From a virus: a stretch of 64,000 nt of DNA. Positions 1-64,000 of the stretch are shown in pieces. The translations under genes and the position numbers were made by a program. The stretch spans positions 27,845 to 91,844 of the IMG/VR virus record IMGVR_UViG_3300031977_002862; one strand, written 5' to 3'. The notes under the pieces are model-generated. The model worked only from the letters and a program-made list of their open reading frames with translations. It was not told the origin of the DNA and did not search any database. Numbering within the stretch: the first letter of the stretch is position 1; each line of letters opens with the position of its first letter.

Positions 1-3000
1 TAGAATTAGAGAGGGGGTAGTTACAGAAGTAGGCGTAATCGCTCCAAGACCAAGAGTAAAGCTTGCATCCCCAGAAGTAACTGTTGCGCCCCCTGTGATA
101 CCATTATTTGTTGTAATGGCAACACCAGTAATATCGGCAGCACCAACAGTCTGGGAACCTCCAGAGCCCCCAGGAACAAAACCACCATCGGTCGTCGCGT
201 CTGTAATTGCAATCTCTCTTGCAGTTGTTCCGCTCCACTGATTTTCTGTGGCTACTCCTGTTCCTGCATAGCTTAATGCAGTTCGAAAATAGTAAGTATC
301 ATCTGCGGCTGCTAAAGTAACAGTATCAGTAGCAGTATCAAGAGTAATATATCCACTTGCGTCTATACAAGAACTTCCACCAAACTCTACGTTTGCTGTA
401 TAAGTTGTAAGAGTTACAAAAAGCTGTTCACCGCCTTCATAGCCGAGATCGATAATTTCTGTGTCTTCTGTTTGAACTACTTTATATTGAGTTGAAGTAG
501 GAGTTCCGCTTGTTATTCGAGTAAAAGTTCTTGTATAACTATCTCCTGAAACGGTTCCGTTTCCGCCGGCTGCAATACTTACTATGGTTGAACCATTAAA
601 AGAAGTATCATCGTCAACATCAAAAGTAATTGTTAAGCTTGTAGGGATTTTTGCGAGAGTACTTGCAGCACTATCTCCGTTATAACTATATCCTATCGCG
701 GAAAATCCTGCGAAAGCTTTTACTCGAACACGTACAGTTACATTTGAATTATCTACTGCTGTTGAAATCGTAGCATACTGGCCAGCAGTATTATGGTTTT
801 CTGCATAAGTTTCTACTTTTGTTTGAGAAACTTGAGCGATTTCTGTAAGAGCAGGAAATGAGAAGCCTCCGTCATTGCTGTCAAAATATACAGTGCCTTC
901 TGAAGAACGAAGTACTAAATTTCTTGCATTTACTAGGCCATCAGACTTTACAGAAAAAGTTCCAGAGGTAGGGGTTGATCCCGTATAAAATCTATAATCA
1001 CCGACTCCGGAAAGACTTGCTGAAGTAGCGCCGGTTCCGGCGGTAATCGTCGTGTCCGACGCTACAGCTCTTCCTGTTATACTTCCATCAACAATTAAGG
1101 AAGAATTTATTCGTAGAGTGTTTCCAAAACTCCATGCGGATCCATCATAAGACCATTCAGCCACTTTTGGGGGTGACGATCCATCATATACTAAAACAAT
1201 GTCTCCGTCAATAGGATTTCTTCCGGCAACGGCAAAAACTTCAGAGTTCGAAGGAGCGTCTAAATCATCGGGGGAGTTTGCGCTTCTTCTTACTCTCCAA
1301 TATCCTGGAATAGCGGAAGCGGCTTGAACTTCTTCAATTACTATATTGTCAACTAAAGTTGTGCCTGCTGCTCCGTTATATTGTACGAGAATGAGAGGTG
1401 CGATATATCTTACATTTGGATGTGCTACTGCAGGATCAAGAAAAGTTCTTGAATTATAGCCGCCAGCAGAAGCTCCGTGCCCTGAAAAATACCCTTCATA
1501 TAGAGTCCATGCGTCTGGAATATCTACTCCAACAGCAGCAAAATAGTGCTGACTGCTGTGGGTATTCGTACCATCTATATTTACAAGAGTTGTTTTGTCT
1601 GCTGCAAAACCTCCGAAACCAAAATAAGCAGCTCCACTTCCAGCGGTTTGTCGTGCAACAACTCTTACTCGATATATTCTTGAAGGATCAAAGGGAATTA
1701 ATTGCTTTGAAATCAACCATCTTTCATCGTTTCCAGAGTTATTCCCGATTGAGAGAGAAGTTCCTCCAGAATACGAAGTGGAGGAGAAAGTGATTTCTCC
1801 AGCTGCTGTATGGCTTGTCCAATAAGTAAGAAAATCGGCTGAATCTGCGTATTGTTCAAAATTATCGCGAAGTCGATCTACTACGATTGCTGTAGACTGA
1901 ATTGTTTCTCCGCCTTCATCCTTTAGGTCTACACCTGCAGTAGCTCCTACAGTCGCAGACGGAGAAGCTACAAGACTAAGAGGTATAGGAGCACCGAACA
2001 ATCCACCCGCAGCAATTTCGTCCGGAGAGCCCGCCGGTCTTGTTTCAAGCCAGCCTAAAGCTACATAACTATCGGCAGGAGTAAAATCTACCCAAGTAGA
2101 GTTGTTATCGTACTGCCACTGGGTTCCATTCAAGCGAGCAAACGCAACGTCCATCGCTGTACTTACAACAGTGAACGGATTACCTTTAGCCGTATCAAAT
2201 ACTATAAAGCCTTTAGTGTCTGTTTGGCTTGTTGCAAAAGTAATAGGATCTAACGCATTAAGTTGAACTGCGTCTACAGTTATTTTGGAACCATTCCAGA
2301 TAATAAATCCATCTGTGTTTAGCTGAGGGCTTCCTTCATTATCGCACCCAACAAGAGCGCCTTCTCCGTCATTGGCAGTGCCGTCAGAGCGTTTATTTAG
2401 TAAAAGAGCTAATCCTTGGCTTGCGTTATAACTATTTAGCAGGTCTGCGTCTGCGGGTTGCGAGGTGATGTTCGATCCCCAAGTAGCTCCAGCAGTAGCA
2501 CCGGCTTCAGCAACAGCATTTGTTATTTGAGTAGCATCAACTTGACCAGAACCACTTCCCGTATAGTTCAGAGTACCGTCAGAATTTATTTGAATGTCTT
2601 CATTAAATACGTTACCTGCTCCAGAACCTGTTAGAGCGACTCCTCCAATAGAAACTGTTCCTTTAAATCCTGCGCCTTCATCACTTGAATAAAAGAAAGG
2701 AGTTTGAATAATTCCATCGGTAAGGTCTATCGAAGAACCTGCCGAAGAAAAAGCATCGGGACTTCCTGTACCGCTATAGTTATCAGATTCAATAGAGCCC
2801 GTCGTAATATTTCCACCGTCAATAACAGTTTGACCGCTCGTGGACAGATTTGTGAAGGTTACAAGATTTGTAAAGCTTGCTGCTTTTAATGCGGTGCCAC
2901 CAAAAGTTAAAGTTTCACCACTATAGGTATCATTTCCAGAATTATATGTTCCGCTTTCAGATGCGGAAAATCCTATATACCAAAACTCTGCGTCCGGACT

Positions 3001-6000
3001 TCCACCTGTGTATGTTGGAGCATTATGGCTCCAATTAGAAAGAATTGTTCCGAATTCTCCTGTACCAAAATTCATCGTATTCGTGTCGGCACTTGTAGGA
3101 AGTGTAGTAGGTTGAGTGCTAGTTTTTACAGAGTAGAATAAATAGCCAGTTACAGTTCGAGTTCCTCGGGCACCCGTTGATCCCGTGTCTCCTTTACGAG
3201 AAATACTAAACCAAAACTGAATGGGATTGCCTGATGCAGTACTAAGATTTGAAGTGCCCCCTTCTTGATTAAAATTAAGCAGAGATACAGGAATCTTAAT
3301 TTTATTGGTAGTCTCTTCTATTGGAGAACCTGTAACTAAAAAGTTTACCCAACGATCTGAGGCTTCATACCAAGCAATTGTTGTTCCTGCTATAACTTGA
3401 TTGAGCAGAAAGTCTTTATTGTCTGTTCCATTAGTTTCGCTTCTATGAAAGAGTATATAATCAATATCTCCCGGAGTAGTAATATCGCTCCAACTTGTAG
3501 TTCCTTTATCTGGAGAAGCTGAATTTAAAAGAAGTGCATATCTTCCCTGACCAGCCGCCTCGCCGGTAGTATCCAAATCGTCATAGTTTAAAACAGTAGA
3601 AGCTGATGGTAGAGAATTTTCGCCATCTATTGCAAGAAGAGAAGGAGTGCTCCACTCTCCCTGAGCTATTGTATCAGTAGAAGAAGTTGAAGCAGCAGTA
3701 GCCTGAGATACCCATAAATATCTTCCGGTACCTGTACTCTGTATATCATCCGTCCAGCCATTTGCAGTTGTAAAAGAAATAGCGCCGCCCAAAAAAGTAT
3801 AGGTCGTGTTCCCTTCAGGTTTACCGCTATTTGATCCAGTACTTGGAGCAGTATCGGTAATAGTTCTTTGATATATAAATACTGAAGCAGTATTTAAACC
3901 ATCTCCACCATCCTCTGCTAATTTAACCGGAGCTGACCACTCAGGAGAACCTATATCGTCGGTGCTTCCGTTACCAGAAGCAGTTGCTGCTACAACATAT
4001 AAAGGATCGGAGCCTCCGGTAGGTTCTTTTTGCCACCCATCATCTAAAGTAGTGGTGGTTATTTTTCCCGTACTTAGGTTTACTGTTACAGGCCCGGGAT
4101 TATCTGAAGGAGCCGCTGCGCTTCTCTTATAAGCGTAGACGAGTGCATTTGAATTTCCGTCAGTTCTTACAGCATAAACCGAGCTTCCAGTCCAAGTAAT
4201 AGAAGCCGAAGTACTAGTTCTGGAACCTACAGCAAGGCCAACTCCTACATAAGAAGTTTCCCCATTTGCCAAAGTAGGGGGTGTAGTACTCCAATTTGTA
4301 GGAGCTGTTAGAGTATTAGTAGTAAAATTATAAGAGCCTCCAGTAAGACCAGCATTTGAAGTTTTTCTAAATACATATACTTCGGCTACAGCGTCTGCTT
4401 CGATTTGAAACGGGCTACCCCAGTCATAGTTTGTAGCTCCTACAGCTTTCTCACCCGTGCTGGCCCAAAGAGTATAAGGAGAACCATCATCTAAAAGTGT
4501 ATCGACTGCATTGGTTCTCCAGCCTACAGGTGTACCAGGAGTAGAGCTAGGAGTGTCTGGTTCACCGTCATTTCGCTTAAAGATTATATCTACACTAGCG
4601 CCTGTTTCTCCTGGAGATCCGTCTTCGCCCTCTACAGATTGAGCTAAAGATTGGATTTTTGTTAAACTAAAAGAAGTTCCATTAGCTCTCTTTCCCTCTA
4701 TAAGATAAGATACTGTAGCATTTGTAGCTGTCATATCATCATGAGGAGGGATAGTAGCGTAAGTACCCGAGTCAGTAACAGGGCTTCCTGGATCAATATT
4801 TACACCTGTAGAGGTTACTTTCCAAGTGCCATTTGAAGTTCCTACGCCGTCATAGGTAAGTTCTGTAGTACCTTCATAAACTCGAATAGTTGTTCCGGAG
4901 CCTGTATATGTAATCTGACTACCGCCTCCGGTGTTTGTAACCGGAAGAACATGGGAATCATTAGGCAATATAATAGTAAGAGCATCGGTTCCGTTTGCTC
5001 CCACAGTACCTTCCTGAATACCATAAATCGAAACAGTATCAAAAGAGTAGACTCCTCCGTCAGGGGATCCTGCGTCACTTTCCGCTACTTGAAGAGTATA
5101 TGAATGAACTTCGTTGGGCCCTGGTTCTCTTCTATCTGGAGATCCGGAATCAAAATCAGGAATATCATAAGTATTTTGAGAACCCCAAGCCCTTACCTCG
5201 ACCCCATCTTTTAAAAATCTATATATTGGAGAAGTATAGTTTGTGCCCGTTCCTGTAAGAGTAATAGTAGTTTCAGGGCTTTCATTACCATCAGCGTCGA
5301 ATAAAATTACATATTTATTTGCTGTAAGAGTTGCGGTTTTTCCTTCTGCTCCATCAGCTCCATCAGTAGATAATAGACTTGCAGCAACCCAATCACCACT
5401 ACCAATAGTTACAGTATCTGTTAAACTTTTTACATATTGCTGAACTATCCAAAGATATGCTCCTCCACTTGAAGGAATGCTGGTAGTCCAAGAATTAGAT
5501 GGAGCAGGATCAAGTGCGCCTGTACTAAAAGTATAGGTTACTTGATTATCGGGGGAACTAGGAGTGCTTCCAGAAGTAGTTCTACGATAAAGATTTATAA
5601 AAGCACTGTTAAACCTTCCAATAGTTGTTCCGGAAGCCTCAGTGCTATAATCGCTGTAGTAATCTCTTTGCTCCGAAGATCGAGTTGTTTGTACAGTTGT
5701 GCGAGTAAAGGCCCTTACCCAATAATAAAATGTTGTTCGAGTTTCTGGAAGAAGAATATCGATGTAGCTTCTTTCTAGCGTGGAAGATTGATCAGCGATT
5801 TTAACGGCTGTATTTACATTATTTGAAGTACTTCTCCAAATCTCATATCCATTTGCCTTTGCAACATTATCCCAAGTTACTGTAATCTGGTTAGTTTCCT
5901 CATTCGAAGTACCGGTTCCTGTTGCTGCAACATTCGTAGGCGCAGAAGGACGGCGAATAACCGCATCTACTTCAAGAGGTACATTGAAAGGGCTTGCTTT

Positions 6001-9000
6001 TGGAGCATCTATAAAATATATAGAGTCATCGTGCTCTGTAGCTACTACACTTACTAGACAATTTGTTTGATAAGTAAGGGATTGAATTCTGAAATACTTT
6101 CCGCTGTCCCAACCAAATCGAGGATATTTTACACGAATTAGTTCACCAGGACTCAATGCTAAACCAACAGGTCGAACTGTAAAAGAAATCTGGCGAGAAA
6201 ATCTTGAACGATTGAGGATCTGCTCAACAGCAAGTCGAGCATTGTAGTAGTTTGTAATTCCTTCGAGCTTGAAAGATCCTGAACGAACAACTCCTCGATC
6301 TTGCTTCAAATAATCTGAGTTAAAGAAAGATACGTTTCGACTGTTAAAATTATTCTGAGGGTCGATAATGCTTGCAGATAAAGAATTATACGCTTTCGAA
6401 AGTCCGTCGTCTTTAATCGAAAGAGAACCAATAATATCTTCTTGCTCAATGACTCGAACACTTGAGCCTACAGAAATCCACTCAATATCAAAATCATCTG
6501 CAGACGAAAGACCCAAATCTAATCGAAGACCCGTAATATAGCTGTCTTCCCAATCTGTTCCACCAGCAGTTAGATTTGACATATCCCACGAAGCAATCAC
6601 CCACTCATTTAAAACTGTGGGGTCAGAAATATCTTTTTGAAAAGAAGCCGATTCACCGTGAGAGTCGGTAGTGTAATAAGCAGCACCATCCCAACCAGTC
6701 CCTCCAGTTCTACGTATTCTTGCACGAATAATTAAGTTTTCAGAACCTTTGAAAGAAAGATTTGATTTTCTAAATACAGGATCGGAGCCACTTGAGTCAA
6801 GAGTTATATACTCTTCTTCTTGTGTAATTGAAGCCTGGCCATTTACTGTCCAACCCTCTGAAGAGTTCTGGAAATTCCAGAAAAGTTCTCCGTCAGCATC
6901 TCTCTTTGTCTCTACTGAAAGAGTGAACTTGCCGTCCTCAAATGCAAGTATTCCATTAAAGTGCTCAAGAATAACGCCAATAACATTAAAGACGGGCTGA
7001 GATGTATCAATTGATAAATTTCCCTGATGGCGAGTAACCCAACGCTGGTCGGGAGAGTCCCACCCAAGATACTTCCAATACTGTATAAAGTCGGAATCGT
7101 AGAGAGAATAATCTAAAACATTACCAGAGCCAGAGGCTACAGAAACACTTGTGCTGTCTCCGCCAACTTGAGTTAAGGTAAATGAAGAAATCTCAACAGC
7201 ATTTGTACTTATAGTTGTTTGCAAACCACTGGTTGTATTAAATCTATAAAGACTTGATCCAGCCTCCCAAATAATATCGTCTTGCAAGCGAGTACGGACT
7301 TTATTGAATTGATTTGTAAGTTTCCCAATACAGTCTGTAAAAGTAACTTTGAAACGATCTGGAGAACCACTCAATGCATCTTCAATAGTTTTAATAGTTC
7401 CTTGCCACTTAAAACCACCAGTAGGCTCATACTTAAACTTATCCCCTACTGCAAGAGTATGTCCGACACTGTCTACTTGTATTTCGACTGTAATATCTGA
7501 TCGAGTATCGCAAGTTCGGGCAGCTTGTAAAAAGCTATTAATATTTAACTTATCATCAGAAAGACCCGCCCCATAACGCTTACTCTTCATATAATCTAAA
7601 AGAATAAGTCCAAAGTTTGTAGTGGGCCGAACGTCTCTTCCTTCTTCGTTTCCGTATATTAGTACTTCATCTCCTGCTTCTGGAACTTCTCCATCGGCTA
7701 GATCAGTAGTAAGAGTTAGAATGCGAGTGGCTCCGTCGTAGTCTTTAATTACTTTAAGAGTTTCTATTATATTGCCATTAAAATCGGTTCTTCTGATTAA
7801 AACAGCTTTACCATTATAAGCATCATCAACAGAACTCGGGCTTCCAGTTGTAGAAAGTTTAATCTGATTCTTTATTGTTATATATGTAGTAGTAGAAGCA
7901 TTTCCTGTTACAGTACTTATATTATTTGTAGGAGTATCATCAAGGACAGTGTTAGTTTGATCTACAGTTACAGTAGTTGAAGAGGTTACCGGGTTTTCTT
8001 GATATGTTGGACTCTTAGGGTTTGAACCATCAAAACCATTAGCAAGAGGAATTGTTCTTTCTGTATTTACCGAGGCTCTAGAACTTCCAGTAGAGCTTTG
8101 AGCATCTCTTACGTTGCTTGTACTTGTTGTAGCATTTATGTCAGCAGTACCACTAGAATTTATTGCAGAAATTTCATCTTGAAGTTTTGTTTCAATAGTA
8201 AAGGCTGCATTCCCTTCTGTAAAATCATATGTTGCCATGGTCCAAGTATTTGAACCATCATCCATGTAGAATTTTTTAGCCTGCTGTAGAGAGATTTCTT
8301 GAGCCGCTGTTAAATCCCAACGAAATCTATAATTTGTATTTCCCTTCCCGTCCTGGTAAAACCACTTATCTATAATTTGAACATTTGAAGCAAGTGCAGT
8401 GTCATCAGAAGACTTTTTGATAGTTACTGTGTCGCCGAGAGAAAAATTAGTGTGGTTTTCACCACTTCCTACATGACCATAACTTCCGTCGTAGTTATAA
8501 GATTCTACAAGCTTTCCTTTTACTACGTAGTCTATATCTGGTACTGTAGTCTGGTCAGGTGTAATGGTGTGCTTAGAAACAGTATAAGCAGTATCAAGAA
8601 GTTTATGGTTTGCCCCCCAGTAATTAGTAGCTGGAGCAGATCCAAAATAATCATTCTGAAGTTTAAATTTTGTCCCGTTTGCAACACTAGATAAACGAGA
8701 AGATGCTTGTTGATCTTCTAAACCTGATTTAAACTCTATAACGGTGTCAGTAGGACTTGTAAAATTAATTCCGTAATCATGTACAAGACCTTTTTGTCCT
8801 ACAGGAACTCCGGAACTATATATTCCATTTACCAATCCATTGTAAACTTCATTTCTTTGTACGTAAACTCCAGAAGGAGCATTGAACACCCAAGAAACAA
8901 GCTCTTGTGCCGCTTGAGCATTTACTTCGGCCTCTGCTTCTATAGCTTCATAGTCCTCTACAGAAAGAGTTTGACTGCCGCTGTAAACCACTACGGAAGG

Positions 9001-10407
9001 GTCTACGGTATACTCTCCGAGAATTACGTCGCCTTTATCTGCTCTTCCATAACAAGCAATATCAACAGCATCGGAAGAGAAATTTGCTCCGGCAGAGTTT
9101 CTTACGTCAAAGTCTTGCTCAGAAATACAAACTAAGGGTTGGTCATCCACGTAAACATTCAGAATACTCTGAATCGGACCTTCAGCAAGACTTTCTGCAA
9201 TATAAACTGTATCGGCGTCCGAGGTATTCTCTAAATCTGCAAAGATTGGATTTCCGCCTACACGACGAACTCCGTAAATAACAGGAATATAAGTAGCATT
9301 TAAATTAAACCTTAAATCAACTTCATTCTCTACCTCTACTTCATATTTCTTTAGCTTTTTAGTTCCGAGAAGTTTATTTCTCCATACTTCTTTATACCGT
9401 TCTTCTGTTGTAGTGTATATTGCAATTACGTTTACCGCATTATTTGCATGTTGAAAACCCATATCGCTCGCATATTCAGGTCGAATAGTAGCATCTGGAT
9501 TGGGGTTGCCATTTCTGTTTAGCGCTCTGTGGAAATCATCTGAACCTAATCGCCCTCGAACTTGTTGAAAGTCTCCCCAGTGGCTTCTACATACCCAAGA
9601 AAACTGTGCAATACCGTTTGGGTCCTCTTTATAATTTGCTGTAGCAATAATACCACTGAAAAGAAGAACGGGAGATCCAATAAAAACATCGGGCTCGTCT
9701 TCATAGAAAAAAGCCTTATAGACAGATACCTGACGATTAACAAAGTTTGCAGCTTTTTGAGGAAGAGTAAGTGCAGTTAATTCAGTACTCGCTTGAAGAA
9801 TATCATAACTTTCTCCTGTTTCTGTCCAGGTAGAGAAAGGAAAAGTCTCTTCTTCAACTTTTACAGTTTTGCCCTCGTTTCGAAAAGAATGAATACGAAA
9901 TCTCTGAAGGCTAAAGTCGGCTGTTGGAGAGCTTGCTGTAGTTGCTTTTAAACGAATTAAGTCTCCTTCTACAAAACCAGCATCACTGAAGCTCTCATCC
10001 GCTGTAATTAAGTAATCCCCTCCAGAAGTTGAAAAAGTAAGAGATTGGTTGTAGAGAGCGGCATCAAGAGAATTTGCAGCTATATTAATAGTAAAGTTTG
10101 CTATCTTGTTTTCTGCAGAATCCTGAACAGAGGAGACACTAATTAGTTTATTGGCATGATACGTCTGAGAACCGTTATTCAGTACAGAACCTGACTCTTC
10201 GTAAGTTGATTCATCGTTAAAATTAATCGCATAAGAAGCATCCGTTACATAAGCGTAACGAGTAAATTTTTGGCTGTATAAAACCTCTAGATTTGGTGCA
10301 TTCCATTCTTTTAGTGGGCGCTCAAATTTTACAAGATGTGCATAAGTAAAAGGACGATTCTCGTCAAGATGAAGTGCGAGAGTAGGATTTAAATCTAATT
10401 TTGCCAT
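1..10407 (-). CDS. Giant tail hub / receptor-binding tail protein (C-terminus outside window)
   Basis: One reading frame stays open from the ATG at 10407 to the window edge (at least 3469 codons); I read it through for tta/cta/tca in frame and found none in the stretches checked. It is the last gene of the tail module, just after the tape measure and distal tail genes, where siphophages encode the central tip protein (lambda J-like) that contacts the host. The N-terminal third lacks obvious repeats and looks like a hub. A fibronectin-III-like segment lies near 5700-5950 (motif ITVTWDN then GYEIWRS). It is followed by a tandem beta-rich repeat array and a Ser/Thr/Gly-rich C-terminal part. Many xSPD turns recur. 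Function is inferred from position, size and repeats; no enzymatic motif is seen. Confidence 0.85.
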   Translation of the reverse strand, partial: MAKLDLNPTLALHLDENRPFTYAHLVKFERPLKEWNAPNLEVLYSQKFTRYAYVTDASYAINFNDESTYEESGSVLNNGSQTYHANKLISVSSVQDSAENKIANFTINIAANSLDAALYNQSLTFSTSGGDYLITADESFSDAGFVEGDLIRLKATTASSPTADFSLQRFRIHSFRNEGKTVKVEEETFPFSTWTETGESYDILQASTELTALTLPQKAANFVNRQVSVYKAFFYEDEPDVFIGSPVLLFSGIIATANYKEDPNGIAQFSWVCRSHWGDFQQVRGRLGSDDFHRALNRNGNPNPDATIRPEYASDMGFQHANNAVNVIAIYTTTEERYKEVWRNKLLGTKKLKKYEVEVENEVDLRFNLNATYIPVIYGVRRVGGNPIFADLENTSDADTVYIAESLAEGPIQSILNVYVDDQPLVCISEQDFDVRNSAGANFSSDAVDIACYGRADKGDVILGEYTVDPSVVVYSGSQTLSVEDYEAIEAEAEVNAQAAQELVSWVFNAPSGVYVQRNEVYNGLVNGIYSSGVPVGQKGLVHDYGINFTSPTDTVIEFKSGLEDQQASSRLSSVANGTKFKLQNDYFGSAPATNYWGANHKLLDTAYTVSKHTITPDQTTVPDIDYVVKGKLVESYNYDGSYGHVGSGENHTNFSLGDTVTIKKSSDDTALASNVQIIDKWFYQDGKGNTNYRFRWDLTAAQEISLQQAKKFYMDDGSNTWTMATYDFTEGNAAFTIETKLQDEISAINSSGTADINATTSTSNVRDAQSSTGSSRASVNTERTIPLANGFDGSNPKSPTYQENPVTSSTTVTVDQTNTVLDDTPTNNISTVTGNASTTTYITIKNQIKLSTTGSPSSVDDAYNGKAVLIRRTDFNGNIIETLKVIKDYDGATRILTLTTDLADGEVPEAGDEVLIYGNEEGRDVRPTTNFGLILLDYMKSKRYGAGLSDDKLNINSFLQAARTCDTRSDITVEIQVDSVGHTLAVGDKFKYEPTGGFKWQGTIKTIEDALSGSPDRFKVTFTDCIGKLTNQFNKVRTRLQDDIIWEAGSSLYRFNTTSGLQTTISTNAVEISSFTLTQVGGDSTSVSVASGSGNVLDYSLYDSDFIQYWKYLGWDSPDQRWVTRHQGNLSIDTSQPVFNVIGVILEHFNGILAFEDGKFTLSVETKRDADGELFWNFQNSSEGWTVNGQASITQEEEYITLDSSGSDPVFRKSNLSFKGSENLIIRARIRRTGGTGWDGAAYYTTDSHGESASFQKDISDPTVLNEWVIASWDMSNLTAGGTDWEDSYITGLRLDLGLSSADDFDIEWISVGSSVRVIEQEDIIGSLSIKDDGLSKAYNSLSASIIDPQNNFNSRNVSFFNSDYLKQDRGVVRSGSFKLEGITNYYNARLAVEQILNRSRFSRQISFTVRPVGLALSPGELIRVKYPRFGWDSGKYFRIQSLTYQTNCLVSVVATEHDDSIYFIDAPKASPFNVPLEVDAVIRRPSAPTNVAATGTGTSNEETNQITVTWDNVAKANGYEIWRSTSNNVNTAVKIADQSSTLERSYIDILLPETRTTFYYWVRAFTRTTVQTTRSSEQRDYYSDYSTEASGTTIGRFNSAFINLYRRTTSGSTPSSPDNQVTYTFSTGALDPAPSNSWTTSIPSSGGAYLWIVQQYVKSLTDTVTIGSGDWVAASLLSTDGADGAEGKTATLTANKYVILFDADGNESPETTITLTGTGTNYTSPIYRFLKDGVEVRAWGSQNTYDIPDFDSGSPDRREPGPNEVHSYTLQVAESDAGSPDGGVYSFDTVSIYGIQEGTVGANGTDALTIILPNDSHVLPVTNTGGGSQITYTGSGTTIRVYEGTTELTYDGVGTSNGTWKVTSTGVNIDPGSPVTDSGTYATIPPHDDMTATNATVSYLIEGKRANGTSFSLTKIQSLAQSVEGEDGSPGETGASVDIIFKRNDGEPDTPSSTPGTPVGWRTNAVDTLLDDGSPYTLWASTGEKAVGATNYDWGSPFQIEADAVAEVYVFRKTSNAGLTGGSYNFTTNTLTAPTNWSTTPPTLANGETSYVGVGLAVGSRTSTSASITWTGSSVYAVRTDGNSNALVYAYKRSAAAPSDNPGPVTVNLSTGKITTTTLDDGWQKEPTGGSDPLYVVAATASGNGSTDDIGSPEWSAPVKLAEDGGDGLNTASVFIYQRTITDTAPSTGSNSGKPEGNTTYTFLGGAISFTTANGWTDDIQSTGTGRYLWVSQATAASTSSTDTIAQGEWSTPSLLAIDGENSLPSASTVLNYDDLDTTGEAAGQGRYALLLNSASPDKGTTSWSDITTPGDIDYILFHRSETNGTDNKDFLLNQVIAGTTIAWYEASDRWVNFLVTGSPIEETTNKIKIPVSLLNFNQEGGTSNLSTASGNPIQFWFSISRKGDTGSTGARGTRTVTGYLFYSVKTSTQPTTLPTSADTNTMNFGTGEFGTILSNWSHNAPTYTGGSPDAEFWYIGFSASESGTYNSGNDTYSGETLTFGGTALKAASFTNLVTFTNLSTSGQTVIDGGNITTGSIESDNYSGTGSPDAFSSAGSSIDLTDGIIQTPFFYSSDEGAGFKGTVSIGGVALTGSGAGNVFNEDIQINSDGTLNYTGSGSGQVDATQITNAVAEAGATAGATWGSNITSQPADADLLNSYNASQGLALLLNKRSDGTANDGEGALVGCDNEGSPQLNTDGFIIWNGSKITVDAVQLNALDPITFATSQTDTKGFIVFDTAKGNPFTVVSTAMDVAFARLNGTQWQYDNNSTWVDFTPADSYVALGWLETRPAGSPDEIAAGGLFGAPIPLSLVASPSATVGATAGVDLKDEGGETIQSTAIVVDRLRDNFEQYADSADFLTYWTSHTAAGEITFSSTSYSGGTSLSIGNNSGNDERWLISKQLIPFDPSRIYRVRVVARQTAGSGAAYFGFGGFAADKTTLVNIDGTNTHSSQHYFAAVGVDIPDAWTLYEGYFSGHGASAGGYNSRTFLDPAVAHPNVRYIAPLILVQYNGAAGTTLVDNIVIEEVQAASAIPGYWRVRRSANSPDDLDAPSNSEVFAVAGRNPIDGDIVLVYDGSSPPKVAEWSYDGSAWSFGNTLRINSSLIVDGSITGRAVASDTTITAGTGATSASLSGVGDYRFYTGSTPTSGTFSVKSDGLVNARNLVLRSSEGTVYFDSNDGGFSFPALTEIAQVSQTKVETYAENHNTAGQYATISTAVDNSNVTVRVRVKAFAGFSAIGYSYNGDSAASTLAKIPTSLTITFDVDDDTSFNGSTIVSIAAGGNGTVSGDSYTRTFTRITSGTPTSTQYKVVQTEDTEIIDLGYEGGEQLFVTLTTYTANVEFGGSSCIDASGYITLDTATDTVTLAAADDTYYFRTALSYAGTGVATENQWSGTTAREIAITDATTDGGFVPGGSGGSQTVGAADITGVAITTNNGITGGATVTSGDASFTLGLGAITPTSVTTPSLIL
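2930..5612 (-). repeat. Array of ~100-residue repeated domains in the giant tail protein
   Basis: About five or six diverged copies can be aligned by eye, at roughly 5340-5612, 4400-4605, 4180-4400, 3910-4150, 3620-3900 and 2930-3170. The shared pattern starts with an aromatic/hydrophobic strand ending in Y-x-R or Y-K-R (for example FINLYRR, FIYQRT, YAYKRS). A Pro/Ser-rich linker, a T-Y-x-F strand, a conserved Trp, a strand around LWV or YVV and an S-x-E-W-S-x-P type ending follow. Codon use differs between copies, so they are old protein-level duplications. They probably form a beta-sandwich stalk in the tail tip. Confidence 0.6.
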
Positions 10408-11127
10408 TTAGGGTAGAGCCTCTTCTAAAGATAAACTGAACTGAAAAAGATTGTTCGTTCCAAGGGAGTATTCTTGAGTATCACCTTTTGGTATTACTCG
10501 AATTTTTGGTGCAGAAAAATTAACAGTAGCATTGTCCGCAACTGAATAAACAAGAGAAGGATTAAAATGAATAATTCTTTGATCCTCCGCGGGTTGAGTA
10601 GTTTCAAAATCTCCGTTAGTCTCAACACGAGTAACCATATATGCTTTTACATGGTTTGAGTTTGCTGAGTCTGTAATAGTAAATATGTCTCCTGGTTTTG
10701 GACTTCCACTTGCTCCAGTAAGGCCATCGATAGTCATTTTTGTAGCCCCAGAGTTTGTAGCACCGTTTACAGAGATTGTATTTGGAACCGCTAAATAAGT
10801 TGAAAATGTGGAGTCTTGTGTATCCTCATACTGGGGAAGAACTACGAAAAAAGGATTGAGTCTTCCCTGTCTCGACAAAAGAAAAGTATTAACTGGCTCG
10901 AACTCTGCTCGTGTAAGTGGATTATAAGAAATATCAAGAGACCAATGCTGCTTTGCCTGAGAACGAGTAACTACTCGTCCGCCGTTTGTTCGGGACATCA
11001 TCGTAGGCTGATTCGAAGTAAATTTTACAGAAGCAAAACCAGGACCGGCAGTACCAGTACTATTATTCTGCTTTCCTGAAGGAAGAATCTTTCGATCAGG
11101 ATCTGGTAATATATTCATAAAAGCCAT
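10408..11127 (-). CDS. Distal tail / tip-associated protein
   Basis: This 239-aa protein lies between the tape measure gene (TAATG overlap) and the giant hub gene, so a distal tail or baseplate-hub role is likely. It is rich in beta-forming residues. An N-terminal part carries RVVTRSQAKQHWSLDISYNPLTR and a middle part FLLSRQGRLNPFFVVLPQY; that pattern (a short domain describing a field to be filled by a planar ring) resembles minor tail proteins, but I do not recognise a named family. No signal peptide or membrane segment. Confidence 0.7.
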   Translation of the reverse strand: MAFMNILPDPDRKILPSGKQNNSTGTAGPGFASVKFTSNQPTMMSRTNGGRVVTRSQAKQHWSLDISYNPLTRAEFEPVNTFLLSRQGRLNPFFVVLPQYEDTQDSTFSTYLAVPNTISVNGATNSGATKMTIDGLTGASGSPKPGDIFTITDSANSNHVKAYMVTRVETNGDFETTQPAEDQRIIHFNPSLVYSVADNATVNFSAPKIRVIPKGDTQEYSLGTNNLFQFSLSLEEALP

Positions 11128-14100
11128 TAGATTTTACCTCCACCAGCATTAATTGCTGAGTCGTTCACTCCTTCGAGAAAGGTTTCTCCATATGTATTGG
11201 CGGCTTCTCGAATCATTGAGATAATATTTCCACGCTGAGTAGTCAGTGCATCATTGAAGCTTGAGGCATCAATGGCCTGAACATTAAAGTTGACATTGAC
11301 AGGCTGAGCTTGCTTCATTTCATCATTTGGCACAATTCTTCCAGGAGTTTCTGGAACGAAGAGTTCTGGACCCTGCTCTCCAACAACATATCCTGCTGTT
11401 GGTCCTCCTTCGGCGCGATACTTGGCACCCATGAAAGCAGAAGTGGGCATTCCGCCGATCTTTCTAGTATCTCCACCCCTTAGTCCTGCGAGTTCTGAAC
11501 CTGTCGCCTGTTGTGCGACATCTACTTTATTGGATCTTTCCCCTACACTTATATTCCTAGGGACCGAGGTTCCTCCAGAACTAGAGCCTCCCTGATATGT
11601 AGTTGATGAAATAATAGCTAATTGAGCTGCGGTCAAAGCTCCAATAGCTGCTGCTAGTATAGGACCTAATATTGGACCTCCTTCTGCTAATGCTTTTACT
11701 ATCGCTAAAGATCCTTGTATTACGGCTTCCGCCATACTAATCTTTTTATTTTGTTCAAACTGCTTTCTTTTAGCTCTATCCTTTTTCTTTTCAAGAGCTT
11801 GAATTTTTGATAAACTTTCCTTTGATTTTCCGTCTCGTTTTTTCTCAGCCTCAATCTCTTTGTCAATTCCTGCAATTCTTGCCTCGCTCGAAGCCGCCAT
11901 GATATTTCCTATTGAAGATACTATAGCTCCGACTGCTGCTATCTTATCTGCAGCAGTATTTGTTTCTTTTGACAATTCTATAAAGGCGGAAGACATTACA
12001 AGAGTTCCTTCGCTTATAGCTGCAACAAGCTCTCCGTTAGGACCTAGCTCTCTTAGCTTATTCAGCATAGGCTGAATACCTTCTAAAGTTGCATTTATAA
12101 AAGCTTGTTTAAGGCTTTTTCCAGCATCTTTTGCTTTACTTTTTGCTTTTTCTAATGCTTCTTCTAGCTTAGCTATTTCTTCAGCGGAGTCTCCCATTCC
12201 ACGACCAATAGCTAAGTCTATTTTTGCTCCAGCAACTTCTTTGTCAGCAGATTCTTTATCTCTTCCAGCTACCTCTATAGTAGCTTTGCCTCTTGTTATT
12301 CCCTCTCCTACTTGATTTATAAATTCGGCAGTTTTTGTAAATCCTGGAGAATCTTGTTCCGCTCTTTTTCTCAGAACTTGCTCTTCTAGTTCCAGTCTTT
12401 TTAAAGCTAGATCATACTCCTTTTTGGCGGCTTCTTGTGCCGCAGACCTTCCTTCACTTAATAGTTGAGAAATTCTACCAGTATTTGAAAGCTCTACACC
12501 GTTCGCTTTAGCTTGTGCCTTAATAATCTCAAACTTTGCTTCTAACAAATCATATTCTAGGTCGATGGCTTTTGTTTTTAAATTAAACTCTTCTAGCAAT
12601 ATTTTCTTTCTGTTTTCTTTTTCTTTTAAGAAAAAGTTTAATTCTTCAATTGGAGAAAGCTCTTCTGAACCTGTGTCTGCTAATCTTTGAAGTTTATACT
12701 GTACACGAGCAAGCTCCATTTCTGCTTCTAAAGTAGCTTTCTTAGAGGCGAAAATCTTTTGCTCTAACCCAAGTATTTCTTGTTTGGCTTTTAGTTGCTC
12801 TTGATTGACTCTTGCTGTTATTTCTTCTTGGGAAATTCTTTCTTTTCCTTTTGCAATAATTTGAGCATCAATTTGATCGATTCGTTCTTTTTGAGCTTCA
12901 GAAAGATTTAAAAGATCATAACCTTCTCTTTCGGTTTCGAGTTTTTCAATTTCTCTGTCAATAATAGTATTTGTAAGATCTAAAGATTTTTCTAAAACTA
13001 GAGGTTGGTTATTTACAAATTTATTTAAGTTTTTTTGGTCCGTTTGAAGACCTTTAATCTCAGAACCTATAGTTTGGTAGGTGGACACAACTCCATCTAA
13101 TTTTTCTTGTAGAGATTCGAGTCTTTTTACATCTGTGTCTCCAGTAATAAATCCCTCAGAGGCAAGCTTTTGTAGATATTCAGCAGAACCGGCTGCTTGC
13201 TCAAAAAAGGCGTCTATGCCTATACCTCCTACTTCAGAAGCTGCTTTGGCTTCGTTTAAGAAACCCTGAAGTCCTTCAGTGGCTCTATCAAAAGGAGTAG
13301 AGGACTTATCTCCGGCCGCCCTTGCAGCTTTTGTAAAATTAGCATAGGAGGCTGCTGCATTATCTATAGCGTCTGTAAATGCTTTTTCTTTTTTTCTAAG
13401 ACCCTCTAAAAAATTTTCTATCTGTTCTGCGCTTAGCTCTGCTCCTGCATCTAATCCGTTTTTTACTATCTTTAAAGATTTAACCTGTGTAGCCATTAGG
13501 GAGGATAAATTCTCATTGTCACCAATTCGGTCGATGGCTCGTTGTAAAATTTGCGAGGCGGCCTGTCTTCCAGCAGCATCTAAAGTATCTCCTTTAGAGA
13601 GTAAAGAATCAATATTCTCCTCTATTCTTTTTAGCTCTTTGTCTATGCCGACTACGCCGACGCCGCTCACTGCTAGTGCGTAGGCTTGGGCGAAGAATCC
13701 TGCATCTCCTGAAAGATTTAAAAAGTCTTCTCGAAGTTTAGCTATTTGTTGTGTCCTTGATTCTTTTATAGCCACTCCTAAAGAGCTAATCCCGTCTTTT
13801 ACTTGCCCAATAATATTTACCAATACTCTTGATTTTCTTGTAAAATTTTCTGTCTCAGAATTTGAGTCTTTTAAAGCTTTTCCCAGCTCATAAGAAATAT
13901 CCGAAAAAGAATCAAAACTCTTTGCGGCAGAATCCGCAGCTTGTTGAACTTTTGATTTTTCAAATAAACCTTTCAATAGGGGGAAGAGTAAAGAACCGAT
14001 ACTTAGAATTTGCCCTATTATAGGAATAAAATTTAAAAAAGCTCTTCCGAGAAGAATAGCTCCATTCCTGGCAACAGTAAGAGAAGTAGATAAAGTATTT

Positions 14101-15551
14101 ACTAGACCGGTAACCTGTCCGATTTTTTTGCCTTGTTTTCCTATACTGGCAAAGGCGACGCCAAAACCGCCAAATGCGCCAGTTTGATCTATTTTTTGCA
14201 GAGAAGCGGCTTGCAGGCCAGCTAAACGAGACTTTGCTCTCTTTGCTTCGCCTTTTGCTCCTAAAGTAAATCTCCTGTTCTCAGCCGCTATCAGTTGCTC
14301 CGTAGCAATACGAAGCTGACGAATTTGATCAAGTTCTGCTTGTTTTTGTACCTTTTTCTCGGCGGAATGGTTTTTGAGAGCAACTTGTCTTAATTGTTCT
14401 GATTTTTTAAGATTTTTAACAGCAGTTGTTAAGTCTTTGGCACTCAGAGTGCCTGCTCTCATCTGGTCTTCTAAAAGCTTTACACTTTTTGGTGCAGCAG
14501 CGAAAGTTGGTAAACTTTTTGCTTGTTTAGTATATTCTGCGGCTTGTTTTTTTACAGAGCCTATAGTTTCTTGTAAAGCTACTCTAGCTAAAAGTCTTTG
14601 TCTTTCTATAGCAATATTTATTGCGGGAACGATTTTGTCAATAATTGAGGAAGCAAAAAGTGCCAAAACACCAGCCAAAGCAGTAGGTGTTTCCGAAAGA
14701 AAACGAATTAGAGGAGTCAAAACATTGTTAGCAAGTTTAAGACCAGTATCACTTAACTCCCTAAAAGCTGCTGCTAACTGGTCATAGGGATTCGGATCTA
14801 CAGATTGAGAAATGTCTCCAAATTTCTTTATACCTTGAGTAATAGTTGCATTTAAAAATGCTTGCCTTCTTTCTGCTTGAGTAAGTTGTTTTGGAAGCTT
14901 TCCAAGGCTGTCCGCATAGTCGCTGACAGCATCGTCAAGACGAACCATAATACCTAATTCATCTAAAATTTCTGGCTCTAACTTAGCTGTACCTCGTACT
15001 AACCTATTCAGAGCATCTTCTAAATCTCTTCCAAGAGCTAATGAAGCTCCTTTTGCTACTTTGGTAAGCTCTTCAATTTGAGAAGACTCAAAACCAGCAC
15101 TTGTTCCAAGTGCCACAGCTTCTAAAGATGCCCTTGTTGAAATAGCGTCTCCGGTAATTTCTTTTAATTTGTCAGAAATAAATCCTAAATTTTTACCGGC
15201 AACTGTACCTGTTCTTTCTAGCCCCTGTTCTAACTGAGTTAATGCTGCATTTTGGCGAAGAACATTAAAAGCGGCAGAAATTGCAAATACGTTTGCCGCT
15301 AAGGTTGCATAAGCGGGTACTAAACCGCCCTCGATTGTTTGTGCTTGTTTTGCGAAAGCTTTTGTAGAGTTAGAAGTAATTTGGGCGGTGCCCTTCTCCT
15401 GTCTCTGATAAGCATTAGTTTTCTTAGCTTGAGTATCTCTAGCAGCAGTCTGCTTATTGATAGATTTAGTAACTCCATCAATCTGCTTCTGAACTACTTT
15501 TATGTTTTTACCTTCGAGTACTACCTCTAGTAAAACTGAACTATCTGCCAC
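11127..15551 (-). CDS. Tail tape measure protein
   Basis: The 1474-aa protein is long, mostly helical and Ala/Lys/Glu rich. It has two hydrophobic stretches (one around the motif FLNFIPIIGQILSIGSLLF, one near the C-terminus around GPILAAAIGALTAAQ). The C-terminus carries the common tape-measure signature GGPTAGYVVGEQGPELFVP. It sets tail length and occupies the tube lumen. By the usual rule of about 0.15 nm per residue the tail would be roughly 220 nm, a long non-contractile tail. It overlaps the chaperone gene upstream by 11 nt and the next gene by a TAATG. Confidence 0.95.
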   Translation of the reverse strand: MADSSVLLEVVLEGKNIKVVQKQIDGVTKSINKQTAARDTQAKKTNAYQRQEKGTAQITSNSTKAFAKQAQTIEGGLVPAYATLAANVFAISAAFNVLRQNAALTQLEQGLERTGTVAGKNLGFISDKLKEITGDAISTRASLEAVALGTSAGFESSQIEELTKVAKGASLALGRDLEDALNRLVRGTAKLEPEILDELGIMVRLDDAVSDYADSLGKLPKQLTQAERRQAFLNATITQGIKKFGDISQSVDPNPYDQLAAAFRELSDTGLKLANNVLTPLIRFLSETPTALAGVLALFASSIIDKIVPAINIAIERQRLLARVALQETIGSVKKQAAEYTKQAKSLPTFAAAPKSVKLLEDQMRAGTLSAKDLTTAVKNLKKSEQLRQVALKNHSAEKKVQKQAELDQIRQLRIATEQLIAAENRRFTLGAKGEAKRAKSRLAGLQAASLQKIDQTGAFGGFGVAFASIGKQGKKIGQVTGLVNTLSTSLTVARNGAILLGRAFLNFIPIIGQILSIGSLLFPLLKGLFEKSKVQQAADSAAKSFDSFSDISYELGKALKDSNSETENFTRKSRVLVNIIGQVKDGISSLGVAIKESRTQQIAKLREDFLNLSGDAGFFAQAYALAVSGVGVVGIDKELKRIEENIDSLLSKGDTLDAAGRQAASQILQRAIDRIGDNENLSSLMATQVKSLKIVKNGLDAGAELSAEQIENFLEGLRKKEKAFTDAIDNAAASYANFTKAARAAGDKSSTPFDRATEGLQGFLNEAKAASEVGGIGIDAFFEQAAGSAEYLQKLASEGFITGDTDVKRLESLQEKLDGVVSTYQTIGSEIKGLQTDQKNLNKFVNNQPLVLEKSLDLTNTIIDREIEKLETEREGYDLLNLSEAQKERIDQIDAQIIAKGKERISQEEITARVNQEQLKAKQEILGLEQKIFASKKATLEAEMELARVQYKLQRLADTGSEELSPIEELNFFLKEKENRKKILLEEFNLKTKAIDLEYDLLEAKFEIIKAQAKANGVELSNTGRISQLLSEGRSAAQEAAKKEYDLALKRLELEEQVLRKRAEQDSPGFTKTAEFINQVGEGITRGKATIEVAGRDKESADKEVAGAKIDLAIGRGMGDSAEEIAKLEEALEKAKSKAKDAGKSLKQAFINATLEGIQPMLNKLRELGPNGELVAAISEGTLVMSSAFIELSKETNTAADKIAAVGAIVSSIGNIMAASSEARIAGIDKEIEAEKKRDGKSKESLSKIQALEKKKDRAKRKQFEQNKKISMAEAVIQGSLAIVKALAEGGPILGPILAAAIGALTAAQLAIISSTTYQGGSSSGGTSVPRNISVGERSNKVDVAQQATGSELAGLRGGDTRKIGGMPTSAFMGAKYRAEGGPTAGYVVGEQGPELFVPETPGRIVPNDEMKQAQPVNVNFNVQAIDASSFNDALTTQRGNIISMIREAANTYGETFLEGVNDSAINAGGGKI

Positions 15552-15954
15552 GCGATTTACTCTTCATCTTGTCGTATTCGCGTTTCAATCTCTCTTGTGA
15601 GATTCGAATCGCTTCTGCGTCAAGTCTTGATAATACTTCTAAAAGAAGTTCCTTATCATCAATCTGATAGAGTCCCATCAAAATTGGTAGGTTTGTATAA
15701 TCTTTTCCTATATAACCAATTTCTGGATAAACTCGATCACCTAAGAAATTAAATATTTCAATACCGTCAACTATAATTTGCGGAAAATCTTCAATACCTG
15801 GAGGACATCTTTCTGGGTTTGGTTCTCTTCCGAGCTGTTCTTCCATTTCCAGATATTTTTCTTTGGTCATTCCGACCGTATTATTCCTCTGCCACTGTTC
15901 GAAGCGTGTCCAAAGGGTCTCCTTTTCCTCCTCTGCGAAAGTTGGCAAGGTCAA
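15541..15954 (-). CDS. Tail assembly chaperone, downstream (T-like) frame
   Basis: A 137-codon frame sits between the upstream chaperone frame (74-nt overlap) and the tape measure gene, the classical G/T position. Its only upstream start is a TTG preceded by GAGGTGG, so it may be initiated separately. More likely, as in lambda G/GT, it is reached by a programmed frameshift from the upstream frame; the geometry requires +1 (or -2), not the lambda -1. The product ends in a highly charged Lys/Arg tail. It would recruit the tape measure protein during tail assembly. Confidence 0.7.
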   Translation of the reverse strand: MTLPTFAEEEKETLWTRFEQWQRNNTVGMTKEKYLEMEEQLGREPNPERCPPGIEDFPQIIVDGIEIFNFLGDRVYPEIGYIGKDYTNLPILMGLYQIDDKELLLEVLSRLDAEAIRISQERLKREYDKMKSKSRGR

Positions 15955-16330
15955 AGACCACCTCGTTTACCCAATTATCGAACTCTGTAGAGTTTTGAAC
16001 TAATACTTCTGCCTGCTCTTTATCATACTCTAGTTCTGCTTCTTCATCTTGATTGTTTAGATCTACAAGAATAAGATCTTCGAGATATTTAAGCTTTAAG
16101 CCTTTCCAACCTTTAATAGTTGCTTGTGCAAATTCAATTACAAATTTATCTTCGTCAAGTTCTTCGACCATTTGTCGTGTTTTTCGGTCAAATTTTTGTG
16201 CAATACATCTTTTTCTCAGGTTTAAAAGTTCTTTTCTAGATAAATTACAAACCTCAACCTGAAAGCCGGGACACCCAGGAAAGTCAAGCCATGCTGACTT
16301 GGTGTCAACCATCAAATCTTTTAATTTCAT
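15881..16330 (-). CDS. Tail assembly chaperone, upstream (G-like) frame
   Basis: The 149-aa acidic protein is encoded just before the overlapping T-like frame and tape measure gene. The shared 3' end contains a purine run (GGAGGAAAAGGAGA, about 15911-15924 on the reverse strand) in which a frameshift could occur. Its position between tail-tube genes and the tape measure, and the overlapping reading-frame pair, support assignment; the sequence itself shows no diagnostic motif. ATG start follows the tube-like gene by 8 nt. Confidence 0.7.
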   Translation of the reverse strand: MKLKDLMVDTKSAWLDFPGCPGFQVEVCNLSRKELLNLRKRCIAQKFDRKTRQMVEELDEDKFVIEFAQATIKGWKGLKLKYLEDLILVDLNNQDEEAELEYDKEQAEVLVQNSTEFDNWVNEVVFDLANFRRGGKGDPLDTLRTVAEE

Positions 16331-16338
16331 TAAATCTC

Positions 16339-17259
16339 CTAATACGTGAAATAAGTATTTAAGTCTGTTGGGTTCGTCATAAGACGAAAATCATAGTTCT
16401 GTGAGAAAATATCTCCAAAGGTGGCGCGATTAGTAAAAGAACAGGCGTTATTCATTTCTACATCAAGTTGTAGGTTTGAAGCTGATAAGCCTGCTCGAAT
16501 ACGAACACTTGTACTTTCCTGCCATGTTAATAAGTTATTCACAGATTGAGCGTTGGTGCTATCAATATATTGACTAATACTTCCTCCAAGATTTCTACTT
16601 TGTAATGTAAAATTTGAGGGAAAAATTGTGTTGGACGCATTTGTAACCGCTTTTGTTGAATGTACGGTTTCATTTCTTGTCCAGTCTATATTGTTTTGCA
16701 GCTCTAAAGACGCTCCTTGAATATTGTCTAAATTACTTCCAGCAACTGAAACTATAAACTCTTTTGAAACAGCGAAAGATGGTGTTGAATCATAACTTCC
16801 ATCGGTATTCGACCAGCTCGCCTCTGTTCTCGTAAGTTTAGTTCCTTGACCATTTAAGGCCACGGTCATTATTCCTGCACGAGGAATATTGAAAGTTCCA
16901 CCAGTAAAGACAGCATTCTCTATTTTATAGTATACTGGAGTACTATTGTTCTCATATACAAAATATAGATTAAACTGCTTTAAAGTATTGCCTGAATAGT
17001 CTATTAGCAAATCCAAGGGCAAATGTTGGTGTACGGAAGCTTCATCTAACATATACAATGTGAATGAAAAATCCGCAGGGTTTGCTTTCTGAATAAGGGA
17101 ACCTTCGAACAAGTTATTTGGAGCGTGCAAAGTTCTTTTTGCAACGCCTTCTTGTGCGAAAGTTTGGGAGAAAGTGACATCTCTCATCGTATGGAGAAGG
17201 TAGAACGTGCTTGAATACTCTAACCAAACACGCCCTTCTCTTAATAGTTCAAAAGTCAC
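16339..17259 (-). CDS. Tail-tube-like protein (second paralogue)
   Basis: This 306-aa beta-rich protein starts with GTG preceded by a GGAG ribosome site and has its own promoter upstream. Its N-terminal region (VTFSQTFAQEGVAKRTLH and the following FSFTLYML) aligns with the corresponding part of the neighbouring 403-aa tube protein (FSFTQSINSSEITI and VEWSMSTY), so the two appear to be paralogues. It could be a minor tube, tail-cap or tip-proximal tube component. Downstream neighbours are the tail chaperones. Confidence 0.65.
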   Translation of the reverse strand: MTFELLREGRVWLEYSSTFYLLHTMRDVTFSQTFAQEGVAKRTLHAPNNLFEGSLIQKANPADFSFTLYMLDEASVHQHLPLDLLIDYSGNTLKQFNLYFVYENNSTPVYYKIENAVFTGGTFNIPRAGIMTVALNGQGTKLTRTEASWSNTDGSYDSTPSFAVSKEFIVSVAGSNLDNIQGASLELQNNIDWTRNETVHSTKAVTNASNTIFPSNFTLQSRNLGGSISQYIDSTNAQSVNNLLTWQESTSVRIRAGLSASNLQLDVEMNNACSFTNRATFGDIFSQNYDFRLMTNPTDLNTYFTY

Positions 17260-17295
17260 TAGGGGATCTCCTCGACAATCTCCTTATAGAGAAAC

Positions 17296-17315
17296 GGGGG
17301 AAACTATTTTCCCCC
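17296..17315 (-). other. Perfect hairpin in the mRNA leader
   Basis: An 8-bp stem (GGGGGAAA/TTTCCCCC) with a 4-nt loop lies just after the promoter of the tube-like gene and before its ribosome site. No U-run follows on the transcribed strand, so it is more likely an mRNA-stabilising 5' hairpin or a weak boundary for read-through from the main tube gene than a full terminator. Confidence 0.55.
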
Positions 17316-17325
17316 AAGTCTCATA

Positions 17326-17354
17326 ATTATATCTAACGAGTAGTAAATTGTCAA
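17326..17354 (-). promoter_or_regulatory. Sigma70-like promoter for the second tube gene / chaperone / tape measure operon
   Basis: On the minus strand TTGACA, a 17-bp spacer and TATAAT are perfect matches. The upstream AATAATTC element is shared with several other promoters in this window. It lies in the gap after the main tail-tube gene. Confidence 0.85.
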
Positions 17355-17373
17355 GAATTATTTTTTGGTATGC

Positions 17374-18585
17374 TTATGCCTTATAAATAATCGTGGCTTC
17401 GTTGGTTGAATCAACATTGCCATCTGCTACCTGACCGTGGAAAGCGACTTCCAGCGTAAGCAAATCTTCAACATTAATTACAGGCACTTCGAGGTGTGCT
17501 GTGGGAAGGTCGAAAGCAATACGAGGAGTATTTGTGGTTTCGCCTCCAATATTTACAGTCATATCGAATACGTTTCTGACTGTTGAAGTATCGCTCACTA
17601 AGTCTGCAAAAAGTTCTCCTGATTTACTCTGGTTGGTATCATTATCAAGATAACAGGTTAGAGATCCTGAAATTGAACGAGCACCAGTAATATTTGCAAG
17701 AGGAGCATTTACAACACCGAGTTCCTCCGGAGTGAGGTAGGTGATGTTATTTTCCATAGAAATACTTCCACCGGTAAGAACAATACTGTAAACATCTTGA
17801 ATATTATCGGGAGAAGTTGATTCATTCAAACCAGCATCAGGTGAGCCAATAAACTTATCGTTTCTTACGAGAGAAAGTGTTGAGATTCGGTTACGAATAA
17901 AGTTTGTTGTATCAGTAAGACCATTTGAAATTACTTTATCAGGAGAAGTGTTACCAAGCTCATCAGGTTGAGTTAGTCCTTCATCTGAAATTTGCTTTGC
18001 AAAACCGCTCCACTGAAGAGTTGCAATTCCATCGATATCAAAATCCATCGTAATAGAGTTTACGACGGCACTCTGAAGTTTATAGTACTGTTTATTGTCC
18101 CCATCTTCAAAAGCAAACCAAATATCCCAGTTATCGGGCATCGATGAAACATTTGACTGGCTAAAATCAAATGTGTTTGTTGAATCAAGAGCGGGACTTT
18201 GATCTACTAAACTATTTACAGCGTTGCCGCCCTTTTTAAATACTTCGTTATTTGTATCCCACGTATCAGCACCTACAAACATGGCCCATAAAGACTCTTC
18301 TACAGCGTGACATTTTGAGTCATTATCCGGACTAGAAGTTGAGTCAAAAGGTCGAGCATAAGTACTCATTGACCATTCTACAGGGGCCAAACTGTCATTG
18401 AAGAGCAGTCTTGCTCGTCGTGAAGTTGTTCCTGCTTCATTGATCGTAATTTCTGAAGAATTAATTGATTGCGTAAAAGAAAAGCCATCAAGTACAGAAA
18501 GTTTCCATGATTGTACATGATTTCCTGAACTGGCGTCTCTCAACGAAACGTATACTTCTGCATTTCTTGTAAATTGTAATGCCAT
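17374..18585 (-). CDS. Major tail tube protein
   Basis: The 403-aa beta-rich protein sits between the tail terminator and the chaperone/tape-measure genes, the standard position for the major tail protein. Its N-terminal MALQFTRNAEVYVS and the following FSFTQS region look like tube-subunit strands. Four separate xSPD turns (for example GSPDAG and NTSPDK) suggest extended surface loops. It has its own gap and promoter downstream, consistent with separate high expression. The ATG is preceded by CGGAG. Confidence 0.75.
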   Translation of the reverse strand: MALQFTRNAEVYVSLRDASSGNHVQSWKLSVLDGFSFTQSINSSEITINEAGTTSRRARLLFNDSLAPVEWSMSTYARPFDSTSSPDNDSKCHAVEESLWAMFVGADTWDTNNEVFKKGGNAVNSLVDQSPALDSTNTFDFSQSNVSSMPDNWDIWFAFEDGDNKQYYKLQSAVVNSITMDFDIDGIATLQWSGFAKQISDEGLTQPDELGNTSPDKVISNGLTDTTNFIRNRISTLSLVRNDKFIGSPDAGLNESTSPDNIQDVYSIVLTGGSISMENNITYLTPEELGVVNAPLANITGARSISGSLTCYLDNDTNQSKSGELFADLVSDTSTVRNVFDMTVNIGGETTNTPRIAFDLPTAHLEVPVINVEDLLTLEVAFHGQVADGNVDSTNEATIIYKA

Positions 18586-18632
18586 TATTTATCTCCGAAG
18601 AGAAGATTATCTTCTCATCTTAACCTAAAAGG
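18586..18632 (-). other. Intergenic gap with two small palindromes
   Basis: A 7-bp stem (GAGAAGA/TCTTCTC, 18600-18616) and an AACCT/AGGTT hairpin (18622-18634) lie between the terminator-protein gene and the tail-tube gene. No U-run follows, so these are probably leader or mRNA-processing structures ahead of the highly expressed tube gene. Confidence 0.4.
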
Positions 18633-19085
18633 TTAGTATCGAACTTCGCAAATGATCTCCCCAACTGCTAGAGGTTCGAGAGCACCCTCATCGGTGTCCA
18701 AGCTCAAGATTGTTATCTGCTGAACACTTTGAGTATTTCCGTCCTGGTCCTTGTAAGAGAGACCTGCGTTGTCTTCTAATACTGTTTCAATATCTTCAAA
18801 GAGCTTTTCAAGTGCGAAAATTGCATTTTCTTCTTGAACATAAACTCGAAGAGTAACAGTTAGAAATCTGTCTTTGTAGCCTCCTCCTTGGTATTGTCGA
18901 GTCTCAGATCCAGCACTTACATGAACCGCTGGAAAATCCTCTACTTCATCCCAAAACTTTAATCGAGGAAGTACATTATTATATAAGTTTGTCCTATAAG
19001 GAGAATTGCCGTTAATTAACTTTAGCTTCTCTTCTAGGGCTCGGACAATGGCCATTCTACGTGTACTATAGTCTCTTGTGGCCAT
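18633..19085 (-). CDS. Tail terminator / tail completion protein
   Basis: The 150-aa protein lies directly before the tail-tube gene, where lambda gpU-like tail terminators are found. An N-terminal helix (RRMAIVRALEEKLKLI) is followed by alternating strands (FPAVHVSAG, RFLTVTLRVYV) and a helix EKLFEDIETVL. This matches the alpha/beta fold pattern of the gpU/terminator family and its usual length. It overlaps the upstream neck gene by TAATG. Assignment is by order and pattern. Confidence 0.7.
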   Translation of the reverse strand: MATRDYSTRRMAIVRALEEKLKLINGNSPYRTNLYNNVLPRLKFWDEVEDFPAVHVSAGSETRQYQGGGYKDRFLTVTLRVYVQEENAIFALEKLFEDIETVLEDNAGLSYKDQDGNTQSVQQITILSLDTDEGALEPLAVGEIICEVRY

Positions 19086-20506
19086 TAAACTCTCCTAGTA
19101 TAAAATCTTGCTGTCAATAATTCTGCCGCTATCTCTCTTATAGATTTATCTATTAATTTCCTTGGATCTCTGTCTACTGTTGCCCAAGGAGGTTTTCCGG
19201 CCCCTTTCTCAAAAATCTGATAAGGATTTTTTCTATAAGTATATCCAATACTTGGAAAGCCTCTTGCTGTTTGTGAAATATCTGTTACTCTAACACTCTC
19301 TGCGAATCTTCCAGTTTTATTCTCTAGTCCTGGGGCTCCCATATTGTTTTTTACAGTTCTTGGTAGCTTTTGATTAATTAAAGCTATCATAGAAATATTG
19401 CTAGCTGCGGAAGATTTTTTAGGTCCTGGAGCTTTGAGTCCTTTCAGTGCCCCAAGCTGTAAATTTTTTGGTTTTACTTTTTTTACTTTTTTATTAGCTT
19501 TTTTAGTTTCTTTTGCCGTTTTAGTTAAATCTATTTTAAAATTATCGCTTTTAACTTTTACATTTTTTCTTCGAACTATTTTAGTATCAAACCTTTCTAT
19601 TACTTTTTTTCGCTCTACGTCTATTCTGGTATCTGAGCCAGGCCTTTTAGACAAACTCTTAGATTTATCTACTTTTAATAGAGCGTTTCGTAATCTTTGT
19701 AAAGCATCTCTTTTAAAAGAGGCTTCAGTTGTTGTACCGTATAACCTATTATAATATTCTGATTCAAAACCAACTTCTAATGTTTCTTTTTCTTTAGTAG
19801 CCTTCTTTTTTACGAAAAAACCTAACCCTAAATTTCTGATGTCTTTTTCAGTTATTTTATTATCTTGCTTAGCTCTTTGATTGTATGTATTAATTCTGCT
19901 GCTTAGTTGTGAACTGGCCCTGCCAACCTGCTGCTCTACAACAGAAGAACCTGCCCGATGTCCTAAATCTAAAAACTTCCCTGCTTGTATTTCTGAGCTT
20001 TGCGAGTTTTTAAAAGCATCGGGATCTATACTCTTCAAAACTGTATTTAAGTTTTTTACTAAAGTGTCTTTTCTACTAGAGAATAAATTTTTTATCGCAT
20101 TGAAAACACTTTCAGGAGTATCTTTCCAGTAAACTCTTTCGTTTTTTTCAGCCTCTAAAACTTTTATTGCCCACGCCGACCTATTACCAACTACACGGGT
20201 ATTAACATTAGATCCGTATTTTTTTCGTGCCTTCTCGTAGGTACCATTTACAAGATTTCTTACATACTTATCTAAGGTTTCTTCAAATCTTTGATCGATT
20301 AAAACTCTAATATCTATTCTGTATGTCGGGGAGGTCAGTTCTCTAATAACTTGAGCCTTTACTCCGTTCACTGAAGATTTGAAAGTATGTTCTTTTAGGT
20401 CAGAATCCGTTTGTCTAAAACCATCTATGCCTTGTCTAGTATTAGAAGGTTTCTCTAACTCTGCTATAGTTTCTTCAAGTAATTTCTTTAAAAACCTTTT
20501 GCTCAC
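19085..20506 (-). CDS. Neck / head-tail joining protein, enlarged
   Basis: This 473-aa Lys-rich protein begins with GTG overlapping the adaptor stop codon. Its C-terminal ~90 residues (KTGRFAESVRV, then IGYTYRKNPYQIFEKGAG) look like the HK97-gp10 / tail-completion family, usually a protein of only 120-180 aa. The additional N-terminal ~370 residues are basic and helical and unexplained. Position between adaptor and tail terminator supports a neck role. Confidence 0.6.
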   Translation of the reverse strand: MSKRFLKKLLEETIAELEKPSNTRQGIDGFRQTDSDLKEHTFKSSVNGVKAQVIRELTSPTYRIDIRVLIDQRFEETLDKYVRNLVNGTYEKARKKYGSNVNTRVVGNRSAWAIKVLEAEKNERVYWKDTPESVFNAIKNLFSSRKDTLVKNLNTVLKSIDPDAFKNSQSSEIQAGKFLDLGHRAGSSVVEQQVGRASSQLSSRINTYNQRAKQDNKITEKDIRNLGLGFFVKKKATKEKETLEVGFESEYYNRLYGTTTEASFKRDALQRLRNALLKVDKSKSLSKRPGSDTRIDVERKKVIERFDTKIVRRKNVKVKSDNFKIDLTKTAKETKKANKKVKKVKPKNLQLGALKGLKAPGPKKSSAASNISMIALINQKLPRTVKNNMGAPGLENKTGRFAESVRVTDISQTARGFPSIGYTYRKNPYQIFEKGAGKPPWATVDRDPRKLIDKSIREIAAELLTARFYTRRV

Positions 20507-21111
20507 GTTCTATACATATCCAGCACTCTTCGAATATGGTCCGGAAATCCAGGATCATTTCGTATTGCAGAGCTTCCTGCACCTTCACGAGTAGCTGAAC
20601 CAATAGTTTGACGCTCTTTCCATTCGTCTTTATGGTAATAAGTTACCAAGTCACTAATAGCTAATTTCAAATCTGAAGGAGTTTCTACATATCCGGCAGT
20701 ATATACCACCTTTACAGCTCCTACTCCTTTCGGCCAATTTCTATACTGCCCGCTTTCATAAGTTCTAAAAATAGAATCGCTTACAGTATCAAGATACCAA
20801 GAATAATCTGCCGGGCTTCCTTCTCCCGCGCTAAATAATTCTTTATAATCGGCCGATTGTGTAGCTCTCTCATATACATTTAAAACATTAATGACAGGGC
20901 TTTCTCTTAGTTGTACTACATAAGTATCCCACTGAATATTAAATAATTCTGTATATCCAGGGGAGGCAGAATAAGTATCAAACTCATTACTACAATAAGT
21001 TCGGACAAGTTGACTTACACTCGTAATCAATGACTCAAACTTTTCGTCGTACTGAGTAGAGTTTACACCTTCAAATAACTTATACTCATCTAATGTAATT
21101 AAATCTGCCAT
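20503..21111 (-). CDS. Head-tail connector (adaptor) protein
   Basis: The 202-aa protein has the pattern of the gp6/gp15-like connector family. The N-terminal helix LITLDEYKLFEG is followed by a helix with SQLVRTYCSNEF, strands through the Trp/Tyr-rich middle, and a C-terminal helix set (LKLAISDLVTYYHKDEW). It lies directly after the capsid gene, as expected for a ring that binds the portal. ATG start follows the capsid-side hairpin. Confidence 0.75.
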   Translation of the reverse strand: MADLITLDEYKLFEGVNSTQYDEKFESLITSVSQLVRTYCSNEFDTYSASPGYTELFNIQWDTYVVQLRESPVINVLNVYERATQSADYKELFSAGEGSPADYSWYLDTVSDSIFRTYESGQYRNWPKGVGAVKVVYTAGYVETPSDLKLAISDLVTYYHKDEWKERQTIGSATREGAGSSAIRNDPGFPDHIRRVLDMYRT

Positions 21112-21122
21112 GATTTCCTCAG

Positions 21123-21157
21123 GAAAAAGAGCTTGGGAGGCCCAGATGAACCTCCCA
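21123..21157 (-). terminator. Possible terminator after the capsid gene
   Basis: On the minus strand a TGGGAGG/CCTCCCA stem with a 10-nt loop is followed a few bases later by TTTTT. It lies in the gap between capsid and adaptor genes. The U-run is not directly adjacent, so termination is probably partial, which would raise capsid over downstream gene expression. Confidence 0.45.
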
Positions 21158-21174
21158 TTCTCAATAAGTATCTA

Positions 21175-23235
21175 TTAATACTTGTGAACAACAACCTGAC
21201 CAGCTGCTTCAAAGATCTGGTCGAAACCACGTCTTTGAGTAGCAACCAATACACGGCGCTGAGCTTCGACTTGATAGTCTTGCTCAACCGTAGCGCCACG
21301 CAATACGGGAACTACGAAGTTGCGGGTATTTACAGCAACACCCCATGCAGCATTTTCAGCTACAGCAGGGAATTCGTCACATACGACTACGGGTGAACCG
21401 TAAACCGTACCCAACTCACCCGTTACACGAGTACCAACTTCACCGAGTTCATTAGACTTCTGGAAGTCAACATCATCAAGCAGATCGTAGTAAGCATCCA
21501 AAGAAATAATGTATACTACATCACCAGGACGACGACCATACTTGCCCATTGCTTGACGCATATCTAAAAGCTTAGCTGCCGTGATAGAAATATCGACCGC
21601 AGGTGAGCCCAAATCAAGAACCATACCAGAGCCTGAAAGATCTTCAGCACGCTTTACAAGACCCTTGTAGCTTGCGGGAGTAGTAATAGAGTCGCCAGAA
21701 GCATTACCCATCAAAAGCGAGTGTTCAATCAAACGAGCGTGTGCACGAATCATTGACTCACGAATCAAAGGCAATACTGGAATAATTGCGTCTTCCTCTA
21801 CTTCATTAGCAATGTAAGACTTTGATACCATCTTTTCAACGGTAAGAATCTTGCTTCCCATTGCAATGCCATCATTAGGAGACGTGCCTGCACGATCTTC
21901 TAAGTTGCCGCCAAAGGGATTTTCTGCACCTGAACCTGCAGTGTTACCTGCAGTAGTAAAGTCTGCATAACCTGCATCGGGCATAGTAGGAATAACCATT
22001 GAAGCGGCAGTCATCTGAATCTTACGGAAAAGAGGATCCAAAACAAGCTCAAGCTCGATGTCACGCTCAATCGCCGTAGAAACAGTAGTTTCAAAAGCTT
22101 CAATAGAAGCGGAAGGAACAGAAACGCCTGAATTTTCATTCACAGCCTTTTCAATTAAAGACTTAGCGAGTTTGTTGTCCCAACCCTTGCGAGAAATAAC
22201 GCCCAACAAATGAGCATCAACTAAATCAGACTCATGAGTCTTGATAAAATCACGCTCTTGGCCACGATCAGCAAAGACACGCTTTGACTCACGAATCTTC
22301 TCAATTTCAGCAGCTTTTTCCGTCAGCTCACCTTGCAGTTCGCCAATAATTTTTTCATAATCAGCATCTTTTTCAGCCATTTTAGCTTCAACGTCAGCCA
22401 TTAATTTTTCTGTACCGCTAGTTACGGCGGTAACAATACGCTGTTCTTCGTCAGCTTTCTGAGCTTCAGCTTCGGCAGCAGCTTTTTGTTCTGCTTCCAT
22501 CTTAGCTTGCTCTTCTGCCTTGCGCTCAGCGTCTTTCATTGCCATTGCAGCCGCAGTCTTCTCGACAGCAGCGGCTACGATAGCGTCGATATCAATATCG
22601 CTCATAGTTTTCTCCTGTGCTTCGACTTGTGATAAGTCTTTTGGCATTGATTCGTCAGAATGTTTTTCAAACTCAACAGTTACTTTATCTTCGGTCTCCC
22701 GAACACTCAGTACATGTTTCTCTTCGGAATCGTTTAATTTGAAAGATTTCTTGAACTCTTCGTACTCATTCTCTGAGTCAAAAGATTTCGCAAGAGAAAA
22801 GGTTGCAGCCTGGTTAGCAGGAACCGTGACTACCGAAACCTCCAGTAATTCTGCATCCTTGATCTTGTATCCATCGGTTTCCGTCATATACTCCGCGTCC
22901 TTGACTCGGAAACCAACAGAAAAAGCTCCAAGAACGCCTTCTTTAATCAATTCGCCTACGTGACCAGCAGATTTAGCAATTTTTGCTTTTAACTGCAGAC
23001 CATTATCATTCGTACCAAGCTGAACTGCCCGGCCAATCGGCTGATTGTAGTCATGATTAAAAAGAATTACAGGGTTATTAAGAAAGTTGTCAAGCCCGCC
23101 TTTAGTCCAGGCCTCTGTCTCAATAACATCTCCAACTCGGTCAGTACCATTAGTACTGGCCATTCCAGCAATGTGAAGGTCATCGCCCTCATCAAATGCT
23201 TTGAAAGTGGAGCCAATATGAAAAATTTTATTCAC
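21175..23235 (-). CDS. Fused prohead protease - scaffold - HK97-type major capsid protein
   Basis: The 686-aa protein combines three capsid functions. Residues 1-150 match U35-type prohead proteases: a catalytic His in FNHDYNQPIG (about residue 61) and Ser in GAFSVGFR (about 106), followed by EVSVVTVPANQAATF. Residues about 210-320 form a charged Ala/Glu/Lys coiled coil typical of the delta/scaffold domain. The rest is an HK97-fold capsid with the late motif YGSPVVVCDEFP and a C-terminal strand ending in QVVVHKY. In most relatives protease and capsid are separate genes. The protease must therefore cut itself from the capsid precursor. Confidence 0.92.
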   Translation of the reverse strand: MNKIFHIGSTFKAFDEGDDLHIAGMASTNGTDRVGDVIETEAWTKGGLDNFLNNPVILFNHDYNQPIGRAVQLGTNDNGLQLKAKIAKSAGHVGELIKEGVLGAFSVGFRVKDAEYMTETDGYKIKDAELLEVSVVTVPANQAATFSLAKSFDSENEYEEFKKSFKLNDSEEKHVLSVRETEDKVTVEFEKHSDESMPKDLSQVEAQEKTMSDIDIDAIVAAAVEKTAAAMAMKDAERKAEEQAKMEAEQKAAAEAEAQKADEEQRIVTAVTSGTEKLMADVEAKMAEKDADYEKIIGELQGELTEKAAEIEKIRESKRVFADRGQERDFIKTHESDLVDAHLLGVISRKGWDNKLAKSLIEKAVNENSGVSVPSASIEAFETTVSTAIERDIELELVLDPLFRKIQMTAASMVIPTMPDAGYADFTTAGNTAGSGAENPFGGNLEDRAGTSPNDGIAMGSKILTVEKMVSKSYIANEVEEDAIIPVLPLIRESMIRAHARLIEHSLLMGNASGDSITTPASYKGLVKRAEDLSGSGMVLDLGSPAVDISITAAKLLDMRQAMGKYGRRPGDVVYIISLDAYYDLLDDVDFQKSNELGEVGTRVTGELGTVYGSPVVVCDEFPAVAENAAWGVAVNTRNFVVPVLRGATVEQDYQVEAQRRVLVATQRRGFDQIFEAAGQVVVHKY

Positions 23236-23557
23236 TTGATTCTCCTCTTGCGGTACGAAGTTTCTCTAAAGGAGAAAGTTCGTCTCTGGGAGCTTCTACT
23301 GGCTCCGCTTTTGGAACCGGAGCTGGTTCCAGTTTTTTAGTGGCTGGCTTTGCAGCGGTCTGCTTTTCGTATTCTCGAAGAGCCGATACTCGAATTCTAT
23401 TCCAACCAGATCCAGGAAACGCCCTTACTAAAAGTCCTCTATCAAACCCTAGATCTGCGTCTGGTACAAGACGAAACTCTCTTGAGGTCATTTTCTTCTG
23501 TCCTCTTTCAGTTAAAAGTTTCCCTAATTTAAAAAGAAGTTCTGATTTACTTGCCAT
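23228..23557 (-). CDS. Hypothetical protein between portal and capsid
   Basis: The 109-aa protein overlaps the capsid start by 8 nt. A basic N-terminal half (about residues 1-65, with a strand LLVRAFPGSGWNRIRVS) is joined by a Pro/Ala/Lys linker to the C-terminal peptide DELSPLEKLRTARG. The same ELSPLExLR peptide ends another small protein next to the large terminase (26453-26734). A head-assembly or DNA-packaging adaptor role is plausible but not shown. Confidence 0.75.
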   Translation of the reverse strand: MASKSELLFKLGKLLTERGQKKMTSREFRLVPDADLGFDRGLLVRAFPGSGWNRIRVSALREYEKQTAAKPATKKLEPAPVPKAEPVEAPRDELSPLEKLRTARGESSE

Positions 23558-23605
23558 ATTTATTCCTTCTCTAAAGCTTCTTTATTTACTTCAAAAGTAA
23601 AGCAT

Positions 23606-24802
23606 TTACTGATCTGACCCATCATCTGCTGGCCTACCTCCTTCTGTTGGATTGGCTGCTGATCCTGCAATATTTGCAGGTACTCGAAGCTCGCCTGCCC
23701 CAAACTGTTCATCATAATTTAATGCCTCTCTTGCTTCATTCGGAGTAATAATTCCTGTATTTACAAGAGTGGCGTAATATGCGGCAGCATCTCGAAGTTC
23801 TGGCTGAAGTGCGGGAATATTACTCACGTCTTCAGTAATTTCATATCCGAAAAATCTCTCTAAGCCATAGTTAATCTTTCGGATAATCGGTAAAACCGTT
23901 TCTAAATAGTAAAGTCGATGATTTGGGCGAATGTTTGCATTATTCCCAGAATCAAGCATAATAGGTGGAACACCTAACACCTTTAAGATTTCTTTTTCGG
24001 CAGTTTCAATAGACTGCTCAAAATCAAGTTCTCTAAAGTTGACATTTGAAAGTGCGTCTAAGTCCATTCCTCCATCTAAGATCAGAGGTCTTCTTCCCCC
24101 ACCATCTGGACGATAACGAGTCATCCAGGATTGAATCATTCTTTCTTTGTTCTTCTCACTTATGACCGCCGGAGACTTAAGAACCAACCCAGGAACTGCA
24201 CCGTTCTTAAAGAAATTATCTTGAAATTCTCGCATACGAGTAAGCTGAGACATAATGCGACGAGCCGCTCTTAGTCTGCTGGTTCCTCTATAAATGCTAT
24301 GAAAGGAGTTTTCTTTTACGTGGATAATTTCTGAGGGAGAGTAGTCAATACTCTTCTGGAAAGTAAACTTTTGTATATAAGTTTTCTTATCTGGTTCAAT
24401 GTCTGTGTAAACAGCAGGTAAATGGTAGAGATGCGCCCCATCAAAGTAGACAAAAATATTTCCATCAAGTATATAATCGATAATGAGGTTTCGCTTAAAG
24501 GTGGAAATATCTTGAAAAGGATTCGGCTCTTTATTCAGTAGCAACTGAACTCTTGAACGTCTTACTCCTTTTGCAACCGAATTCAGTCCCTGAATTGGTT
24601 CGCCTACCCGAAGGGGGATCTCAGCCGTGTCGTCAACAATCATATTAACGGCACGATTCACAACTTCTAAATATTCATAGTATGCTGTATAATTAGTCGG
24701 AAGCTCACGAGAACCTATAGGCCCTGCACCTTCGAGACTAACTACAATCTCTTCCTGGGCTGGGTTGAGCTTTTCTTTCTGCCAGAAATTATACCATGCC
24801 AT
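23606..24802 (-). CDS. Portal protein (HK97 family)
   Basis: The 398-aa protein forms the dodecameric DNA gate at the capsid vertex. It has the family hallmarks: an N-terminal region with YLEVVNRAVNMIVDDTAEIP, the middle IVYF-type strands around LDGNIFVYFD, the segment FFKNGAVPGLVL, and FRELDFEQSIETAEKEILKVLGVPPIML with the later LPIIRKINYGLERFF helix. It overlaps the HNH gene by 14 nt and is located between terminase and capsid genes as usual. Length is typical. Confidence 0.93.
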   Translation of the reverse strand: MAWYNFWQKEKLNPAQEEIVVSLEGAGPIGSRELPTNYTAYYEYLEVVNRAVNMIVDDTAEIPLRVGEPIQGLNSVAKGVRRSRVQLLLNKEPNPFQDISTFKRNLIIDYILDGNIFVYFDGAHLYHLPAVYTDIEPDKKTYIQKFTFQKSIDYSPSEIIHVKENSFHSIYRGTSRLRAARRIMSQLTRMREFQDNFFKNGAVPGLVLKSPAVISEKNKERMIQSWMTRYRPDGGGRRPLILDGGMDLDALSNVNFRELDFEQSIETAEKEILKVLGVPPIMLDSGNNANIRPNHRLYYLETVLPIIRKINYGLERFFGYEITEDVSNIPALQPELRDAAAYYATLVNTGIITPNEAREALNYDEQFGAGELRVPANIAGSAANPTEGGRPADDGSDQ

Positions 24803-25172
24803 GTTTTTCTCGTTGAATCTCTACCCAGCGCATTTGCTTCATTGCTGTGTGAAGCGGCGGATTGCGCCCATAAATACTATGCAGCTTTAGATGGTGCTCA
24901 TGGCACAAAGTAACTGTATCGTTATACAGTTCTTGCCAATTATCCTCGATAAACTCGTCTCTCCAGATTGTAATGTATTCATCTGTGTAATGTTCTGGAC
25001 GAAGTTTTTTCTTCTCTTCTATCCACTTATGATACAATGGAGCCAGTGTATAGAAATGATGAAAGTCGAGTCTTACCTTTGCATCGCAAATCTCACAAGC
25101 ATCGCCTTTTTCATATTTCGCTTTGGCTTTGTCTCTGATATACTTGATCGGGTCGCGTTTTAGCTGTGCCAT
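24789..25172 (-). CDS. HNH endonuclease, packaging-associated
   Basis: The 127-aa protein has a complete HNH site: CEIC (C26, C29), the FHH pair (H38-H39), an Asn in ELYND (about N84) and CHEHH (C90, H93/H94). The two CxxC/CxxH pairs would hold a structural zinc. HNH proteins beside terminase genes of HK97-like phages support specific DNA cleavage during packaging. The ATG is only 8 nt downstream of a perfect -10 box, so the transcript should be essentially leaderless. Confidence 0.9.
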   Translation of the reverse strand: MAQLKRDPIKYIRDKAKAKYEKGDACEICDAKVRLDFHHFYTLAPLYHKWIEEKKKLRPEHYTDEYITIWRDEFIEDNWQELYNDTVTLCHEHHLKLHSIYGRNPPLHTAMKQMRWVEIQREKHGMV

Positions 25173-25180
25173 TTTTATAA

Positions 25181-25209
25181 ATTATACTGAGAGGTTAGTT
25201 GAAAGTCAA
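25181..25209 (-). promoter_or_regulatory. Sigma70-like promoter for HNH-portal-capsid genes (leaderless)
   Basis: TTGACT, 17 bp and TATAAT on the minus strand, preceded by AATAATTC. The HNH start codon follows the -10 box after 8 nt, so the predicted start site coincides with the ATG. Confidence 0.85.
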
Positions 25210-25229
25210 GAATTATTTTTTCTTCGGAT

Positions 25230-26513
25230 TTAAAATGTCGGAGCGTTCTCTTGAAAGCTATAAAGAGCGTATCGTAATGCGTCAGCCATATGAGAAGAAG
25301 AATCGTGTACAGGTTTCTCTTTGATTAAGTTCGGATTTGGATCCCACCGATATTGGTCGAGAGATCGAAGAACTTCTACACACGAAGAATCAACGATAAG
25401 CCGATCATTGTCAATAAGGGAAGCTACGTGGCCAATCCCATCCACAACAGATTTTTTGGCGTTAATGGTTGAAATGTCATATTGTTGAGCAAAGTCAAAA
25501 CGTGTTTGTGCTGCTGCTGCGTCGATAAAGCAATAGTCGACTTCTCGTCGATCAATGATTTCTGCAAGATATCCGGCATGTTCCTCCGTTGTGCGCTCCG
25601 CGGCATAATACTCTTCCATGAGATAGTATTTATCTCCGTCGAAAGCAATTACGCACAGTGCTGTGGGGTCTTTAAATCCTACGTCGAGCCCCGATATTAT
25701 ATCCATCCCCCTAAAATCCATTTCGGACAGATCTTGCACACAGTCTTCATAATTGAAGTTCCAAATCTGTCCTTCGAATACGTTAAAGTCTGCCTCGTAT
25801 TCTTGTGCAAACTCGGCTTGTGACATTGAGCGCCGAGCTTCTGCAATATCTTCTTCTGATGCTCTTGGATTATCCTCCCAAGTAGCTTTTATGCTGGCCC
25901 ATTCAGCAAATTCATCAGTATAGCCCCGATTATAAAAACGACTGAACCAATTGTTACGACCCCGAGGAGTGCTAATAAATAAAGCCTTACTACCCGGTTT
26001 ATCGAGTGTGGGTCGGATGGCAACATTGAAGGCAGTTTCTCCATCCGCCAAAGCCGCTTCATCGAAGAGAACAAAGTCATATGAACGTCCTACTACTGAA
26101 TCAATTTGATTTACAGAACCGAGTCGAATTGTTGAGCCGTTTGTCAGTTCAATTACACGGTCCTTCGCATTATCTCGTGCAACTTCAAGGTCAAAGTGTT
26201 TTATAAGATTGCGTTGAAGGTCAAACGATATGTTACTAAGGTTATAATTAGGGCTAACAATAAGTACATGGCATCCTGGAACGAGGGCGACGCATTGGGC
26301 AATAATATTTCCGATATACGTCTTCCCTTGACGACGACTAAGAGCAGCGACAATAAAGCGATACTTGCTAGAATTAATTGCATTGATGAGAGCCATCTGC
26401 GATGGAATTGCAGTAATTCCGAGCAGCTCAAGGTACGACTCAATCGGTACCTTTAGGAATGATCCTCCGTCGAGGATTCTGTCGTCGATGATGTCTCTTC
26501 TACTGAGTTCCAT
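25230..26513 (-). CDS. terL: Terminase large subunit
   Basis: The 427-aa packaging motor has a Walker A (SRRQGKT, residues about 59-65), a Walker B (FVLFDEAAL, Asp151-Glu152), a coupling-type LFISTPRG segment and a C-terminal RNase H-like nuclease beginning SGLDVGFKDPTAL (Asp about 277) with a later CFIDAAA strand (second acidic residue). It cuts concatemeric DNA and pumps it through the portal. It overlaps the upstream small Cys-rich gene by 61 nt. Length is at the short end for the family. Confidence 0.96.
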   Translation of the reverse strand: MELSRRDIIDDRILDGGSFLKVPIESYLELLGITAIPSQMALINAINSSKYRFIVAALSRRQGKTYIGNIIAQCVALVPGCHVLIVSPNYNLSNISFDLQRNLIKHFDLEVARDNAKDRVIELTNGSTIRLGSVNQIDSVVGRSYDFVLFDEAALADGETAFNVAIRPTLDKPGSKALFISTPRGRNNWFSRFYNRGYTDEFAEWASIKATWEDNPRASEEDIAEARRSMSQAEFAQEYEADFNVFEGQIWNFNYEDCVQDLSEMDFRGMDIISGLDVGFKDPTALCVIAFDGDKYYLMEEYYAAERTTEEHAGYLAEIIDRREVDYCFIDAAAAQTRFDFAQQYDISTINAKKSVVDGIGHVASLIDNDRLIVDSSCVEVLRSLDQYRWDPNPNLIKEKPVHDSSSHMADALRYALYSFQENAPTF

Positions 26514-26734
26514 TCTTCTTCACACTCACATGGGTCGCAATCACACTCTTCACAAATCTTGTGCCCTCTTAATCTTTCTAATGGGCTTAATTCCTCAGAA
26601 AGCTGAACAACCTCGGGAATTTCTTTAGGGGGAAGGTGTAAATGTTCTGCTTCTGCTTTTTCCGCCTCTTTATAGCTGTGAAACTTTTGTGGAAGATATG
26701 TACTTTTCCACATTCCTCTTTTTTGATAAATCAT
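26453..26734 (-). CDS. Small Cys-rich protein with ELSPLERLR peptide
   Basis: The start chosen is the ATG that overlaps the upstream stop codon (ATGA), giving 93 aa. The N-terminus reads MIYQKRGMWKSTYLPQKF with a His-containing helix after it. Then comes SEELSPLERLRGHK followed by CEECDCDPCEC, five cysteines in eleven residues that could bind a metal, and an acidic Ser/Thr tail. The ELSPLExLR peptide also occurs in the protein between portal and capsid. Function unknown; the neighbours suggest a packaging accessory. Confidence 0.65.
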   Translation of the reverse strand: MIYQKRGMWKSTYLPQKFHSYKEAEKAEAEHLHLPPKEIPEVVQLSEELSPLERLRGHKICEECDCDPCECEEEWNSVEETSSTTESSTEDHS

Positions 26735-26964
26735 AGAACATTTCCTGCAGCAACCATTCCCGCTAAAAAGAGAATGACTGCTCCTCCGCCTGCCCAAACG
26801 AGACGATGTAGAGATTGAACCGAAAGTTTGACTTCAGCCCATCGTTCCTTTGACTCTTCCTTTCCTTCTCGAAGTTCGTTAAATATTGTTCTCCATCTCT
26901 CTTCGCACACAGCTTCGTGCTGTAGAAAGGCGCTCTTCAAATCATTCAGATCCTGGTTGTCCAC
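26731..26964 (-). CDS. XhlA-like small membrane protein
   Basis: The 77-aa product has a charged, helical N-terminal ~50 residues (possible coiled coil, NELREGKEESKERWAEV) and a C-terminal membrane segment (LVWAGGGAVILFLAGMVAAG). This is the layout of haemolysin XhlA and of small phage membrane-anchored proteins. It begins with GTG inside the small-terminase 3' end. It could act in lysis or anchor packaging proteins at the membrane. Confidence 0.6.
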   Translation of the reverse strand: MDNQDLNDLKSAFLQHEAVCEERWRTIFNELREGKEESKERWAEVKLSVQSLHRLVWAGGGAVILFLAGMVAAGNVL

Positions 26965-27382
26965 CTAAAAGTTTCTCCATTAATTTTCCGTAATTTCCTT
27001 CACCAAATGGAGAGTTGATCTGCACGTTCTGCTGTTTGATATTCGTAGTCGCTTTTGCTTCTTTTGAATGATCTGTGGAGATTTTGTGTGCGAGAGCAAT
27101 TATATCTACAAGGTCTTTACTGGAATACTGGTCGGAGTCGCGTGCTTCTTGAATTTTATTCTCAATTACTTCGTCAAGAAGCTCAGCGAGCCGAAAGCGG
27201 TTTCTGTAACCCTGGTCGAGGTAGACCGAGTTGATATATTCTTTGACTTCGTTCTTTTCAAGTATTTCGTAAACTTTATCTGGCGGGATACCCATCTCAG
27301 TTGCGACAGCGATCGCGTTGCCGGTGCTCAGATAAGCATTCGCAACCTCAACATTTTCCGGAGCCATTTTTACGAGTTTCAT
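26942..27382 (-). CDS. Terminase small subunit (putative)
   Basis: About 146 aa from the ATG at 27382. I prefer it to the TTG 36 nt upstream because that TTG is part of the promoter -35 box. The N-terminal half has a helix-turn-helix pattern (ISTGNAIAVATEMGIPPDKVYEILEKNEV-like), followed by a long helix and a Gln/Asn-rich linker, ending GGQPGSE. It is the first gene of the packaging module, upstream of terL, which fits a DNA-recognition subunit. Confidence 0.7.
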   Translation of the reverse strand: MKLVKMAPENVEVANAYLSTGNAIAVATEMGIPPDKVYEILEKNEVKEYINSVYLDQGYRNRFRLAELLDEVIENKIQEARDSDQYSSKDLVDIIALAHKISTDHSKEAKATTNIKQQNVQINSPFGEGNYGKLMEKLLGGQPGSE

Positions 27383-27389
27383 AGACTTA

Positions 27390-27418
27390 AGTATAGACCG
27401 ATAAGACCAAAAAGTCAA
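27390..27418 (-). promoter_or_regulatory. Sigma70-like promoter for the packaging operon (leaderless)
   Basis: TTGACT, 17 bp, TATACT on the minus strand. The ATG of the small terminase gene begins 7 nt after the -10 box, where transcription itself should start, and no ribosome site is present. Confidence 0.82.
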
Positions 27419-27427
27419 GAACTTTTT

Positions 27428-27796
27428 TTAGCTTGGAGTTCTCCAACGAATTAGTTCTACCTCATTTTGCATTGAAGACTCCATCAATCTATCAATAATA
27501 AGATTCTTTTGAGACTGAATTTGAGCCGGTGCCTGAGCCTCACACCACTCCAGTAGCATTTCTTCTGTAATGTCTTCATAAGCAATATAAGGGCTGGAAG
27601 TTACTTCAGATAAATCTAATCCGATTATGCAGCCTCCCTCTATGGGGGCTAGTCCTGGTGCTGAACCTTTCAATCCATAACAGACTTGAAAGATTACCTC
27701 ACTTTGAGTATCTCCATCAGCCGTATAATAACTATTATACTTTCGTACATATTCAACCCACCTTTCGATGGTAATATCATTTATTTGTAAATACAT
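27428..27796 (-). CDS. Conserved phage structural-accessory protein (unknown)
   Basis: The 122-aa protein follows the pattern of a small family found near tail or neck genes of marine T4-like phages: an N-terminal strand with INDITIERWVEYV, a middle QSEVIFQVCYGLKG strand pair, a short IAYEDITEEMLLEWCEA helix and a C-terminal helix. The last 14 residues (MQNEVELIRWRTPS) resemble the first residues of the acetyltransferase-like protein encoded at 29462-29944, including the DNA just upstream of its ATG. A promoter begins immediately after its stop codon. Confidence 0.6.
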   Translation of the reverse strand: MYLQINDITIERWVEYVRKYNSYYTADGDTQSEVIFQVCYGLKGSAPGLAPIEGGCIIGLDLSEVTSSPYIAYEDITEEMLLEWCEAQAPAQIQSQKNLIIDRLMESSMQNEVELIRWRTPS

Positions 27797-27805
27797 AAAA
27801 ATTCC

Positions 27806-29293
27806 TTAGGTAAAATAATTTACTAAAACCGTATTCATTTCTTCTGGCACATTCATTGCGAACGTTTTTGAACTACCTATCCAGTCACTCGGCACCTCTG
27901 TTAACCAAGAAACCTGCCATCTCTGTTTATCCCCACAGTTCGAAAAACTAGCCATTCTACGATTATGGTAGTTACCTCCATCAATGTTTCCTAAATCCGC
28001 ATTGTCCCAAGTATAGCTTATTCCGCTATCTGCTATAACTAAGTAGTCTTCGACGGACGTTATTTCTGAAAGGTTTGCGCTATTCCAGGATTTATGAACA
28101 AGAGTTTGAGAACTCGAATTGTTCTCAAAAAGGGGAGACTTTCCATCATCCCAGTTTGTTACATAATCAAAAGAAAATACTACCCAGTCTCCTGCTTTAA
28201 TATCATGGCCTCCTACAGGTCCAGAGGTGAAGCTATAAGCTGATTGATAACTTACAAAATATTCGGTATATCCATTATCAGTAACCATCATAGCTCTATT
28301 ATTTGTGGATACATAGTCTAAAAAAGCTCCTGTAGATCCGTTATACGCTCTGTAATAACTTTGAAGTACAAAAGGCCCTGCTGTTGCATTTCGAAACTCT
28401 CCGATTGAAATGGTTGTGCCAGGAGTTTTATTTATTCCATCTCCACCATCATAGGTTGAATCGGTTGCTCGAATCGCTCGAAAATCGGCATCGTTCAAAC
28501 TACAAGTGGTTTGACTTACTGTCGAAGTTTTTGATACGTTAATATGAATTGAATTCATGCTTAAATTGGTGGTTTGTAGAGGCGCTCTTTGAGATCCTGA
28601 AATAACACACATTTTTATCTTGATAGTTTTTCCGAGCGAGTAAAGAAATTTCCATGCTGCGAACCAGTTATCAAAATTAGCGTCACAACGAATAAAAGAC
28701 TTTTCTCCGTCTCCCCCAGTTAATCCATTTGTACAAGTTGCGTTTTTTGAAAATAAATATTCCCAGTTATAATTATCGGAGATACTTTGTTGATACGGAG
28801 ATTCCGAATTGAGGGTGGTATCGAGAGTAACTTCTATCACGTCATTTAAAGCAACATTATTTCCATAATAGTAAAAAGAACCCGGTGAAGGAGTTCCATC
28901 GAAATAAAGAGTTAATTGAAAGTCAGAAGATCCGGTTGCAGCAGTACCGTCCCAAGTTACTGTAGTTTGTGCATCAATACCAGAGGTAAAAGGATTGGAC
29001 ATCGAGGCCCACGTGTACTGAGTACGAGTGGGACTACTTAAGGTACTAGCTGTGGCAGCAGTTCTATTTAAAGTGGTGCTGCCAATAGTAATACTCGTCC
29101 ATTCTGTATTTGAAGAATAACTTCCTGCAAGTGTAAAGTATGGCGTTCCGGTGGCCCACTTTACTTCTAATATTTCTGGTTGTCCGGTTATATTAAATAT
29201 ATTATTACTTATATAACCATAACTTCCTAGATCGCTGTAACCGTAAGTAGTTGTACTGGTATTTGTAACAATCGCACTATCAATCTGTGCCAT
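27806..29293 (-). CDS. Tail fibre / virion surface protein (putative)
   Basis: The 495-aa product is rich in Ser, Thr, Tyr, Asn and Gly and predicted almost all beta, with low charge. It contains strand-turn runs such as QYTWASMSNPFTSG and FQLTLYFDGTPSPGSFYYY. There is no signal peptide or enzyme motif. Such composition is typical of fibre or decoration proteins. It is grouped with a small ORF and an acetyltransferase-like gene under one promoter, a possible adhesin-plus-modifier cassette. Confidence 0.55.
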   Translation of the reverse strand: MAQIDSAIVTNTSTTTYGYSDLGSYGYISNNIFNITGQPEILEVKWATGTPYFTLAGSYSSNTEWTSITIGSTTLNRTAATASTLSSPTRTQYTWASMSNPFTSGIDAQTTVTWDGTAATGSSDFQLTLYFDGTPSPGSFYYYGNNVALNDVIEVTLDTTLNSESPYQQSISDNYNWEYLFSKNATCTNGLTGGDGEKSFIRCDANFDNWFAAWKFLYSLGKTIKIKMCVISGSQRAPLQTTNLSMNSIHINVSKTSTVSQTTCSLNDADFRAIRATDSTYDGGDGINKTPGTTISIGEFRNATAGPFVLQSYYRAYNGSTGAFLDYVSTNNRAMMVTDNGYTEYFVSYQSAYSFTSGPVGGHDIKAGDWVVFSFDYVTNWDDGKSPLFENNSSSQTLVHKSWNSANLSEITSVEDYLVIADSGISYTWDNADLGNIDGGNYHNRRMASFSNCGDKQRWQVSWLTEVPSDWIGSSKTFAMNVPEEMNTVLVNYFT

Positions 29294-29465
29294 TTTGCTG
29301 CTCGAATAAAACTATGTGATCTAGTTTTGCTTGATCTATAATCTGCTGGATATGGTCTTCAGAAGTAAGAGTCTGAAAAGGCAATACAATAGTACATAAC
29401 CCAACTATTGGAGAATCATATTCAAATTCTATTCTTCCTTCTTTTGTAAGAGTGTATGGAGTCAT
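29280..29465 (-). CDS. Small hypothetical protein in fibre cassette
   Basis: A 61-aa protein from the ATG that overlaps the preceding stop (ATGA): MTPYTLTKEGRIEFEYD at the start, then a strand-like GLCTIVLPFQTL and a helix with DHIQQIIDQAKLDHI. It overlaps the fibre-like gene start by 14 nt. No family recognised; tight coupling suggests a fibre chaperone or attachment partner. Confidence 0.6.
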   Translation of the reverse strand: MTPYTLTKEGRIEFEYDSPIVGLCTIVLPFQTLTSEDHIQQIIDQAKLDHIVLFEQQNGTD

Positions 29466-29944
29466 TTTCCTCTTTTCCAAAGTTCGCTGCCGTTAGGGTT
29501 TGTGGTGGGCATCTTTTGCCATTTTGAGTTTAATGTTTGAGCTTTTTCAGAATCGGGCAAAACTATGTTTATATCTACAATTCCCCAATCTGAGCGATAA
29601 AGAAGCCACTTCCCCATTTCTGAGCTTGATGCGAGAAGCTCTCCGGTGTCTCTGTAGTCGGGATGAACAATCATACCTCGAATCGAGTAAGTTGCTAAGG
29701 TTTCATACATTCCCGTAATAATTACTACGGGTGTGTTAGTTTCGATTTTTGTAAGAATGCAGGGAGCCCATAAGTTTTCTCGGGGCCCACGATTGACTTC
29801 CCAAGCACGGAATTCTTCGGCATGGTCTAAAATATCTTGTGGACTAAAAATAAATTCGGGAGCATCTACAATACAGCTTTCGATCCAGGTTCGATCGGCT
29901 TCTGTGGGAAGATGCCAGCGATAATTGTCAATATCGTATTGCAT
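29462..29944 (-). CDS. GNAT-like acetyltransferase (putative)
   Basis: The ATG at 29944 has a good GGAGAG ribosome site, giving 160 aa. The central strands (VVIITGMYETLATYSIRGM) and the following IVHPDYRDTGELLASSSEMGKWLL correspond to the GNAT beta4 strand plus the acetyl-CoA pyrophosphate loop (normally R/Q-x-x-G-x-G/A; here RDTGELL, imperfect). The family is common beside fibre genes in marine phages. It may modify a fibre or host surface molecule; catalytic competence is uncertain. Confidence 0.55.
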   Translation of the reverse strand: MQYDIDNYRWHLPTEADRTWIESCIVDAPEFIFSPQDILDHAEEFRAWEVNRGPRENLWAPCILTKIETNTPVVIITGMYETLATYSIRGMIVHPDYRDTGELLASSSEMGKWLLYRSDWGIVDINIVLPDSEKAQTLNSKWQKMPTTNPNGSELWKRGK

Positions 29945-29963
29945 AGAACTCTCCAAAAGATAT

Positions 29964-29992
29964 ATTCTAATTTACTCGAAGGTAAAAGTCAA
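29964..29992 (-). promoter_or_regulatory. Sigma70-like promoter for the fibre cassette
   Basis: TTGACT, 17 bp, TAGAAT on the minus strand. The first ATG lies about 20 nt downstream with a GGAGAG ribosome site. Confidence 0.7.
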
Positions 29993-30024
29993 GAAAAATT
30001 TTTGGGAGAAGGTGTGGAAAAGAC

Positions 30025-30053
30025 TTGACAAGCTAGTCTTTTGGGCATATACT
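30025..30053 (+). promoter_or_regulatory. Antisense promoter-like element
   Basis: TTGACA, 17 bp, TATACT on the plus strand, at the 3' end of a minus-strand gene. It would transcribe rightwards, antisense to two small secreted-protein genes. The same bases form a weak AAGACT/AGTCTT stem, so it may instead belong to a terminator. Confidence 0.4.
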
Positions 30054-30284
30054 AGAGGCATATTCGGGGTCGTATTGAGTCCATACTTCACACTGAAGAA
30101 TCGGATCGAGACCACCATTGAGGCTTTTCAAATATTTTTTTCTTTTGGGAGAGTTGAGGGGCTTCATTCGATACTCGCAGTAGCTTTCACCTCTTTTTTG
30201 GCAGGCTAGAATCTTTCTCTCGATGTGTTCGGAGTACAGAATACCTCCGGGGAGGAGAAGAAGAAAGAGAAGCACGGCACCCAT
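30033..30284 (-). CDS. Small exported or membrane-anchored protein
   Basis: The 83-aa product starts MGAVLLFLLLLPGGILY, a strong hydrophobic N-terminal segment, followed by a short basic region with several cysteines (ACQKRGESYC, QCEVW, SSIC) that could form disulfides in the periplasm. No lipobox is clear. It lies at the left edge of the minus-strand block with a second exported protein upstream. Function unknown. Confidence 0.6.
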   Translation of the reverse strand: MGAVLLFLLLLPGGILYSEHIERKILACQKRGESYCEYRMKPLNSPKRKKYLKSLNGGLDPILQCEVWTQYDPEYASSICPKD

Positions 30285-30352
30285 TTAGGCGTACCGTGTT
30301 TCGTCTTCGGTTTCAAAAATTGTGGGGCAGAGAGCGCGGCAGGAGGGTTCCT

Positions 30353-30571
30353 TTAGGCTTCTGCGTCTTGCGACTTTTTTGAGACAGTGTACCCTGCCTT
30401 TTCCCACTCTGCAATCGTGCGACACTTTTTCACTTTGCGTGAGCCAGTAACGGTTGCGACTTCTACACGAGCACAGAAAACTTCTCCGTCTTCGGATTTG
30501 GCGACATAATCTTTCTCATCTGCTAGAAGAGCGAAGGGCGAGAGAAGTACAGCGGCGAGTAAATATTTCAT
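30353..30571 (-). CDS. Small periplasmic protein with signal peptide
   Basis: The 72-aa precursor has a textbook signal peptide (MKYLLAAVLLSPFALLA, likely cut after LLA) and a mature part of about 55 residues with two Cys (VFCARV, KKCRTI). It contains an R-T-I-A-E-W-E-K-A-G type helix seen in many small exported proteins. It is the first gene leftwards from the divergent control region. Role unknown; possibly superinfection or envelope related. Confidence 0.65.
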   Translation of the reverse strand: MKYLLAAVLLSPFALLADEKDYVAKSEDGEVFCARVEVATVTGSRKVKKCRTIAEWEKAGYTVSKKSQDAEA

Positions 30572-30864
30572 TTGATTGTTCCTTGTCTGGGCTTTGAAAT
30601 CTTTGTTGATTTCGGTGCATATTATACAGGTCGTGTGTTGCTTTTTGATAAAGATTTTGTTAAGATTCGGTTAAGATTAGCACCATTTGCGGTTCAAAAA
30701 TACCCCAAGTTGCGCATGAAGGTGGGCGCGAGCGCGCGCTTATAACTTTTGTCTATAAACCGCCCCCTCTATATAACAAATTAATCTAAAAAAATATTTG
30801 CAAAGGGCTTGTGCTCTCGGTCGCGATATGCGAGAATCATCCTATCAATTAAGGATGAAACGAA
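30572..30864. promoter_or_regulatory. Divergent control region with TTAA-N7-TTAA box
   Basis: This 293-bp gap separates the leftward virion block from the rightward early block. On the minus strand a TATAAT box lies near 30620. TTAAGATTCGGTTAAGATT (30660-30678) contains a TTAA-N7-TTAA direct repeat, the shape of a CtrA-type site. A GC-rich run (GGCGCGAGCGCGCGC) and an AT-rich stretch follow. A weak rightward promoter (TTGTGC, 17 bp, GAGAAT) may precede the first plus-strand gene. No ORF with a credible start is seen. Confidence 0.5.
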
Positions 30865-31062
30865 ATGACTAGCTACACAATCAGCCACTTTCAAAAGGTT
30901 AACGCTAACGCCAGCAAAGCAAGCCGCTTTGTCATTGAAGCTCACAACATCCGCAACGCAATGCGGAAGCTTTGGGACGCTCACGGCGTCAACCTAATCA
31001 ACGGCGACACCATCACATGGCAAGATGGCGGCCGCTTCCACCGTTTAATGATTAACCAATAA
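30865..31062 (+). CDS. Hypothetical early protein
   Basis: A 65-aa soluble basic protein (MTSYTISHFQKVNANASKAS at the start, later TWQDGGRFHRLMINQ). It is the first rightward gene after the divergent region, and its GC-rich codon use is shared with the next genes up to 33.6 kb. No known family recognised; a host-takeover function is possible from its position alone. Confidence 0.65.
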   Translation: MTSYTISHFQKVNANASKASRFVIEAHNIRNAMRKLWDAHGVNLINGDTITWQDGGRFHRLMINQ

Positions 31063-31074
31063 GGGGGTCAGGTC

Positions 31075-31239
31075 ATGGCTTTTCTTCTGAAATTTTTGCT
31101 AGAGGCTTGGGCGATCATCGCGCTAATAATTGGCATGATTACTGCTTTCCTCGGCGCTCCGCTTTGGGCCGCCTTCCCAATCGTTTGCGCGATCGCTTGC
31201 GCTTATTCAGCAAGCCTCATTGATGAAATTCTGGAATAG
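31075..31239 (+). CDS. Small two-segment membrane protein
   Basis: A 54-aa ORF with an AGGGGGT ribosome-site-like run upstream: MAFLLKFLLEAWAIIALIIG and a second hydrophobic stretch AAFPIVCAIACAYSASLI. Almost the whole protein is membrane-embedded. It lies 12 nt after the preceding gene. Unknown function. Confidence 0.55.
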   Translation: MAFLLKFLLEAWAIIALIIGMITAFLGAPLWAAFPIVCAIACAYSASLIDEILE

Positions 31240-31318
31240 GATATATTCCGGATTTTCTCTGGACTTTTTCAAAAACCGCAGGCATACTATGCCTGTTCAA
31301 TCAACTAAAGGAGACGCT

Positions 31319-31621
31319 ATGTCTAACTACTCAACTTCAATGGTAACTGCTCTTCAATCTCAATCTTGGGATTATGAGAGCGCCTCGGCCTTCGCTGCCG
31401 AGCACAATCTGTCGGTTCGTTCTGTCATCTCCAAGATTAAAAATCTTGACCTTGACTATACGCCAAAGCCTAAGACGGTTTCCACCGCTGGCCCTCGCGT
31501 TGTCAAAGCTGACATTGTGGACGCCATCACCAAGGCGCTAGACGCTGACCCCGACTCGCTCGCGGGTCTGGCTAAAGCTGACGCTCGCGCACTCAACGCG
31601 CTATTGATGGCGATTAGCTAA
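31319..31621 (+). CDS. Small HTH-like DNA-binding protein (paralogue family, copy 1)
   Basis: The start with an AGGAG site gives 100 aa. Residues about 15-45 contain a helix-turn-helix-like pattern ending LSVRSVISKIKNLDLDY. The second half is a helical module (VKADIVDAITKALD, then SLAGLAKADARALNALL). Both halves are shared with the protein at 34010-34321 and, more distantly, with those at 37060, 60102 and 63645. A 7-bp hairpin (31279-31295) precedes the ribosome site. Probably a phage regulator or nucleoid protein. Confidence 0.7.
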   Translation: MSNYSTSMVTALQSQSWDYESASAFAAEHNLSVRSVISKIKNLDLDYTPKPKTVSTAGPRVVKADIVDAITKALDADPDSLAGLAKADARALNALLMAIS

Positions 31622-31821
31622 TGCTTATCAATGCCTCCGCTTGGGTTGGGACCGCTCTCATGGGGGCGGCTCCCTTCCTCATCGACTCGGCCACTGGTAA
31701 GATCATGGCAATTTTAGGGCTCGCGCTTTTATGCTTGCAAGCCTACGATAAAAAATGCTACAATCTGATCATATTAAACTTGATAGGAATTTTCGGTTAT
31801 GCTTCACACTTTTATCTTTGA
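31621..31821 (+). CDS. Small membrane protein
   Basis: The 66-aa protein overlaps the previous stop by TAATG. It has at least two hydrophobic stretches (WVGTALMGAAPFLI; KIMAILGLALLCLQAY) and a third one at the C-terminus (LIILNLIGIFGYASHF), a three-helix pattern like small inner-membrane transporters or holin-type proteins. It overlaps the next gene by 23 nt. Confidence 0.6.
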   Translation: MLINASAWVGTALMGAAPFLIDSATGKIMAILGLALLCLQAYDKKCYNLIILNLIGIFGYASHFYL

Positions 31822-32263
31822 TCTCGACGGCACGACCGTCAACTCTGATCACCGACTCGGCGAGACTCTCGCAGACTGGCGCAGGATGAATACTCCCGCC
31901 AACATTATGCGAGATACTCCGCTCCCGTTGGCCGAGCAAATGCGCCAGGCCATCCGCGATGGTTTGGACGTTGTGATCTTGACCTCGCGTGTTATGGGTC
32001 ACGCTGACCGCGTTTGGCTACATGCTCACGGCATGGTTGCCCCTGTCATTATGTCGCGGCATATCAGCGACAATCGTCCGGCTGGTGAATACAAGCTTGC
32101 TAAACTTCACGAGCTTGCCGTTGATCGTCGCGTCTCATTCCGCGATCTGGCCGCCTCGGTCGTCATGTGGGATGATGACTCGGATGTCCAACAAACTCTC
32201 GCAAATGCTGGCGTTCGCGTCATCGATCCTGTAAACTTCAATCAATTAGCAGAGGCTATCTAA
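31799..32263 (+). CDS. HAD-family phosphatase (polynucleotide 3'-phosphatase-like)
   Basis: The 154-aa protein has the HAD motifs: FDLDGT with the nucleophile Asp near residue 8, VILTSR (motif II), a Lys in EYKLAKL (motif III) and VVMWDDDSD (motif IV). This architecture and size match the phosphatase domain of T4 PseT-like polynucleotide kinases; a kinase domain is absent. It would remove 3'-phosphates from nucleic acid ends or act on a small phosphorylated substrate. It overlaps its neighbours by 23 nt and 1 nt. Confidence 0.75.
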   Translation: MLHTFIFDLDGTTVNSDHRLGETLADWRRMNTPANIMRDTPLPLAEQMRQAIRDGLDVVILTSRVMGHADRVWLHAHGMVAPVIMSRHISDNRPAGEYKLAKLHELAVDRRVSFRDLAASVVMWDDDSDVQQTLANAGVRVIDPVNFNQLAEAI

Positions 32264-32931
32264 TGAAACAGATTATCCTAACCCTTGACACTGAAACCGC
32301 AGACCTAACCGGTGATGTCTATGATGTTGGCTTTGTGGTTCATACGCGAGACGGTGAGATTCTCGAAACTTACAATGCGCTCGTTGAAGAGATCTTCACG
32401 GATGCTAAGAAAATGATGGGCGCATTCTATGCTTCAAAACTTTTCACCCACTACAGCAAAATGCTTTCCGAGCAATCTATCGGCTTTGCATCTTGGGGTG
32501 ATATCGTTGCCAACATTCAACGCGCTATCGCGGAGCATGGCGTTACCACTATCGCCGCCTACAATCTCGGCTTTGACCGTCGTGTCATGCGAAACACTCA
32601 CCGAGCGCTCGGCTTTTCTGGCTCCATTTGTCCGGCTGGCTTGCAACAGCTCGACATCTGGCAATTTGCCTGCGAAACCAAATTGAGCCAAGCCACCTAC
32701 AAAAAACTCGCTCGTGAGGCTGGCTGGGTTTCTGCCGCTGGCAATATCAAGACGGGCGCAGAATACGCATATCGATTTTGCTCTGGCGATTTTGGATTTA
32801 TCGAAGATCATACCGCCTTGAGCGATGCTTTAATCGAGGTTCAGATTCTCGCGGCTTGCTTTGCAACCAAGAAAAAAATTCCGTATAATATCGTGAACGG
32901 CGCACCTTGGAGGATTGTAAACAATGGCTAA
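32263..32931 (+). CDS. DEDD-type 3'-5' exonuclease
   Basis: The 222-aa protein shows exonuclease motifs in order: ILTLDTETA (Exo I, Asp8/Glu10), AAYNLGFDRRVM (Exo II) and a C-terminal HTALSDALIEVQIL (Exo III, DEDDh type with His before the Asp). It resembles the DnaQ/RNase T superfamily as a stand-alone enzyme; in phages these serve as proofreading or DNA-turnover nucleases. It is coupled to the phosphatase gene by TAATG. Codons are GC-richer than in the virion block. Confidence 0.8.
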   Translation: MKQIILTLDTETADLTGDVYDVGFVVHTRDGEILETYNALVEEIFTDAKKMMGAFYASKLFTHYSKMLSEQSIGFASWGDIVANIQRAIAEHGVTTIAAYNLGFDRRVMRNTHRALGFSGSICPAGLQQLDIWQFACETKLSQATYKKLAREAGWVSAAGNIKTGAEYAYRFCSGDFGFIEDHTALSDALIEVQILAACFATKKKIPYNIVNGAPWRIVNNG

Positions 32932-33031
32932 AAAATTCGCAGCTCTGGCTTTCAAAGCCTATCTTGTTTATTCCGTCACCGCTGACTTGCTCGTCATCGC
33001 TGGCATAATTTACCTAATCTTTGGAGGCTAG
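32924..33031 (+). CDS. 35-aa single-pass membrane peptide
   Basis: ATG start inside the exonuclease 3' end: MAKKFAALAFKAYLVYS followed by a hydrophobic segment LLVIAGIIYLIFGG. It is directly followed by the polyphosphate kinase gene after 3 nt, and its last codons supply that gene's GGAGG ribosome site, which supports translation of both. Confidence 0.45.
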   Translation: MAKKFAALAFKAYLVYSVTADLLVIAGIIYLIFGG

Positions 33032-33034
33032 AAA

Positions 33035-33643
33035 ATGCTCAAGGAACAACAAGCAAGACTCAATCGGATTTTAGACTCTCGGGGGCATGGCGGGATTGCC
33101 GTTGTGCTTGAAGGTCGCGACACTGCCGGAAAATCTAGCACGATTCGCGAGGTTACGCATTATCTGAATCCGGCAAAATACAGCGTGCATCTCTCGCGCA
33201 AGCCTAGCAAATCCACCATGAAACACTGGCTCGGGTATTGGTCAAAACGAATGCCCGCAACGAATCAAATCGTATTTTACGATCGAAGCTGGTATTCTCG
33301 CGCAATGGTTCAACGCATGAACGGCTGGTGCTCAGAAACTCAATATGAGAATTTTCTGGCAAAGCATAAATCATGGGAAGAAAAGCAGGGCTTGCGTTTT
33401 ATTAAATTCTGGCTTTCGATTTCAGAAGAGGAACAACGCCGCCGAATTGAACGCCGCAAAGCTTCGCCTCTCACCTATTGGAAATTTTCCGAGAATGACG
33501 AAAATGCGCTCTCGTATTATGACCGCATGACGCTCTTAAAGGAGCGCGTCATTGATTCCGATTGGCACGTGATCGACTACAACGACAAGCGCCAGGGCAT
33601 CCTTGACCTCACCACCCGCCTCTGTGACCTGCTAGAATCCTAG
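33035..33643 (+). CDS. ppk2: Polyphosphate kinase 2 (PPK2) family enzyme
   Basis: The 202-aa protein has the PPK2 core: Walker A in VVLEGRDTAGKSSTI (residues about 24-38), the Trp/Tyr lid region HWLGYWSKRMP and Walker B/loop FYDRSWYSRAMV (about 81-92), then the Arg-rich helix RRIERR. PPK2 enzymes transfer phosphate from polyphosphate to nucleoside mono- or diphosphates, or the reverse. In a phage this could recharge NDPs to NTPs from host polyphosphate stores. Slightly shorter than bacterial enzymes (230-300 aa), it retains the catalytic motifs. A hairpin terminator overlaps its stop codon. Confidence 0.88.
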   Translation: MLKEQQARLNRILDSRGHGGIAVVLEGRDTAGKSSTIREVTHYLNPAKYSVHLSRKPSKSTMKHWLGYWSKRMPATNQIVFYDRSWYSRAMVQRMNGWCSETQYENFLAKHKSWEEKQGLRFIKFWLSISEEEQRRRIERRKASPLTYWKFSENDENALSYYDRMTLLKERVIDSDWHVIDYNDKRQGILDLTTRLCDLLES

Positions 33644-33650
33644 CAGGTTT
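33628..33650. terminator. Hairpin terminator at the end of ppk2
   Basis: CCTGCTAG, a 4-nt loop and CTAGCAGG form a perfect 8-bp stem spanning the ppk2 stop codon, followed by only TTT. It could also stop leftward transcription from the promoter at 33851-33879. Confidence 0.6.
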
Positions 33651-33664
33651 CATGCCAACTTTTT

Positions 33665-33680
33665 TGTTTCACGTGAAACA
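33665..33680. other. parS-like ParB binding site (16-bp perfect palindrome)
   Basis: The sequence TGTTTCACGTGAAACA is a complete palindrome and identical to the well-known bacterial chromosomal parS consensus bound by ParB/Spo0J. The random expectation of an exact 16-mer in 64 kb is of order 1e-5. No ParB or ParA gene is visible in this window, so it may recruit the host ParB or one encoded elsewhere in the phage. Confidence 0.8.
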
Positions 33681-33850
33681 TGAGAAAAACGCGCTAACCC
33701 CTTGATTTTATTGGATTTTTGGCGCGCGGGCGCCAGTGCGAAAGTGAAGTTCTGAACCTATGTGGCGCGCGTAAAATTTCGAGAGTGCAGTTTCGAGGCT
33801 ATAGTCTCTTATAGCAAGAACCGTGCCAAGTTTTCGGCGCGGCCGCGCCT

Positions 33851-33879
33851 ATTATAGTGCAGTTCCGAACCTATGTCAA
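33851..33879 (-). promoter_or_regulatory. Leftward sigma70-like promoter in gene-free region
   Basis: TTGACA, 17 bp, TATAAT on the minus strand. The only downstream target before the ppk2 terminator hairpin is about 200 nt of non-coding DNA, across the parS site, so the product would be a small RNA. Confidence 0.7.
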
Positions 33880-33935
33880 GAGTTTTTTACACTTGATGTG
33901 AAAAAAATTATTTCACCTAGTCTCCTAAAAAATTG

Positions 33936-33964
33936 TTGACACGGCTTGCTCCATCCCATATAAT
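33936..33964 (+). promoter_or_regulatory. Rightward sigma70-like promoter for the HTH gene
   Basis: TTGACA, 17 bp, TATAAT; the leader continues ATCCGCATTGATTGAGAG, related to the common ATTGAATG leader of other promoters here. The start codon follows after about 45 nt. Confidence 0.85.
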
Positions 33965-34009
33965 ATCCGCATTGATTGAGAGAACACACACAAACAAAAG
34001 GAAAAATTT

Positions 34010-34321
34010 ATGTCTGCATACACTGATAAAATGGTAAACGAACTCAAAGCTGTTGACTCTTGGAACTACGACCTTGCCTCCGACTATGCCGCTCTGCACG
34101 GCCTGTCAGTACGCTCTGTCATCTCCAAGCTCAAGAACTTAGACATTGACTACACGCCCAAGCCTGTTGTCAAAGCAGCAAGCCCACGCATTCGCAAGGC
34201 TGACATTGTTGTCCAGATTGCCGAAGCATTAGGCATGGCTGACAATGCCGAAGCCCTGGCGGGATTGGAGAAAGCTGACGCACGCTCGCTCACTGCAGTG
34301 CTCAAGCAATTGCCCTGCTAA
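34010..34321 (+). CDS. Small HTH-like DNA-binding protein (paralogue family, copy 2)
   Basis: The 103-aa protein has the same two-module layout as the one at 31319-31621: a helix-turn-helix-like segment ending LSVRSVISKLKNLDIDYTPK, and a helical module with RKADIVVQIAEALG and LAGLEKADARSLTAVL. It is monocistronic: strong promoter upstream, strong terminator downstream. That suggests abundant, independently controlled expression, as for a regulator or nucleoid-associated protein. Confidence 0.75.
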   Translation: MSAYTDKMVNELKAVDSWNYDLASDYAALHGLSVRSVISKLKNLDIDYTPKPVVKAASPRIRKADIVVQIAEALGMADNAEALAGLEKADARSLTAVLKQLPC

Positions 34322-34337
34322 GGCTTGCTGAAACCAC

Positions 34338-34362
34338 AAAGCCCCGATAAGGGGCTTTTTTT
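34338..34362 (+). terminator. Intrinsic terminator
   Basis: AAGCCCC, GATAA loop, GGGGCTT and a following run of seven T form a canonical rho-independent terminator right after the HTH gene. Confidence 0.92.
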
Positions 34363-34388
34363 ATGCCTGTAGAAAGCGCTCGGCGCCA

Positions 34389-34417
34389 ATTTTAGTGCCA
34401 AAGTGATGGCATGTCAA
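34389..34417 (-). promoter_or_regulatory. Leftward promoter-like element antisense to the HTH gene
   Basis: TTGACA, 17 bp, TAAAAT on the minus strand. It is followed downstream by TTGGCGCC, just as the leftward promoter at 33851 is followed by AGGCGCGG. It would produce an RNA antisense to the HTH gene and its terminator. Confidence 0.5.
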
Positions 34418-34735
34418 GAGTTTTTTAAATTTTAGCACTTATTTAAGTTTTAGAAGGTCTTGTCGGGGCAAGAGCAAGTTTTTTTAACTTTTTAAGACTT
34501 TTGCAAGCAAATAAAACTTGACCCGAAGTGGTCGTGAGCGCCCGCCCCCGATAAAATTTGCGTCTGCTCTCAGAAGCCCCGGAAAGTAAGAAAACCACCT
34601 AAATTTTGTGTAGATCTACCTATTTTTTAGGTAAAATTTACGGTTTTTAGTTTTTGACGTGGTGCCTAAATTAGTTTTTTAAGTAAAATTTACGATTTTT
34701 TTCATAGGTCCGGTGTAAATATCTTTTGACACAGT
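34418..34735. other. AT-rich gene-free region with operator-like repeats
   Basis: About 320 bp without a credible ORF. It contains runs of T/A, a GC-rich island (GTGAGCGCCCGCCCCCG near 34530) and two copies of a palindrome-bearing repeat just upstream of the next promoter. It probably regulates the early operon starting at 34778. Confidence 0.45.
34625..34702. repeat. Pair of operator-like direct repeats (GTAAAATTTAC)
   Basis: Two imperfect ~26-nt copies 50 bp apart, TTTTTTAGGTAAAATTTACG (near 34625) and TTTTTTAAGTAAAATTTACG (near 34675), each holding the 11-bp palindrome GTAAAATTTAC. They end about 35 bp before the -35 box of the promoter at 34736, the geometry of a regulator binding site. 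Confidence 0.65.
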
Positions 34736-34764
34736 TGCTCTCAGCTCGTATAATATACGGAAAT
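34736..34764 (+). promoter_or_regulatory. Sigma70-like promoter of the early small-gene operon
   Basis: TTGACA, 17 bp, TATAAT, followed by a short leader with TTAGGAG before the metallopeptidase ATG. It lies downstream of the operator-like repeats. Confidence 0.88.
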
Positions 34765-34777
34765 TAGGAGCAAAATT

Positions 34778-35188
34778 ATGATGTTAAAAAAGTTAGAGAT
34801 TGCAAGAATTACGATGGAGTTGGTATCCGACTACTTCGGGCTGCACGGCACTCGTGTTAAAGTTGTGCCCACCAGAGAAGTAGGAGACCAAGATAACGCG
34901 TACCTCAAGCCCATTTCGGACTGGGAGTATGAGATCGAAGTGCATCCTGACTTTATGAAAAACTCTACAGAAGAAGAGTTAGTCAAAGTTATTGCTCACG
35001 AAATGACTCACGTAAAACAGTATGAATACGACGACCTTGAACTTGGTGTGAAGTGCCAATACTGGAAAGGTGAGATATATGACGAAGAGGTCGAAGGCTA
35101 CTGGTTTATGCCTTGGGAGATTGAAGCCCGAGGTTATGAAGCAGCCTTCTGGGCTCTTTATTCAGACAAATGGGAGCAGTATGTCTAG
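34778..35188 (+). CDS. HExxH zinc metallopeptidase-like protein
   Basis: The 136-aa protein carries IAHEMTHVKQYEYDD, a gluzincin-type HExxH zinc site (about residues 72-76), and a downstream glutamate in PWEIEARGYEAAF that could be the third ligand. An N-terminal strand/helix region precedes it. Similar short proteases occur in phages, but their targets are unknown; a role in host-protein processing right after infection is possible given the strong early-type promoter. First gene of a long operon of tiny genes. Confidence 0.75.
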   Translation: MMLKKLEIARITMELVSDYFGLHGTRVKVVPTREVGDQDNAYLKPISDWEYEIEVHPDFMKNSTEEELVKVIAHEMTHVKQYEYDDLELGVKCQYWKGEIYDEEVEGYWFMPWEIEARGYEAAFWALYSDKWEQYV

Positions 35189-35366
35189 GCAAGAAATTAT
35201 GTATAAAATGGATAAGTTCGGTGAGCAGTACGGACATAAGTATGTACTCAACGAATTTATGCTCTATATGAACGATAATCAACTGAAGGAATTTTATGAC
35301 GCATTCAAAAGGCTTCATCCACAATCTTATTATGACGACGAAGGGAACCTACTTGGACAAGATTGA
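35181..35366 (+). CDS. Hypothetical small protein
   Basis: The 61-aa protein from an ATG overlapping the peptidase 3' end is helical and charged (MSRQEIMYKMDKFGEQYGHK, QLKEFYDAFKRLHPQSYYDD). No family recognised. Confidence 0.55.
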   Translation: MSRQEIMYKMDKFGEQYGHKYVLNEFMLYMNDNQLKEFYDAFKRLHPQSYYDDEGNLLGQD

Positions 35367-35367
35367 T

Positions 35368-35448
35368 ATGGCTTACTGGGTTGGCTTTCTTTGTGGTGTG
35401 ATTACACTAAAACTTGTTCTGTTAGGAGTGCTAATATGGTCAATATAA
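35368..35448 (+). CDS. 26-aa membrane peptide
   Basis: ATG 2 nt after the previous stop: MAYWVGFLCGVITLKLVLLG and WSI to the end, a single transmembrane helix. It contains the ribosome site (AGGAG) of the next gene, which it overlaps by 13 nt. Confidence 0.4.
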   Translation: MAYWVGFLCGVITLKLVLLGVLIWSI

Positions 35449-35735
35449 CGGAACCGCTAGAAAAGGTAAATGAGGAATTCTCTGAAACTCTGAAAAGCCT
35501 TGAAGATGGTGAAAACTATTGGAACTATCGAGTAGTAAAACGAGGTTCGTATTATGGTATTCACGAAGTACATTACTGCCAAGGCGGAAAGATTGAGTTG
35601 ATAAGTGAAAATCCTATAGCTATCGAAGCTGATAGCAAAGAAAGTGTAAAATGGATAATGAGAATGATGCAAGCCAACTGGGTTTTGCCTACAATCGACT
35701 ACGATACGTTGGAGGAAATTGATGACATTGTATGA
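35436..35735 (+). CDS. Hypothetical protein
   Basis: The 99-aa protein begins at an ATG preceded by TTAGGAG. It is acidic (KVNEEFSETLKSLEDGENYW), with a middle strand region RVVKRGSYYGIHEVHYC that looks like a small beta-sheet domain with a long C-terminal helix (ESVKWIMRMMQANW). Unknown family; soluble. In the early operon between membrane peptides. Confidence 0.6.
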   Translation: MVNITEPLEKVNEEFSETLKSLEDGENYWNYRVVKRGSYYGIHEVHYCQGGKIELISENPIAIEADSKESVKWIMRMMQANWVLPTIDYDTLEEIDDIV

Positions 35736-35883
35736 AATCTTTATGATGCCTGTGGAGCTGTTCAAGATTGCATTTGCTCTTGTAATCTGGGGCATGATGG
35801 TAATGGGAATCTATGAGTTTGTATTCAAATGGCTTGATGCGAACTCCCTAATTGAGAGGGTAAAGAAATGGCTGAAGCGCTAG
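35722..35883 (+). CDS. Small membrane protein
   Basis: A 53-aa protein overlapping the previous gene by 14 nt: a hydrophobic helix (FALVIWGMMVMGIYEFVF) and a basic C-terminus (ERVKKWLKR), suggesting a single-pass inner membrane topology. Confidence 0.5.
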   Translation: MTLYEIFMMPVELFKIAFALVIWGMMVMGIYEFVFKWLDANSLIERVKKWLKR

Positions 35884-35957
35884 GTTTTTTATTCTTTTTT
35901 GCTGTAGGAATTTGTGGCTGTATTTACGGATTGATAGAGGATAATGAAGATGATTGA
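35868..35957 (+). CDS. 29-aa membrane peptide
   Basis: Overlaps the previous gene by 16 nt: MAEALGFLFFFAVGICGCIY then an acidic tail. One transmembrane helix. Confidence 0.4.
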   Translation: MAEALGFLFFFAVGICGCIYGLIEDNEDD

Positions 35958-36090
35958 AGCAATGGCGGCAGCACTTTTTGGAGTGTCTTGTTTAGCAATC
36001 ATAATGTGGGCTTATAAAAAAGATTTGGACAACTTTGATAGAAAGTACCATAAAAGTGATAAACATTATCGAGATAAGGACCACACATGA
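35950..36090 (+). CDS. 46-aa single-pass membrane protein
   Basis: N-terminal hydrophobic helix (MAAALFGVSCLAIIMWAY) and a charged cytoplasmic-type tail rich in Lys, Asp and His (KYHKSDKHYRDKDHT). ATGA overlap with the next gene. Confidence 0.45.
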   Translation: MIEAMAAALFGVSCLAIIMWAYKKDLDNFDRKYHKSDKHYRDKDHT

Positions 36091-36185
36091 AGAATAAACT
36101 TGACAGATTTATTGAAGTATTGGACATAACAGTAATAATTCTATGTACACTAATGATTTTTTTAATCGCGGAGAGCGCATGGTAG
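36087..36185 (+). CDS. 32-aa membrane peptide
   Basis: MKNKLDRFIEVLDITVIILC then LMIFLIAESAW: a single hydrophobic helix. ATGA overlap with the preceding gene and 7-nt overlap with the next. Confidence 0.4.
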   Translation: MKNKLDRFIEVLDITVIILCTLMIFLIAESAW

Positions 36186-36400
36186 AAGGTTTGAAAAGAG
36201 TTGTTTATATCAGTGCAGAACCAGACGGCCCTCACTACGGATTTCCGAAGCGTGTGCCTGAAGAGTATATAACTTGGTTTGGTGACACAGACTATGAGTT
36301 AGCGCCTGGAGTGCGCAAGTGGATGACTTCACAAGGATATCCTGGCGTGAATGGGAAGAATGTACAAATCTGGCATCAGATGAGACTTGTAGATGAATAA
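36179..36400 (+). CDS. Hypothetical soluble protein
   Basis: The 73-aa protein (MVEGLKRVVYISAEPDGPHY at its start, later WFGDTDYELAPGVRKWMTSQ) has a GGAGAGCGC ribosome site before its ATG. Trp/Tyr/Pro-rich and probably a small alpha/beta domain. Unknown function. Confidence 0.6.
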   Translation: MVEGLKRVVYISAEPDGPHYGFPKRVPEEYITWFGDTDYELAPGVRKWMTSQGYPGVNGKNVQIWHQMRLVDE

Positions 36401-36497
36401 ATTATTTTGGGCATTTAAAATGGCTGGAATATGGTTTCTAGTAACTCTTGGGGTTATTAAAGTTCTGGAAATTATACTAGAAGGAGCTATAAAATGA
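36393..36497 (+). CDS. 34-aa membrane peptide
   Basis: MNKLFWAFKMAGIWFLVTLG then VIKVLEIILEGAIK: one hydrophobic helix. Overlaps its neighbours by 8 and 4 nt (ATGA). Confidence 0.4.
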   Translation: MNKLFWAFKMAGIWFLVTLGVIKVLEIILEGAIK

Positions 36498-36616
36498 CTG
36501 ATGATGACCAACTACTTGACGCAGTGATAAGAAAACAAGTAAGTATTTTTACAATCTCAGATGAAAGATTAAGAAAACTTTTTATAATTCTACTTAGAAG
36601 GATAAGAAATAGGTGA
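36494..36616 (+). CDS. 40-aa hypothetical peptide
   Basis: ATGA-coupled to the previous ORF with AGGAG upstream: an acidic N-terminus MTDDDQLLDAVIRKQ and a basic C-terminal helix LRKLFIILLRRIRNR. Amphipathic; may bind membrane or nucleic acid. Confidence 0.4.
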   Translation: MTDDDQLLDAVIRKQVSIFTISDERLRKLFIILLRRIRNR

Positions 36617-36828
36617 AAACTAAAATTTATTGCGTGGTGGAAGACGATACCTGTTGGATTCGTGGAGCCTATTCACGCTTTGAGACGGCCATGAAAATGG
36701 CAAAAGCCTTTCATGGGGTTGATGAAGTAAAACATACTATACGAACGGTTGATTTTGACTTCATTGATTTCGATATCATCGCACAGCACGTCGAGAAAAA
36801 AGTTCTTGACAGAGAGAGGTCATCGTAG
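36613..36828 (+). CDS. Hypothetical protein
   Basis: A 71-aa protein starting with GTG in a GTGA overlap. It has strands KIYCVVEDDTCWIRGAYS and a helix RFETAMKMAKAF, a small alpha/beta pattern. The next promoter's -35 box lies within its last codons. Confidence 0.55.
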   Translation: MKTKIYCVVEDDTCWIRGAYSRFETAMKMAKAFHGVDEVKHTIRTVDFDFIDFDIIAQHVEKKVLDRERSS

Positions 36829-36834
36829 TATAAT
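36806..36834 (+). promoter_or_regulatory. Sigma70-like promoter (leaderless)
   Basis: TTGACA, 17 bp, TATAAT; the ATG of the next gene lies 7 nt after the -10 box, so transcription should begin at or one base before the start codon. Confidence 0.85.
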
Positions 36835-36841
36835 GGATAAC

Positions 36842-37060
36842 ATGACTGTCATCGAATTTCCCGAGCATCCTCGACTAAAGCGAGCCAAGGCGATTCTCGC
36901 CCTCGTCGAAGAAAAAATAAAACGAGGCAAACAGCTCAACGCGGAAGTCGATACGCTCATGATGGAATATAATCTGATAATGCTGCAGATTGCTCCTGTA
37001 GAAATAGAAAAGCTTGCAGCACATTTTGCCACACCTCAACAACTGGAGTTGAATTTCTAA
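36842..37060 (+). CDS. Small helical protein
   Basis: I choose the ATG 7 nt downstream of the -10 box (MTVIEFPEHPRLKRAKAILA), giving 72 aa; the next in-frame ATG upstream lies inside the -10 box. Mostly helical with basic N-terminal half, ending QQLELNF. It may be a DNA- or RNA-binding accessory. It is coupled by TAATG to an HTH-family gene. Confidence 0.6.
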   Translation: MTVIEFPEHPRLKRAKAILALVEEKIKRGKQLNAEVDTLMMEYNLIMLQIAPVEIEKLAAHFATPQQLELNF

Positions 37061-37362
37061 TGTATACGAAGGAAGAAGAGAGTTATCTATTAGAAGCCTA
37101 CATCGGGGCAGAGGACAAGCAACTCGTGATAGACGAGTTAGCCAGCCAACTTCAAAAAAGTCGAAGAAGTATTATCGGCAAGTTGTCCCGTTTAGGTGTA
37201 TACGAAAAAAAGGTCTATCTGACCAAAAGAGGGGAAAACCCTATTACAAAACTAGAACTTGTAGCGGAGATCGCAGCGGCACTGAACATTGAGCTAACAA
37301 AGCTCGAAGGATTAGAAAAAGCTCCAAAGGAAGTTCTAAAATGCTTGAAATTATCTGTGTAG
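37060..37362 (+). CDS. Small HTH-like DNA-binding protein (paralogue family, copy 3)
   Basis: The 100-aa protein starts with a Myb/SANT-like segment (MYTKEEESYLLEAYIGAEDK) whose recognition-type helix reads SRRSIIGKLSRLGVYEKK, aligning with SVRSVISKLKNLDIDYTPK of copies 1 and 2. The C-terminal module (TKLELVAEIAAALN, LEGLEKAPKEVLKCL) also matches. This copy is the clearest link between the early-region copies and those at 60102 and 63645. Confidence 0.72.
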   Translation: MYTKEEESYLLEAYIGAEDKQLVIDELASQLQKSRRSIIGKLSRLGVYEKKVYLTKRGENPITKLELVAEIAAALNIELTKLEGLEKAPKEVLKCLKLSV

Positions 37363-37673
37363 CACTCGCAGTTTATTTCGAGTCGAGAGGAGAAGAGTTA
37401 CAAGGCCAGCGTGCCGTTGCTTCTGTGGTCTGGAACAGAAGAGACGATCCACGTTGGCCTTCTTCGTCTTGTGAAGTAGTAAAACAACCAAATCAGTTTG
37501 CAACACTCTTTGAGCCAACTGATCCAAAAGCTTGGCAGACTGCTGTTTTAGTGGCGGCTGAAACACGCAACAATCGAACCACTCCCGCCTTCTTTTTTGC
37601 CACTCCTGGCCTACATAACTACAAATACCTAGAGACGATTGGAAATCACGAATTCTTTGGACTAGAAGAGTAG
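37341..37673 (+). CDS. SleB-type cell wall hydrolase
   Basis: The 110-aa protein corresponds to the Hydrolase_2 (SleB) domain: ALAVYFESRGEELQGQRAVA, with the catalytic-type glutamate in FESRGE, then SVVWNRRDDPRWP and CEVVKQPNQF. It would cleave the glycan backbone of peptidoglycan, alongside the T4-type lysozyme at 48936. No signal peptide is present, so it would need a holin or act from within. It overlaps the HTH gene by 22 nt and ends the rightward operon. Confidence 0.85.
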   Translation: MLEIICVALAVYFESRGEELQGQRAVASVVWNRRDDPRWPSSSCEVVKQPNQFATLFEPTDPKAWQTAVLVAAETRNNRTTPAFFFATPGLHNYKYLETIGNHEFFGLEE

Positions 37674-37689
37674 GAAGCCTTCGTTCTAC

Positions 37690-38090
37690 TACGGCGGGGC
37701 CGGTCCACCTGTTCGGCTAAGGGGAAACTTCTCCTTTGTCCCCAATGTTTGTGAAAAATCTTTTGAAAATTTTTGGGCTTTTTTCAGGTAAAAAAGTGGC
37801 AGCCAATTAAAAAGACCGAGTAGGTGAAAGGCGGTTGACCCAATTGACCATCCGCCAAATCCCGTATCAGAAGCTTTAGTTGATGCTTCGCATACGTGGG
37901 GTATCAGATCCTTCGTTATTTGACTTCTGTGGAGCAACGCACAACATTTACTATCCGCCTCTCCCTTAGTTCCGAGGCGGGATGTAAGTGTGCGCGAAGC
38001 AGCACTGTATTAAATCAAATCTCAGGATCTGTCTGATTGAAAATATCATGAATCCGCTAATGCGCGGTTCGACTTTGTTGCCAAAATCTT
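37690..38090 (-). ncRNA. Putative structured RNA transcribed leftwards
   Basis: A perfect-spacing promoter reads leftwards into a ~400-nt stretch with no convincing gene but several strong stems: CCGCGCATTAGCGG, CCGCCTC/GAGGCGG (37955-37980) and GGCGG/CCGCC. The best one is a long hairpin at 37861-37900 with CGTAT/ATACG and GAAGC/GCTTC helices. A weak 82-codon frame crosses it but has no ribosome site. It does not match tRNA, tmRNA, RNase P or 6S by eye. Ends are approximate. Confidence 0.45.
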
Positions 38091-38095
38091 TACTT

Positions 38096-38124
38096 ATAAT
38101 AGCAGATCGAAAGTTGAAAGTCAA
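38096..38124 (-). promoter_or_regulatory. Leftward sigma70-like promoter of the structured RNA
   Basis: TTGACT, 17 bp, TATTAT on the minus strand; no ribosome site or start codon follows closely. Confidence 0.65.
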
Positions 38125-38186
38125 GATTTTTTTACACGCAAGGGTAGAGACAATGAGCAGCAATGCTAAAATTTTTAGTGCACAGA

Positions 38187-38212
38187 CAAAAAACCCGTCA
38201 TTTCGACGGGTC
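38187..38212 (-). terminator. Intrinsic terminator of the small minus-strand gene
   Basis: On the minus strand ACCCGTC, GAAAT, GACGGGT then TTTTTT. The stem contains the stop codon of the 54-aa gene. Confidence 0.9.
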
Positions 38213-38362
38213 AATTGTAAGTCCAACTTCGACACTCCACCAGAGCCAGGACAGTGTGAGACTTTTATCGTTCACGAAACCTGAATCTTGATAGTAAATC
38301 AATGCCGGCAGAATGTGAAAGATTGAACTTCGTTTCCAGCAATTTTCGCTTCTCATCCACAT
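38198..38362 (-). CDS. 54-aa protein in a stand-alone unit
   Basis: The ATG has a perfect AAGGAGG ribosome site and lies 20 nt below a consensus promoter; the stop codon lies inside an intrinsic terminator, so this is a compact independent transcription unit. The product (MWMRSENCWKRSSIFHILPA, then SLTLSWLWWSVEVGL) is hydrophobic and Trp-rich with a likely membrane-inserting C-terminal segment. Function unknown; isolated strong expression suggests a takeover or exclusion factor. Confidence 0.75.
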   Translation of the reverse strand: MWMRSENCWKRSSIFHILPALIYYQDSGFVNDKSLTLSWLWWSVEVGLTIDPSK

Positions 38363-38382
38363 AATTTTCCTCCTTTGCAACT

Positions 38383-38411
38383 ATTATAATTGAAAGAGCA
38401 AATTGTGTCAA
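38383..38411 (-). promoter_or_regulatory. Sigma70-like promoter of the 54-aa gene
   Basis: TTGACA, 17 bp, TATAAT on the minus strand, preceded by AATAACTC. Confidence 0.88.
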
Positions 38412-38414
38412 GAG

Positions 38415-38741
38415 TTATTTTTTACCTACTGCATCGGCAGCAAAGAATGCTGAGACGAGTACTGCAATTGAAGCAAAGTACGTTGGTGCAATGTCTGCAA
38501 TGAGATTTGCCGCAGTATCGAGACCAAAAAATGAAGTGCAAAAGATACCAAAAGGATAGAGCAATAAACCAAAGAGCGAAAACCAAGCCATTTTTCGAAT
38601 CGCGTCACGCTGTGCATCTTTATCTTCAAGTTCTTTGCGCTTGAACTCCATGTGCATATCCCACTCTTCTTGTGAAATATGCCCATCACCATTTGCATCA
38701 ATGTGTTTTGCTACTTCAGAATCTACTGTATGCTCGCTCAT
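38415..38741 (-). CDS. EF-hand membrane protein, holin-like
   Basis: The 108-aa protein joins one canonical calcium-binding EF-hand loop (DANGDGHISQEEW, residues about 15-27) and a charged helix to two transmembrane helices (AWFSLFGLLLYPFGIFC and YFASIAVLVSAFFAADAV). Size and topology fit a class II holin with a cytoplasmic Ca-sensing N-terminus, but it is not next to the lysozyme. It ends the long leftward operon containing exported proteins. ATGA overlap with the previous gene. Confidence 0.7.
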   Translation of the reverse strand: MSEHTVDSEVAKHIDANGDGHISQEEWDMHMEFKRKELEDKDAQRDAIRKMAWFSLFGLLLYPFGIFCTSFFGLDTAANLIADIAPTYFASIAVLVSAFFAADAVGKK

Positions 38742-38911
38742 TGCTTTTTCTCACACTTGGCATTGAAGAAGTTCAAAGCTAATGCATCGATTACAGGCTG
38801 AACGTAGTTTTGCATAAAGTTGTCGTCAGCCTTCGTCGGGGTTGCCGCACTTACGGCGCTCGCCACTGTAACCAGAGTTGTTAAACCCGTCCAAATTTCC
38901 ATTAAATCCAT
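38738..38911 (-). CDS. Small hydrophobic protein
   Basis: The start after GAGGAG gives 57 aa: MDLMEIWTGLTTLVTVASAV followed by a soluble C-terminal half with one Cys. It could be a signal peptide or a single membrane helix. Coupled to the EF-hand gene by ATGA, so possibly its partner (antiholin-like), which is speculative. Confidence 0.55.
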   Translation of the reverse strand: MDLMEIWTGLTTLVTVASAVSAATPTKADDNFMQNYVQPVIDALALNFFNAKCEKKQ

Positions 38912-38912
38912 T

Positions 38913-39110
38913 TTAATTCTCCTCTGCAATTGTTGCAATCGCAGCCTTGGAAAGCTGAAACTCTTTCCCATCAGGTCTCTTTAAAGGAATAAAGTTTCGC
39001 TCATCGTTCAAAACCCAATCAAGGGCTCTTCCCTTCAAAGCAGAACTTACGTCCTCTTCTAGACTTCCCGTTACTACATGCCCATTCAACATGGTTACTT
39101 TTACGTTCAT
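38913..39110 (-). CDS. Hypothetical small protein
   Basis: The 65-aa protein starts VKVTMLNGHVVTGSLEED, a strand-turn-strand that resembles an Sm/SH3-like barrel edge, and ends with a helix LSKAAIATIAEE. Similar small proteins occur beside membrane genes of marine phages; no function known. Confidence 0.55.
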   Translation of the reverse strand: MNVKVTMLNGHVVTGSLEEDVSSALKGRALDWVLNDERNFIPLKRPDGKEFQLSKAAIATIAEEN

Positions 39111-39259
39111 ACGAGTAGTATCCCAACTAAGAATCCAATATTCAATCCGATTGAACAGATCAATGCAAAATCCTTCTTGAAGCTTACCGGCTCAAAGTCG
39201 ATAACCTTCATGGCATATTTTCTCGCAGATGCTATTTCTTCCTTAGTAATTACACTCAT
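39107..39259 (-). CDS. 50-aa membrane protein
   Basis: ATGA overlap with the next gene. N-terminal helix ITKEEIASARKYAMKV and a C-terminal membrane helix LICSIGLNIGFLVGILLV. Unknown function. Confidence 0.5.
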   Translation of the reverse strand: MSVITKEEIASARKYAMKVIDFEPVSFKKDFALICSIGLNIGFLVGILLV

Positions 39260-39279
39260 GCTCCCCCCGAGCTGTGGTG

Positions 39280-39738
39280 CTAGTTTGCTAATGGATTATC
39301 TAAAGCTGTCTGGATTTTCTTTTGTAACCTATCTTCTAGCGCTTGGAGCTTTAGCTCCGTATCGTTATAAAGCGAATCTCGCTTATTGTCAAACCTTTCC
39401 GAAGCGCGATCAATCATCTCCGCCACTTCAGAATCTTGTTTACGAACCATATCTTCTACTCGATCTACATTCTTCTCCATTCGATTAAAGTCATCTCTTA
39501 AGTCATTTTTAATGCTGCGAGAGTAGTCGATTGCTTCGTCAAGCTTTGTTTCAATTACTGCGTTTCGTGCCGCAATTTCATCGGTATCGATATTCGCAAT
39601 AATCTCTTTCATATCCATGTAATCTTTGTAAAATTCAAAAACACCCCAAGTAGCTCCGCCTAAAGTCGACAGAGCCGTGACAAGAACCATCATCTTGCCA
39701 CCCTTGAAAGTCATACCCCCGAATTCAACTTCCGCCAT
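39280..39738 (-). CDS. Membrane-anchored coiled-coil protein
   Basis: The 152-aa protein has one hydrophobic segment near the N-terminus (MMVLVTALSTLGGATWGVFEF) followed by a ~110-residue charged coiled coil (heptads around NDLRDDFNRMEKNVDRVEDM). This layout resembles i-spanins or envelope-spanning structural proteins. Because Rz/Rz1-like genes exist elsewhere, it may serve the exported-protein cluster next to it. Confidence 0.65.
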   Translation of the reverse strand: MAEVEFGGMTFKGGKMMVLVTALSTLGGATWGVFEFYKDYMDMKEIIANIDTDEIAARNAVIETKLDEAIDYSRSIKNDLRDDFNRMEKNVDRVEDMVRKQDSEVAEMIDRASERFDNKRDSLYNDTELKLQALEDRLQKKIQTALDNPLAN

Positions 39739-39740
39739 AG

Positions 39741-40142
39741 TTAGTTCTCAAACTGTAGTTGCTGAAGATTGTTCAATTCCTGACGAAGTTTGAGCAGCTC
39801 AAGCCGCTGCTTTTCAAGCTCAATCTTGTAGAATTTTGTACAATCAATGCGTTCTTTTGGTGCTCCAATCGGTATATTTATCTTCGCGTACACACCTACA
39901 TCGCGAATAAAGTTATCGTCTACCGGAGCGTCTGGATTCAGGTAGAGGCTTGGGTCTTGCTGGTTAAGAATACCCACAACACCGAACTCAACACTTGTCG
40001 GGGCTCCGATTGCCATTGAACAGTCAACGTTTCCAGAGCGAATTCGGTCTTGTTGGTAGCCTTTGTTTGTATTGGGAAGATTCAAGTTCAGAGACGATGA
40101 AGCTCCCATCAACAGTGGCAAAACTAGAAGTAAGTATTTCAT
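39741..40142 (-). CDS. Exported protein with C-terminal coiled coil (secreted cluster)
   Basis: I choose the second start, which gives a proper signal peptide (MKYLLLVLPLLMGASSS) and 133 aa. The mature protein contains two Cys (VDCSMA, IDCTKF) probably disulfide-linked, a strand-rich middle (EFGVVGILNQ, DVGVYAKINIP) and a Leu/Glu/Arg coiled coil at the end. It is one of five consecutive exported proteins; see findings. Confidence 0.7.
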   Translation of the reverse strand: MKYLLLVLPLLMGASSSLNLNLPNTNKGYQQDRIRSGNVDCSMAIGAPTSVEFGVVGILNQQDPSLYLNPDAPVDDNFIRDVGVYAKINIPIGAPKERIDCTKFYKIELEKQRLELLKLRQELNNLQQLQFEN

Positions 40143-40513
40143 TGAACCTTCGAGCAAATACGAGATGAAACTGATGTAATTTGCTGGGTCTGGCCTGCCA
40201 AAATCTTTGATTTTGAACAAATATACGTTACTCTGTCTGCATCTTGCTGGCGTATAAATACGCGTATGTCTTTTCTATCTAAGTATTTAATTCTTACAAT
40301 TCTGTCTCCGCTGAGTGCAAAAGGAACAGCTCCCCAGTCTTCGTCAAAAACAGAAAATTCAAAGTACTCAATATCTTGTCGCATATTGAGAAGCTCCATG
40401 TCTGCCTTCCAAATCTTCTGTACATAGGAAGGTTCAAGCTTTGGGTAGACTGGAGTAAACTGGTGGGCCGAAACCGGCCCACACAGCAAGAGTAGTATTA
40501 CAATGCGATACAT
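40139..40513 (-). CDS. Exported protein, beta-sandwich chaperone-like (secreted cluster)
   Basis: The 124-aa precursor has a signal peptide (MYRIVILLLLCGPVSA) and a mature domain starting HQFTPVYPKLEPSYV, with strands such as EYFEFSVFDEDWG. It has Cys residues near the end (TYICSKSK, SRICSKVQ). The pattern vaguely resembles periplasmic pilus-chaperone-like domains; this is tentative. Start codon overlaps its neighbours by 4 and 16 nt. Confidence 0.65.
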   Translation of the reverse strand: MYRIVILLLLCGPVSAHQFTPVYPKLEPSYVQKIWKADMELLNMRQDIEYFEFSVFDEDWGAVPFALSGDRIVRIKYLDRKDIRVFIRQQDADRVTYICSKSKILAGQTQQITSVSSRICSKVQ

Positions 40514-40998
40514 TCAGCGTTCACCACGGAGTTATACGAGCCTGCAGGAAACGACTTCTGGTATCCATACTCGGCAGTCGAAGAGACTTTAAACCAAGTA
40601 GTACCGGCAACAGTAAGATCGAACTCAGTAGTGTTGTTAAACTCTACCTTGTTGGTCTCATAAGATGCCATTGTAGTGTCTGACACTTCATGAACCTCTG
40701 TTTCTCCAGTCCAAGTAACCGTATCGTCGAGCGATGGGCTGCTTGCAAATTCTTCTGGATGTGAGATTGAAGCTTTGTAATAGTCAGCACTAATAACGTC
40801 GTAACGAATGATAGGCAAAACGCCTCCATCCGTAGCAGCGGTGCTAAGTTTATAAGGAACAGGGTTTCCGTAAACACCGCTAGTTTCTGTGGTAATAACA
40901 CACTTAGCTTCCACAGTTCCCTCAATCGGTGCTTCCTCTGCCAGCGCACTTCCGGCGCATAACAGTAAACCTCCTGCAATCAGGTTAGTCAATTTCAT
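40498..40998 (-). CDS. Exported pilin-like beta protein (secreted cluster)
   Basis: A 166-aa precursor with signal peptide MKLTNLIAGGLLLCAGSALA. The mature domain is strand-rich, with Cys near both ends (AKCVITTE and NAECIAL), as in single-disulfide fimbrial or adhesin domains. It lies between other exported proteins. No family named with confidence. Confidence 0.65.
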   Translation of the reverse strand: MKLTNLIAGGLLLCAGSALAEEAPIEGTVEAKCVITTETSGVYGNPVPYKLSTAATDGGVLPIIRYDVISADYYKASISHPEEFASSPSLDDTVTWTGETEVHEVSDTTMASYETNKVEFNNTTEFDLTVAGTTWFKVSSTAEYGYQKSFPAGSYNSVVNAECIAL

Positions 40999-41012
40999 AG
41001 AGTTTCCCCCCT

Positions 41013-41888
41013 CTAATTCTTGTACTGTGATTGTACCATTTCTTCATGGAGCAATTGTTGCGCTAAGCCTACTCTCTTCCCCTGAGCATTAGACGGCATC
41101 GTGGCGTCTGGAATTTCTACTTCTTCTTTGTACACTCTACCATCCAACACAGATAAATACGTTGTTGGAATATAATTCATCGCCATAAGCTCTGCGTGTC
41201 TGGCCTGAGCTTCTGCACTTAGAACGAGTGAGTTGATTCCGCCAAGAAGAACTTCAAGTCCACCTAACTTTTCAATTTTCTCCATTCTTTCACGATCTTC
41301 GTCTTCTTCTTCGTCATCGTCGTCTTCGGCTTTTCGTTCAAGCTCCCCTTGAATCAATTCATCATCCAAAGGATCTTTCACGTATTCCGTTCCGTCAATA
41401 ACTTCGACTACGAAAGGATCGATATACCCTGGACACGCTGGATTACTCTGCGGGTCAAAACAGGGTTCGTACTGGTAATTATAAATTACCGTTGCATCAG
41501 AGACTGTTCCGAAGCCTTCAACTTCAATAGAACCTTGTCCCCACCTCTCAAGCGGAATATCTCCCACCTGAACCAATTTGTTGACTGTGCTGCCAGGACG
41601 GTATGACCAATCGTCTGTCTCCCGAAAGATATATCCTGGACCTTGTAAATCTTCGTTCTGCACATGAACGAGCATATAATCGTCAGTTTCTTTTGTAACT
41701 GTGTAGCGATAGATTACACTTCCAACTGTTAAACCGGCTTGCTGAGGAAGAAGCGTTTGCATTCCCCACACGAGTCCAGCTCCTGCTGCGTTTGGTGTCT
41801 GTCCGTATACTGTGTTAAACTCGCTAGAGTAGCAGTAACACGAGAAGACCAGCAACGCCAGCCCCACCAAGAAGTGTCTTCGTACCAT
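41013..41888 (-). CDS. Exported protein with acidic tract (secreted cluster)
   Basis: The 291-aa precursor has a signal peptide (MVRRHFLVGLALLVFSCYCY), possibly a lipoprotein or Cys-rich leader. A beta-rich domain of about 130 residues has Cys pairs (CFDPQSNPACPG). A highly acidic run (DDDDEEEDEDRE) and a helical C-terminal region follow. The acidic run may bind calcium or separate two domains in the envelope. It overlaps the previous gene by 65 nt. Confidence 0.65.
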   Translation of the reverse strand: MVRRHFLVGLALLVFSCYCYSSEFNTVYGQTPNAAGAGLVWGMQTLLPQQAGLTVGSVIYRYTVTKETDDYMLVHVQNEDLQGPGYIFRETDDWSYRPGSTVNKLVQVGDIPLERWGQGSIEVEGFGTVSDATVIYNYQYEPCFDPQSNPACPGYIDPFVVEVIDGTEYVKDPLDDELIQGELERKAEDDDDEEEDEDRERMEKIEKLGGLEVLLGGINSLVLSAEAQARHAELMAMNYIPTTYLSVLDGRVYKEEVEIPDATMPSNAQGKRVGLAQQLLHEEMVQSQYKN

Positions 41889-42381
41889 CCGTTAGACCTT
41901 TTTCCTTTCCGTCGCCTACAGGCTGTGCACCTTCATCTCCCTCCCAGGCGGCCTTCGCCGCATCTCCAATCATGCCATCATAGGGACAAGGAGTTCCTGC
42001 ACTCATCATTGCATCAAAGACTCGTTTGTCTTGACACATCGTGGAAACTGCGGCGACTTTCATTCCCATATCATAGAGAGTCTTTGAAAGTTTCAATCGT
42101 TCGCAGTTCATATCTCTCACAGTTTTTCCCGCTGAGAGACCTAAAATCTGTGTTTGTACTGCTCCTGCAATTCCGACAGTACACAAATCACTATTTGAAT
42201 TATTCATCGTTGGCAGAATCGCAGAAGGCGGAGGCGAGTTTAACGTCGTTTCCGTCTTACTATCTGTAGTTACTGTACTATTTGTTGTCGCTTCAGTGCG
42301 AATTGTATCGTCTACCGGAGCTTCGGCTGCTGTAGCCGAAAAAGCTACAAATGTAGCCAAAATTAATACAAGTTTTCTCAT
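41824..42381 (-). CDS. Exported protein with C-terminal membrane segment (secreted cluster)
   Basis: The 185-aa precursor has signal peptide MRKLVLILATFVAFSATA and a Thr/Ser-rich linker. A helical domain follows with four cysteines (DLCTVGIAG, DMNCERLK, TMCQDKRV, TPCPYDGM). A Gly-rich stretch and a C-terminal hydrophobic helix (LLGGAGVAGLLVLLLL) complete it. Periplasmic domain tethered at both ends, suggesting an envelope-spanning scaffold. First of the five exported proteins. Confidence 0.65.
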   Translation of the reverse strand: MRKLVLILATFVAFSATAAEAPVDDTIRTEATTNSTVTTDSKTETTLNSPPPSAILPTMNNSNSDLCTVGIAGAVQTQILGLSAGKTVRDMNCERLKLSKTLYDMGMKVAAVSTMCQDKRVFDAMMSAGTPCPYDGMIGDAAKAAWEGDEGAQPVGDGKEKGLTDGTKTLLGGAGVAGLLVLLLL

Positions 42382-43095
42382 TTACTGGTCTCTTAAATAG
42401 TTGTTTAAAACTATATCGAAATTAACAGTACAAACACTGTTTCCAACGGTACCTGTAGCTCTAAAATCGATATCTGTTTTAGGGCCTAAACTTAAAGGTA
42501 CTCTAAAATTCTGTTGTTGAATTGCTTGATATACAGACATTTCGCTTTTAATTCTAAAAGGTCCTGTAGCACTATCGCGAATGTATAATTCAATGAGAGC
42601 ATCATCCAACTTACCAACTCCCGCAGTATAACCAATTAAATACCCAATACACCCAGCAGGCACAGTATATACACCTAATAGTGTTTGAGCTTTACCTGAG
42701 GGGATTTGTGCAACTACTGTTCCTGCATGACTTACCGTCCTCGCGGAAATCGCACCTACGTTTACGTCATCATATGTCATTCTATAAACTCTACGAAAAG
42801 TCAAAGTAGAGACACCTTCGGAAGGGCTTCCTCCAAGGTCTACAGTTTCTTTTTGAACTTGCCAATTTGACCCAAGACCTTCAATCGTAACGATACTTCC
42901 GTCCGATGGGTCGCTACTAGAAATATAAATTATTTCAGGGTTAGCTAAAGCATCCCACGGATAAAGGCCTCCTGCTACCCAAATACTTTCTTGTGAACCA
43001 CTTAATGATGAATTTGAGCCAAACTTATGCACATGAGTCCAGTACCTTCCATCAGTTCTTTTCTTTATATTTGATATTCCATCAATTCCTAACAT
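42382..43095 (-). CDS. Virion structural protein (beta-barrel)
   Basis: The start that overlaps the basic protein stop (TAATG) gives 237 aa. It contains a segment typical of marine phage surface proteins (SGKAQTLLGVYTVPAGCIGY, then LIGYTAGVG). It ends with strands FRVPLSLGPKTDIDFRATG, like capsid-fibre or head-decoration proteins. No signal peptide, unlike its downstream neighbours. Confidence 0.6.
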   Translation of the reverse strand: MLGIDGISNIKKRTDGRYWTHVHKFGSNSSLSGSQESIWVAGGLYPWDALANPEIIYISSSDPSDGSIVTIEGLGSNWQVQKETVDLGGSPSEGVSTLTFRRVYRMTYDDVNVGAISARTVSHAGTVVAQIPSGKAQTLLGVYTVPAGCIGYLIGYTAGVGKLDDALIELYIRDSATGPFRIKSEMSVYQAIQQQNFRVPLSLGPKTDIDFRATGTVGNSVCTVNFDIVLNNYLRDQ

Positions 43096-43400
43096 TACCA
43101 CTTCACCTTATCAGCCCAGTATGCTGCGGACATTTTGCCTTTTGCAATATTGCGAGCGTGCCTTGCCTTGAATGAACGGCGACGAGCGGCATAAGACGCA
43201 GACTCACCTTTTTTCTTTGGTGAACCCTTTACGCCTTGCTGTCCGAATCGAATTGTTTTAATTTTGTTGCCGACTTTTGCGACAACAACATGAGACTTTT
43301 TGGGGTGAGAAGGAGTACGTTTAGGTTTGTTGAACCCAGAAACGCCTGCACGTTTGAGAGCAGGATGCTTTTTACGAGCGCTTCTTTTTCTTGCTGCCAC
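43095..43400 (-). CDS. Lys/Arg-rich conserved phage protein
   Basis: The 101-aa very basic protein begins with GTG. It carries a well-conserved marine-phage motif set: VSGFNKPKRTPSHPKKSHVV, then IRFGQQGVKGSPKKKGES, ARRRSFKARH, and the end AYWADKVKW. Such proteins are widespread in cyanophages and pelagiphages. Charge suggests nucleic acid binding, perhaps packaged or injected with the genome. Confidence 0.75.
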   Translation of the reverse strand: MAARKRSARKKHPALKRAGVSGFNKPKRTPSHPKKSHVVVAKVGNKIKTIRFGQQGVKGSPKKKGESASYAARRRSFKARHARNIAKGKMSAAYWADKVKW

Positions 43401-43590
43401 TTCGTTTTCCTAATCGTACACGTTCAGCCAGTAATGACTTTGGTACACGCTTGCCTTCTTTGTAGAGTTTGGCGATTTTTTTAAGTACTCTTGCGAGCTT
43501 GGCTCGGCGTGAACCAGCAGTACCACTAAGATACTTTTTGTTCACGCCGGTCCTTTTATCCTTAATAGCGGCTCTTCTTTTTCTTGCCAT
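43372..43590 (-). CDS. Lys/Arg-rich small protein
   Basis: The 72-aa basic protein has a helical core (AKLARVLKKIAKLYKEGKRV, PKSLLAERVRLGKR) between basic tails; it resembles small histone-like phage proteins. It overlaps its basic neighbours. DNA binding is inferred from charge. Confidence 0.65.
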   Translation of the reverse strand: MARKRRAAIKDKRTGVNKKYLSGTAGSRRAKLARVLKKIAKLYKEGKRVPKSLLAERVRLGKRSGSKKKKRS

Positions 43591-43627
43591 TCTTTTTCTT
43601 CTTCTTTTTCATCTTGTGCATTGCCAT
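43562..43627 (-). CDS. 21-aa poly-lysine micro-ORF
   Basis: A TAATG overlap with the preceding gene and a GAAGGAAAC ribosome site open a frame rich in Lys (MAMHKMKKKKKKNGKKKKSR plus Y). Thirteen of 21 residues are basic. It may be translated as a coupling leader or as a short DNA-binding peptide. Chance ORF cannot be excluded. Confidence 0.35.
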   Translation of the reverse strand: MAMHKMKKKKKKNGKKKKSRY

Positions 43628-43935
43628 TATCGTTTCCTTCTTAAGTCCGTATCATGTTTACGAGACCCTCGGATATACGAATTTACACGAGCATGAGCCC
43701 ATCGACTCATAGTCATGCCTGGTCGTGATCCGCTTGATAAAAATGCACCCTGACCACGGCGATAAACCTTTGTCAGAGTTGAGAGAGAAATCCCACTTTT
43801 CTTCGCTTTTGCTGCAAGAGATTTTCTTACTGCTGGGGAAAGTGGCTTGGCTTTACGCTTCGGTGCAGCCTTTCGTCTGGAGGGGCGCTTTCGCGCTGGA
43901 GATTTACGTGTTGTTCTACGTTTTCTTACAGCCAT
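43627..43935 (-). CDS. Lys/Arg-rich protein with C-terminal globular part
   Basis: The 102-aa product has a histone-tail-like N-terminal half (many RKR, KRK and SPAV repeats) and a helical C-terminal domain (LSTLTKVYRRGQGAFLSSGS, then RWAHARVNSYIRG) recognisable in many marine phages. First of four basic genes downstream of the tmRNA. Possibly compacts or protects phage DNA. Confidence 0.7.
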   Translation of the reverse strand: MAVRKRRTTRKSPARKRPSRRKAAPKRKAKPLSPAVRKSLAAKAKKSGISLSTLTKVYRRGQGAFLSSGSRPGMTMSRWAHARVNSYIRGSRKHDTDLRRKR

Positions 43936-43954
43936 GAATTACTCCATGAAACCG

Positions 43955-44228
43955 TGCCTTCTAATAAGGCGTATCCATTTCTGTTGCCAAGCTGGATACC
44001 CACTCCGCAATTCACTACTTAGGCAGCAATTGCAAGGTCATAAACTTCATCGTTTGCGTTTATGTTTAATTTGGCTCTATCAGTACCTATTCACACAATG
44101 TCGAAACTGAATTCACCCCCATCAAAAGCACACTAGGTCTTATTTGAAACTATATAAAGTTGCTGCCCAATCTGCTTATGGTGGAGGTGGAGGGACTTGC
44201 ACCCTCGTCCATCATGTCTTAATGAACT
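43955..44228 (-). ncRNA. ssrA: Circularly permuted (two-piece) tmRNA
   Basis: Order on the minus strand is inverted relative to a standard tmRNA. The T-arm GAGGG-TGCAAGT-CCCTC (44190-44206), the 3' acceptor strand CACCTCC and A-CCA (44179-44189) come first. A ~58-nt intervening segment follows. Then come the 5' acceptor strand GGGGGTG (44114-44120), TTCGA and the tag frame. The two acceptor strands pair 7 of 7 (one G-U). Helix P2 pairs CATTGTGT (44093-44100) with ACATGATG (44210-44217), 8 pairs with two wobbles. This rescues stalled ribosomes and tags products. T-loop G at the second position is unusual. Outer ends are approximate. Confidence 0.88.
44019..44057 (-). other. tmRNA tag-peptide reading frame
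   Basis: The frame reads ANDEVYDLAIAA then TAA, preceded by ATAAAC, the usual context before the GCA-AAC-GA resume site. The ending AIAA resembles ClpXP-recognised degron tails (LAA, VAA). Twelve codons plus stop is a typical tag length. Confidence 0.85.
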
Positions 44229-44234
44229 CAATCA

Positions 44235-44402
44235 TCAAGCCTGTTGTTTATCTTTTGTCTCTGTCAAGTATGTAACTTGGCCACAAGTATATTGATGTGG
44301 TTCTTCAACACACTTGCCGCATCCAGAGCCGACGAGGTGATAATAATAATCTGTCTCTTCTAACATACTTTCTGTAATTGCGTTACAGATACAGATATAC
44401 AC
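44235..44402 (-). CDS. Bfd-like [2Fe-2S] ferredoxin
   Basis: A 55-aa product beginning with GTG after AAGGAGACGATGA: MYICICNAITESMLEE, then GSGCGKCVEE. The C-x-C near the N-terminus (C4, C6) and C-x-x-C (C28, C31) match the bacterioferritin-associated ferredoxin pattern, though the spacing between pairs is about ten residues shorter than in E. coli Bfd. Bfd delivers electrons to release iron from bacterioferritin. Its stop is a few bases before the tmRNA acceptor half. It may work with the nearby IscU. Confidence 0.65.
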   Translation of the reverse strand: MYICICNAITESMLEETDYYYHLVGSGCGKCVEEPHQYTCGQVTYLTETKDKQQA

Positions 44403-44559
44403 TCATCGTCTCCTTAAAAATAGGGCGGGGGCGCGATACGCTTTAAGGCCAAACCTATGTGTGCTAAATTAGCCACCCCCTAGTGAGTTGTGCTGCCCCT
44501 CGCGCGGTTGCCTATAGGGGTCTTATGCACCTGAAGCTCACTTGGACCTTCAAAAGAAA
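44403..44559 (-). other. Structured intergenic leader upstream of the ferredoxin gene
   Basis: 157 bp with no ORF. Stems visible on the transcribed strand: AGTGAG/CTCACT enclosing CCCCT/AGGGG, then a GCTAATTTAGC hairpin and a GC-rich run. Possible cis-regulatory RNA; no known riboswitch class recognised. Confidence 0.35.
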
Positions 44560-44712
44560 CTACTTCTCGTTGATGTAGTAGTTTCGACACTCTCGAACGC
44601 TTTCTGCAATGCCTTGTTCGACCTCAGCTTCGCAACGCTCGTTGAGCTTTTTGTTGCTGCTCGGTATGATTAACAGAGCAACAACGATCAATGCAATGGT
44701 TACACCATCCAT
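44560..44712 (-). CDS. 50-aa membrane-anchored protein
   Basis: The ATG follows AGGAGAGGATC. MDGVTIALIVVALLIIPSSN is a single N-terminal membrane helix; the rest is a charged helix with two Cys (ERCEAEVEQ, RECRNYY). Unknown; the longer upstream reading frame lies within a structured region and has no ribosome site. Confidence 0.6.
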   Translation of the reverse strand: MDGVTIALIVVALLIIPSSNKKLNERCEAEVEQGIAESVRECRNYYINEK

Positions 44713-45096
44713 GATCCTCTCCTTATGTTGGTAGTAAGCGGGCTTCGGATGGGCTAATACTTTCACCGAAATCTTTACTGCCTTATCTACTACTATCCGT
44801 AGTCCCTGGCTTCCCACTAATAAACACACTCGCTAGAATATGCTTATTAGTGGGCTAGACTTTTTGCGCTGAGGAAGCCTAGCGAAACCTCAAAATGCAC
44901 ATAGGAATGATACCAATTTAGCGTGCTACGTGATTTATCTGCTTGCTCAGGACGCCTCCCAAGGGGATTTAGTTGAATCCTCACCGGTCTGTTTTTTCTA
45001 AAGTGAAAAATGGTCCGATAAAACACTGCGGGCTTTTATTAGGTTCCGAGAGTATATCTCTTTTTTCGCAGACCTACCACCTTAATCCAGAAGTGG
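44713..45096 (-). other. Long structured gene-free leader (about 380 nt)
   Basis: Between a strong promoter and the first firm gene there is no credible ORF but many stems on the transcribed strand. They are a GGTCTGCG...CGCAG...GGACC fold, GGATT/AATCC, GAGG/CCTC around 44870, and a perfect 11-bp helix CCCACTAATAA/TTATTAGTGGG (44814-44856). It could be an unrecognised structured RNA (riboswitch-like, intron-derived or stand-alone). Confidence 0.45.
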
Positions 45097-45186
45097 TCAC
45101 TGTTCGCAGTCAAACGCTGCATCGTATGACATCAGCAGGGAGTCATCACCTTGCAGAATTTCTTTCAGAGTCTCTGCTCCTCTCAT
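45097..45186 (-). CDS. Possible 29-aa leader peptide
   Basis: The first ATG after the promoter (11 nt below the -10 box) opens MRGAETLKEILQGDDSLLMS and DAAFDCEQ to a stop. The amino-acid mix is protein-like, but the ATG belongs to a leader motif (ATTGAATG) that also occurs at other promoters where it is not a gene start, so it may be fortuitous. Confidence 0.3.
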   Translation of the reverse strand: MRGAETLKEILQGDDSLLMSYDAAFDCEQ

Positions 45187-45197
45187 TCAATACAAGT

Positions 45198-45226
45198 ATT
45201 ATAACGCTTAGAGGAATATAAGTCAA
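45198..45226 (-). promoter_or_regulatory. Sigma70-like promoter of the ferredoxin-tmRNA-basic protein operon
   Basis: TTGACT, 17 bp, TATAAT on the minus strand; leader ACTTGTATTGAATG is nearly identical to that of the promoter at 60049. Confidence 0.85.
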
Positions 45227-45236
45227 GAATTATTTT

Positions 45237-45425
45237 TCAGTTGGGGTCTAATAAATTTTCCGTTGGTACTGTTAAATGAAAAGTTTCGTCATCAATAGTA
45301 AGTGTGTAAGTTACTGTATCATAGTCTGGTAAATAGCTTTCTACAAAGCCTTCACCAAAGATTTGATTGATAGCTTTCTTTTCTTTCCATCTCTGGAAAT
45401 CAATCACATTAGAAGTAGTCTTCAT
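45237..45425 (-). CDS. Hypothetical small protein
   Basis: 62 aa from MKTTSNVIDFQRWKEKKAIN, with a strand pair YDTVTYTLTIDDETFHLTVP. Soluble, unknown. Overlaps the preceding gene by 17 nt and ends just before the next promoter. Last gene of the iscU operon. Confidence 0.6.
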   Translation of the reverse strand: MKTTSNVIDFQRWKEKKAINQIFGEGFVESYLPDYDTVTYTLTIDDETFHLTVPTENLLDPN

Positions 45426-45672
45426 CAGTCCCAAACCCTGCCGATGCTAAAGCATCTCCGTCCCAGTCAAAGAGGTACTCTTCGTCGTCGTACATCGCTT
45501 TCTCTGTTTGAATCTCTTCAACAATAGCTTTCTCGACGAGTTCAAGAGCATAATCCATGCTTATATTAAAGCGACTTGACACCTCTTCCGCAATTTCGTA
45601 GGGTTCATGTTCCCACATCGCTAATACCATGTGAGACACTTCTTGGTATAGTTCTTCTCCGATACTACCCAT
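45409..45672 (-). CDS. Hypothetical acidic protein
   Basis: The ATG overlapping the iscU stop gives 87 aa (MGSIGEELYQEVSHMVLAMW, helix NISMDYALELVEKAIVEEI, acidic tail). Helical, soluble. Similar helical proteins are annotated as host-nuclease inhibitors or unknown; no evidence for either here. Confidence 0.65.
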   Translation of the reverse strand: MGSIGEELYQEVSHMVLAMWEHEPYEIAEEVSSRFNISMDYALELVEKAIVEEIQTEKAMYDDEEYLFDWDGDALASAGFGTDEDYF

Positions 45673-46048
45673 TCTTTTTCTCCGTATAATCCTTGATTGC
45701 AGCTTTGATTGCATCTTCAGCAAGAACACTGCAATGTATCTTTACAGGCGGTAGTGCAAGCTCTTCTGCAATCTCAGAGTTCTTAATACTCCCAGCATCC
45801 TCAAGAGTTCTGCCCTTTACCCATTCAGTAAGTAAACTAGAAGATGCGATTGCACTTCCACATCCGTAGGTCTTAAAACGAGCATCCTCGATAATACCTT
45901 CGTCGTTTACTTTTATCTGTAACTGCATTACGTCTCCGCAAGCAGGAGCACCGACCATGCCAGTGCCTACATCTTCATCCTCTCTATCAAATTTTCCCAC
46001 ATTTCGGGGGTTCTGATAGTGGTCCATTACTTGTTCAGAATATGCCAT
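45665..46048 (-). CDS. iscU: IscU-like Fe-S cluster scaffold
   Basis: The 127-aa protein matches IscU over its whole length: YSEQVMDHYQNPRNVG at the N-terminus, the three ligand cysteines in GAPACGDVM (C37, with Asp39), KTYGCGSAIASSS (C63) and KIHCSVLAE (C106), plus the LPPVK chaperone-recognition motif. IscU assembles [2Fe-2S] clusters from IscS sulfur and donated iron and passes them to apoproteins. Here it may keep host Fe-S enzymes or phage Fe-S proteins active. Partner iscS/iscA genes are not in the window. Confidence 0.93.
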   Translation of the reverse strand: MAYSEQVMDHYQNPRNVGKFDREDEDVGTGMVGAPACGDVMQLQIKVNDEGIIEDARFKTYGCGSAIASSSLLTEWVKGRTLEDAGSIKNSEIAEELALPPVKIHCSVLAEDAIKAAIKDYTEKKNG

Positions 46049-46335
46049 TATCTTCCGATATCCTTGACATTCTCATCAGAGATGACCATGTAGCCGCCCT
46101 TGTTGTAGGCAATCGCTACAGTATGTTTTCTGCTCTCTGTCTGCTTGTATGTAGTATCTGCCGGAGGCTTATACTTTGTCATCGAAGCAGAAGGATATTG
46201 AGCAGTATCGTTCCCTCTCGGGTTTCGGAACAGCGGTTCATCCGCCGCTCGAAATGTATGCTTCACTTTCTTTACTCGCTGAATCTTTCTACGACGCCCC
46301 GAGTAAGTGTGGTTAATGCTTCCGTGAATTATCAT
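46048..46335 (-). CDS. Hypothetical basic protein
   Basis: 95 aa, basic N-terminal (YSGRRRKIQRVKKVKHTF), then a Pro/Tyr linker and a C-terminal strand region AIAYNKGGYMVISDENVKDI. GGGAGA ribosome site below the promoter. No family recognised; translationally coupled to iscU by TAATG-type overlap. Confidence 0.6.
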   Translation of the reverse strand: MIIHGSINHTYSGRRRKIQRVKKVKHTFRAADEPLFRNPRGNDTAQYPSASMTKYKPPADTTYKQTESRKHTVAIAYNKGGYMVISDENVKDIGR

Positions 46336-46360
46336 TCAATCTCCCACTGTCAATACATAT

Positions 46361-46389
46361 ATTATAGGAGCGTTGACCATTCGTGTCAA
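46361..46389 (-). promoter_or_regulatory. Sigma70-like promoter of the iscU operon
   Basis: TTGACA, 17 bp, TATAAT on the minus strand; -35 is directly after the stop codon of the upstream gene. Confidence 0.88.
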
Positions 46390-46392
46390 GAA

Positions 46393-46572
46393 TTATTTAC
46401 CGTGAAGTGCCTTTAAAATTTCAAGCCATTGCTCATCAGATATCTTTCGAGAATCGTGATGCATTGGAGCTACGGCGCTTTCGTCTTCTCCGTAGCGTCC
46501 TCGTTCGTCATTTCCATCTGCGTTTAATTCGGTCAATTCCTTTTGGACCCCTCTATAGTTCGGACTCGACAT
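46393..46572 (-). CDS. Hypothetical acidic protein (59 aa)
   Basis: Overlaps the preceding gene by 20 nt: MSSPNYRGVQKELTELNADG, a Glu/Asp/Arg-rich middle, and a helix ISDEQWLEILKALHGK. Ends where the next promoter begins. No family recognised; soluble and acidic. Confidence 0.6.
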   Translation of the reverse strand: MSSPNYRGVQKELTELNADGNDERGRYGEDESAVAPMHHDSRKISDEQWLEILKALHGK

Positions 46573-46852
46573 AGTTAATTACCTCATCTACCGAATGAAG
46601 GATTTGTGTCAATCTTTCTTCTTCAGACGGATCATTGCCTGCGCTATATACGGAGGCTACTTTAGCTTCAACACCTGCTCGCAGGCAGCAAAGCTCATCT
46701 ACTAGAGTGGCATCATGGTCTGGAGATGTCATTGTTCCGCAGACTCCAAGAAAAGAATTAATCTTTCCTGCGAGAGTTTTTGAACAGTTTGTCTCAAAAT
46801 CAAAGTTTATCGAATCGTTTCCGTCCCTCATGTGGAGTGACCAGTTTTTCAT
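46553..46852 (-). CDS. Hypothetical protein
   Basis: 99 aa, mostly helical, with several Cys (FETNCSKT, FLGVCGTM, ELCCLRAG). No recognised family. In a five-gene leftward operon of small proteins; ATGA-type coupling upstream. Confidence 0.6.
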   Translation of the reverse strand: MKNWSLHMRDGNDSINFDFETNCSKTLAGKINSFLGVCGTMTSPDHDATLVDELCCLRAGVEAKVASVYSAGNDPSEEERLTQILHSVDEVINYVESEL

Positions 46853-47058
46853 CGTTGTGCTCCATGCCCGTTTTCTAATACTTCAAGCAACTCATGGTAG
46901 TGTGCCACTTGACTCAGTTCTTTTTCCAGCGCTTCCATGAAGTCTGTGTGCTCTGGAATTGGTCGAGGGTTGTCTAAGAGTAACTCAAAGTTCATACGAT
47001 GATATGACAGCTTTCCTTTTAGATAGTCTCGAAATGCGTATTCTACTTTTGCGCTCAT
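46849..47058 (-). CDS. Hypothetical helical protein
   Basis: 69 aa with a basic N-terminus (VEYAFRDYLKGKLSYHRMNF) and two amphipathic helices (FMEALEKELSQVAHYHELLE). Unknown. Confidence 0.6.
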   Translation of the reverse strand: MSAKVEYAFRDYLKGKLSYHRMNFELLLDNPRPIPEHTDFMEALEKELSQVAHYHELLEVLENGHGAQR

Positions 47059-47195
47059 TCTTCTTCCTTCTTATAGTGTGCGAGCAATGCTCTATATACT
47101 TCGTATGCTTCCAGATTGATGTCAAATCTATTTTTCTCTAGTTTTTTCACCAAGTCTCTACTAAGCCGAATCTCTTCGGCTTCGTCCTCTGTCAT
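47055..47195 (-). CDS. Hypothetical 46-aa protein
   Basis: ATGA overlaps on both sides. Sequence begins MTEDEAEEIRLSRDLVKKLE, a charged helix, and continues with a second helix (INLEAYEVYRALLAHYKKEE). Short HTH-like or coiled-coil protein. Confidence 0.55.
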   Translation of the reverse strand: MTEDEAEEIRLSRDLVKKLEKNRFDINLEAYEVYRALLAHYKKEEE

Positions 47196-47395
47196 ACAGA
47201 AATTCCTCGCACTTTCAATTCTTTTCGTGCCTTCACTCGCAGCTTTTTCTCGCCCTTACGAAGAGCAGAGTCTTCTTTTGTGCAAAGCTCTACAAGTTCA
47301 GAAGTCTTTACACCTGCAATTGGAAATACTTGAAGAGTCTTTTCTCCAGTCTTTCTATTGTAGTGAATCTGGTTGGGTTTCCATTTTACTGCCAT
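47192..47395 (-). CDS. Hypothetical basic protein
   Basis: 67 aa from the ATG with a GAGGAG site: MAVKWKPNQIHYNRKTGEKT, then a helix of Lys/Arg (LRKGEKKLRVKARKELKVRG). The first ATG upstream belongs to the promoter leader. Possibly nucleic acid-binding. Confidence 0.6.
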   Translation of the reverse strand: MAVKWKPNQIHYNRKTGEKTLQVFPIAGVKTSELVELCTKEDSALRKGEKKLRVKARKELKVRGISV

Positions 47396-47420
47396 ATTGT
47401 TCTCCTCATTCAATGCAGAT

Positions 47421-47449
47421 ATTATAGAGGCTGCAGGCAATTAAGTCAA
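47421..47449 (-). promoter_or_regulatory. Sigma70-like promoter of the five small genes
   Basis: TTGACT, 17 bp, TATAAT on the minus strand; leader ATCTGCATTGAATGAGGAG. Confidence 0.87.
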
Positions 47450-47452
47450 GAA

Positions 47453-47812
47453 CTATTTTGGTCGTTTCCAGTATTCATTCAATGCTGAGTTATCTGTTAG
47501 GTAGTAGTTTTCTGCTGGTTCTTTTTTATCTAAGAGTTCGTCTTCTAGCTTAAAAAGAAGACAACACATAGCATGAGCAAGGTGAGATAATCCTGTCTCT
47601 TCATCATTTTTCTCGCCCGCCATATGAGCAAGAATATGTCTCATCGCAGCACTTGTGTATCGTTCTTGAAGATTTTCAAGTTTTCTCCAGTTATGGGGGT
47701 CATACTTTTCCGCTCCATAGGTAAGAACTTTTCCCACTTCTAAAGTTGCCAGAGGAGGCAGAAGATACATATCTGGTTTTTCTTTATCAAATTTTAAACC
47801 AACTTTAGACAT
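47453..47812 (-). CDS. dATP/dGTP pyrophosphohydrolase-like protein
   Basis: The 119-aa protein carries the signature of the dATP/dGTP diphosphohydrolase N-terminal domain family (and MazZ-like proteins): LPPLATLEVGKVLTYGAEKY, NWRK, RHILAHMAGE and DEETGLSHLAHAM. The acidic and His residues would bind a metal and cleave pyrophosphate from a purine dNTP. It could restrict or remodel nucleotide pools. No PurZ or DatZ genes are seen here, so a Z-genome is not claimed. Confidence 0.75.
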   Translation of the reverse strand: MSKVGLKFDKEKPDMYLLPPLATLEVGKVLTYGAEKYDPHNWRKLENLQERYTSAAMRHILAHMAGEKNDEETGLSHLAHAMCCLLFKLEDELLDKKEPAENYYLTDNSALNEYWKRPK

Positions 47813-47978
47813 CCCAACTTATTCCTAATTCTATTGCATCCTGTGCACACTGCACGTATTCTCGATCTTCTTCGCTGAGTACCGACCAGAACTTACTAAT
47901 ACTTAATGTAAGAGCATAAACCTGAGAAGGGTTTTCCAAATGAAAATCTTTCTCCATCCAAGACTGAAGAGTATCCAT
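47805..47978 (-). CDS. Hypothetical small protein
   Basis: 57 aa from the internal ATG (MDTLQSWMEKDFHLENPSQV, then YALTLSISKFWSVLSEEDRE). Helical. It ends overlapping the next gene by 8 nt. The longer upstream frame lies within the lipoprotein gene and is unlikely. Confidence 0.5.
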   Translation of the reverse strand: MDTLQSWMEKDFHLENPSQVYALTLSISKFWSVLSEEDREYVQCAQDAIELGISWDV

Positions 47979-47985
47979 TCTAAAA

Positions 47986-48417
47986 TCAATCCTCTCTCTG
48001 AGACTCAAGCCACTCTTCTGCTGTTGTTCCTTCACTTTCTGTAGTTGCCTCTCTATAATAAATGATGAGTTCTTTTTGTTGGCGCACGTACCGGCGCACC
48101 TCTTGAAAGTTCTCTGCCATCTTCTCATACCCATCAGGAGTAAGTGCGAACACGACAAACTGACCATCGAGCATCTTCTCGATAATCTTTATCTGCTCTG
48201 CTAGATTTTCCTCTGTAATTACAAAGAAGTTGACATCTAATAAGTCAATCTCCTGTGGAAGAGGGGGCTGATAGATTCTTAGAGGAACTTTCTCAGTTAC
48301 TGTTATTATCTGTGGTTCCGGTTGTACCATCTCCCTCTCGGGAAACTTCGGAAGCCACTGACAGCCACTAACTACTGATAACCCCACCGCAAGTTGGAGC
48401 GGTCGTAGCATTGACAT
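47986..48417 (-). CDS. Lipoprotein (lysis cassette)
   Basis: 143 aa with a lipobox (LSVVSGC-Q, predicted lipidated Cys about residue 19). The mature part starts QWLPKFPEREMVQPEPQIIT and has helical regions. It sits after the spanin genes and could be an outer-membrane lipoprotein acting with them, or a superinfection-exclusion factor. Overlaps the Rz1-like gene by 46 nt. Confidence 0.6.
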   Translation of the reverse strand: MSMLRPLQLAVGLSVVSGCQWLPKFPEREMVQPEPQIITVTEKVPLRIYQPPLPQEIDLLDVNFFVITEENLAEQIKIIEKMLDGQFVVFALTPDGYEKMAENFQEVRRYVRQQKELIIYYREATTESEGTTAEEWLESQRED

Positions 48418-48560
48418 ATTTGTTTACTCCCAAATTTTTCACACACCATTACTTTCTCTCCACAAGGAGTAGAATAACTAAGAGGGCTGATTTGTTTCAC
48501 TGCTGCGCATCCCTGTATCGTCAGGAGTGTCGTCAGCAGCCATAAGTTCTTTCGTGTCAT
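48372..48560 (-). CDS. o-spanin-like small lipoprotein (Rz1-like)
   Basis: The 62-aa product has a signal and lipobox (LLTTLLTIQGC-A) and a short Pro/Ser/Cys-rich mature part. Its start lies within the i-spanin gene, the embedded arrangement characteristic of Rz/Rz1. It would be anchored in the outer membrane and fuse membranes with the i-spanin at lysis. Confidence 0.7.
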   Translation of the reverse strand: MTRKNLWLLTTLLTIQGCAAVKQISPLSYSTPCGEKVMVCEKFGSKQICQCYDRSNLRWGYQ

Positions 48561-48936
48561 TTTCCAGGTCTCTAAACACTTTAGCAGTGCCTTTATTTAT
48601 GCGTGTTTCAATCATCCCTGGTCTTGCACGCGCTAGTCTTGTAAGATTATGGTCCTTAAAAATCTTTAAATAGTTTTGTTTCTCTTTGTTCAGTGCGTTG
48701 TTCGCTTCTGTCAGCTTTGACATCGCAGCTTCAGATTTCTTTGCATTTTCTTCCGCTGCTTTTAGTGACTCTTCCGCAGTCTTTACAGCTTGCTCCATCT
48801 GAATCTGATTCTCTTTCAAAGTGCGATTGTTACTTTCAAGTTGAACAACCGTACTCTCAAGCTTTGAGACAGTAGCTACGTGATATGCGTAGCCACCGCC
48901 TGCAGCCATTAAAAAGACTAAGATAAGCCAAGGCAT
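48478..48936 (-). CDS. i-spanin-like protein (Rz-like)
   Basis: The 152-aa protein has one N-terminal membrane helix (MPWLILVFLMAAGGGYAY) followed by a periplasmic coiled coil (heptads from about residue 25 to 95). The conserved phage motif HNLTRLARARPGMIETRINK comes next, then an acidic tail. Located downstream of the lysozyme. Acts in the last step of lysis by connecting with the lipoprotein encoded within it. Confidence 0.78.
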   Translation of the reverse strand: MPWLILVFLMAAGGGYAYHVATVSKLESTVVQLESNNRTLKENQIQMEQAVKTAEESLKAAEENAKKSEAAMSKLTEANNALNKEKQNYLKIFKDHNLTRLARARPGMIETRINKGTAKVFRDLENDTKELMAADDTPDDTGMRSSETNQPS

Positions 48937-49379
48937 TACATAGACTCTAAACGCACCATGAGCCTTTCTGCTCGGTTCGTTACTTGCTTATGCCAGCGAG
49001 AGTCCCGTCCTTCGACGGCAGCCTTCGCCCAGTCATGCTCACACAGTGCAGCATTGAACTTCTTAAATTGAGACAAACGAGGACGTCCCATGTTGAACAT
49101 CATGTTTACCACAACTTCTTGAACTTCTCCAGGAAAGTCGTGCCATGCTGCCTCATAAAGGACTTCACACTCGTCAATCGCAATATCAAGATCGCGTTCA
49201 AATGCTTCCCAAACTCGCTCTTCTGATACTTCAGTACCAACTTCCCAGCCATACTCTGGATCGTTTTCAACAACCAGATGACCAACACCGAAAGTATCAT
49301 ACCCAAGATGGTCTTTATATATTTTATACTCGACACCTTCGTCCACCTTCAATGTTTCAAAAACTGATTCTCTATTCAT
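48936..49379 (-). CDS. T4-type lysozyme (GH24 endolysin)
   Basis: From the ATG after GGAAAGTAGC the protein is 147 aa. Catalytic triad E14-D23-T29 occurs with the exact T4 lysozyme spacing (E11, D20, T26): LKVDEGVEYKIYKDHLGYDT then FGVGH. C-terminal helices include NMMFNMGRPRLSQFKKFNAA, as in the family. It cleaves peptidoglycan between MurNAc and GlcNAc. No signal peptide, so it requires a holin. Confidence 0.92.
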   Translation of the reverse strand: MNRESVFETLKVDEGVEYKIYKDHLGYDTFGVGHLVVENDPEYGWEVGTEVSEERVWEAFERDLDIAIDECEVLYEAAWHDFPGEVQEVVVNMMFNMGRPRLSQFKKFNAALCEHDWAKAAVEGRDSRWHKQVTNRAERLMVRLESM

Positions 49380-49588
49380 GCTACTTTCCACTCTATAATG
49401 GTAGACTTGTCTATGTCTTCCCATTCCTTGGCTATTGGATTATAGCCTACGATTTTATCGGATTGTGGGTTTTGAGGAACTTTAAAACACGTATTCAAAG
49501 TGAATGTTTTTGTTATCTCTTGCCCACTAGTTAAACTTTTAAATGTAATATCAACTTTACCCTTTCGTAAAGCTTCAATTAGGCTCAT
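49376..49588 (-). CDS. Small beta-barrel conserved phage protein
   Basis: 70 aa with N-terminal MSLIEALRKGKVDITFKSLT and an end resembling the WK-terminating family found in T4-like and marine phages (VGYNPIAKEWEDIDKSTIIE, WK). Likely an SH3-like small domain; role unknown. Coupled to lysozyme by ATGA. Confidence 0.6.
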   Translation of the reverse strand: MSLIEALRKGKVDITFKSLTSGQEITKTFTLNTCFKVPQNPQSDKIVGYNPIAKEWEDIDKSTIIEWKVA

Positions 49589-49917
49589 AAATCCTCTTCT
49601 TTCACAAAGATGCCGTCAATCATCTTTCCTTTTCGATCTTTAATATCAACCCACGCAACTTCAAGGCAATCGGTCATATGAAGCTCATTGCGTTCCATAA
49701 TGTTTATCATGACTACAAGCATATCGCCGAGGTCGTCACGAATATCTTTGCCCTTACAAACACTGTCAGAGAGCTCTCCAAGTTCTTGCATTAGTTTCAA
49801 TACTTGGTCTTTGTCAGTGCTTCCTTCAATGAGATTTCTTTCTCGATGCCAAGTTTTAATTCTTGACACCATTACATCCGTAATACCTCTTGCCTCTCCG
49901 TTCCACTTATCGTTCAT
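49585..49917 (-). CDS. MazG-like nucleotide pyrophosphohydrolase
   Basis: 110 aa with the MazG four-helix signature: LKLMQELGELSDSVCKGKDI, RDDLGDMLVVMINIMERN. Glu/Asp residues of ELGE and DDLGD would bind Mg and hydrolyse NTP to NMP and PPi. Phage MazGs are thought to shape nucleotide or alarmone pools. Coupled to neighbours by ATGA. Confidence 0.8.
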   Translation of the reverse strand: MNDKWNGEARGITDVMVSRIKTWHRERNLIEGSTDKDQVLKLMQELGELSDSVCKGKDIRDDLGDMLVVMINIMERNELHMTDCLEVAWVDIKDRKGKMIDGIFVKEEDL

Positions 49918-50045
49918 ATATAAGATCCATAGTAAGGGTTATTAAATAGTTCATACTTTATAACATACGTATAGCTGTAGTAACTTAATAGTGCAATCCC
50001 GCCCAAAACAGCTATAGCGACTCCACTATATTTAATTCGTTTCAT
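49914..50045 (-). CDS. 43-aa membrane protein
   Basis: ATGA overlaps on both sides: MKRIKYSGVAIAVLGGIALL, a hydrophobic N-terminal helix or uncleaved signal, then a Tyr-rich tail. Translationally coupled to ThyX and MazG; function unknown. Confidence 0.55.
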   Translation of the reverse strand: MKRIKYSGVAIAVLGGIALLSYYSYTYVIKYELFNNPYYGSYI

Positions 50046-50668
50046 TCGTCTCCCCAAACGTCTCCCCCGTTTTCAACGAGGATTCTCTTGCACTCAAGTG
50101 CAATCTCTTGATGTTCTTTCTGAGTTCCGTTTCCACCGCGTAATTCTACAAAGTGCATCCACGATCTCAGAGTCCCTGTCATATACAGTCGAGATTGAAT
50201 TAGGCCTTCCGGTAATAACGCTCTCGCCTGTTCTTTTGCAATTCCTCTCGATATTGCCCACTTATAATGAGTTTCTGCTGCCCAACGTACATTACTCTGT
50301 CGACGTTCCCACTCTTGCTGTAAACTTTCGTCGTCAGTTTCAATACTATTCTGACGATTCTTTGTATCTTGAAGACGAGCTTCACGAGTTTCAAACTCTA
50401 AATCCTGTGTGGGATCTGCATATCTTTGACTAAACTCTTGAAAAGAAAAAGAGCGGTGTCGAAGAATTTGTCGAGCAATATCTCTCGTTGTAGTAATCTC
50501 CATACAGGCTGAAGCCATCTCGAAAGGACTGAAATGGCCTTCTTTTTTCAAATACTTAAGTAGCTTGGGTGCAGTTTTTGAATTGTTCTGGTTGGAGGGA
50601 TTACTAACACGAGCACAATAAGCGATAACATCCATCGCATTTGGTGTTATCCAAACTAAGTTAATCAT
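50042..50668 (-). CDS. thyX: Flavin-dependent thymidylate synthase ThyX
   Basis: The 208-aa enzyme has the defining motif RHRSFSFQEFSQRY (residues about 70-83, RHRxxSxxxxSxR). The N-terminal FAD/dUMP site HFSPFEMASACMEI and later helix region are also typical. It makes dTMP from dUMP with methylene-tetrahydrofolate and NADPH, independent of host ThyA. First gene of a leftward operon with MazG-like and lysis genes. Confidence 0.94.
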   Translation of the reverse strand: MINLVWITPNAMDVIAYCARVSNPSNQNNSKTAPKLLKYLKKEGHFSPFEMASACMEITTTRDIARQILRHRSFSFQEFSQRYADPTQDLEFETREARLQDTKNRQNSIETDDESLQQEWERRQSNVRWAAETHYKWAISRGIAKEQARALLPEGLIQSRLYMTGTLRSWMHFVELRGGNGTQKEHQEIALECKRILVENGGDVWGDE

Positions 50669-50693
50669 TGTTTTCTCCAGTGTTTAAGTGCAT

Positions 50694-50722
50694 ATTATAT
50701 AATAAGTAAGATTTCATGTCAA
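50694..50722 (-). promoter_or_regulatory. Sigma70-like promoter of the thyX/lysis operon
   Basis: TTGACA, 17 bp, TATAAT on the minus strand, with AATAATTC upstream. Divergent partner is at 50761. Confidence 0.87.
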
Positions 50723-50760
50723 GAATTATTTAGCCGATGGTAGTTGGGCAAAAAAAGTAT

Positions 50761-50789
50761 TTGACATAAAAGGTCAAAGCTTGTATAAT
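50761..50789 (+). promoter_or_regulatory. Sigma70-like promoter of hsp20
   Basis: TTGACA, 17 bp, TATAAT on the plus strand; the leader is about 100 nt. Confidence 0.88.
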
Positions 50790-50898
50790 ATCCCCTGAAT
50801 TGAGTGTCGGTATATCCGCGCTTAATTCAATTCCGTATAAACGAATGTTAGTGCTTCCGAAAGGGGCAAGTTATTCTTTCTTAAAAGGAGAAGAACCT

Positions 50899-51288
50899 AT
50901 GAATGCTATTAATTTAGATAAATTTTTTGTCGGTTTCGACAATTTTGCTAGTAACCCGTTGTATACCCAACAGGCTCCAGAGTATCCTCGTTACAACATT
51001 GAAAAAGTTAAGGACGGCTATGAAGTGCAAGTGGCCGTTCCAGGTTGGAAAAAAGAACAAGTATCAGTGAACGTTCACAAAAACATTCTCTCTATTAAAG
51101 GAGAGAAGAAGGAATGTAACGAAGGTAGGAATTGGGTCCATAAAGGTATCAGTGGTAAGAGTTTCGAAAAGCACTTAAAGCTGGATAACAGTTTAGAAGT
51201 GACCGAAGCCACCATGGAACACGGAATGTTAGTTATCTGTTTAACGTATTCGCCCTCTAGTAAGCCCACATCAATACCTATTGGGTAA
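50899..51288 (+). CDS. Small heat-shock protein (Hsp20)
   Basis: The ATG with AAGGAGAAGAACCT gives 129 aa: a short N-terminal arm, then an alpha-crystallin domain (YNIEKVKDGYEVQVAVPGWK; VNVHKNILSIKGEKK) and a C-terminal IPI-type tail (SIPIG). sHsps are common in marine T4-like phages and bind unfolding proteins, perhaps virion subunits. Following is a small membrane peptide and a terminator. Confidence 0.88.
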   Translation: MNAINLDKFFVGFDNFASNPLYTQQAPEYPRYNIEKVKDGYEVQVAVPGWKKEQVSVNVHKNILSIKGEKKECNEGRNWVHKGISGKSFEKHLKLDNSLEVTEATMEHGMLVICLTYSPSSKPTSIPIG

Positions 51289-51302
51289 TTATTGGAGATT
51301 CA

Positions 51303-51413
51303 ATGAAGAACTTCGTTAATAAAAGGTGGGACATATTAGAGGCTGCTATGCAGATTAGTTTGGTGCTTTTTACACCGATCGCATTTGCAGCTCTAAGTTA
51401 CGTCTCAGCTTAG
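51303..51413 (+). CDS. 36-aa membrane peptide
   Basis: TTGGAGATTCA ribosome site and MKNFVNKRWDILEAAMQISL, then a hydrophobic run VLFTPIAFAALSYVSA. Single helix. Ends just before the terminator. Confidence 0.5.
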   Translation: MKNFVNKRWDILEAAMQISLVLFTPIAFAALSYVSA

Positions 51414-51420
51414 TCACGGG

Positions 51421-51451
51421 AGCCGGGCCTTCGGGTCCGGCTTTTTATTTT
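51421..51451 (+). terminator. Intrinsic terminator with UUCG loop
   Basis: AGCCGGGCC-TTCG-GGTCCGGCT followed by TTTTTATTTT. The next gene's ATG starts in the T-run. Confidence 0.95.
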
Positions 51452-52087
51452 ATGACAGTAAAAATACCTTTAAAATATCGAAACAAGCCGGCTATTCTTT
51501 TCGCTACAGGACCGACAATGCTAGAAGCCGTTCCTATAGTAGAAGAGTATAAGGATGATTACATTATCTTTGGGTGTAATGATTCTTATAAAGTAATTCC
51601 TTGGTTAGACGAACACTACGCTTGCGATGATCGTTGGTGGAGATTTAATGGGCCTGATTTTCGTAAAAGGTGTCCTAATCTGTCTTCTTGGACTCAATCG
51701 AAAGAAGGGGCAAAAAGTTGGAACATTCAATTAGTTCAAGGATACCATAGAGACCTTATGAGTATAGATTCTTCCTATATTCACTTCGGGTCTAATTCTG
51801 GGTTTCAAATGCTAAATATAGCTTTTTTAATGGGCTGTTCCAAGTTTATTTTGGTTGGCTATGATATGCAGCATATAAATAAAAAAACGCATTTTTTTGG
51901 TGACCATCCAGGAGGCATGTCCAACAGCAGTCCCTATGGAAAATTTATAAATTATTATTCTAAAATACAGCCTGAGATTAGAGAATTGATTGTTAATTGT
52001 AGTCCTAATTCTGCTTTAACGGTTTTTAGAAAAAATACATTGAGAGAAGAGCTTGAGAATAATAAGTCTTTCAAAACAAATTCTTAA
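51452..52087 (+). CDS. Glycosyltransferase-like protein (DUF115/GT29-like)
   Basis: 211 aa. Motifs: AILFATGPTMLEAVPIV (nucleotide-binding-like loop), FGCNDSYKVIPWLDEHYACD, HFGSNSGFQMLNIAFLMGCS and ILVGYDMQ...GDHPGGMSN, which resemble the DUF115/sialyltransferase-like family. First gene of the AT-rich glycan island, and no promoter of its own is seen. It may add a sugar to phage or host surface glycans. Confidence 0.65.
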   Translation: MTVKIPLKYRNKPAILFATGPTMLEAVPIVEEYKDDYIIFGCNDSYKVIPWLDEHYACDDRWWRFNGPDFRKRCPNLSSWTQSKEGAKSWNIQLVQGYHRDLMSIDSSYIHFGSNSGFQMLNIAFLMGCSKFILVGYDMQHINKKTHFFGDHPGGMSNSSPYGKFINYYSKIQPEIRELIVNCSPNSALTVFRKNTLREELENNKSFKTNS

Positions 52088-52715
52088 TAAAGAGCTCGAT
52101 CAAGTAGTGGCCTCGAAGGTATATAGAAGCTTAAATAATCCTGTAACAAATTTAATTTCTGGGTTGTATCTTCGAAAAAAAGCGGGAAGAGTTTTTCTAG
52201 GGTTAAAAGAGCATTCAGAAGAAAAAATAGAAGAATTCTTTAGTTTAATAAAAGATCAAAAGTATTTACTGTCTTTACCGGAGAACTCTCTTGGAAGACA
52301 TATATACAACCATGGAGGCTATGAAACTTTCAAAGAGTTTTATACAAATAAAGAAGTGTATTTCTATACTGGAAAAAATAAAAAACTTCTTTTTTATATT
52401 AATAATTTTATGAATCATGTAAAGATTTCACACGATTATTGGCATATAATGTTCGGCTACGGAAGAAGTTATGTTGATGAAGGGTGTATACAGGCCATAA
52501 CCTTTAGTGCTTTAAAATCTTTTGGGCCTCTATATATTTGTTTACTAATATGTATATCAGATATGCTCGAAACCAAAAATTTAGTTGGAACTAAAAGAAT
52601 ATATAAAGCATATAAAAGGGCTCAGAAAACTAAAAGGGAATTCTTTTTTAAAAAGTTCGATAACTTATTGGAAGAAGATATTAATGAAATAAGGAAAAGG
52701 TACGGCATAGTATGA
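52053..52715 (+). CDS. Coq4-like protein
   Basis: TTG-start frame of 220 aa overlapping the previous gene by 35 nt. The central segment SHDYWHIMFGYGRSYVDEGC has the H-D-x-x-H-x11-E pattern of Coq4 (ubiquinone biosynthesis, metal-binding), followed by IQAITFSALKSFG like the family helix. The flanking parts are basic and helical. Coq4 homologues are not usual in phages. It could act on a lipid-like or quinone-like substrate in the envelope; an exact role is unknown. Start codon uncertain. Confidence 0.6.
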   Translation: MRIISLSKQILNKELDQVVASKVYRSLNNPVTNLISGLYLRKKAGRVFLGLKEHSEEKIEEFFSLIKDQKYLLSLPENSLGRHIYNHGGYETFKEFYTNKEVYFYTGKNKKLLFYINNFMNHVKISHDYWHIMFGYGRSYVDEGCIQAITFSALKSFGPLYICLLICISDMLETKNLVGTKRIYKAYKRAQKTKREFFFKKFDNLLEEDINEIRKRYGIV

Positions 52716-53350
52716 TAAAAATATTTGTAGGTACTTCTGCAAATGGAGAAGATGATATTGCGGAAAAAACTCTTAAATATTCTTTAGAAAAGCATTCTTC
52801 AGAAGAATTAGAAATTGTTTTTATGCGAAACAGAAAAGACGGCTTTATGGGTCTTTTTGACTCTTCTGGCTGGGCTACGCCTTTTACTAATCTTCGTTGG
52901 GTAATTCCAGAGTATTGCAATTTTTCTGGAAGAGCTATTTATATGGATGTAGATCAATTAAACTTACGAGATATTTCCGAACTCTACAATATAGATTTAC
53001 AAGATAAACCCTTTGCTTCTAGGGATAATCGTCTTTGTGTGATGGTAATGGACTGCGAAAAAATGCAGACGGAGTTGAAATCTGCACAACATATAAAACA
53101 AACTCCTACATACGGTAGAGAAATTTATTGGAACATAGTTAAAAAAAGTAAACATTTTGATCCTAGATGGAATTGTTTAGATGGAGAAGATAGAGAGATA
53201 AATGATATCTGGCATCTTCATTTCACCACTATGCCTACACAGCCTTGGAAACCTTCTTGGTATAGAGGAGCTCACAGAGAACACCCAAGACAGGATTTAG
53301 TTAATTTATGGAAGCAGTATAGTTTGGAGGCTATAAATGGCACTAATTAG
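52712..53350 (+). CDS. Glycosyltransferase, GT8-like
   Basis: 212 aa with N-terminal MIKIFVGTSANGEDDIAEKT and the DxD site in AIYMDVDQLNL. Conserved RDNRLCVMVMDCEKMQ and a HLHF strand fit galactosyl/glucosyltransferases of family 8. It overlaps both neighbours by 4 and 14 nt. Probable substrates are nucleotide sugars. Confidence 0.78.
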   Translation: MIKIFVGTSANGEDDIAEKTLKYSLEKHSSEELEIVFMRNRKDGFMGLFDSSGWATPFTNLRWVIPEYCNFSGRAIYMDVDQLNLRDISELYNIDLQDKPFASRDNRLCVMVMDCEKMQTELKSAQHIKQTPTYGREIYWNIVKKSKHFDPRWNCLDGEDREINDIWHLHFTTMPTQPWKPSWYRGAHREHPRQDLVNLWKQYSLEAINGTN

Positions 53351-53897
53351 TGAAAAATACTCTAACTTATTGAAAGAATACCATCAAGAAAGAGAAAGTT
53401 TTGGAGAGTCAAAGAATCCTGAGTCCTATTATTTATTATACTACATAAAGAAAATGTATTTAAATTCTTTTTTAGATTATGGGTGTGGGAAAGGCGGTTT
53501 AATTAAAGAATTAAAAGATTTATATCCTACTATGGAAGTAGAAGGCTATGATCCTGGAACGGTAGAATTTGAAAAACACCCAGAAAATCATTATGATTTT
53601 GTAAGTAGTATAGATGTACTAGAACACATAGAGCCAGAACATATAGACGAAGTGCTACTAGATATAAAAAATCTTTCTTTAAACTATATATACCTTCTAA
53701 TATGTCACTCACCAGCAAAAAAGAAATTACCAGATGGAAGAAATGCTCATATACTGCAAAAACCTTTGGATTGGTGGTTAAAGAAGTTAGAATTAACTAT
53801 GCCAGACTTCGGATTTGCGGAGGTTACACAAATCGTTTCAGATAGGGTAGATCTGCCACGTAAGATAGATAGTAGAATTTTACTAAAAAGAAAATGA
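53337..53897 (+). CDS. SAM-dependent methyltransferase
   Basis: 186 aa with the class I motif FLDYGCGKGGLIKELKD and the post-I acidic region, SSIDVLEHIEPEHIDEVL, typical of small-molecule O-methyltransferases. Overlaps the preceding gene by 14 nt. May methylate a sugar transferred by its neighbours. Confidence 0.8.
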   Translation: MALISEKYSNLLKEYHQERESFGESKNPESYYLLYYIKKMYLNSFLDYGCGKGGLIKELKDLYPTMEVEGYDPGTVEFEKHPENHYDFVSSIDVLEHIEPEHIDEVLLDIKNLSLNYIYLLICHSPAKKKLPDGRNAHILQKPLDWWLKKLELTMPDFGFAEVTQIVSDRVDLPRKIDSRILLKRK

Positions 53898-54499
53898 ATA
53901 TAGCTATTATTGGACACGGCCCTAGTATGCTTTTAGAAAAAAGGGCAAGTTTTATAGATTCTTTTGATTTTGTTGTCAGACAAAAGAAAAGAGGAATAGA
54001 ACTAATGCAAGAGCACCCTGAATTTTTCGGAAACAAAACAAATGCAGTGTGCGGGTCTGTAGGCCAGTATAGAGCAATAAACTACCCTAATACTGAAAAG
54101 TGGGTATTCATAGATTCACGATATGAGAATGCAAATGTCTCTAATCTTGTAGGTGCCCGGGTAGATAAAGATCTTTGCAACAAGTGGAACCAAAAATTTA
54201 GAGAGAAAAGAACAGATTATTCTCCTCCAGACGAAAGGATCGTGTCCTCTAAAAGTTCTGATTCTTTTGGCCATAGGCATTTATCTTCAGGTTTTCACAC
54301 AATACTTTATGCGTGTAAACTGTTAAGTCCGAAAAGTATAACACTGTTTGGTTTTGACAGCCTACAAAACGGAGATTTTACTTGGTCATTAACAAGGGGC
54401 GAACAGTGGAAGCAGTACCCAGATCATAGATGGGACATAGAGTTTCTTATGATAGAAGAAGTAAAAAAACATTTCGGAATTAATATGGAGTTTAAATAA
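53894..54499 (+). CDS. Sialyltransferase-like glycosyltransferase (GT29-like)
   Basis: 201 aa with MNIAIIGHGPSMLLEK at the start and LSSGFHTILYACKLLSPKSI then LFGFDSLQNG, the motif set seen in phage sialyltransferase-like proteins. ATGA overlaps on both ends. A second member with the 51452 protein. Confidence 0.7.
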   Translation: MNIAIIGHGPSMLLEKRASFIDSFDFVVRQKKRGIELMQEHPEFFGNKTNAVCGSVGQYRAINYPNTEKWVFIDSRYENANVSNLVGARVDKDLCNKWNQKFREKRTDYSPPDERIVSSKSSDSFGHRHLSSGFHTILYACKLLSPKSITLFGFDSLQNGDFTWSLTRGEQWKQYPDHRWDIEFLMIEEVKKHFGINMEFK

Positions 54500-55047
54500 T
54501 GAATAGATATACAGAGCTTACTACTTTGGTAAGAAATGAGAAACCAAAACATATTCTAGAGATAGGTACCTGGAACGGGAACAGGGCTATAGCTTTATGC
54601 AATATCAATAATTCTAGCTATACTGGATTTGATTTATTTGAGGAAGCTACGAAAGAAACTGATGAAGTAGAAAAAAATGTTAAAAAACATAACTCAAGAG
54701 ATTCAGTGCTGCGAAAAATAAGAGGTAATGGAATTGTTTGTGAATTAATACAAGGTAATACAAATATAACCTTACCCGAATACGTAAAAATTAATTCACC
54801 TAAGTTTGATTTTGCTTTTATAGATGGAGGGCACTCTGTAGAGACTATTGCCAATGACTGGAAGTATGTTAAAGAATTAATGCTACCCAATAGTTTAGTA
54901 GTTTTTGACGATTATTATGAAAATTGCTCAGATTTACATATTTGGGGAGCTAATAAGGTACTTGAAGGTTTGGACTATTCACTAGGAGAGTGTAGAGATC
55001 CTGTGGTTACAGGAGAATTTGTAAGGCTCGCTACAGTAAGGGTATGA
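54499..55047 (+). CDS. SAM-dependent methyltransferase
   Basis: 182 aa with HILEIGTWNGNRAIALCNIN (motif I), FDLFEEATKE (post I) and FAFIDGGHSVETIANDW (motif with conserved Asp), like Methyltransf_24 sugar methylases. Overlaps neighbours by 1 and 4 nt. Confidence 0.8.
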   Translation: MNRYTELTTLVRNEKPKHILEIGTWNGNRAIALCNINNSSYTGFDLFEEATKETDEVEKNVKKHNSRDSVLRKIRGNGIVCELIQGNTNITLPEYVKINSPKFDFAFIDGGHSVETIANDWKYVKELMLPNSLVVFDDYYENCSDLHIWGANKVLEGLDYSLGECRDPVVTGEFVRLATVRV

Positions 55048-55700
55048 GAGTTTTTATCGGGTATGACTCAAGGGAAGATATAGCATATAGAGTTGCTAAA
55101 GCTTCTATCTTAAAATATAACTCTTCTTTAGAGGTTCTGCCTATTATAAGAAAAGATTTAATAGAAGAAGGTATTTACTCTGTGGAAGACTCTTTAGGTT
55201 CTACAGAGTTCACAATTACAAGATTTCTAACTCCCTACTTGAGTAATTATACTGGAATATCTGTCTTTATGGATTGTGACGTATTAGTACAAACAGATTT
55301 GGAAGACATTTTAGTAGAGTGTGACTTATCATTACCAGTAAATTGTGTAAAACATGAGTACACACCTAAAACGGACTTAAAGATGGACAATAGAACACAG
55401 TATGTTTATCCTAGAAAAAATTGGTCTTCTGTTATGGTTTTTAATTGCGAGCATAAATTAATTAGGAAAAACCTTACTGTTGAGTCTGTGAATTCTTCTA
55501 CTCCAAAATATTTACATAGAATGGGATGGGCTGAAGAAAATATAGGAGAGCTACACCATACGTGGAACTATTTAGTGGGATATTATAGTGATATTGAAAA
55601 ACCTAATATACTTCACTACACTGATGGGGGACCTTGGTTTGAGAACTATAAAAACTGTGAATTTTCGGAAAACTGGAATAGTGAGTTAAAAAATGTATAA
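55044..55700 (+). CDS. Glycosyltransferase, GT8-like
   Basis: 218 aa: MRVFIGYDSREDIAYRVAKA (nucleotide-sugar loop), SVFMDCDVLVQTDL (DxD site), and HHTWNYLVGYY near the C-terminus. The second GT8-like protein of the island. Likely a sugar transferase. Confidence 0.8.
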   Translation: MRVFIGYDSREDIAYRVAKASILKYNSSLEVLPIIRKDLIEEGIYSVEDSLGSTEFTITRFLTPYLSNYTGISVFMDCDVLVQTDLEDILVECDLSLPVNCVKHEYTPKTDLKMDNRTQYVYPRKNWSSVMVFNCEHKLIRKNLTVESVNSSTPKYLHRMGWAEENIGELHHTWNYLVGYYSDIEKPNILHYTDGGPWFENYKNCEFSENWNSELKNV

Positions 55701-56415
55701 TGTATATACCACTTTTGCCCCAAAAGATTATCTTCTCTACGGAAAAAACTGTATAGAGACTTTTATAGAATATTGGCCAGAAGATATTAAACTGTACGTT
55801 TACTATGAAGGAAAGCCTGAATTAGAGAATGATAGGGTAGTTTGGTTGGATTTTAATACGGAATGTTCTGACCAATTAGTGTTTGCTGAATATGCAAAAA
55901 ACTATCCACAAGATAATTTTTATAAAGCGGCTACTAGATTCTCCTATAAAGCTTATACTATAATCAATCACCTAGAAAAAAGACTAAATAGATACAGCAT
56001 TTGGCTAGATGGCGATTGCATAGCAACTAAAAAAATACCTTTAGATTGGTTAAGTAAAGTTAAACGTGATAATTGTTGTGTTTCTACATTATTACGAAAA
56101 ACAAGAGCTGCAGAATCTGGATTTATCTTAGTAGATAATGAACATGAAGATTTTAATTTATTTTTACAAAAATACTCAGAATTTTATAGGGAGTATAAAC
56201 TTTTCAAGCTTCCTGAATGGCATGATGGGTATATACTAAGCCACGTAATAGGTGAGTTTAAGATAAAAACTTTTAACCTTACCCCTCCTAACAATACTAG
56301 ACAAGCAGAATACCATCCTTTTGTTCGGGGAATATTAGGAAAATATTTGGACCATTTAAAAGGCCCAAGAAAAAATATCGGTTTTTCTAAAGAAAGACAG
56401 GATGTTTGGAATTGA
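55693..56415 (+). CDS. Glycosyltransferase-like protein
   Basis: 240 aa with a DxD-type site (SIWLDGDCIATKK) after a Rossmann-like N-terminal segment. The remainder, FKLPEWHDGYILSHVI, resembles Lafora/DUF-type capsular transferases. ATG overlaps preceding stop by 8 nt. Likely uses a nucleotide sugar. Confidence 0.7.
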   Translation: MYNVYTTFAPKDYLLYGKNCIETFIEYWPEDIKLYVYYEGKPELENDRVVWLDFNTECSDQLVFAEYAKNYPQDNFYKAATRFSYKAYTIINHLEKRLNRYSIWLDGDCIATKKIPLDWLSKVKRDNCCVSTLLRKTRAAESGFILVDNEHEDFNLFLQKYSEFYREYKLFKLPEWHDGYILSHVIGEFKIKTFNLTPPNNTRQAEYHPFVRGILGKYLDHLKGPRKNIGFSKERQDVWN

Positions 56416-57053
56416 AAAATATAAAAGGTTGGTTTTTTCCGGATAACGAGAAACATTTTATAAAATTTGTGGACTTTTTTCCGGAAACTAGCTACCAACA
56501 AAATATCTTTTCTCACGCCTTATTTAAAACTAAAAACAAATCTTGTTTTGTTGATATTGGAGCTAATTTAGGGTTACACACAGTTAGAGCAGCTTCTTGC
56601 TTTGATTATGTTCATTCTTTTGAGCCTGCGAGAGTTAATTACGAAGCTTTATCCAAAAATTCCCAAAATTTTACAAATATAAAAACCTATAATGTAGGCT
56701 TGGGAGGGAAGGAGTCCCTAGGTTATTTAAAAATACCAAAAAATTCTAATAATCTGGGGAGTTTTTCTTTTAAAGATTTTAATAACATGAAAGAACACGA
56801 ACTCTCTATAGAGGAAGTAACTATTAAATCTTTAGATTCTTATAAATTGAGTCCAGATTTAATTAAAATAGACGCACAGGGGTTCGAGGTGCAAATACTG
56901 CAAGGGTCGATAGATACTATACGCAGACATTCTCCAGTTATACTGATTGAAATGCTGAAGTATAACTCAAAGAAGATCGAAAAATTACTTACCGAATATT
57001 CGTATGTACTAGATACAAAAATTAAAAAAGATGGAGTATGGATTAAAAAATGA
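56406..57053 (+). CDS. FkbM-family methyltransferase
   Basis: 215 aa with CFVDIGANLGLHTVRAASCF (motif I), SFEPARVNYEAL (post I) and LIKIDAQGFEVQILQG, the FkbM signature. The start is TTG, overlapping the previous gene by 10 nt. Would methylate a sugar hydroxyl. Confidence 0.85.
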   Translation: MELKNIKGWFFPDNEKHFIKFVDFFPETSYQQNIFSHALFKTKNKSCFVDIGANLGLHTVRAASCFDYVHSFEPARVNYEALSKNSQNFTNIKTYNVGLGGKESLGYLKIPKNSNNLGSFSFKDFNNMKEHELSIEEVTIKSLDSYKLSPDLIKIDAQGFEVQILQGSIDTIRRHSPVILIEMLKYNSKKIEKLLTEYSYVLDTKIKKDGVWIKK

Positions 57054-57409
57054 AATCAGGAAAAGTTTGGGGAACAACACAATTAATTGAGCATAACAAC
57101 TCATTAGAGTTTCATAGAATTGAATTTCAAGAAGGCTTTTGTTGTTCCGAACATTATCACAAAACAAAATGGAATGGATTTTTTGTAGAATCCGGCGAGA
57201 TGATGGTAAAGACTTGGCAAGAAGAGCCAAAAGAAGAAACGCCCCATCTCTGCGATCAAACAATTCTTCGTGCGGGAGACTATTACAAAGTCGAGCCTGG
57301 AAAATGGCATCAATTTTTAGGCATTAAATCAGGAGTTGCTTTTGAGCTGTATTGGGCAGAGTTTGATGGCAATGACATTATAAGACGAACACAAGGAAAA
57401 AAATTATGA
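57050..57409 (+). CDS. Cupin-domain protein
   Basis: 119 aa with the cupin metal site SEHYHKTKWNGFFVESGEM (His/His/Glu spacing G-x5-H-x-H-x3,4-E-like) and second motif GKWHQFLGI. Resembles type II phosphomannose isomerase/sugar isomerase cupins. Fits the glycan island by making or altering an activated sugar. It has GC-richer codons than the preceding genes, so it may be the border of the island. Confidence 0.8.
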   Translation: MKSGKVWGTTQLIEHNNSLEFHRIEFQEGFCCSEHYHKTKWNGFFVESGEMMVKTWQEEPKEETPHLCDQTILRAGDYYKVEPGKWHQFLGIKSGVAFELYWAEFDGNDIIRRTQGKKL

Positions 57410-57537
57410 GACAGACAGAATTAAAACTTGACACAAAACTAGAAAGCCCTTATAATGGTCGTTTCTGGTGTTGGATTCGGCAAGAATTTTTTTCTTGGCC
57501 GGAATTTGTTAGCTATTATAGGAGAAAGAGATTATGA
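57406..57537 (+). CDS. Possible 43-aa protein overlapping a promoter
   Basis: ATGA-linked frame MRQTELKLDTKLESPYNGRF, Trp/Tyr/Arg-rich, ends at the peroxiredoxin start. It overlies the promoter at 57428, so it could be real and embedded or a by-product of compact packing. Confidence 0.3.
   Translation: MRQTELKLDTKLESPYNGRFWCWIRQEFFSWPEFVSYYRRKRL
57428..57456 (+). promoter_or_regulatory. Sigma70-like promoter of the peroxiredoxin gene
   Basis: TTGACA, 17 bp, TATAAT; AGGAG ribosome site near 57520. Confidence 0.85.
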
Positions 57538-58106
57538 TTATTCACTGCCATGAAGATGACAGATGGATGTACACAGACGGATGGAATAGCCCTCCAATTG
57601 TTGTGCCCTCAGTAGTATTTCAAACGCGAGTGCGAGATGAAACTATTGAAGGTGCGAATCCTTATCGTTGGGAGCAGAAAACTACCTATGATTACTTTGC
57701 AAGTAAAAGAGTAGTTGTATTCTCCCTGCCGGGCGCTTTCACGCCAACCTGTTCAACCTATCAGCTTCCTGGTTTTGAAGCGCTCTATCCTACTTTTCAG
57801 AATAGAGGTATCGATGAAATCTACTGTATTTCTATGAACGATGCTTTTGTCATGAACAAGTGGGCGGTTGATCAGAATATTCAAGACGTAAAACTTATAG
57901 CCGATGGAAATGGGGATTTTACTCGTGGGATGAATATGGAAGTTCGAAAAGAGAATCTTGGCTTCGGAACTCGTTCTTGGCGCTATGCAATGGTAGTTAA
58001 TAACGGTCTCATCGAAAGTATGTTTATTGAAGAAGGCAAAGGGGATAATCATGAAGAAGATCCCTACGAATACACTATTCCTGCCTTTATTCTGGATACT
58101 CTCTAA
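57534..58106 (+). CDS. Peroxiredoxin (Prx5-type)
   Basis: 190 aa. The peroxidatic motif VFSLPGAFTPTCSTYQLPGF (Cys about residue 81) and CISMNDAFVMNKWAVDQNI match the AhpE/Prx5 family; a C-terminal region is shared with these enzymes. It reduces hydroperoxides with thiol donors. A ~45-aa N-terminal part precedes the typical start. Phage copies are known from marine T4-like phages. Confidence 0.9.
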   Translation: MIIHCHEDDRWMYTDGWNSPPIVVPSVVFQTRVRDETIEGANPYRWEQKTTYDYFASKRVVVFSLPGAFTPTCSTYQLPGFEALYPTFQNRGIDEIYCISMNDAFVMNKWAVDQNIQDVKLIADGNGDFTRGMNMEVRKENLGFGTRSWRYAMVVNNGLIESMFIEEGKGDNHEEDPYEYTIPAFILDTL

Positions 58107-58354
58107 TGGATTTGACTAAAATCAATAAGCTGGTAATCACAATGGAGGAGTGCGGAGAACTTATCCGCGCTTGCTCGAAAGTGATGAGACATGGAACTGA
58201 AAATCCCAAGTATCTCACAAATCTAATCGACGAAATGGGTGATGTCAAGGCGATGATTGCTGTGCTCGCAGACGCATATAACCTAGACCAGGGCAAGATT
58301 GAAGATGCCGTGCAGAAACGTCTTGCAAAGATGAAACGCCCCGATTACGAGTGA
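58106..58354 (+). CDS. MazG-like small nucleotide pyrophosphohydrolase
   Basis: 82 aa with ITMEECGELIRACSKVMRHG and LIDEMGDVKAMIAVLADAY, the EExxE and ExxD metal-binding pairs of the MazG/all-alpha NTP pyrophosphatase superfamily. TAATG overlap with peroxiredoxin. A second MazG-like protein besides 49585. Confidence 0.75.
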   Translation: MDLTKINKLVITMEECGELIRACSKVMRHGTENPKYLTNLIDEMGDVKAMIAVLADAYNLDQGKIEDAVQKRLAKMKRPDYE

Positions 58355-58369
58355 GGACAAAAAAAGTTC

Positions 58370-58398
58370 TTGACATTTTTTCCGAACACTGTTATACT
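58370..58398 (+). promoter_or_regulatory. Sigma70-like promoter
   Basis: TTGACA, 17 bp, TATACT; followed by AATTGTGAGAGAAGC and a GTG start. Confidence 0.8.
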
Positions 58399-58424
58399 AT
58401 TGGAAATTGTGAGAGAAGCGTTCC

Positions 58425-59012
58425 GTGAATATTTTTGTTCTTGACAACGACATTGACTTATGTGCCCAGTATCATATAGACCCACACTCGGGTAAGATGC
58501 AGCTCGAAAGCGCGCAAATGCTGTGCACAAATCACTGGATTGATAGGTATCTCGGATATGTACCGCGTAAGCTCACAAGTGAAGAATGGGCCGTACTTAA
58601 AGAGGCTAAGGCGAATCAACATCGCGATTTTCCTTATCTTCCTACTATGTACAATCACCCTTGTACAGTGTGGGCCAGAGAGTCACAAGAAAACTACGAG
58701 TGGCTCTTCTGCTACGCCCACGCGCTCAATCAAGAACACATCTACAGAGGTGGTGCAGACCACAAATCTTTTTCCCAAGTCATCTCGAAGTTGCCTGATA
58801 TGGTACACCTACCAAACAGGGGACTTACGCCTTTCGCTCAAGCAATGCCAGAAGAACTAAAAAGTGATGATGCCATTGCTTCGTATCGAATGTTCTATAT
58901 GAAAGACAAAGCCGCTATCGGTAAAGGTGCCACATGGAAAGTCCGTGGCAAACCGTGGTGGTGGGACGAAGAAATTGCAGACTACAATGAACGAATTTCG
59001 AGAGTAGCATGA
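58425..59012 (+). CDS. Conserved phage protein, MNIFxLD family
   Basis: 195 aa, GTG start. The N-terminus MNIFVLDNDIDLCAQYHIDP, followed by HSGKMQLESAQMLCT, is a motif repeated in many phage genomes (D-x-D and H-x-x-K-M pattern). Its biochemical function is not established as far as I know. The second half is Trp-rich (KGATWKVRGKPWWWDEE). ATGA-coupled to the next gene. Confidence 0.65.
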   Translation: MNIFVLDNDIDLCAQYHIDPHSGKMQLESAQMLCTNHWIDRYLGYVPRKLTSEEWAVLKEAKANQHRDFPYLPTMYNHPCTVWARESQENYEWLFCYAHALNQEHIYRGGADHKSFSQVISKLPDMVHLPNRGLTPFAQAMPEELKSDDAIASYRMFYMKDKAAIGKGATWKVRGKPWWWDEEIADYNERISRVA

Positions 59013-59176
59013 TTCTAAAAGCAAATACATCAATTGAGTTACAGTGTGACTGGAACGGTAACTTCAAGCTTATTGATCCTGAAGGAGTAATCTGGCACTA
59101 CAAAAGAGAGAAGTGGGCGGAGTGTCAGAAGCATATGTGGGACTTAGTTAAACCGGCTCAGGGAGATCCAAAGTGA
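59009..59176 (+). CDS. Hypothetical 55-aa protein
   Basis: MILKANTSIELQCDWNGNFK with Trp/Cys-rich strands (YKREKWAECQKHMWDLVKPA), a small beta domain pattern; ATGA and GTGA overlaps on both sides. Unknown. Confidence 0.55.
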   Translation: MILKANTSIELQCDWNGNFKLIDPEGVIWHYKREKWAECQKHMWDLVKPAQGDPK

Positions 59177-59823
59177 GAAGAGGAATCAAGAAAAAGGAAG
59201 GAGAAAACCTAACTGATGCAAACATTAAGAAGGTTATCCGTTTACTTACGCAGGAAAACCCGATTACAAAAAGGGAAGCGTGCGATATTCTTAATATCAG
59301 CTATAATACCACTCGTCTTTCTCGGATTATGGAACAGTATCAAGCGGATATGGAATTTCGTAAAACGAGAATGGCGCAAAAGAGGGGTAGACCCGCGACC
59401 AAGGATGAGATCTCAGATATTGCAGAGTCCTATCTCGGAGGGGAGAGTTTATCAGATATTGGCAAGAGAGTTTACCGTTCGGTAGCTTTTGTCAAAAATG
59501 TAATTGAAAAAGTAGGTGTTCCAACTCGAACTGTCGGAGACGATAAGTTTGAAATTGAATACCTGCCAGAAGAGTGTGTAGGTGAAGACTTCACTGTTGG
59601 AGAGATCGCCTGGTCAGCCAAATACCACACTTCGTGTGAAGTAATGGCAAAACTTGAAGATAGATACAATGATACATATGGTACTAACTGTTATCGTATA
59701 TGGATACGAGAGCCAAGTGAACATGCAACCACGTTCGGAGGATTCAATGCCTACGTTCCTGCATACGACCTTGGAAAGTTGGAGCATCTAAAAGAATATG
59801 GACTCAATACTAAGCGTCTTTAG
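59173..59823 (+). CDS. HTH transcription-regulator-like protein
   Basis: 216 aa, GTG start. N-terminal basic region; a winged-HTH-like segment EACDILNISYNTTRLSRIME and a second HTH region (GESLSDIGKRVYRSVAFVKN). Its C-terminal half contains strands unlike the small HTH family. Tandem HTH arrangement suggests a regulator of phage gene expression. Follows a coupled small gene. Confidence 0.65.
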   Translation: MRRGIKKKEGENLTDANIKKVIRLLTQENPITKREACDILNISYNTTRLSRIMEQYQADMEFRKTRMAQKRGRPATKDEISDIAESYLGGESLSDIGKRVYRSVAFVKNVIEKVGVPTRTVGDDKFEIEYLPEECVGEDFTVGEIAWSAKYHTSCEVMAKLEDRYNDTYGTNCYRIWIREPSEHATTFGGFNAYVPAYDLGKLEHLKEYGLNTKRL

Positions 59824-60052
59824 TTACTATGCAATCTTCTGTATTACAACTTTAATTTGTATACTTGGACTTCAAATACATGCCATTCGCACCGTCGGAG
59901 TTCGCTTCGGCTGGTGGGGTGGCACAATCTATTACACACTTACTGCTGGAGGAGTTCTTATCTTCGCCCCAGCATTTTTTATTGTTTTTATATTTCGGTC
60001 AGAACGATATTATAATCGATTAATTGACTATTTGGTAGAAAATTTTACTTGA
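59798..60052 (+). CDS. Membrane protein
   Basis: 84 aa overlapping the regulator by 26 nt. Two hydrophobic helices (FSYYAIFCITTLICILGLQ and TLTAGGVLIFAPAFFIVFIF) flank WW-containing loops. Integral membrane; unknown. Ends inside the next promoter. Confidence 0.6.
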   Translation: MDSILSVFSYYAIFCITTLICILGLQIHAIRTVGVRFGWWGGTIYYTLTAGGVLIFAPAFFIVFIFRSERYYNRLIDYLVENFT

Positions 60053-60077
60053 CATACTTGCTCTCACCCACTATAAT
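60049..60077 (+). promoter_or_regulatory. Sigma70-like promoter of the HTH paralogue 4 gene
   Basis: TTGACA, 17 bp, TATAAT; leader ACTTGTATTGAATGTGAGGA almost matches the promoter at 45198. Confidence 0.88.
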
Positions 60078-60101
60078 ACTTGTATTGAATGTGAGGAAGC
60101 A

Positions 60102-60545
60102 ATGGGCGACCGATTTTATTTACAACAACTTGAACGCCTTGGCACTTGTCCAGGGTACTATGGCAAACCAAAACGGAGATCACGAATGGCGTGGGATGAT
60201 GACAAGAAAGAACAGGCAGTAGAGATGTATACGGCAGAAGAGCCAACGCCTGAAAATTCTATGGAGATTGTGAAGAGTATTGCAGACGAACTGGGTGAGA
60301 GCCCCAATGGTGTGCGTATGATTCTAACGAAAGCAGGCGTATATGTCAAGAAGGCTCCTGCTGTCGGTGCCAAGAAGTCTACTACTTCTACCGGCGGAAC
60401 TCGTATCAACAAAGCTGCGGCTCAGGAAGCTCTGACTGCTGCCTTGACTGACGCAGGTGTCGATATTGACGATGATATTATTTCTAAACTTACTGGTAAA
60501 GCTGCCCAGTATTTTGCAGACGCTCTCAATAAAGTAGCAGCTTAA
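60102..60545 (+). CDS. HTH-like DNA-binding protein (paralogue family, copy 4)
   Basis: 147 aa. After a Tyr/Arg-rich N-terminal 28 residues, the DDDKKEQAVEMYTAEEPTPE segment and SPNGVRMILTKAGVYVKK align with copies 3 and 5. The C-terminus AQEALTAALTDAGVDIDDDI ends in a helical module. GAGGAAGC ribosome site and clean terminator make it a stand-alone unit. Likely a regulator. Confidence 0.7.
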   Translation: MGDRFYLQQLERLGTCPGYYGKPKRRSRMAWDDDKKEQAVEMYTAEEPTPENSMEIVKSIADELGESPNGVRMILTKAGVYVKKAPAVGAKKSTTSTGGTRINKAAAQEALTAALTDAGVDIDDDIISKLTGKAAQYFADALNKVAA

Positions 60546-60550
60546 TTAGC

Positions 60551-60577
60551 CAGGGGCCTTGCGCCCCTGCATTTTTA
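60551..60577 (+). terminator. Intrinsic terminator
   Basis: CAGGGGC, 5-nt loop, GCCCCTG followed by CATTTTTA. Confidence 0.85.
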
Positions 60578-60632
60578 GCCCAAGACATTACGACAAAAGA
60601 GGTTTTGCTCAACGTGTCATTGGAGCTAAATA

Positions 60633-60896
60633 GTGAACAAAGAAGAACTCAAGTCGAAGGTTGAGGACTGTGGGGACGCTATCATTACGTATAAGAGTCC
60701 CAACTCAAAGAAAACAAAGTACAATGTCTGTACTGTAGATTTCTCTACTCCTTACATCCAAGACAAAAAGAATAGAGCGAAGGAAGACGATCGAAGTGTC
60801 CTAATGTTTTGTTGGGACACCGATTCTTTTCGCCTTATGAAAGCTGAGAATGTGACCTCGGTAGTACCCCTCTCGAATGTGTTGAGGAACGACTGA
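60633..60896 (+). CDS. Hypothetical protein
   Basis: 87 aa, GTG start. Strands around KYNVCTVDFSTPYIQDKKNR and RSVLMFCWDTDSFRLMKAEN, an SH3/WYL-like small beta domain pattern common in phages. Precedes the PC4-like gene, overlapping by one base. Unknown. Confidence 0.6.
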   Translation: MNKEELKSKVEDCGDAIITYKSPNSKKTKYNVCTVDFSTPYIQDKKNRAKEDDRSVLMFCWDTDSFRLMKAENVTSVVPLSNVLRND

Positions 60897-61174
60897 TGGA
60901 AGCATACTCAAAAATTATCAAATCAGAACCTCATCGTCAGGTTCGTCTAACTATTAATGAGTTTCGAGAGGAAGAATATCTTCATCTTCGTGAGTATTAT
61001 CAGGATTTTGATGAAGAGTGGAAGCCTACTGATAAAGGCATTGCCATACCTCTTGAGCTTGAAACCTCGAAGGAATTATTCGTGGCTTTTTCTGAAATCA
61101 TTTCTCTAGCGGAGAGTAAACAAGTGCTAGAAGAATTCTTCGGAGAACTTATTCGTGACTTATATCAAAAATAA
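60896..61174 (+). CDS. PC4-like ssDNA-binding protein
   Basis: 92 aa matching the transcriptional coactivator PC4 / ssDNA-binding pattern: VRLTINEFREEEYLHLREYY (V-R-L-x-x-F-R-x-x-E-Y-x-x-x-R-E-Y-Y), WKPTDKGIAIPLEL (W-K-P-T-x-K-G-I). Such phage PC4-like proteins are known in T5-like phages; they bind ssDNA in replication or transcription. Located next to DNA ligase halves. Confidence 0.72.
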   Translation: MEAYSKIIKSEPHRQVRLTINEFREEEYLHLREYYQDFDEEWKPTDKGIAIPLELETSKELFVAFSEIISLAESKQVLEEFFGELIRDLYQK

Positions 61175-61176
61175 AC

Positions 61177-61205
61177 TTGACATAAATCGCTTAAGCCTCT
61201 ATAAT
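61177..61205 (+). promoter_or_regulatory. Sigma70-like promoter of ligase A
   Basis: TTGACA, 17 bp, TATAAT, directly after the PC4-like stop codon. Confidence 0.88.
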
Positions 61206-61230
61206 ATTCTTTTTAATTGTGAAGGGTAAA

Positions 61231-62196
61231 ATGCAAAAACTTCTTGATGCAGCCTCCAAAGCCTACTACGAAGGCACTCCCATTATGTCAGATGCACAGT
61301 TCGACGAGCTGTCTTCTTCCTTTGGGTACGAATCCGTAGGATACAACGATAACTTTGAAATGAGTCATCTGTATCCGATGTACAGCCTTCAGAAAGTCTT
61401 TGTAGGAGAAGAGCATCCTCCCATATACCATACCGTCAGCGAAGCTGGGGAGCAGGAGACAATCGTGTCACCCAAGCTCGACGGTGCAGCAGTATCTCTC
61501 GGGTACTACGAAGGCGAGCTAGTAGTAGCTCTCACTCGTGGAAACGGAAAGATGGGTCGTATCATTACTGATAAGATGCGCTTTCTAGTTCCTGAAAAGA
61601 TAACTCGTATGGGTGCGGTACAGATAACCGGTGAAGTAGTTGCTCCGAAGTCTATACCGAATGCTCGGAACTATGCGTCAGGCTCTTTGAACCTCAAGTC
61701 TCTTGATGAGTTCAAACTCAGAACGAATGAGTTGCGTTTCGTAGCTTATGATGTTCAGCCTGCCCTTTGCGAAACTTGGTCTGAAGATCTGTGTAGGCTC
61801 ATTTTGAATGGGTTTGCTACAGTGATTGAGTCCAACTGGGAGCAGTTTCCACAGGATGGCCTCGTATACCGCACTAACAATCGTGCGGAGTATGAAGCAA
61901 TGGGCTACACAGCTCACCATCCTCGTGGTGCTTTTGCTCTCAAAGAACGACCTCCTGGAGTTATTACTCAACTTCTTGACGTTGTTTGGCAGGTAGGGAA
62001 ATCCGGAGTGGTCTCTCCTGTTGCTATACTTGAGCCTGTACTGATTGGGGAAGCCACAGTCAGTCGGGCTACACTCCACAATATGAAATATATCACTGAG
62101 CTAGGATTAGAGATTGGTTGTTCTGTCGAAGTAATTCGATCCGGTGAGATTATTCCAAGAGTCGTCAGACGAGTAGAAGGAGAAGCGTGTGTTTGA
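61231..62196 (+). CDS. ligA: NAD-dependent DNA ligase, adenylation/OB subunit
   Basis: 321 aa from the ATG with GAAGGGT site (GTG at 61219 is an alternative). It has domain Ia/NMN-binding (AYYEGTPIMSDAQFDELSSS), the adenylation motif SPKLDGAAVSLGYYEGEL (active Lys), and the OB fold SGVVSPVAILEPVLIGEATV. It lacks zinc finger, HhH and BRCT, which are in the gene at 62891. Phages of the T5 type also split ligase. It seals nicks during replication. Confidence 0.9.
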   Translation: MQKLLDAASKAYYEGTPIMSDAQFDELSSSFGYESVGYNDNFEMSHLYPMYSLQKVFVGEEHPPIYHTVSEAGEQETIVSPKLDGAAVSLGYYEGELVVALTRGNGKMGRIITDKMRFLVPEKITRMGAVQITGEVVAPKSIPNARNYASGSLNLKSLDEFKLRTNELRFVAYDVQPALCETWSEDLCRLILNGFATVIESNWEQFPQDGLVYRTNNRAEYEAMGYTAHHPRGAFALKERPPGVITQLLDVVWQVGKSGVVSPVAILEPVLIGEATVSRATLHNMKYITELGLEIGCSVEVIRSGEIIPRVVRRVEGEACV

Positions 62197-62473
62197 AGAT
62201 GACCAAGACGAAAACATTTTCGGTTGGGTTGGGTTGAAAGATAATGGAGACCACTATGTTTCAGCGGTAGGATTATATGACTACTTCTGGGCACTAAAAG
62301 AAGAATCACGCACTAAAATACTTGAAGGATGGATTTCTGCGATAGAAGCCTATCTTGACCCTGAGTTTGCAAAGATAGTTAATTCTGAGGAAGGCGTTAT
62401 CTACATTTCAGAGAATGCTGAATCAGTTGAAGACAAACCTACTGCAAACATCATACAGTTTCCGAGTAGATGA
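62189..62473 (+). CDS. Hypothetical acidic protein between ligase halves
   Basis: 94 aa, GTG start, overlapping the ligase gene by 8 nt. GWVGLKDNGDHYVSAVGLYD strand segment, helix RTKILEGWISAIEAYLDPEF, and C-terminal ANIIQFPSR. Unknown function. Confidence 0.6.
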   Translation: MFEDDQDENIFGWVGLKDNGDHYVSAVGLYDYFWALKEESRTKILEGWISAIEAYLDPEFAKIVNSEEGVIYISENAESVEDKPTANIIQFPSR

Positions 62474-62832
62474 GTGGAGTATATAATTTAACATACTTCG
62501 AGAATCATCCCGAAGAAGCGCAAAAAGACGGAGTCCTTTACTGTGTCGTGTTAGTCAACAAAAAGACTAACAAAAGAGAATGCTTGAAGGTTGGAATCGC
62601 CGCTGGCAGAAACTGGAAAGACGTTCTTAGACGCAGTAAAGGATTTTCGCACTATGATATTCGCATTCAGCGAACCTACCATAGCACACTATTTAATGTA
62701 TGGAAGCTTGAGCAAGCCCTGCATGAAGAATTCAAAGAGTTTAGTTACTTACCAACGGAAAATTTTGGCGGTTATACAGAGTGTTTCGAAATCCGGAAAG
62801 AAATTATTTTAGCTATACCAGGACAAAAATAG
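62470..62832 (+). CDS. GIY-YIG/T5orf172-like nuclease domain protein
   Basis: 120 aa. YCVVLVNKKTNKRECLKVGI corresponds to the GIY-YIG strand pair; WKLEQALHEEFKEFSYLPTE and GGYTECF are typical of the T5orf172/MUG113-like group (Glu and Asn acting as catalytic residues). Its placement between the two ligase halves suggests a mobile endonuclease that entered the ligase operon. No linker sequences of an intron are seen. Confidence 0.65.
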   Translation: MSGVYNLTYFENHPEEAQKDGVLYCVVLVNKKTNKRECLKVGIAAGRNWKDVLRRSKGFSHYDIRIQRTYHSTLFNVWKLEQALHEEFKEFSYLPTENFGGYTECFEIRKEIILAIPGQK

Positions 62833-62835
62833 TTC

Positions 62836-62864
62836 TTGACATACTAACTCAAACCGCGTATAAT
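62836..62864 (+). promoter_or_regulatory. Sigma70-like promoter of ligase B
   Basis: TTGACA, 17 bp, TATAAT, just after the GIY-YIG stop codon. The leader is ATGTATTCAATCGTTGGAGAAAGG. Confidence 0.87.
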
Positions 62865-62890
62865 ATGTATTCAATCGTTGGAGAAAGGCT

Positions 62891-63643
62891 TTGAAAGAAA
62901 TCATAGCACCTACAAACTGTCCGTCGTGTGGTTTCGCCCTTGAGTGGGAGAACGACCAGTTGTTTTGCTATAATCCGTCTTGTGAGTCAAAGACTTACAA
63001 ACTCATCGAGCATTTTGCTTCCACATTGAAAATTAAGGGTCTGGGACCATCAACTATTCAAAAGCTCAGGATAACTACAATTCCACAAATATACGAACTG
63101 AGCTTAGGTGAAATGGTAGAAGCCCTTAACTCTGAAAAGATCGCTGTAAAATTATTTGACGAAATACAGGACAGTAAGAAGGCTAGTCTTTCTGAAGTGC
63201 TGCCTGCTTTTTCAATTCCACTCATCGGAAAAAGTGCGTCCGCCAAATTGTGTGCAGTAATCAGTTCAATCTATGACTTAAACGAAGAGGCTTGTACTGC
63301 TGGAGGATTAGGACCCAAAGCAAGCAAAAATTTGCTAGACTGGTACAGTACCAAATTTCTCCGCGAGTACAAGTGGTTACCTTTCTCTTTTGAGTCTATA
63401 GAAGTTACTTCTGTAATTGAGCCGAAAGGCGTAATCTGTATCAGTGGCAAACTGACGTCTTTCAAAACTAAAGCAGAAGCACAAAAAGCTCTCACAAGTA
63501 GAGGCTACTTAGTTAAATCATCACTCACAAAAGATGTAACAATACTTGTCAATGAGAGCGGTCTGGAAAGTTCCAAGACAAAGAAGGCAAGAGAAAGTGG
63601 AATCTCTATTATCACTAATCTAAATCAACTTATAGGAAATTAA
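62891..63643 (+). CDS. ligB: NAD-dependent DNA ligase, Zn-finger/HhH/BRCT subunit
   Basis: 250 aa, TTG start with GGAGAAAGG. Four Cys of the ligase zinc finger (NCPSCGFALEW; LFCYNPSCESK, residues 10, 13, 26, 31). Then HhH repeats (IKGLGPSTIQKLRITTIPQI) and a C-terminal BRCT domain (GVICISGKLTSFKTKAEAQK, TILVNESGLESSKTKKARES). Together with the 61231 protein it forms a complete LigA. Has its own promoter, so subunit ratios can differ. Confidence 0.9.
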   Translation: MKEIIAPTNCPSCGFALEWENDQLFCYNPSCESKTYKLIEHFASTLKIKGLGPSTIQKLRITTIPQIYELSLGEMVEALNSEKIAVKLFDEIQDSKKASLSEVLPAFSIPLIGKSASAKLCAVISSIYDLNEEACTAGGLGPKASKNLLDWYSTKFLREYKWLPFSFESIEVTSVIEPKGVICISGKLTSFKTKAEAQKALTSRGYLVKSSLTKDVTILVNESGLESSKTKKARESGISIITNLNQLIGN

Positions 63644-63644
63644 T

Positions 63645-64000
63645 ATGGCAATTCCAAAGTGGACTGATGAGCGCACCGCTGCTCTTACTGAGTTTGTTGG
63701 TAGCGAATCACCAGTATCTTACAACACGGTTGTCGAAGCTGCTGACCAGCTCGAAACCTCTCCTCGTTCTGTAGCATCTAAGCTGCGTAAAATGGGGCAC
63801 GAAGTAGAATCTTCTGCTTCTGTAACTTCTCGTGCATTCACTGAATCACAAGAAAATACTCTCCGTAGCTTTGTTACGGACAACTCAGGTGCATACACCT
63901 ACGGTCAAATCGCTGAAGCTTTTGAAGATGGCGAGTTCTCTTCAAAGCAGATTCAGGGCAAGTTGCTTTCTATGCAACTGACTGAGCACGTGAAGCCTAC
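63645..64000 (+). CDS. HTH-like DNA-binding protein (paralogue family, copy 5), 3' end outside window
   Basis: At least 118 aa, cut by the window. It has a tandem arrangement: the segment SPRSVASKLRKMGHEVES and a second similar unit (FSSKQIQGKLLSMQLTEH) each preceded by helices, like the Myb/SANT-like part of copies 1-4. Coupled to ligB after one nucleotide. Likely DNA-binding. Confidence 0.7.
   Translation, partial: MAIPKWTDERTAALTEFVGSESPVSYNTVVEAADQLETSPRSVASKLRKMGHEVESSASVTSRAFTESQENTLRSFVTDNSGAYTYGQIAEAFEDGEFSSKQIQGKLLSMQLTEHVKP

Follow-up and report, generated by a model that had tools for sequence, protein, structure and literature searches.

A conserved, phage-borne permuted tmRNA gene with its own tag frame

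Does a phage that appears to encode a permuted tmRNA carry a ribosome-rescue RNA of its own, or rather a decoy, a functionless passenger or a chance resemblance? This question is raised by a locus on the minus strand of a 64,000-nucleotide stretch of viral DNA (hereafter the window), which is part of a 91,844-base IMG/VR virus record. The original prediction, made from the letters alone, saw here a permuted tmRNA (ssrA) gene with a private tag and regarded such a gene as unusual in a phage. The latter view does not hold: 53 of 133 unique phage tmRNA structures are two-piece, 50 of these being marine or aquatic (PMC9004378), and two pattern scans of IMG/VR yielded at least about 160 permuted calls. 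The tmRNA database contains 79 phage sequences (PMC11915505). Two-piece tmRNAs have been published for phages Melnitz (OM43) and Mosig (Pelagibacter), and maintenance of the hijacked machinery or recycling of host proteins have been proposed as roles of phage tmRNAs (PMC9004378). The gene in the window is therefore a further member of an established class, here borne by a T5-like phage.

ARAGORN returned a permuted tmRNA with the tag ANDEVYDLAIAA on the minus strand (43928-44271), its sole call of that kind, and made no call in 60 dinucleotide-shuffled copies of the window. Comparison with Rfam models gave 94.9 bits for RF04321 (tmRNA_permuted; cut-off 47, E 4e-17) and 60.3 bits for RF01849 (alpha_tmRNA; cut-off 50), both above cut-off, and 64.2 bits for RF01850 (beta_tmRNA), which falls short of that family's cut-off (84). 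The half containing the T-arm and CCA (3') comes first in the gene, ahead of the 5' half, and pairs with it through the acceptor stem and P2; the alanine identity pair G3-U70 and an encoded CCA end are present, and the tag frame has the resume context CATAAAC-GCA and the stop codon TAA. The two pieces form a cofold that is stabler than those of shuffles (z -3.2). Thus, covariance models and ARAGORN, which had been proposed as checks, both recover the predicted gene, and the reading as a phage-borne permuted tmRNA with a tag of its own holds down to the 7-bp acceptor stem and the 8-bp P2 in the ARAGORN pairing, the 58-nt gap, the CCA, the tag frame ANDEVYDLAIAA-stop and the T-loop TGCAAGT. The right gene had been located, with its coordinates now adjusted to 44241-44179 and 44120-43971, the stretches conserved in relatives. 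Its parts are listed here; L242, L252 and L357 are contigs of a second lineage.

44179..44241, minus strand: acceptor (tRNA-like 3') piece, 63 nt, ending in the encoded CCA (ARAGORN, RF04321; ~95% conserved in L242/L252/L357 versus diverged flanks)
44210..44217, minus strand: P2 strand of the acceptor piece (ACATGATG), partner 44093-44100 (ARAGORN bracket structure; pairs 1-3 covary in phage tmRNAs)
44190..44206, minus strand: T-arm with stem GAGGG/CCCTC and loop TGCAAGT, G at position 55 (as in 53 of 54 distinct phage permuted tmRNAs)
44183..44189, minus strand: 3' acceptor strand CACCTCC, partner 44114-44120, holding U70 of G3-U70
44121..44178, minus strand: intervening sequence, 58 nt, no ORF, predicted to be cut out as the RNA matures (its place in L242/L252/L357 taken by 13 nt of unrelated sequence)
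43971..44120, minus strand: coding (mRNA-like, 5') piece, ~150 nt (ARAGORN, RF04321; the conserved block stops here in the comparison)
44114..44120, minus strand: 5' acceptor strand GGGGGTG (ARAGORN pairing)
44093..44100, minus strand: P2 strand of the coding piece (CATTGTGT) (ARAGORN pairing)
44019..44057, minus strand: tag frame ANDEVYDLAIAA-stop, with CATAAAC ahead of the resume codon GCA (ARAGORN; synonymous-only differences in L242/L252/L357)
43971..44001, minus strand: hairpin/pseudoknot element GGGTATCC-AGCTTGGCAACAGAAAT-GGATAC after the tag (AACAGAA loop element conserved in phage permuted tmRNAs and in the alpha_tmRNA consensus)

The 58-nt spacer folds as a hairpin that draws both its ends together. 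On the negative side, P2 contains two G-U pairs, and its inner pairs are poorly kept across phages.

To what extent this anatomy is maintained can be read from relatives. Besides the record of the window, only four IMG/VR contigs have this tag. L124/L356, a separate contig from another metagenome, equals the window over 5.7 kb at 99.9%, while L242, L252 and L357 are ~70-76% identical to the window where alignable and keep the tmRNA gene in the same neighbourhood. The mature pieces are ~95% conserved between the two lineages, differing at 3 of 63 positions in the acceptor piece and at 7 of 150 in the coding piece as counted by hand on the alignment, and base pairing is retained where bases changed. 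Within the tag, the differences are confined to two synonymous third positions (GAC/GAT and ATT/ATA). In contrast, the spacer measures 58 nt in the lineage of the window, whereas the other lineage has 13 nt of unrelated sequence; the two also disagree in what precedes the acceptor piece and in which gene follows the coding piece. The edges of conservation agree with the expected ends of two mature RNAs; conserved pieces flanked and separated by changed sequence are the pattern of a selected RNA with a discarded spacer. Anatomy, conservation and a synonymous-only change of the tag between two lineages are direct observations. In L296, a close relative within the lineage of the window, LAM replaces LAI in the tag, and the ARAGORN match ends at the tag; the tag is therefore not perfectly fixed. 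The comparative evidence for selection on the tag peptide itself makes it testable why phages bring their own tag.

The T-loop had been suspected to be a handicap, as it deviates from the usual form. This concern is not borne out, since G at position 55 is the rule: it was found in 53 of 54 distinct phage permuted tmRNAs with a readable T-loop, collected with a search pattern blind to the T-loop, which makes TGCAAGT an ordinary loop for this group. In a set of 119 distinct permuted tmRNAs from phages, covariation is seen in the T-stem and in the first P2 pairs (1-3), whereas the corresponding counts in the acceptor stem do not serve as evidence because they are partly fixed by the search patterns.

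As to the phage, terminase, portal and capsid place it near T5-like phages, albeit at 35-51% identity only; the nearest relatives are T5-like phages of Vibrio and enterobacteria (terminase ~51%, portal ~40% identity), and the record also has a gene with NAD-dependent ligase adenylation/OB domains. ARAGORN called no tRNA genes and no recognisable SmpB was found in the whole 91.8-kb record, which may be a fragment, so that their absence is no proof for the whole phage. On this count the phage RNA needs partners, presumably the SmpB, alanyl-tRNA synthetase and proteases of its host. The tmRNA gene is flanked by a small ORF (44560-44829) and a gene for a basic DUF5824 protein (43627-43935). The latter, located downstream, was considered as an SmpB substitute and rejected, as no tmRNA was called near its other relatives L125-L203 and another gene takes its place in L242/L252/L357. 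A search for relatives via the 239-aa neighbour protein found none. Directly upstream of the tmRNA no strong promoter is present; the best match (11/12) is ~950 nt away in that direction, and promoter-like sites are as numerous as expected by chance.

From these features we infer how the RNA would be transcribed, processed, charged and used for tagging, and how the phage would benefit. The transcript would run from the acceptor half through the spacer to the coding half. By analogy with known two-piece tmRNAs, cleavage by host tRNA-processing nucleases behind the encoded CCA and ahead of GGGGG would leave two RNAs joined by the acceptor stem and P2. Host AlaRS would charge the molecule via G3-U70, host SmpB and EF-Tu would deliver it to stalled ribosomes, and the stalled peptide would gain (A)ANDEVYDLAIAA and then be passed to host proteases. 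The likely benefit is that ribosomes stay in use while the infection proceeds, a time at which damage to mRNA and the shut-off of the host create many non-stop complexes. With the charged alanine counted in, the tag is AANDEVYDLAIAA. The E. coli tag is AANDENYALAA, of which AANDENY is the part read by SspB, and apart from one residue the start of the phage tag is the same. This likeness suggests a tag on which SspB and ClpXP could act, given a suitable host.

Weighing the locus as a whole, we consider it very probable that it is an intact, selected, phage-borne permuted ssrA gene serving ribosome rescue with host partners. A different outcome would result if the RNA acted as a decoy or competitor, binding SmpB and AlaRS or pairing with host pieces and thereby weakening or redirecting host trans-translation, for instance through a differently degraded tag. 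There is a precedent in the TLD-only tmRNA recorded for mycobacteriophage DS6A, a similar molecule being a strong inhibitor of tmRNA, perhaps by titrating SmpB (PMC4131195, PMC11915505), and a two-piece design would permit exchange of pieces with the host. However, a pure decoy could dispense with the coding half, the resume context, the stop codon and the tag amino acids, all of which are kept under selection, and the hydrophobic -AA end of the tag is the usual one. We therefore regard this explanation as unlikely.

That the gene is a passenger, i.e. a decaying copy of a host ssrA without function in infection, is less probable still. Integration commonly targets tmRNA genes, and phages can pick them up (PMC9004378); beside relatives of the neighbouring DUF5824 gene a tmRNA was called only in L124; yet the mature parts are far better conserved than their flanks, the tag changes are synonymous and pairing was kept where bases changed, which is at odds with decay. 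Chance resemblance or an assembly artefact can practically be dismissed, given the RF04321 E-value, the silence of all 60 shuffled windows and the agreement with an independent contig (L124).

With ribosome rescue as the preferred reading, where does the gene come from? Acquisition from a host with a two-piece tmRNA is possible. The exact T-arm GGGTGCAANTCCCNCCACCTCCACCA is present in at least 120 virus stretches, at least 70 of which gave permuted ARAGORN calls, and in 28 bacterial matches among 84,980 species, belonging to MAGs labelled Elusimicrobiota, Omnitrophota, Clostridia or Berkelbacteria or lacking a name. ARAGORN called a tmRNA in 24 of the 28, all one-piece and none permuted, for which reason an assignment of the host from these matches was rejected. 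Among the matches listed, permuted tmRNAs with the exact T-arm thus occur in viruses only, a lead toward a virus-only lineage but no proof, because the T-arm pattern is narrow; some IMG/VR contigs may moreover be misassigned bacterial DNA. The deeper position of the tmRNA of the window in the tree is weakly supported (0.49).

Like the gene in the window, those of Melnitz and Mosig are permuted ssrA genes carried by marine phages (PMC9004378), and the Mosig gene, annotated SsrA, falls into the same loosely supported part of the tree. Unlike the T5-like phage of the window, both are 141-kb myophages of the T4-like type for which a glutamine riboswitch has been reported, whereas no Rfam riboswitch, including the glutamine type of Melnitz, was detected near the tmRNA studied here. 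The tags differ as well (GEDNFALAA in Mosig versus ANDEVYDLAIAA), and most phage tags collected start with ANDN rather than ANDEVY. With alpha_tmRNA (RF01849) the gene shares gene order, acceptor stem and the GGCAACAGAAA element after the tag, but its T-loop TGCAAGT departs from the model consensus GGCGGUA and its coding piece is short. It resembles beta_tmRNA (RF01850) in being permuted and in reaching a similar score, although one below that family's cut-off. The tmRNAs of mycobacteriophage Bxz1 and relatives and of Bacillus phage G are also phage-encoded, but one-piece and not permuted (PMC4131195). The present case adds a T5-like lineage, with no tRNA genes in its record, to the phages carrying their own ribosome-rescue RNA. 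L252 encodes two different permuted tmRNAs on the minus strand (579-877 and 6532-6902), with the tags ANDEVYDLAIAA (alpha-like) and ANDDIYSLAA (beta-like), the second reaching 101.8 bits and passing the RF01850 cut-off of 84. Parts of 44311-44787, just upstream of the tmRNA in the window, adjoin this second tmRNA in L252.

In related phages, outside the window, the spacer can contain complete genes. In L447 (G003:C1:132800-134600, 157.6-kb contig; also L358:1783-2271), the spacer of 489 nt is taken up by an ORF for an HNH endonuclease of 144 aa, which has a Shine-Dalgarno sequence and whose cyanophage relatives are annotated as homing endonucleases. To the eye, both tmRNA halves of L447 look intact, and a tag frame followed by the usual element is present; its best RF04321 match covers only part of the model at 29.5 bits, presumably owing to the long spacer, and ARAGORN made no call even with a shortened spacer. 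The start of a related HNH gene is seen at the contig end of L215, and the spacer of L289 begins similarly but lacks HNH. A conserved small protein is encoded in the spacers of L442, L359-L365 and L367 (131-132 nt where measured), and likewise in L440 (186 nt) and L441 (169 nt). It comprises 32-43 aa or more, ends like HRLHTTKYEDLCK and is in most cases preceded by a Shine-Dalgarno sequence; the tmRNAs of L442, L440 and L441 score 79.4, 104 and 92.8 bits against RF04321, and the family ending HRLHTTKYEDLCK stands alone in other phages. Seemingly orphan acceptor halves in L239, L273, L311, L314 and L316 were rejected as such, for the coding half follows further down beyond a long spacer; L264 is a one-piece tmRNA. 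ORFs nearly fill these spacers in L316 (209 nt, 61 aa), L239/L273/L314 (111 nt, 32 aa, hydrophobic) and L311 (159 nt, 38 aa); they have no PHROG relatives and may be due to chance.

We give an even chance to the reading that the excised spacer of phage permuted tmRNA genes is a landing site for cargo genes, the window presenting an empty example. A gene placed there would leave the tmRNA unbroken and require no intron, and the free replacement of the spacer in the lineages compared above (58 versus 13 nt) was counted toward this reading. The permuted form may thus tolerate, even attract, genes in its discarded spacer. No literature report of cargo genes in tmRNA spacers was found in a search that left most subscription journals outside. 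If true, homing endonucleases and small phage proteins would find a haven in a gene for ribosome rescue, and tmRNA genes with cargo spacers would escape programs that set a limit on the spacer.

Several further observations concern the surroundings of the gene. Upstream of the tmRNA, the non-coding segment 44420-44600 (minus strand), for which Rfam has no match, contains runs rich in G and in C (GGGGGTGGC ... GCGCCCCCGCCC) with the potential to pair. The window also encodes a phage polyphosphate kinase 2 (PPK2; 33035-33643, plus strand; Pfam 145 bits) and a NifU/IscU-like Fe-S scaffold protein (45665-46048, minus strand; Pfam NifU_N 184 bits). Finally, a cluster at 51452-57053 (plus strand) comprises small glycosyltransferase genes, FkbM and other methyltransferase genes and MptE-like genes, preceded by an Hsp20 gene and followed by a redoxin gene.
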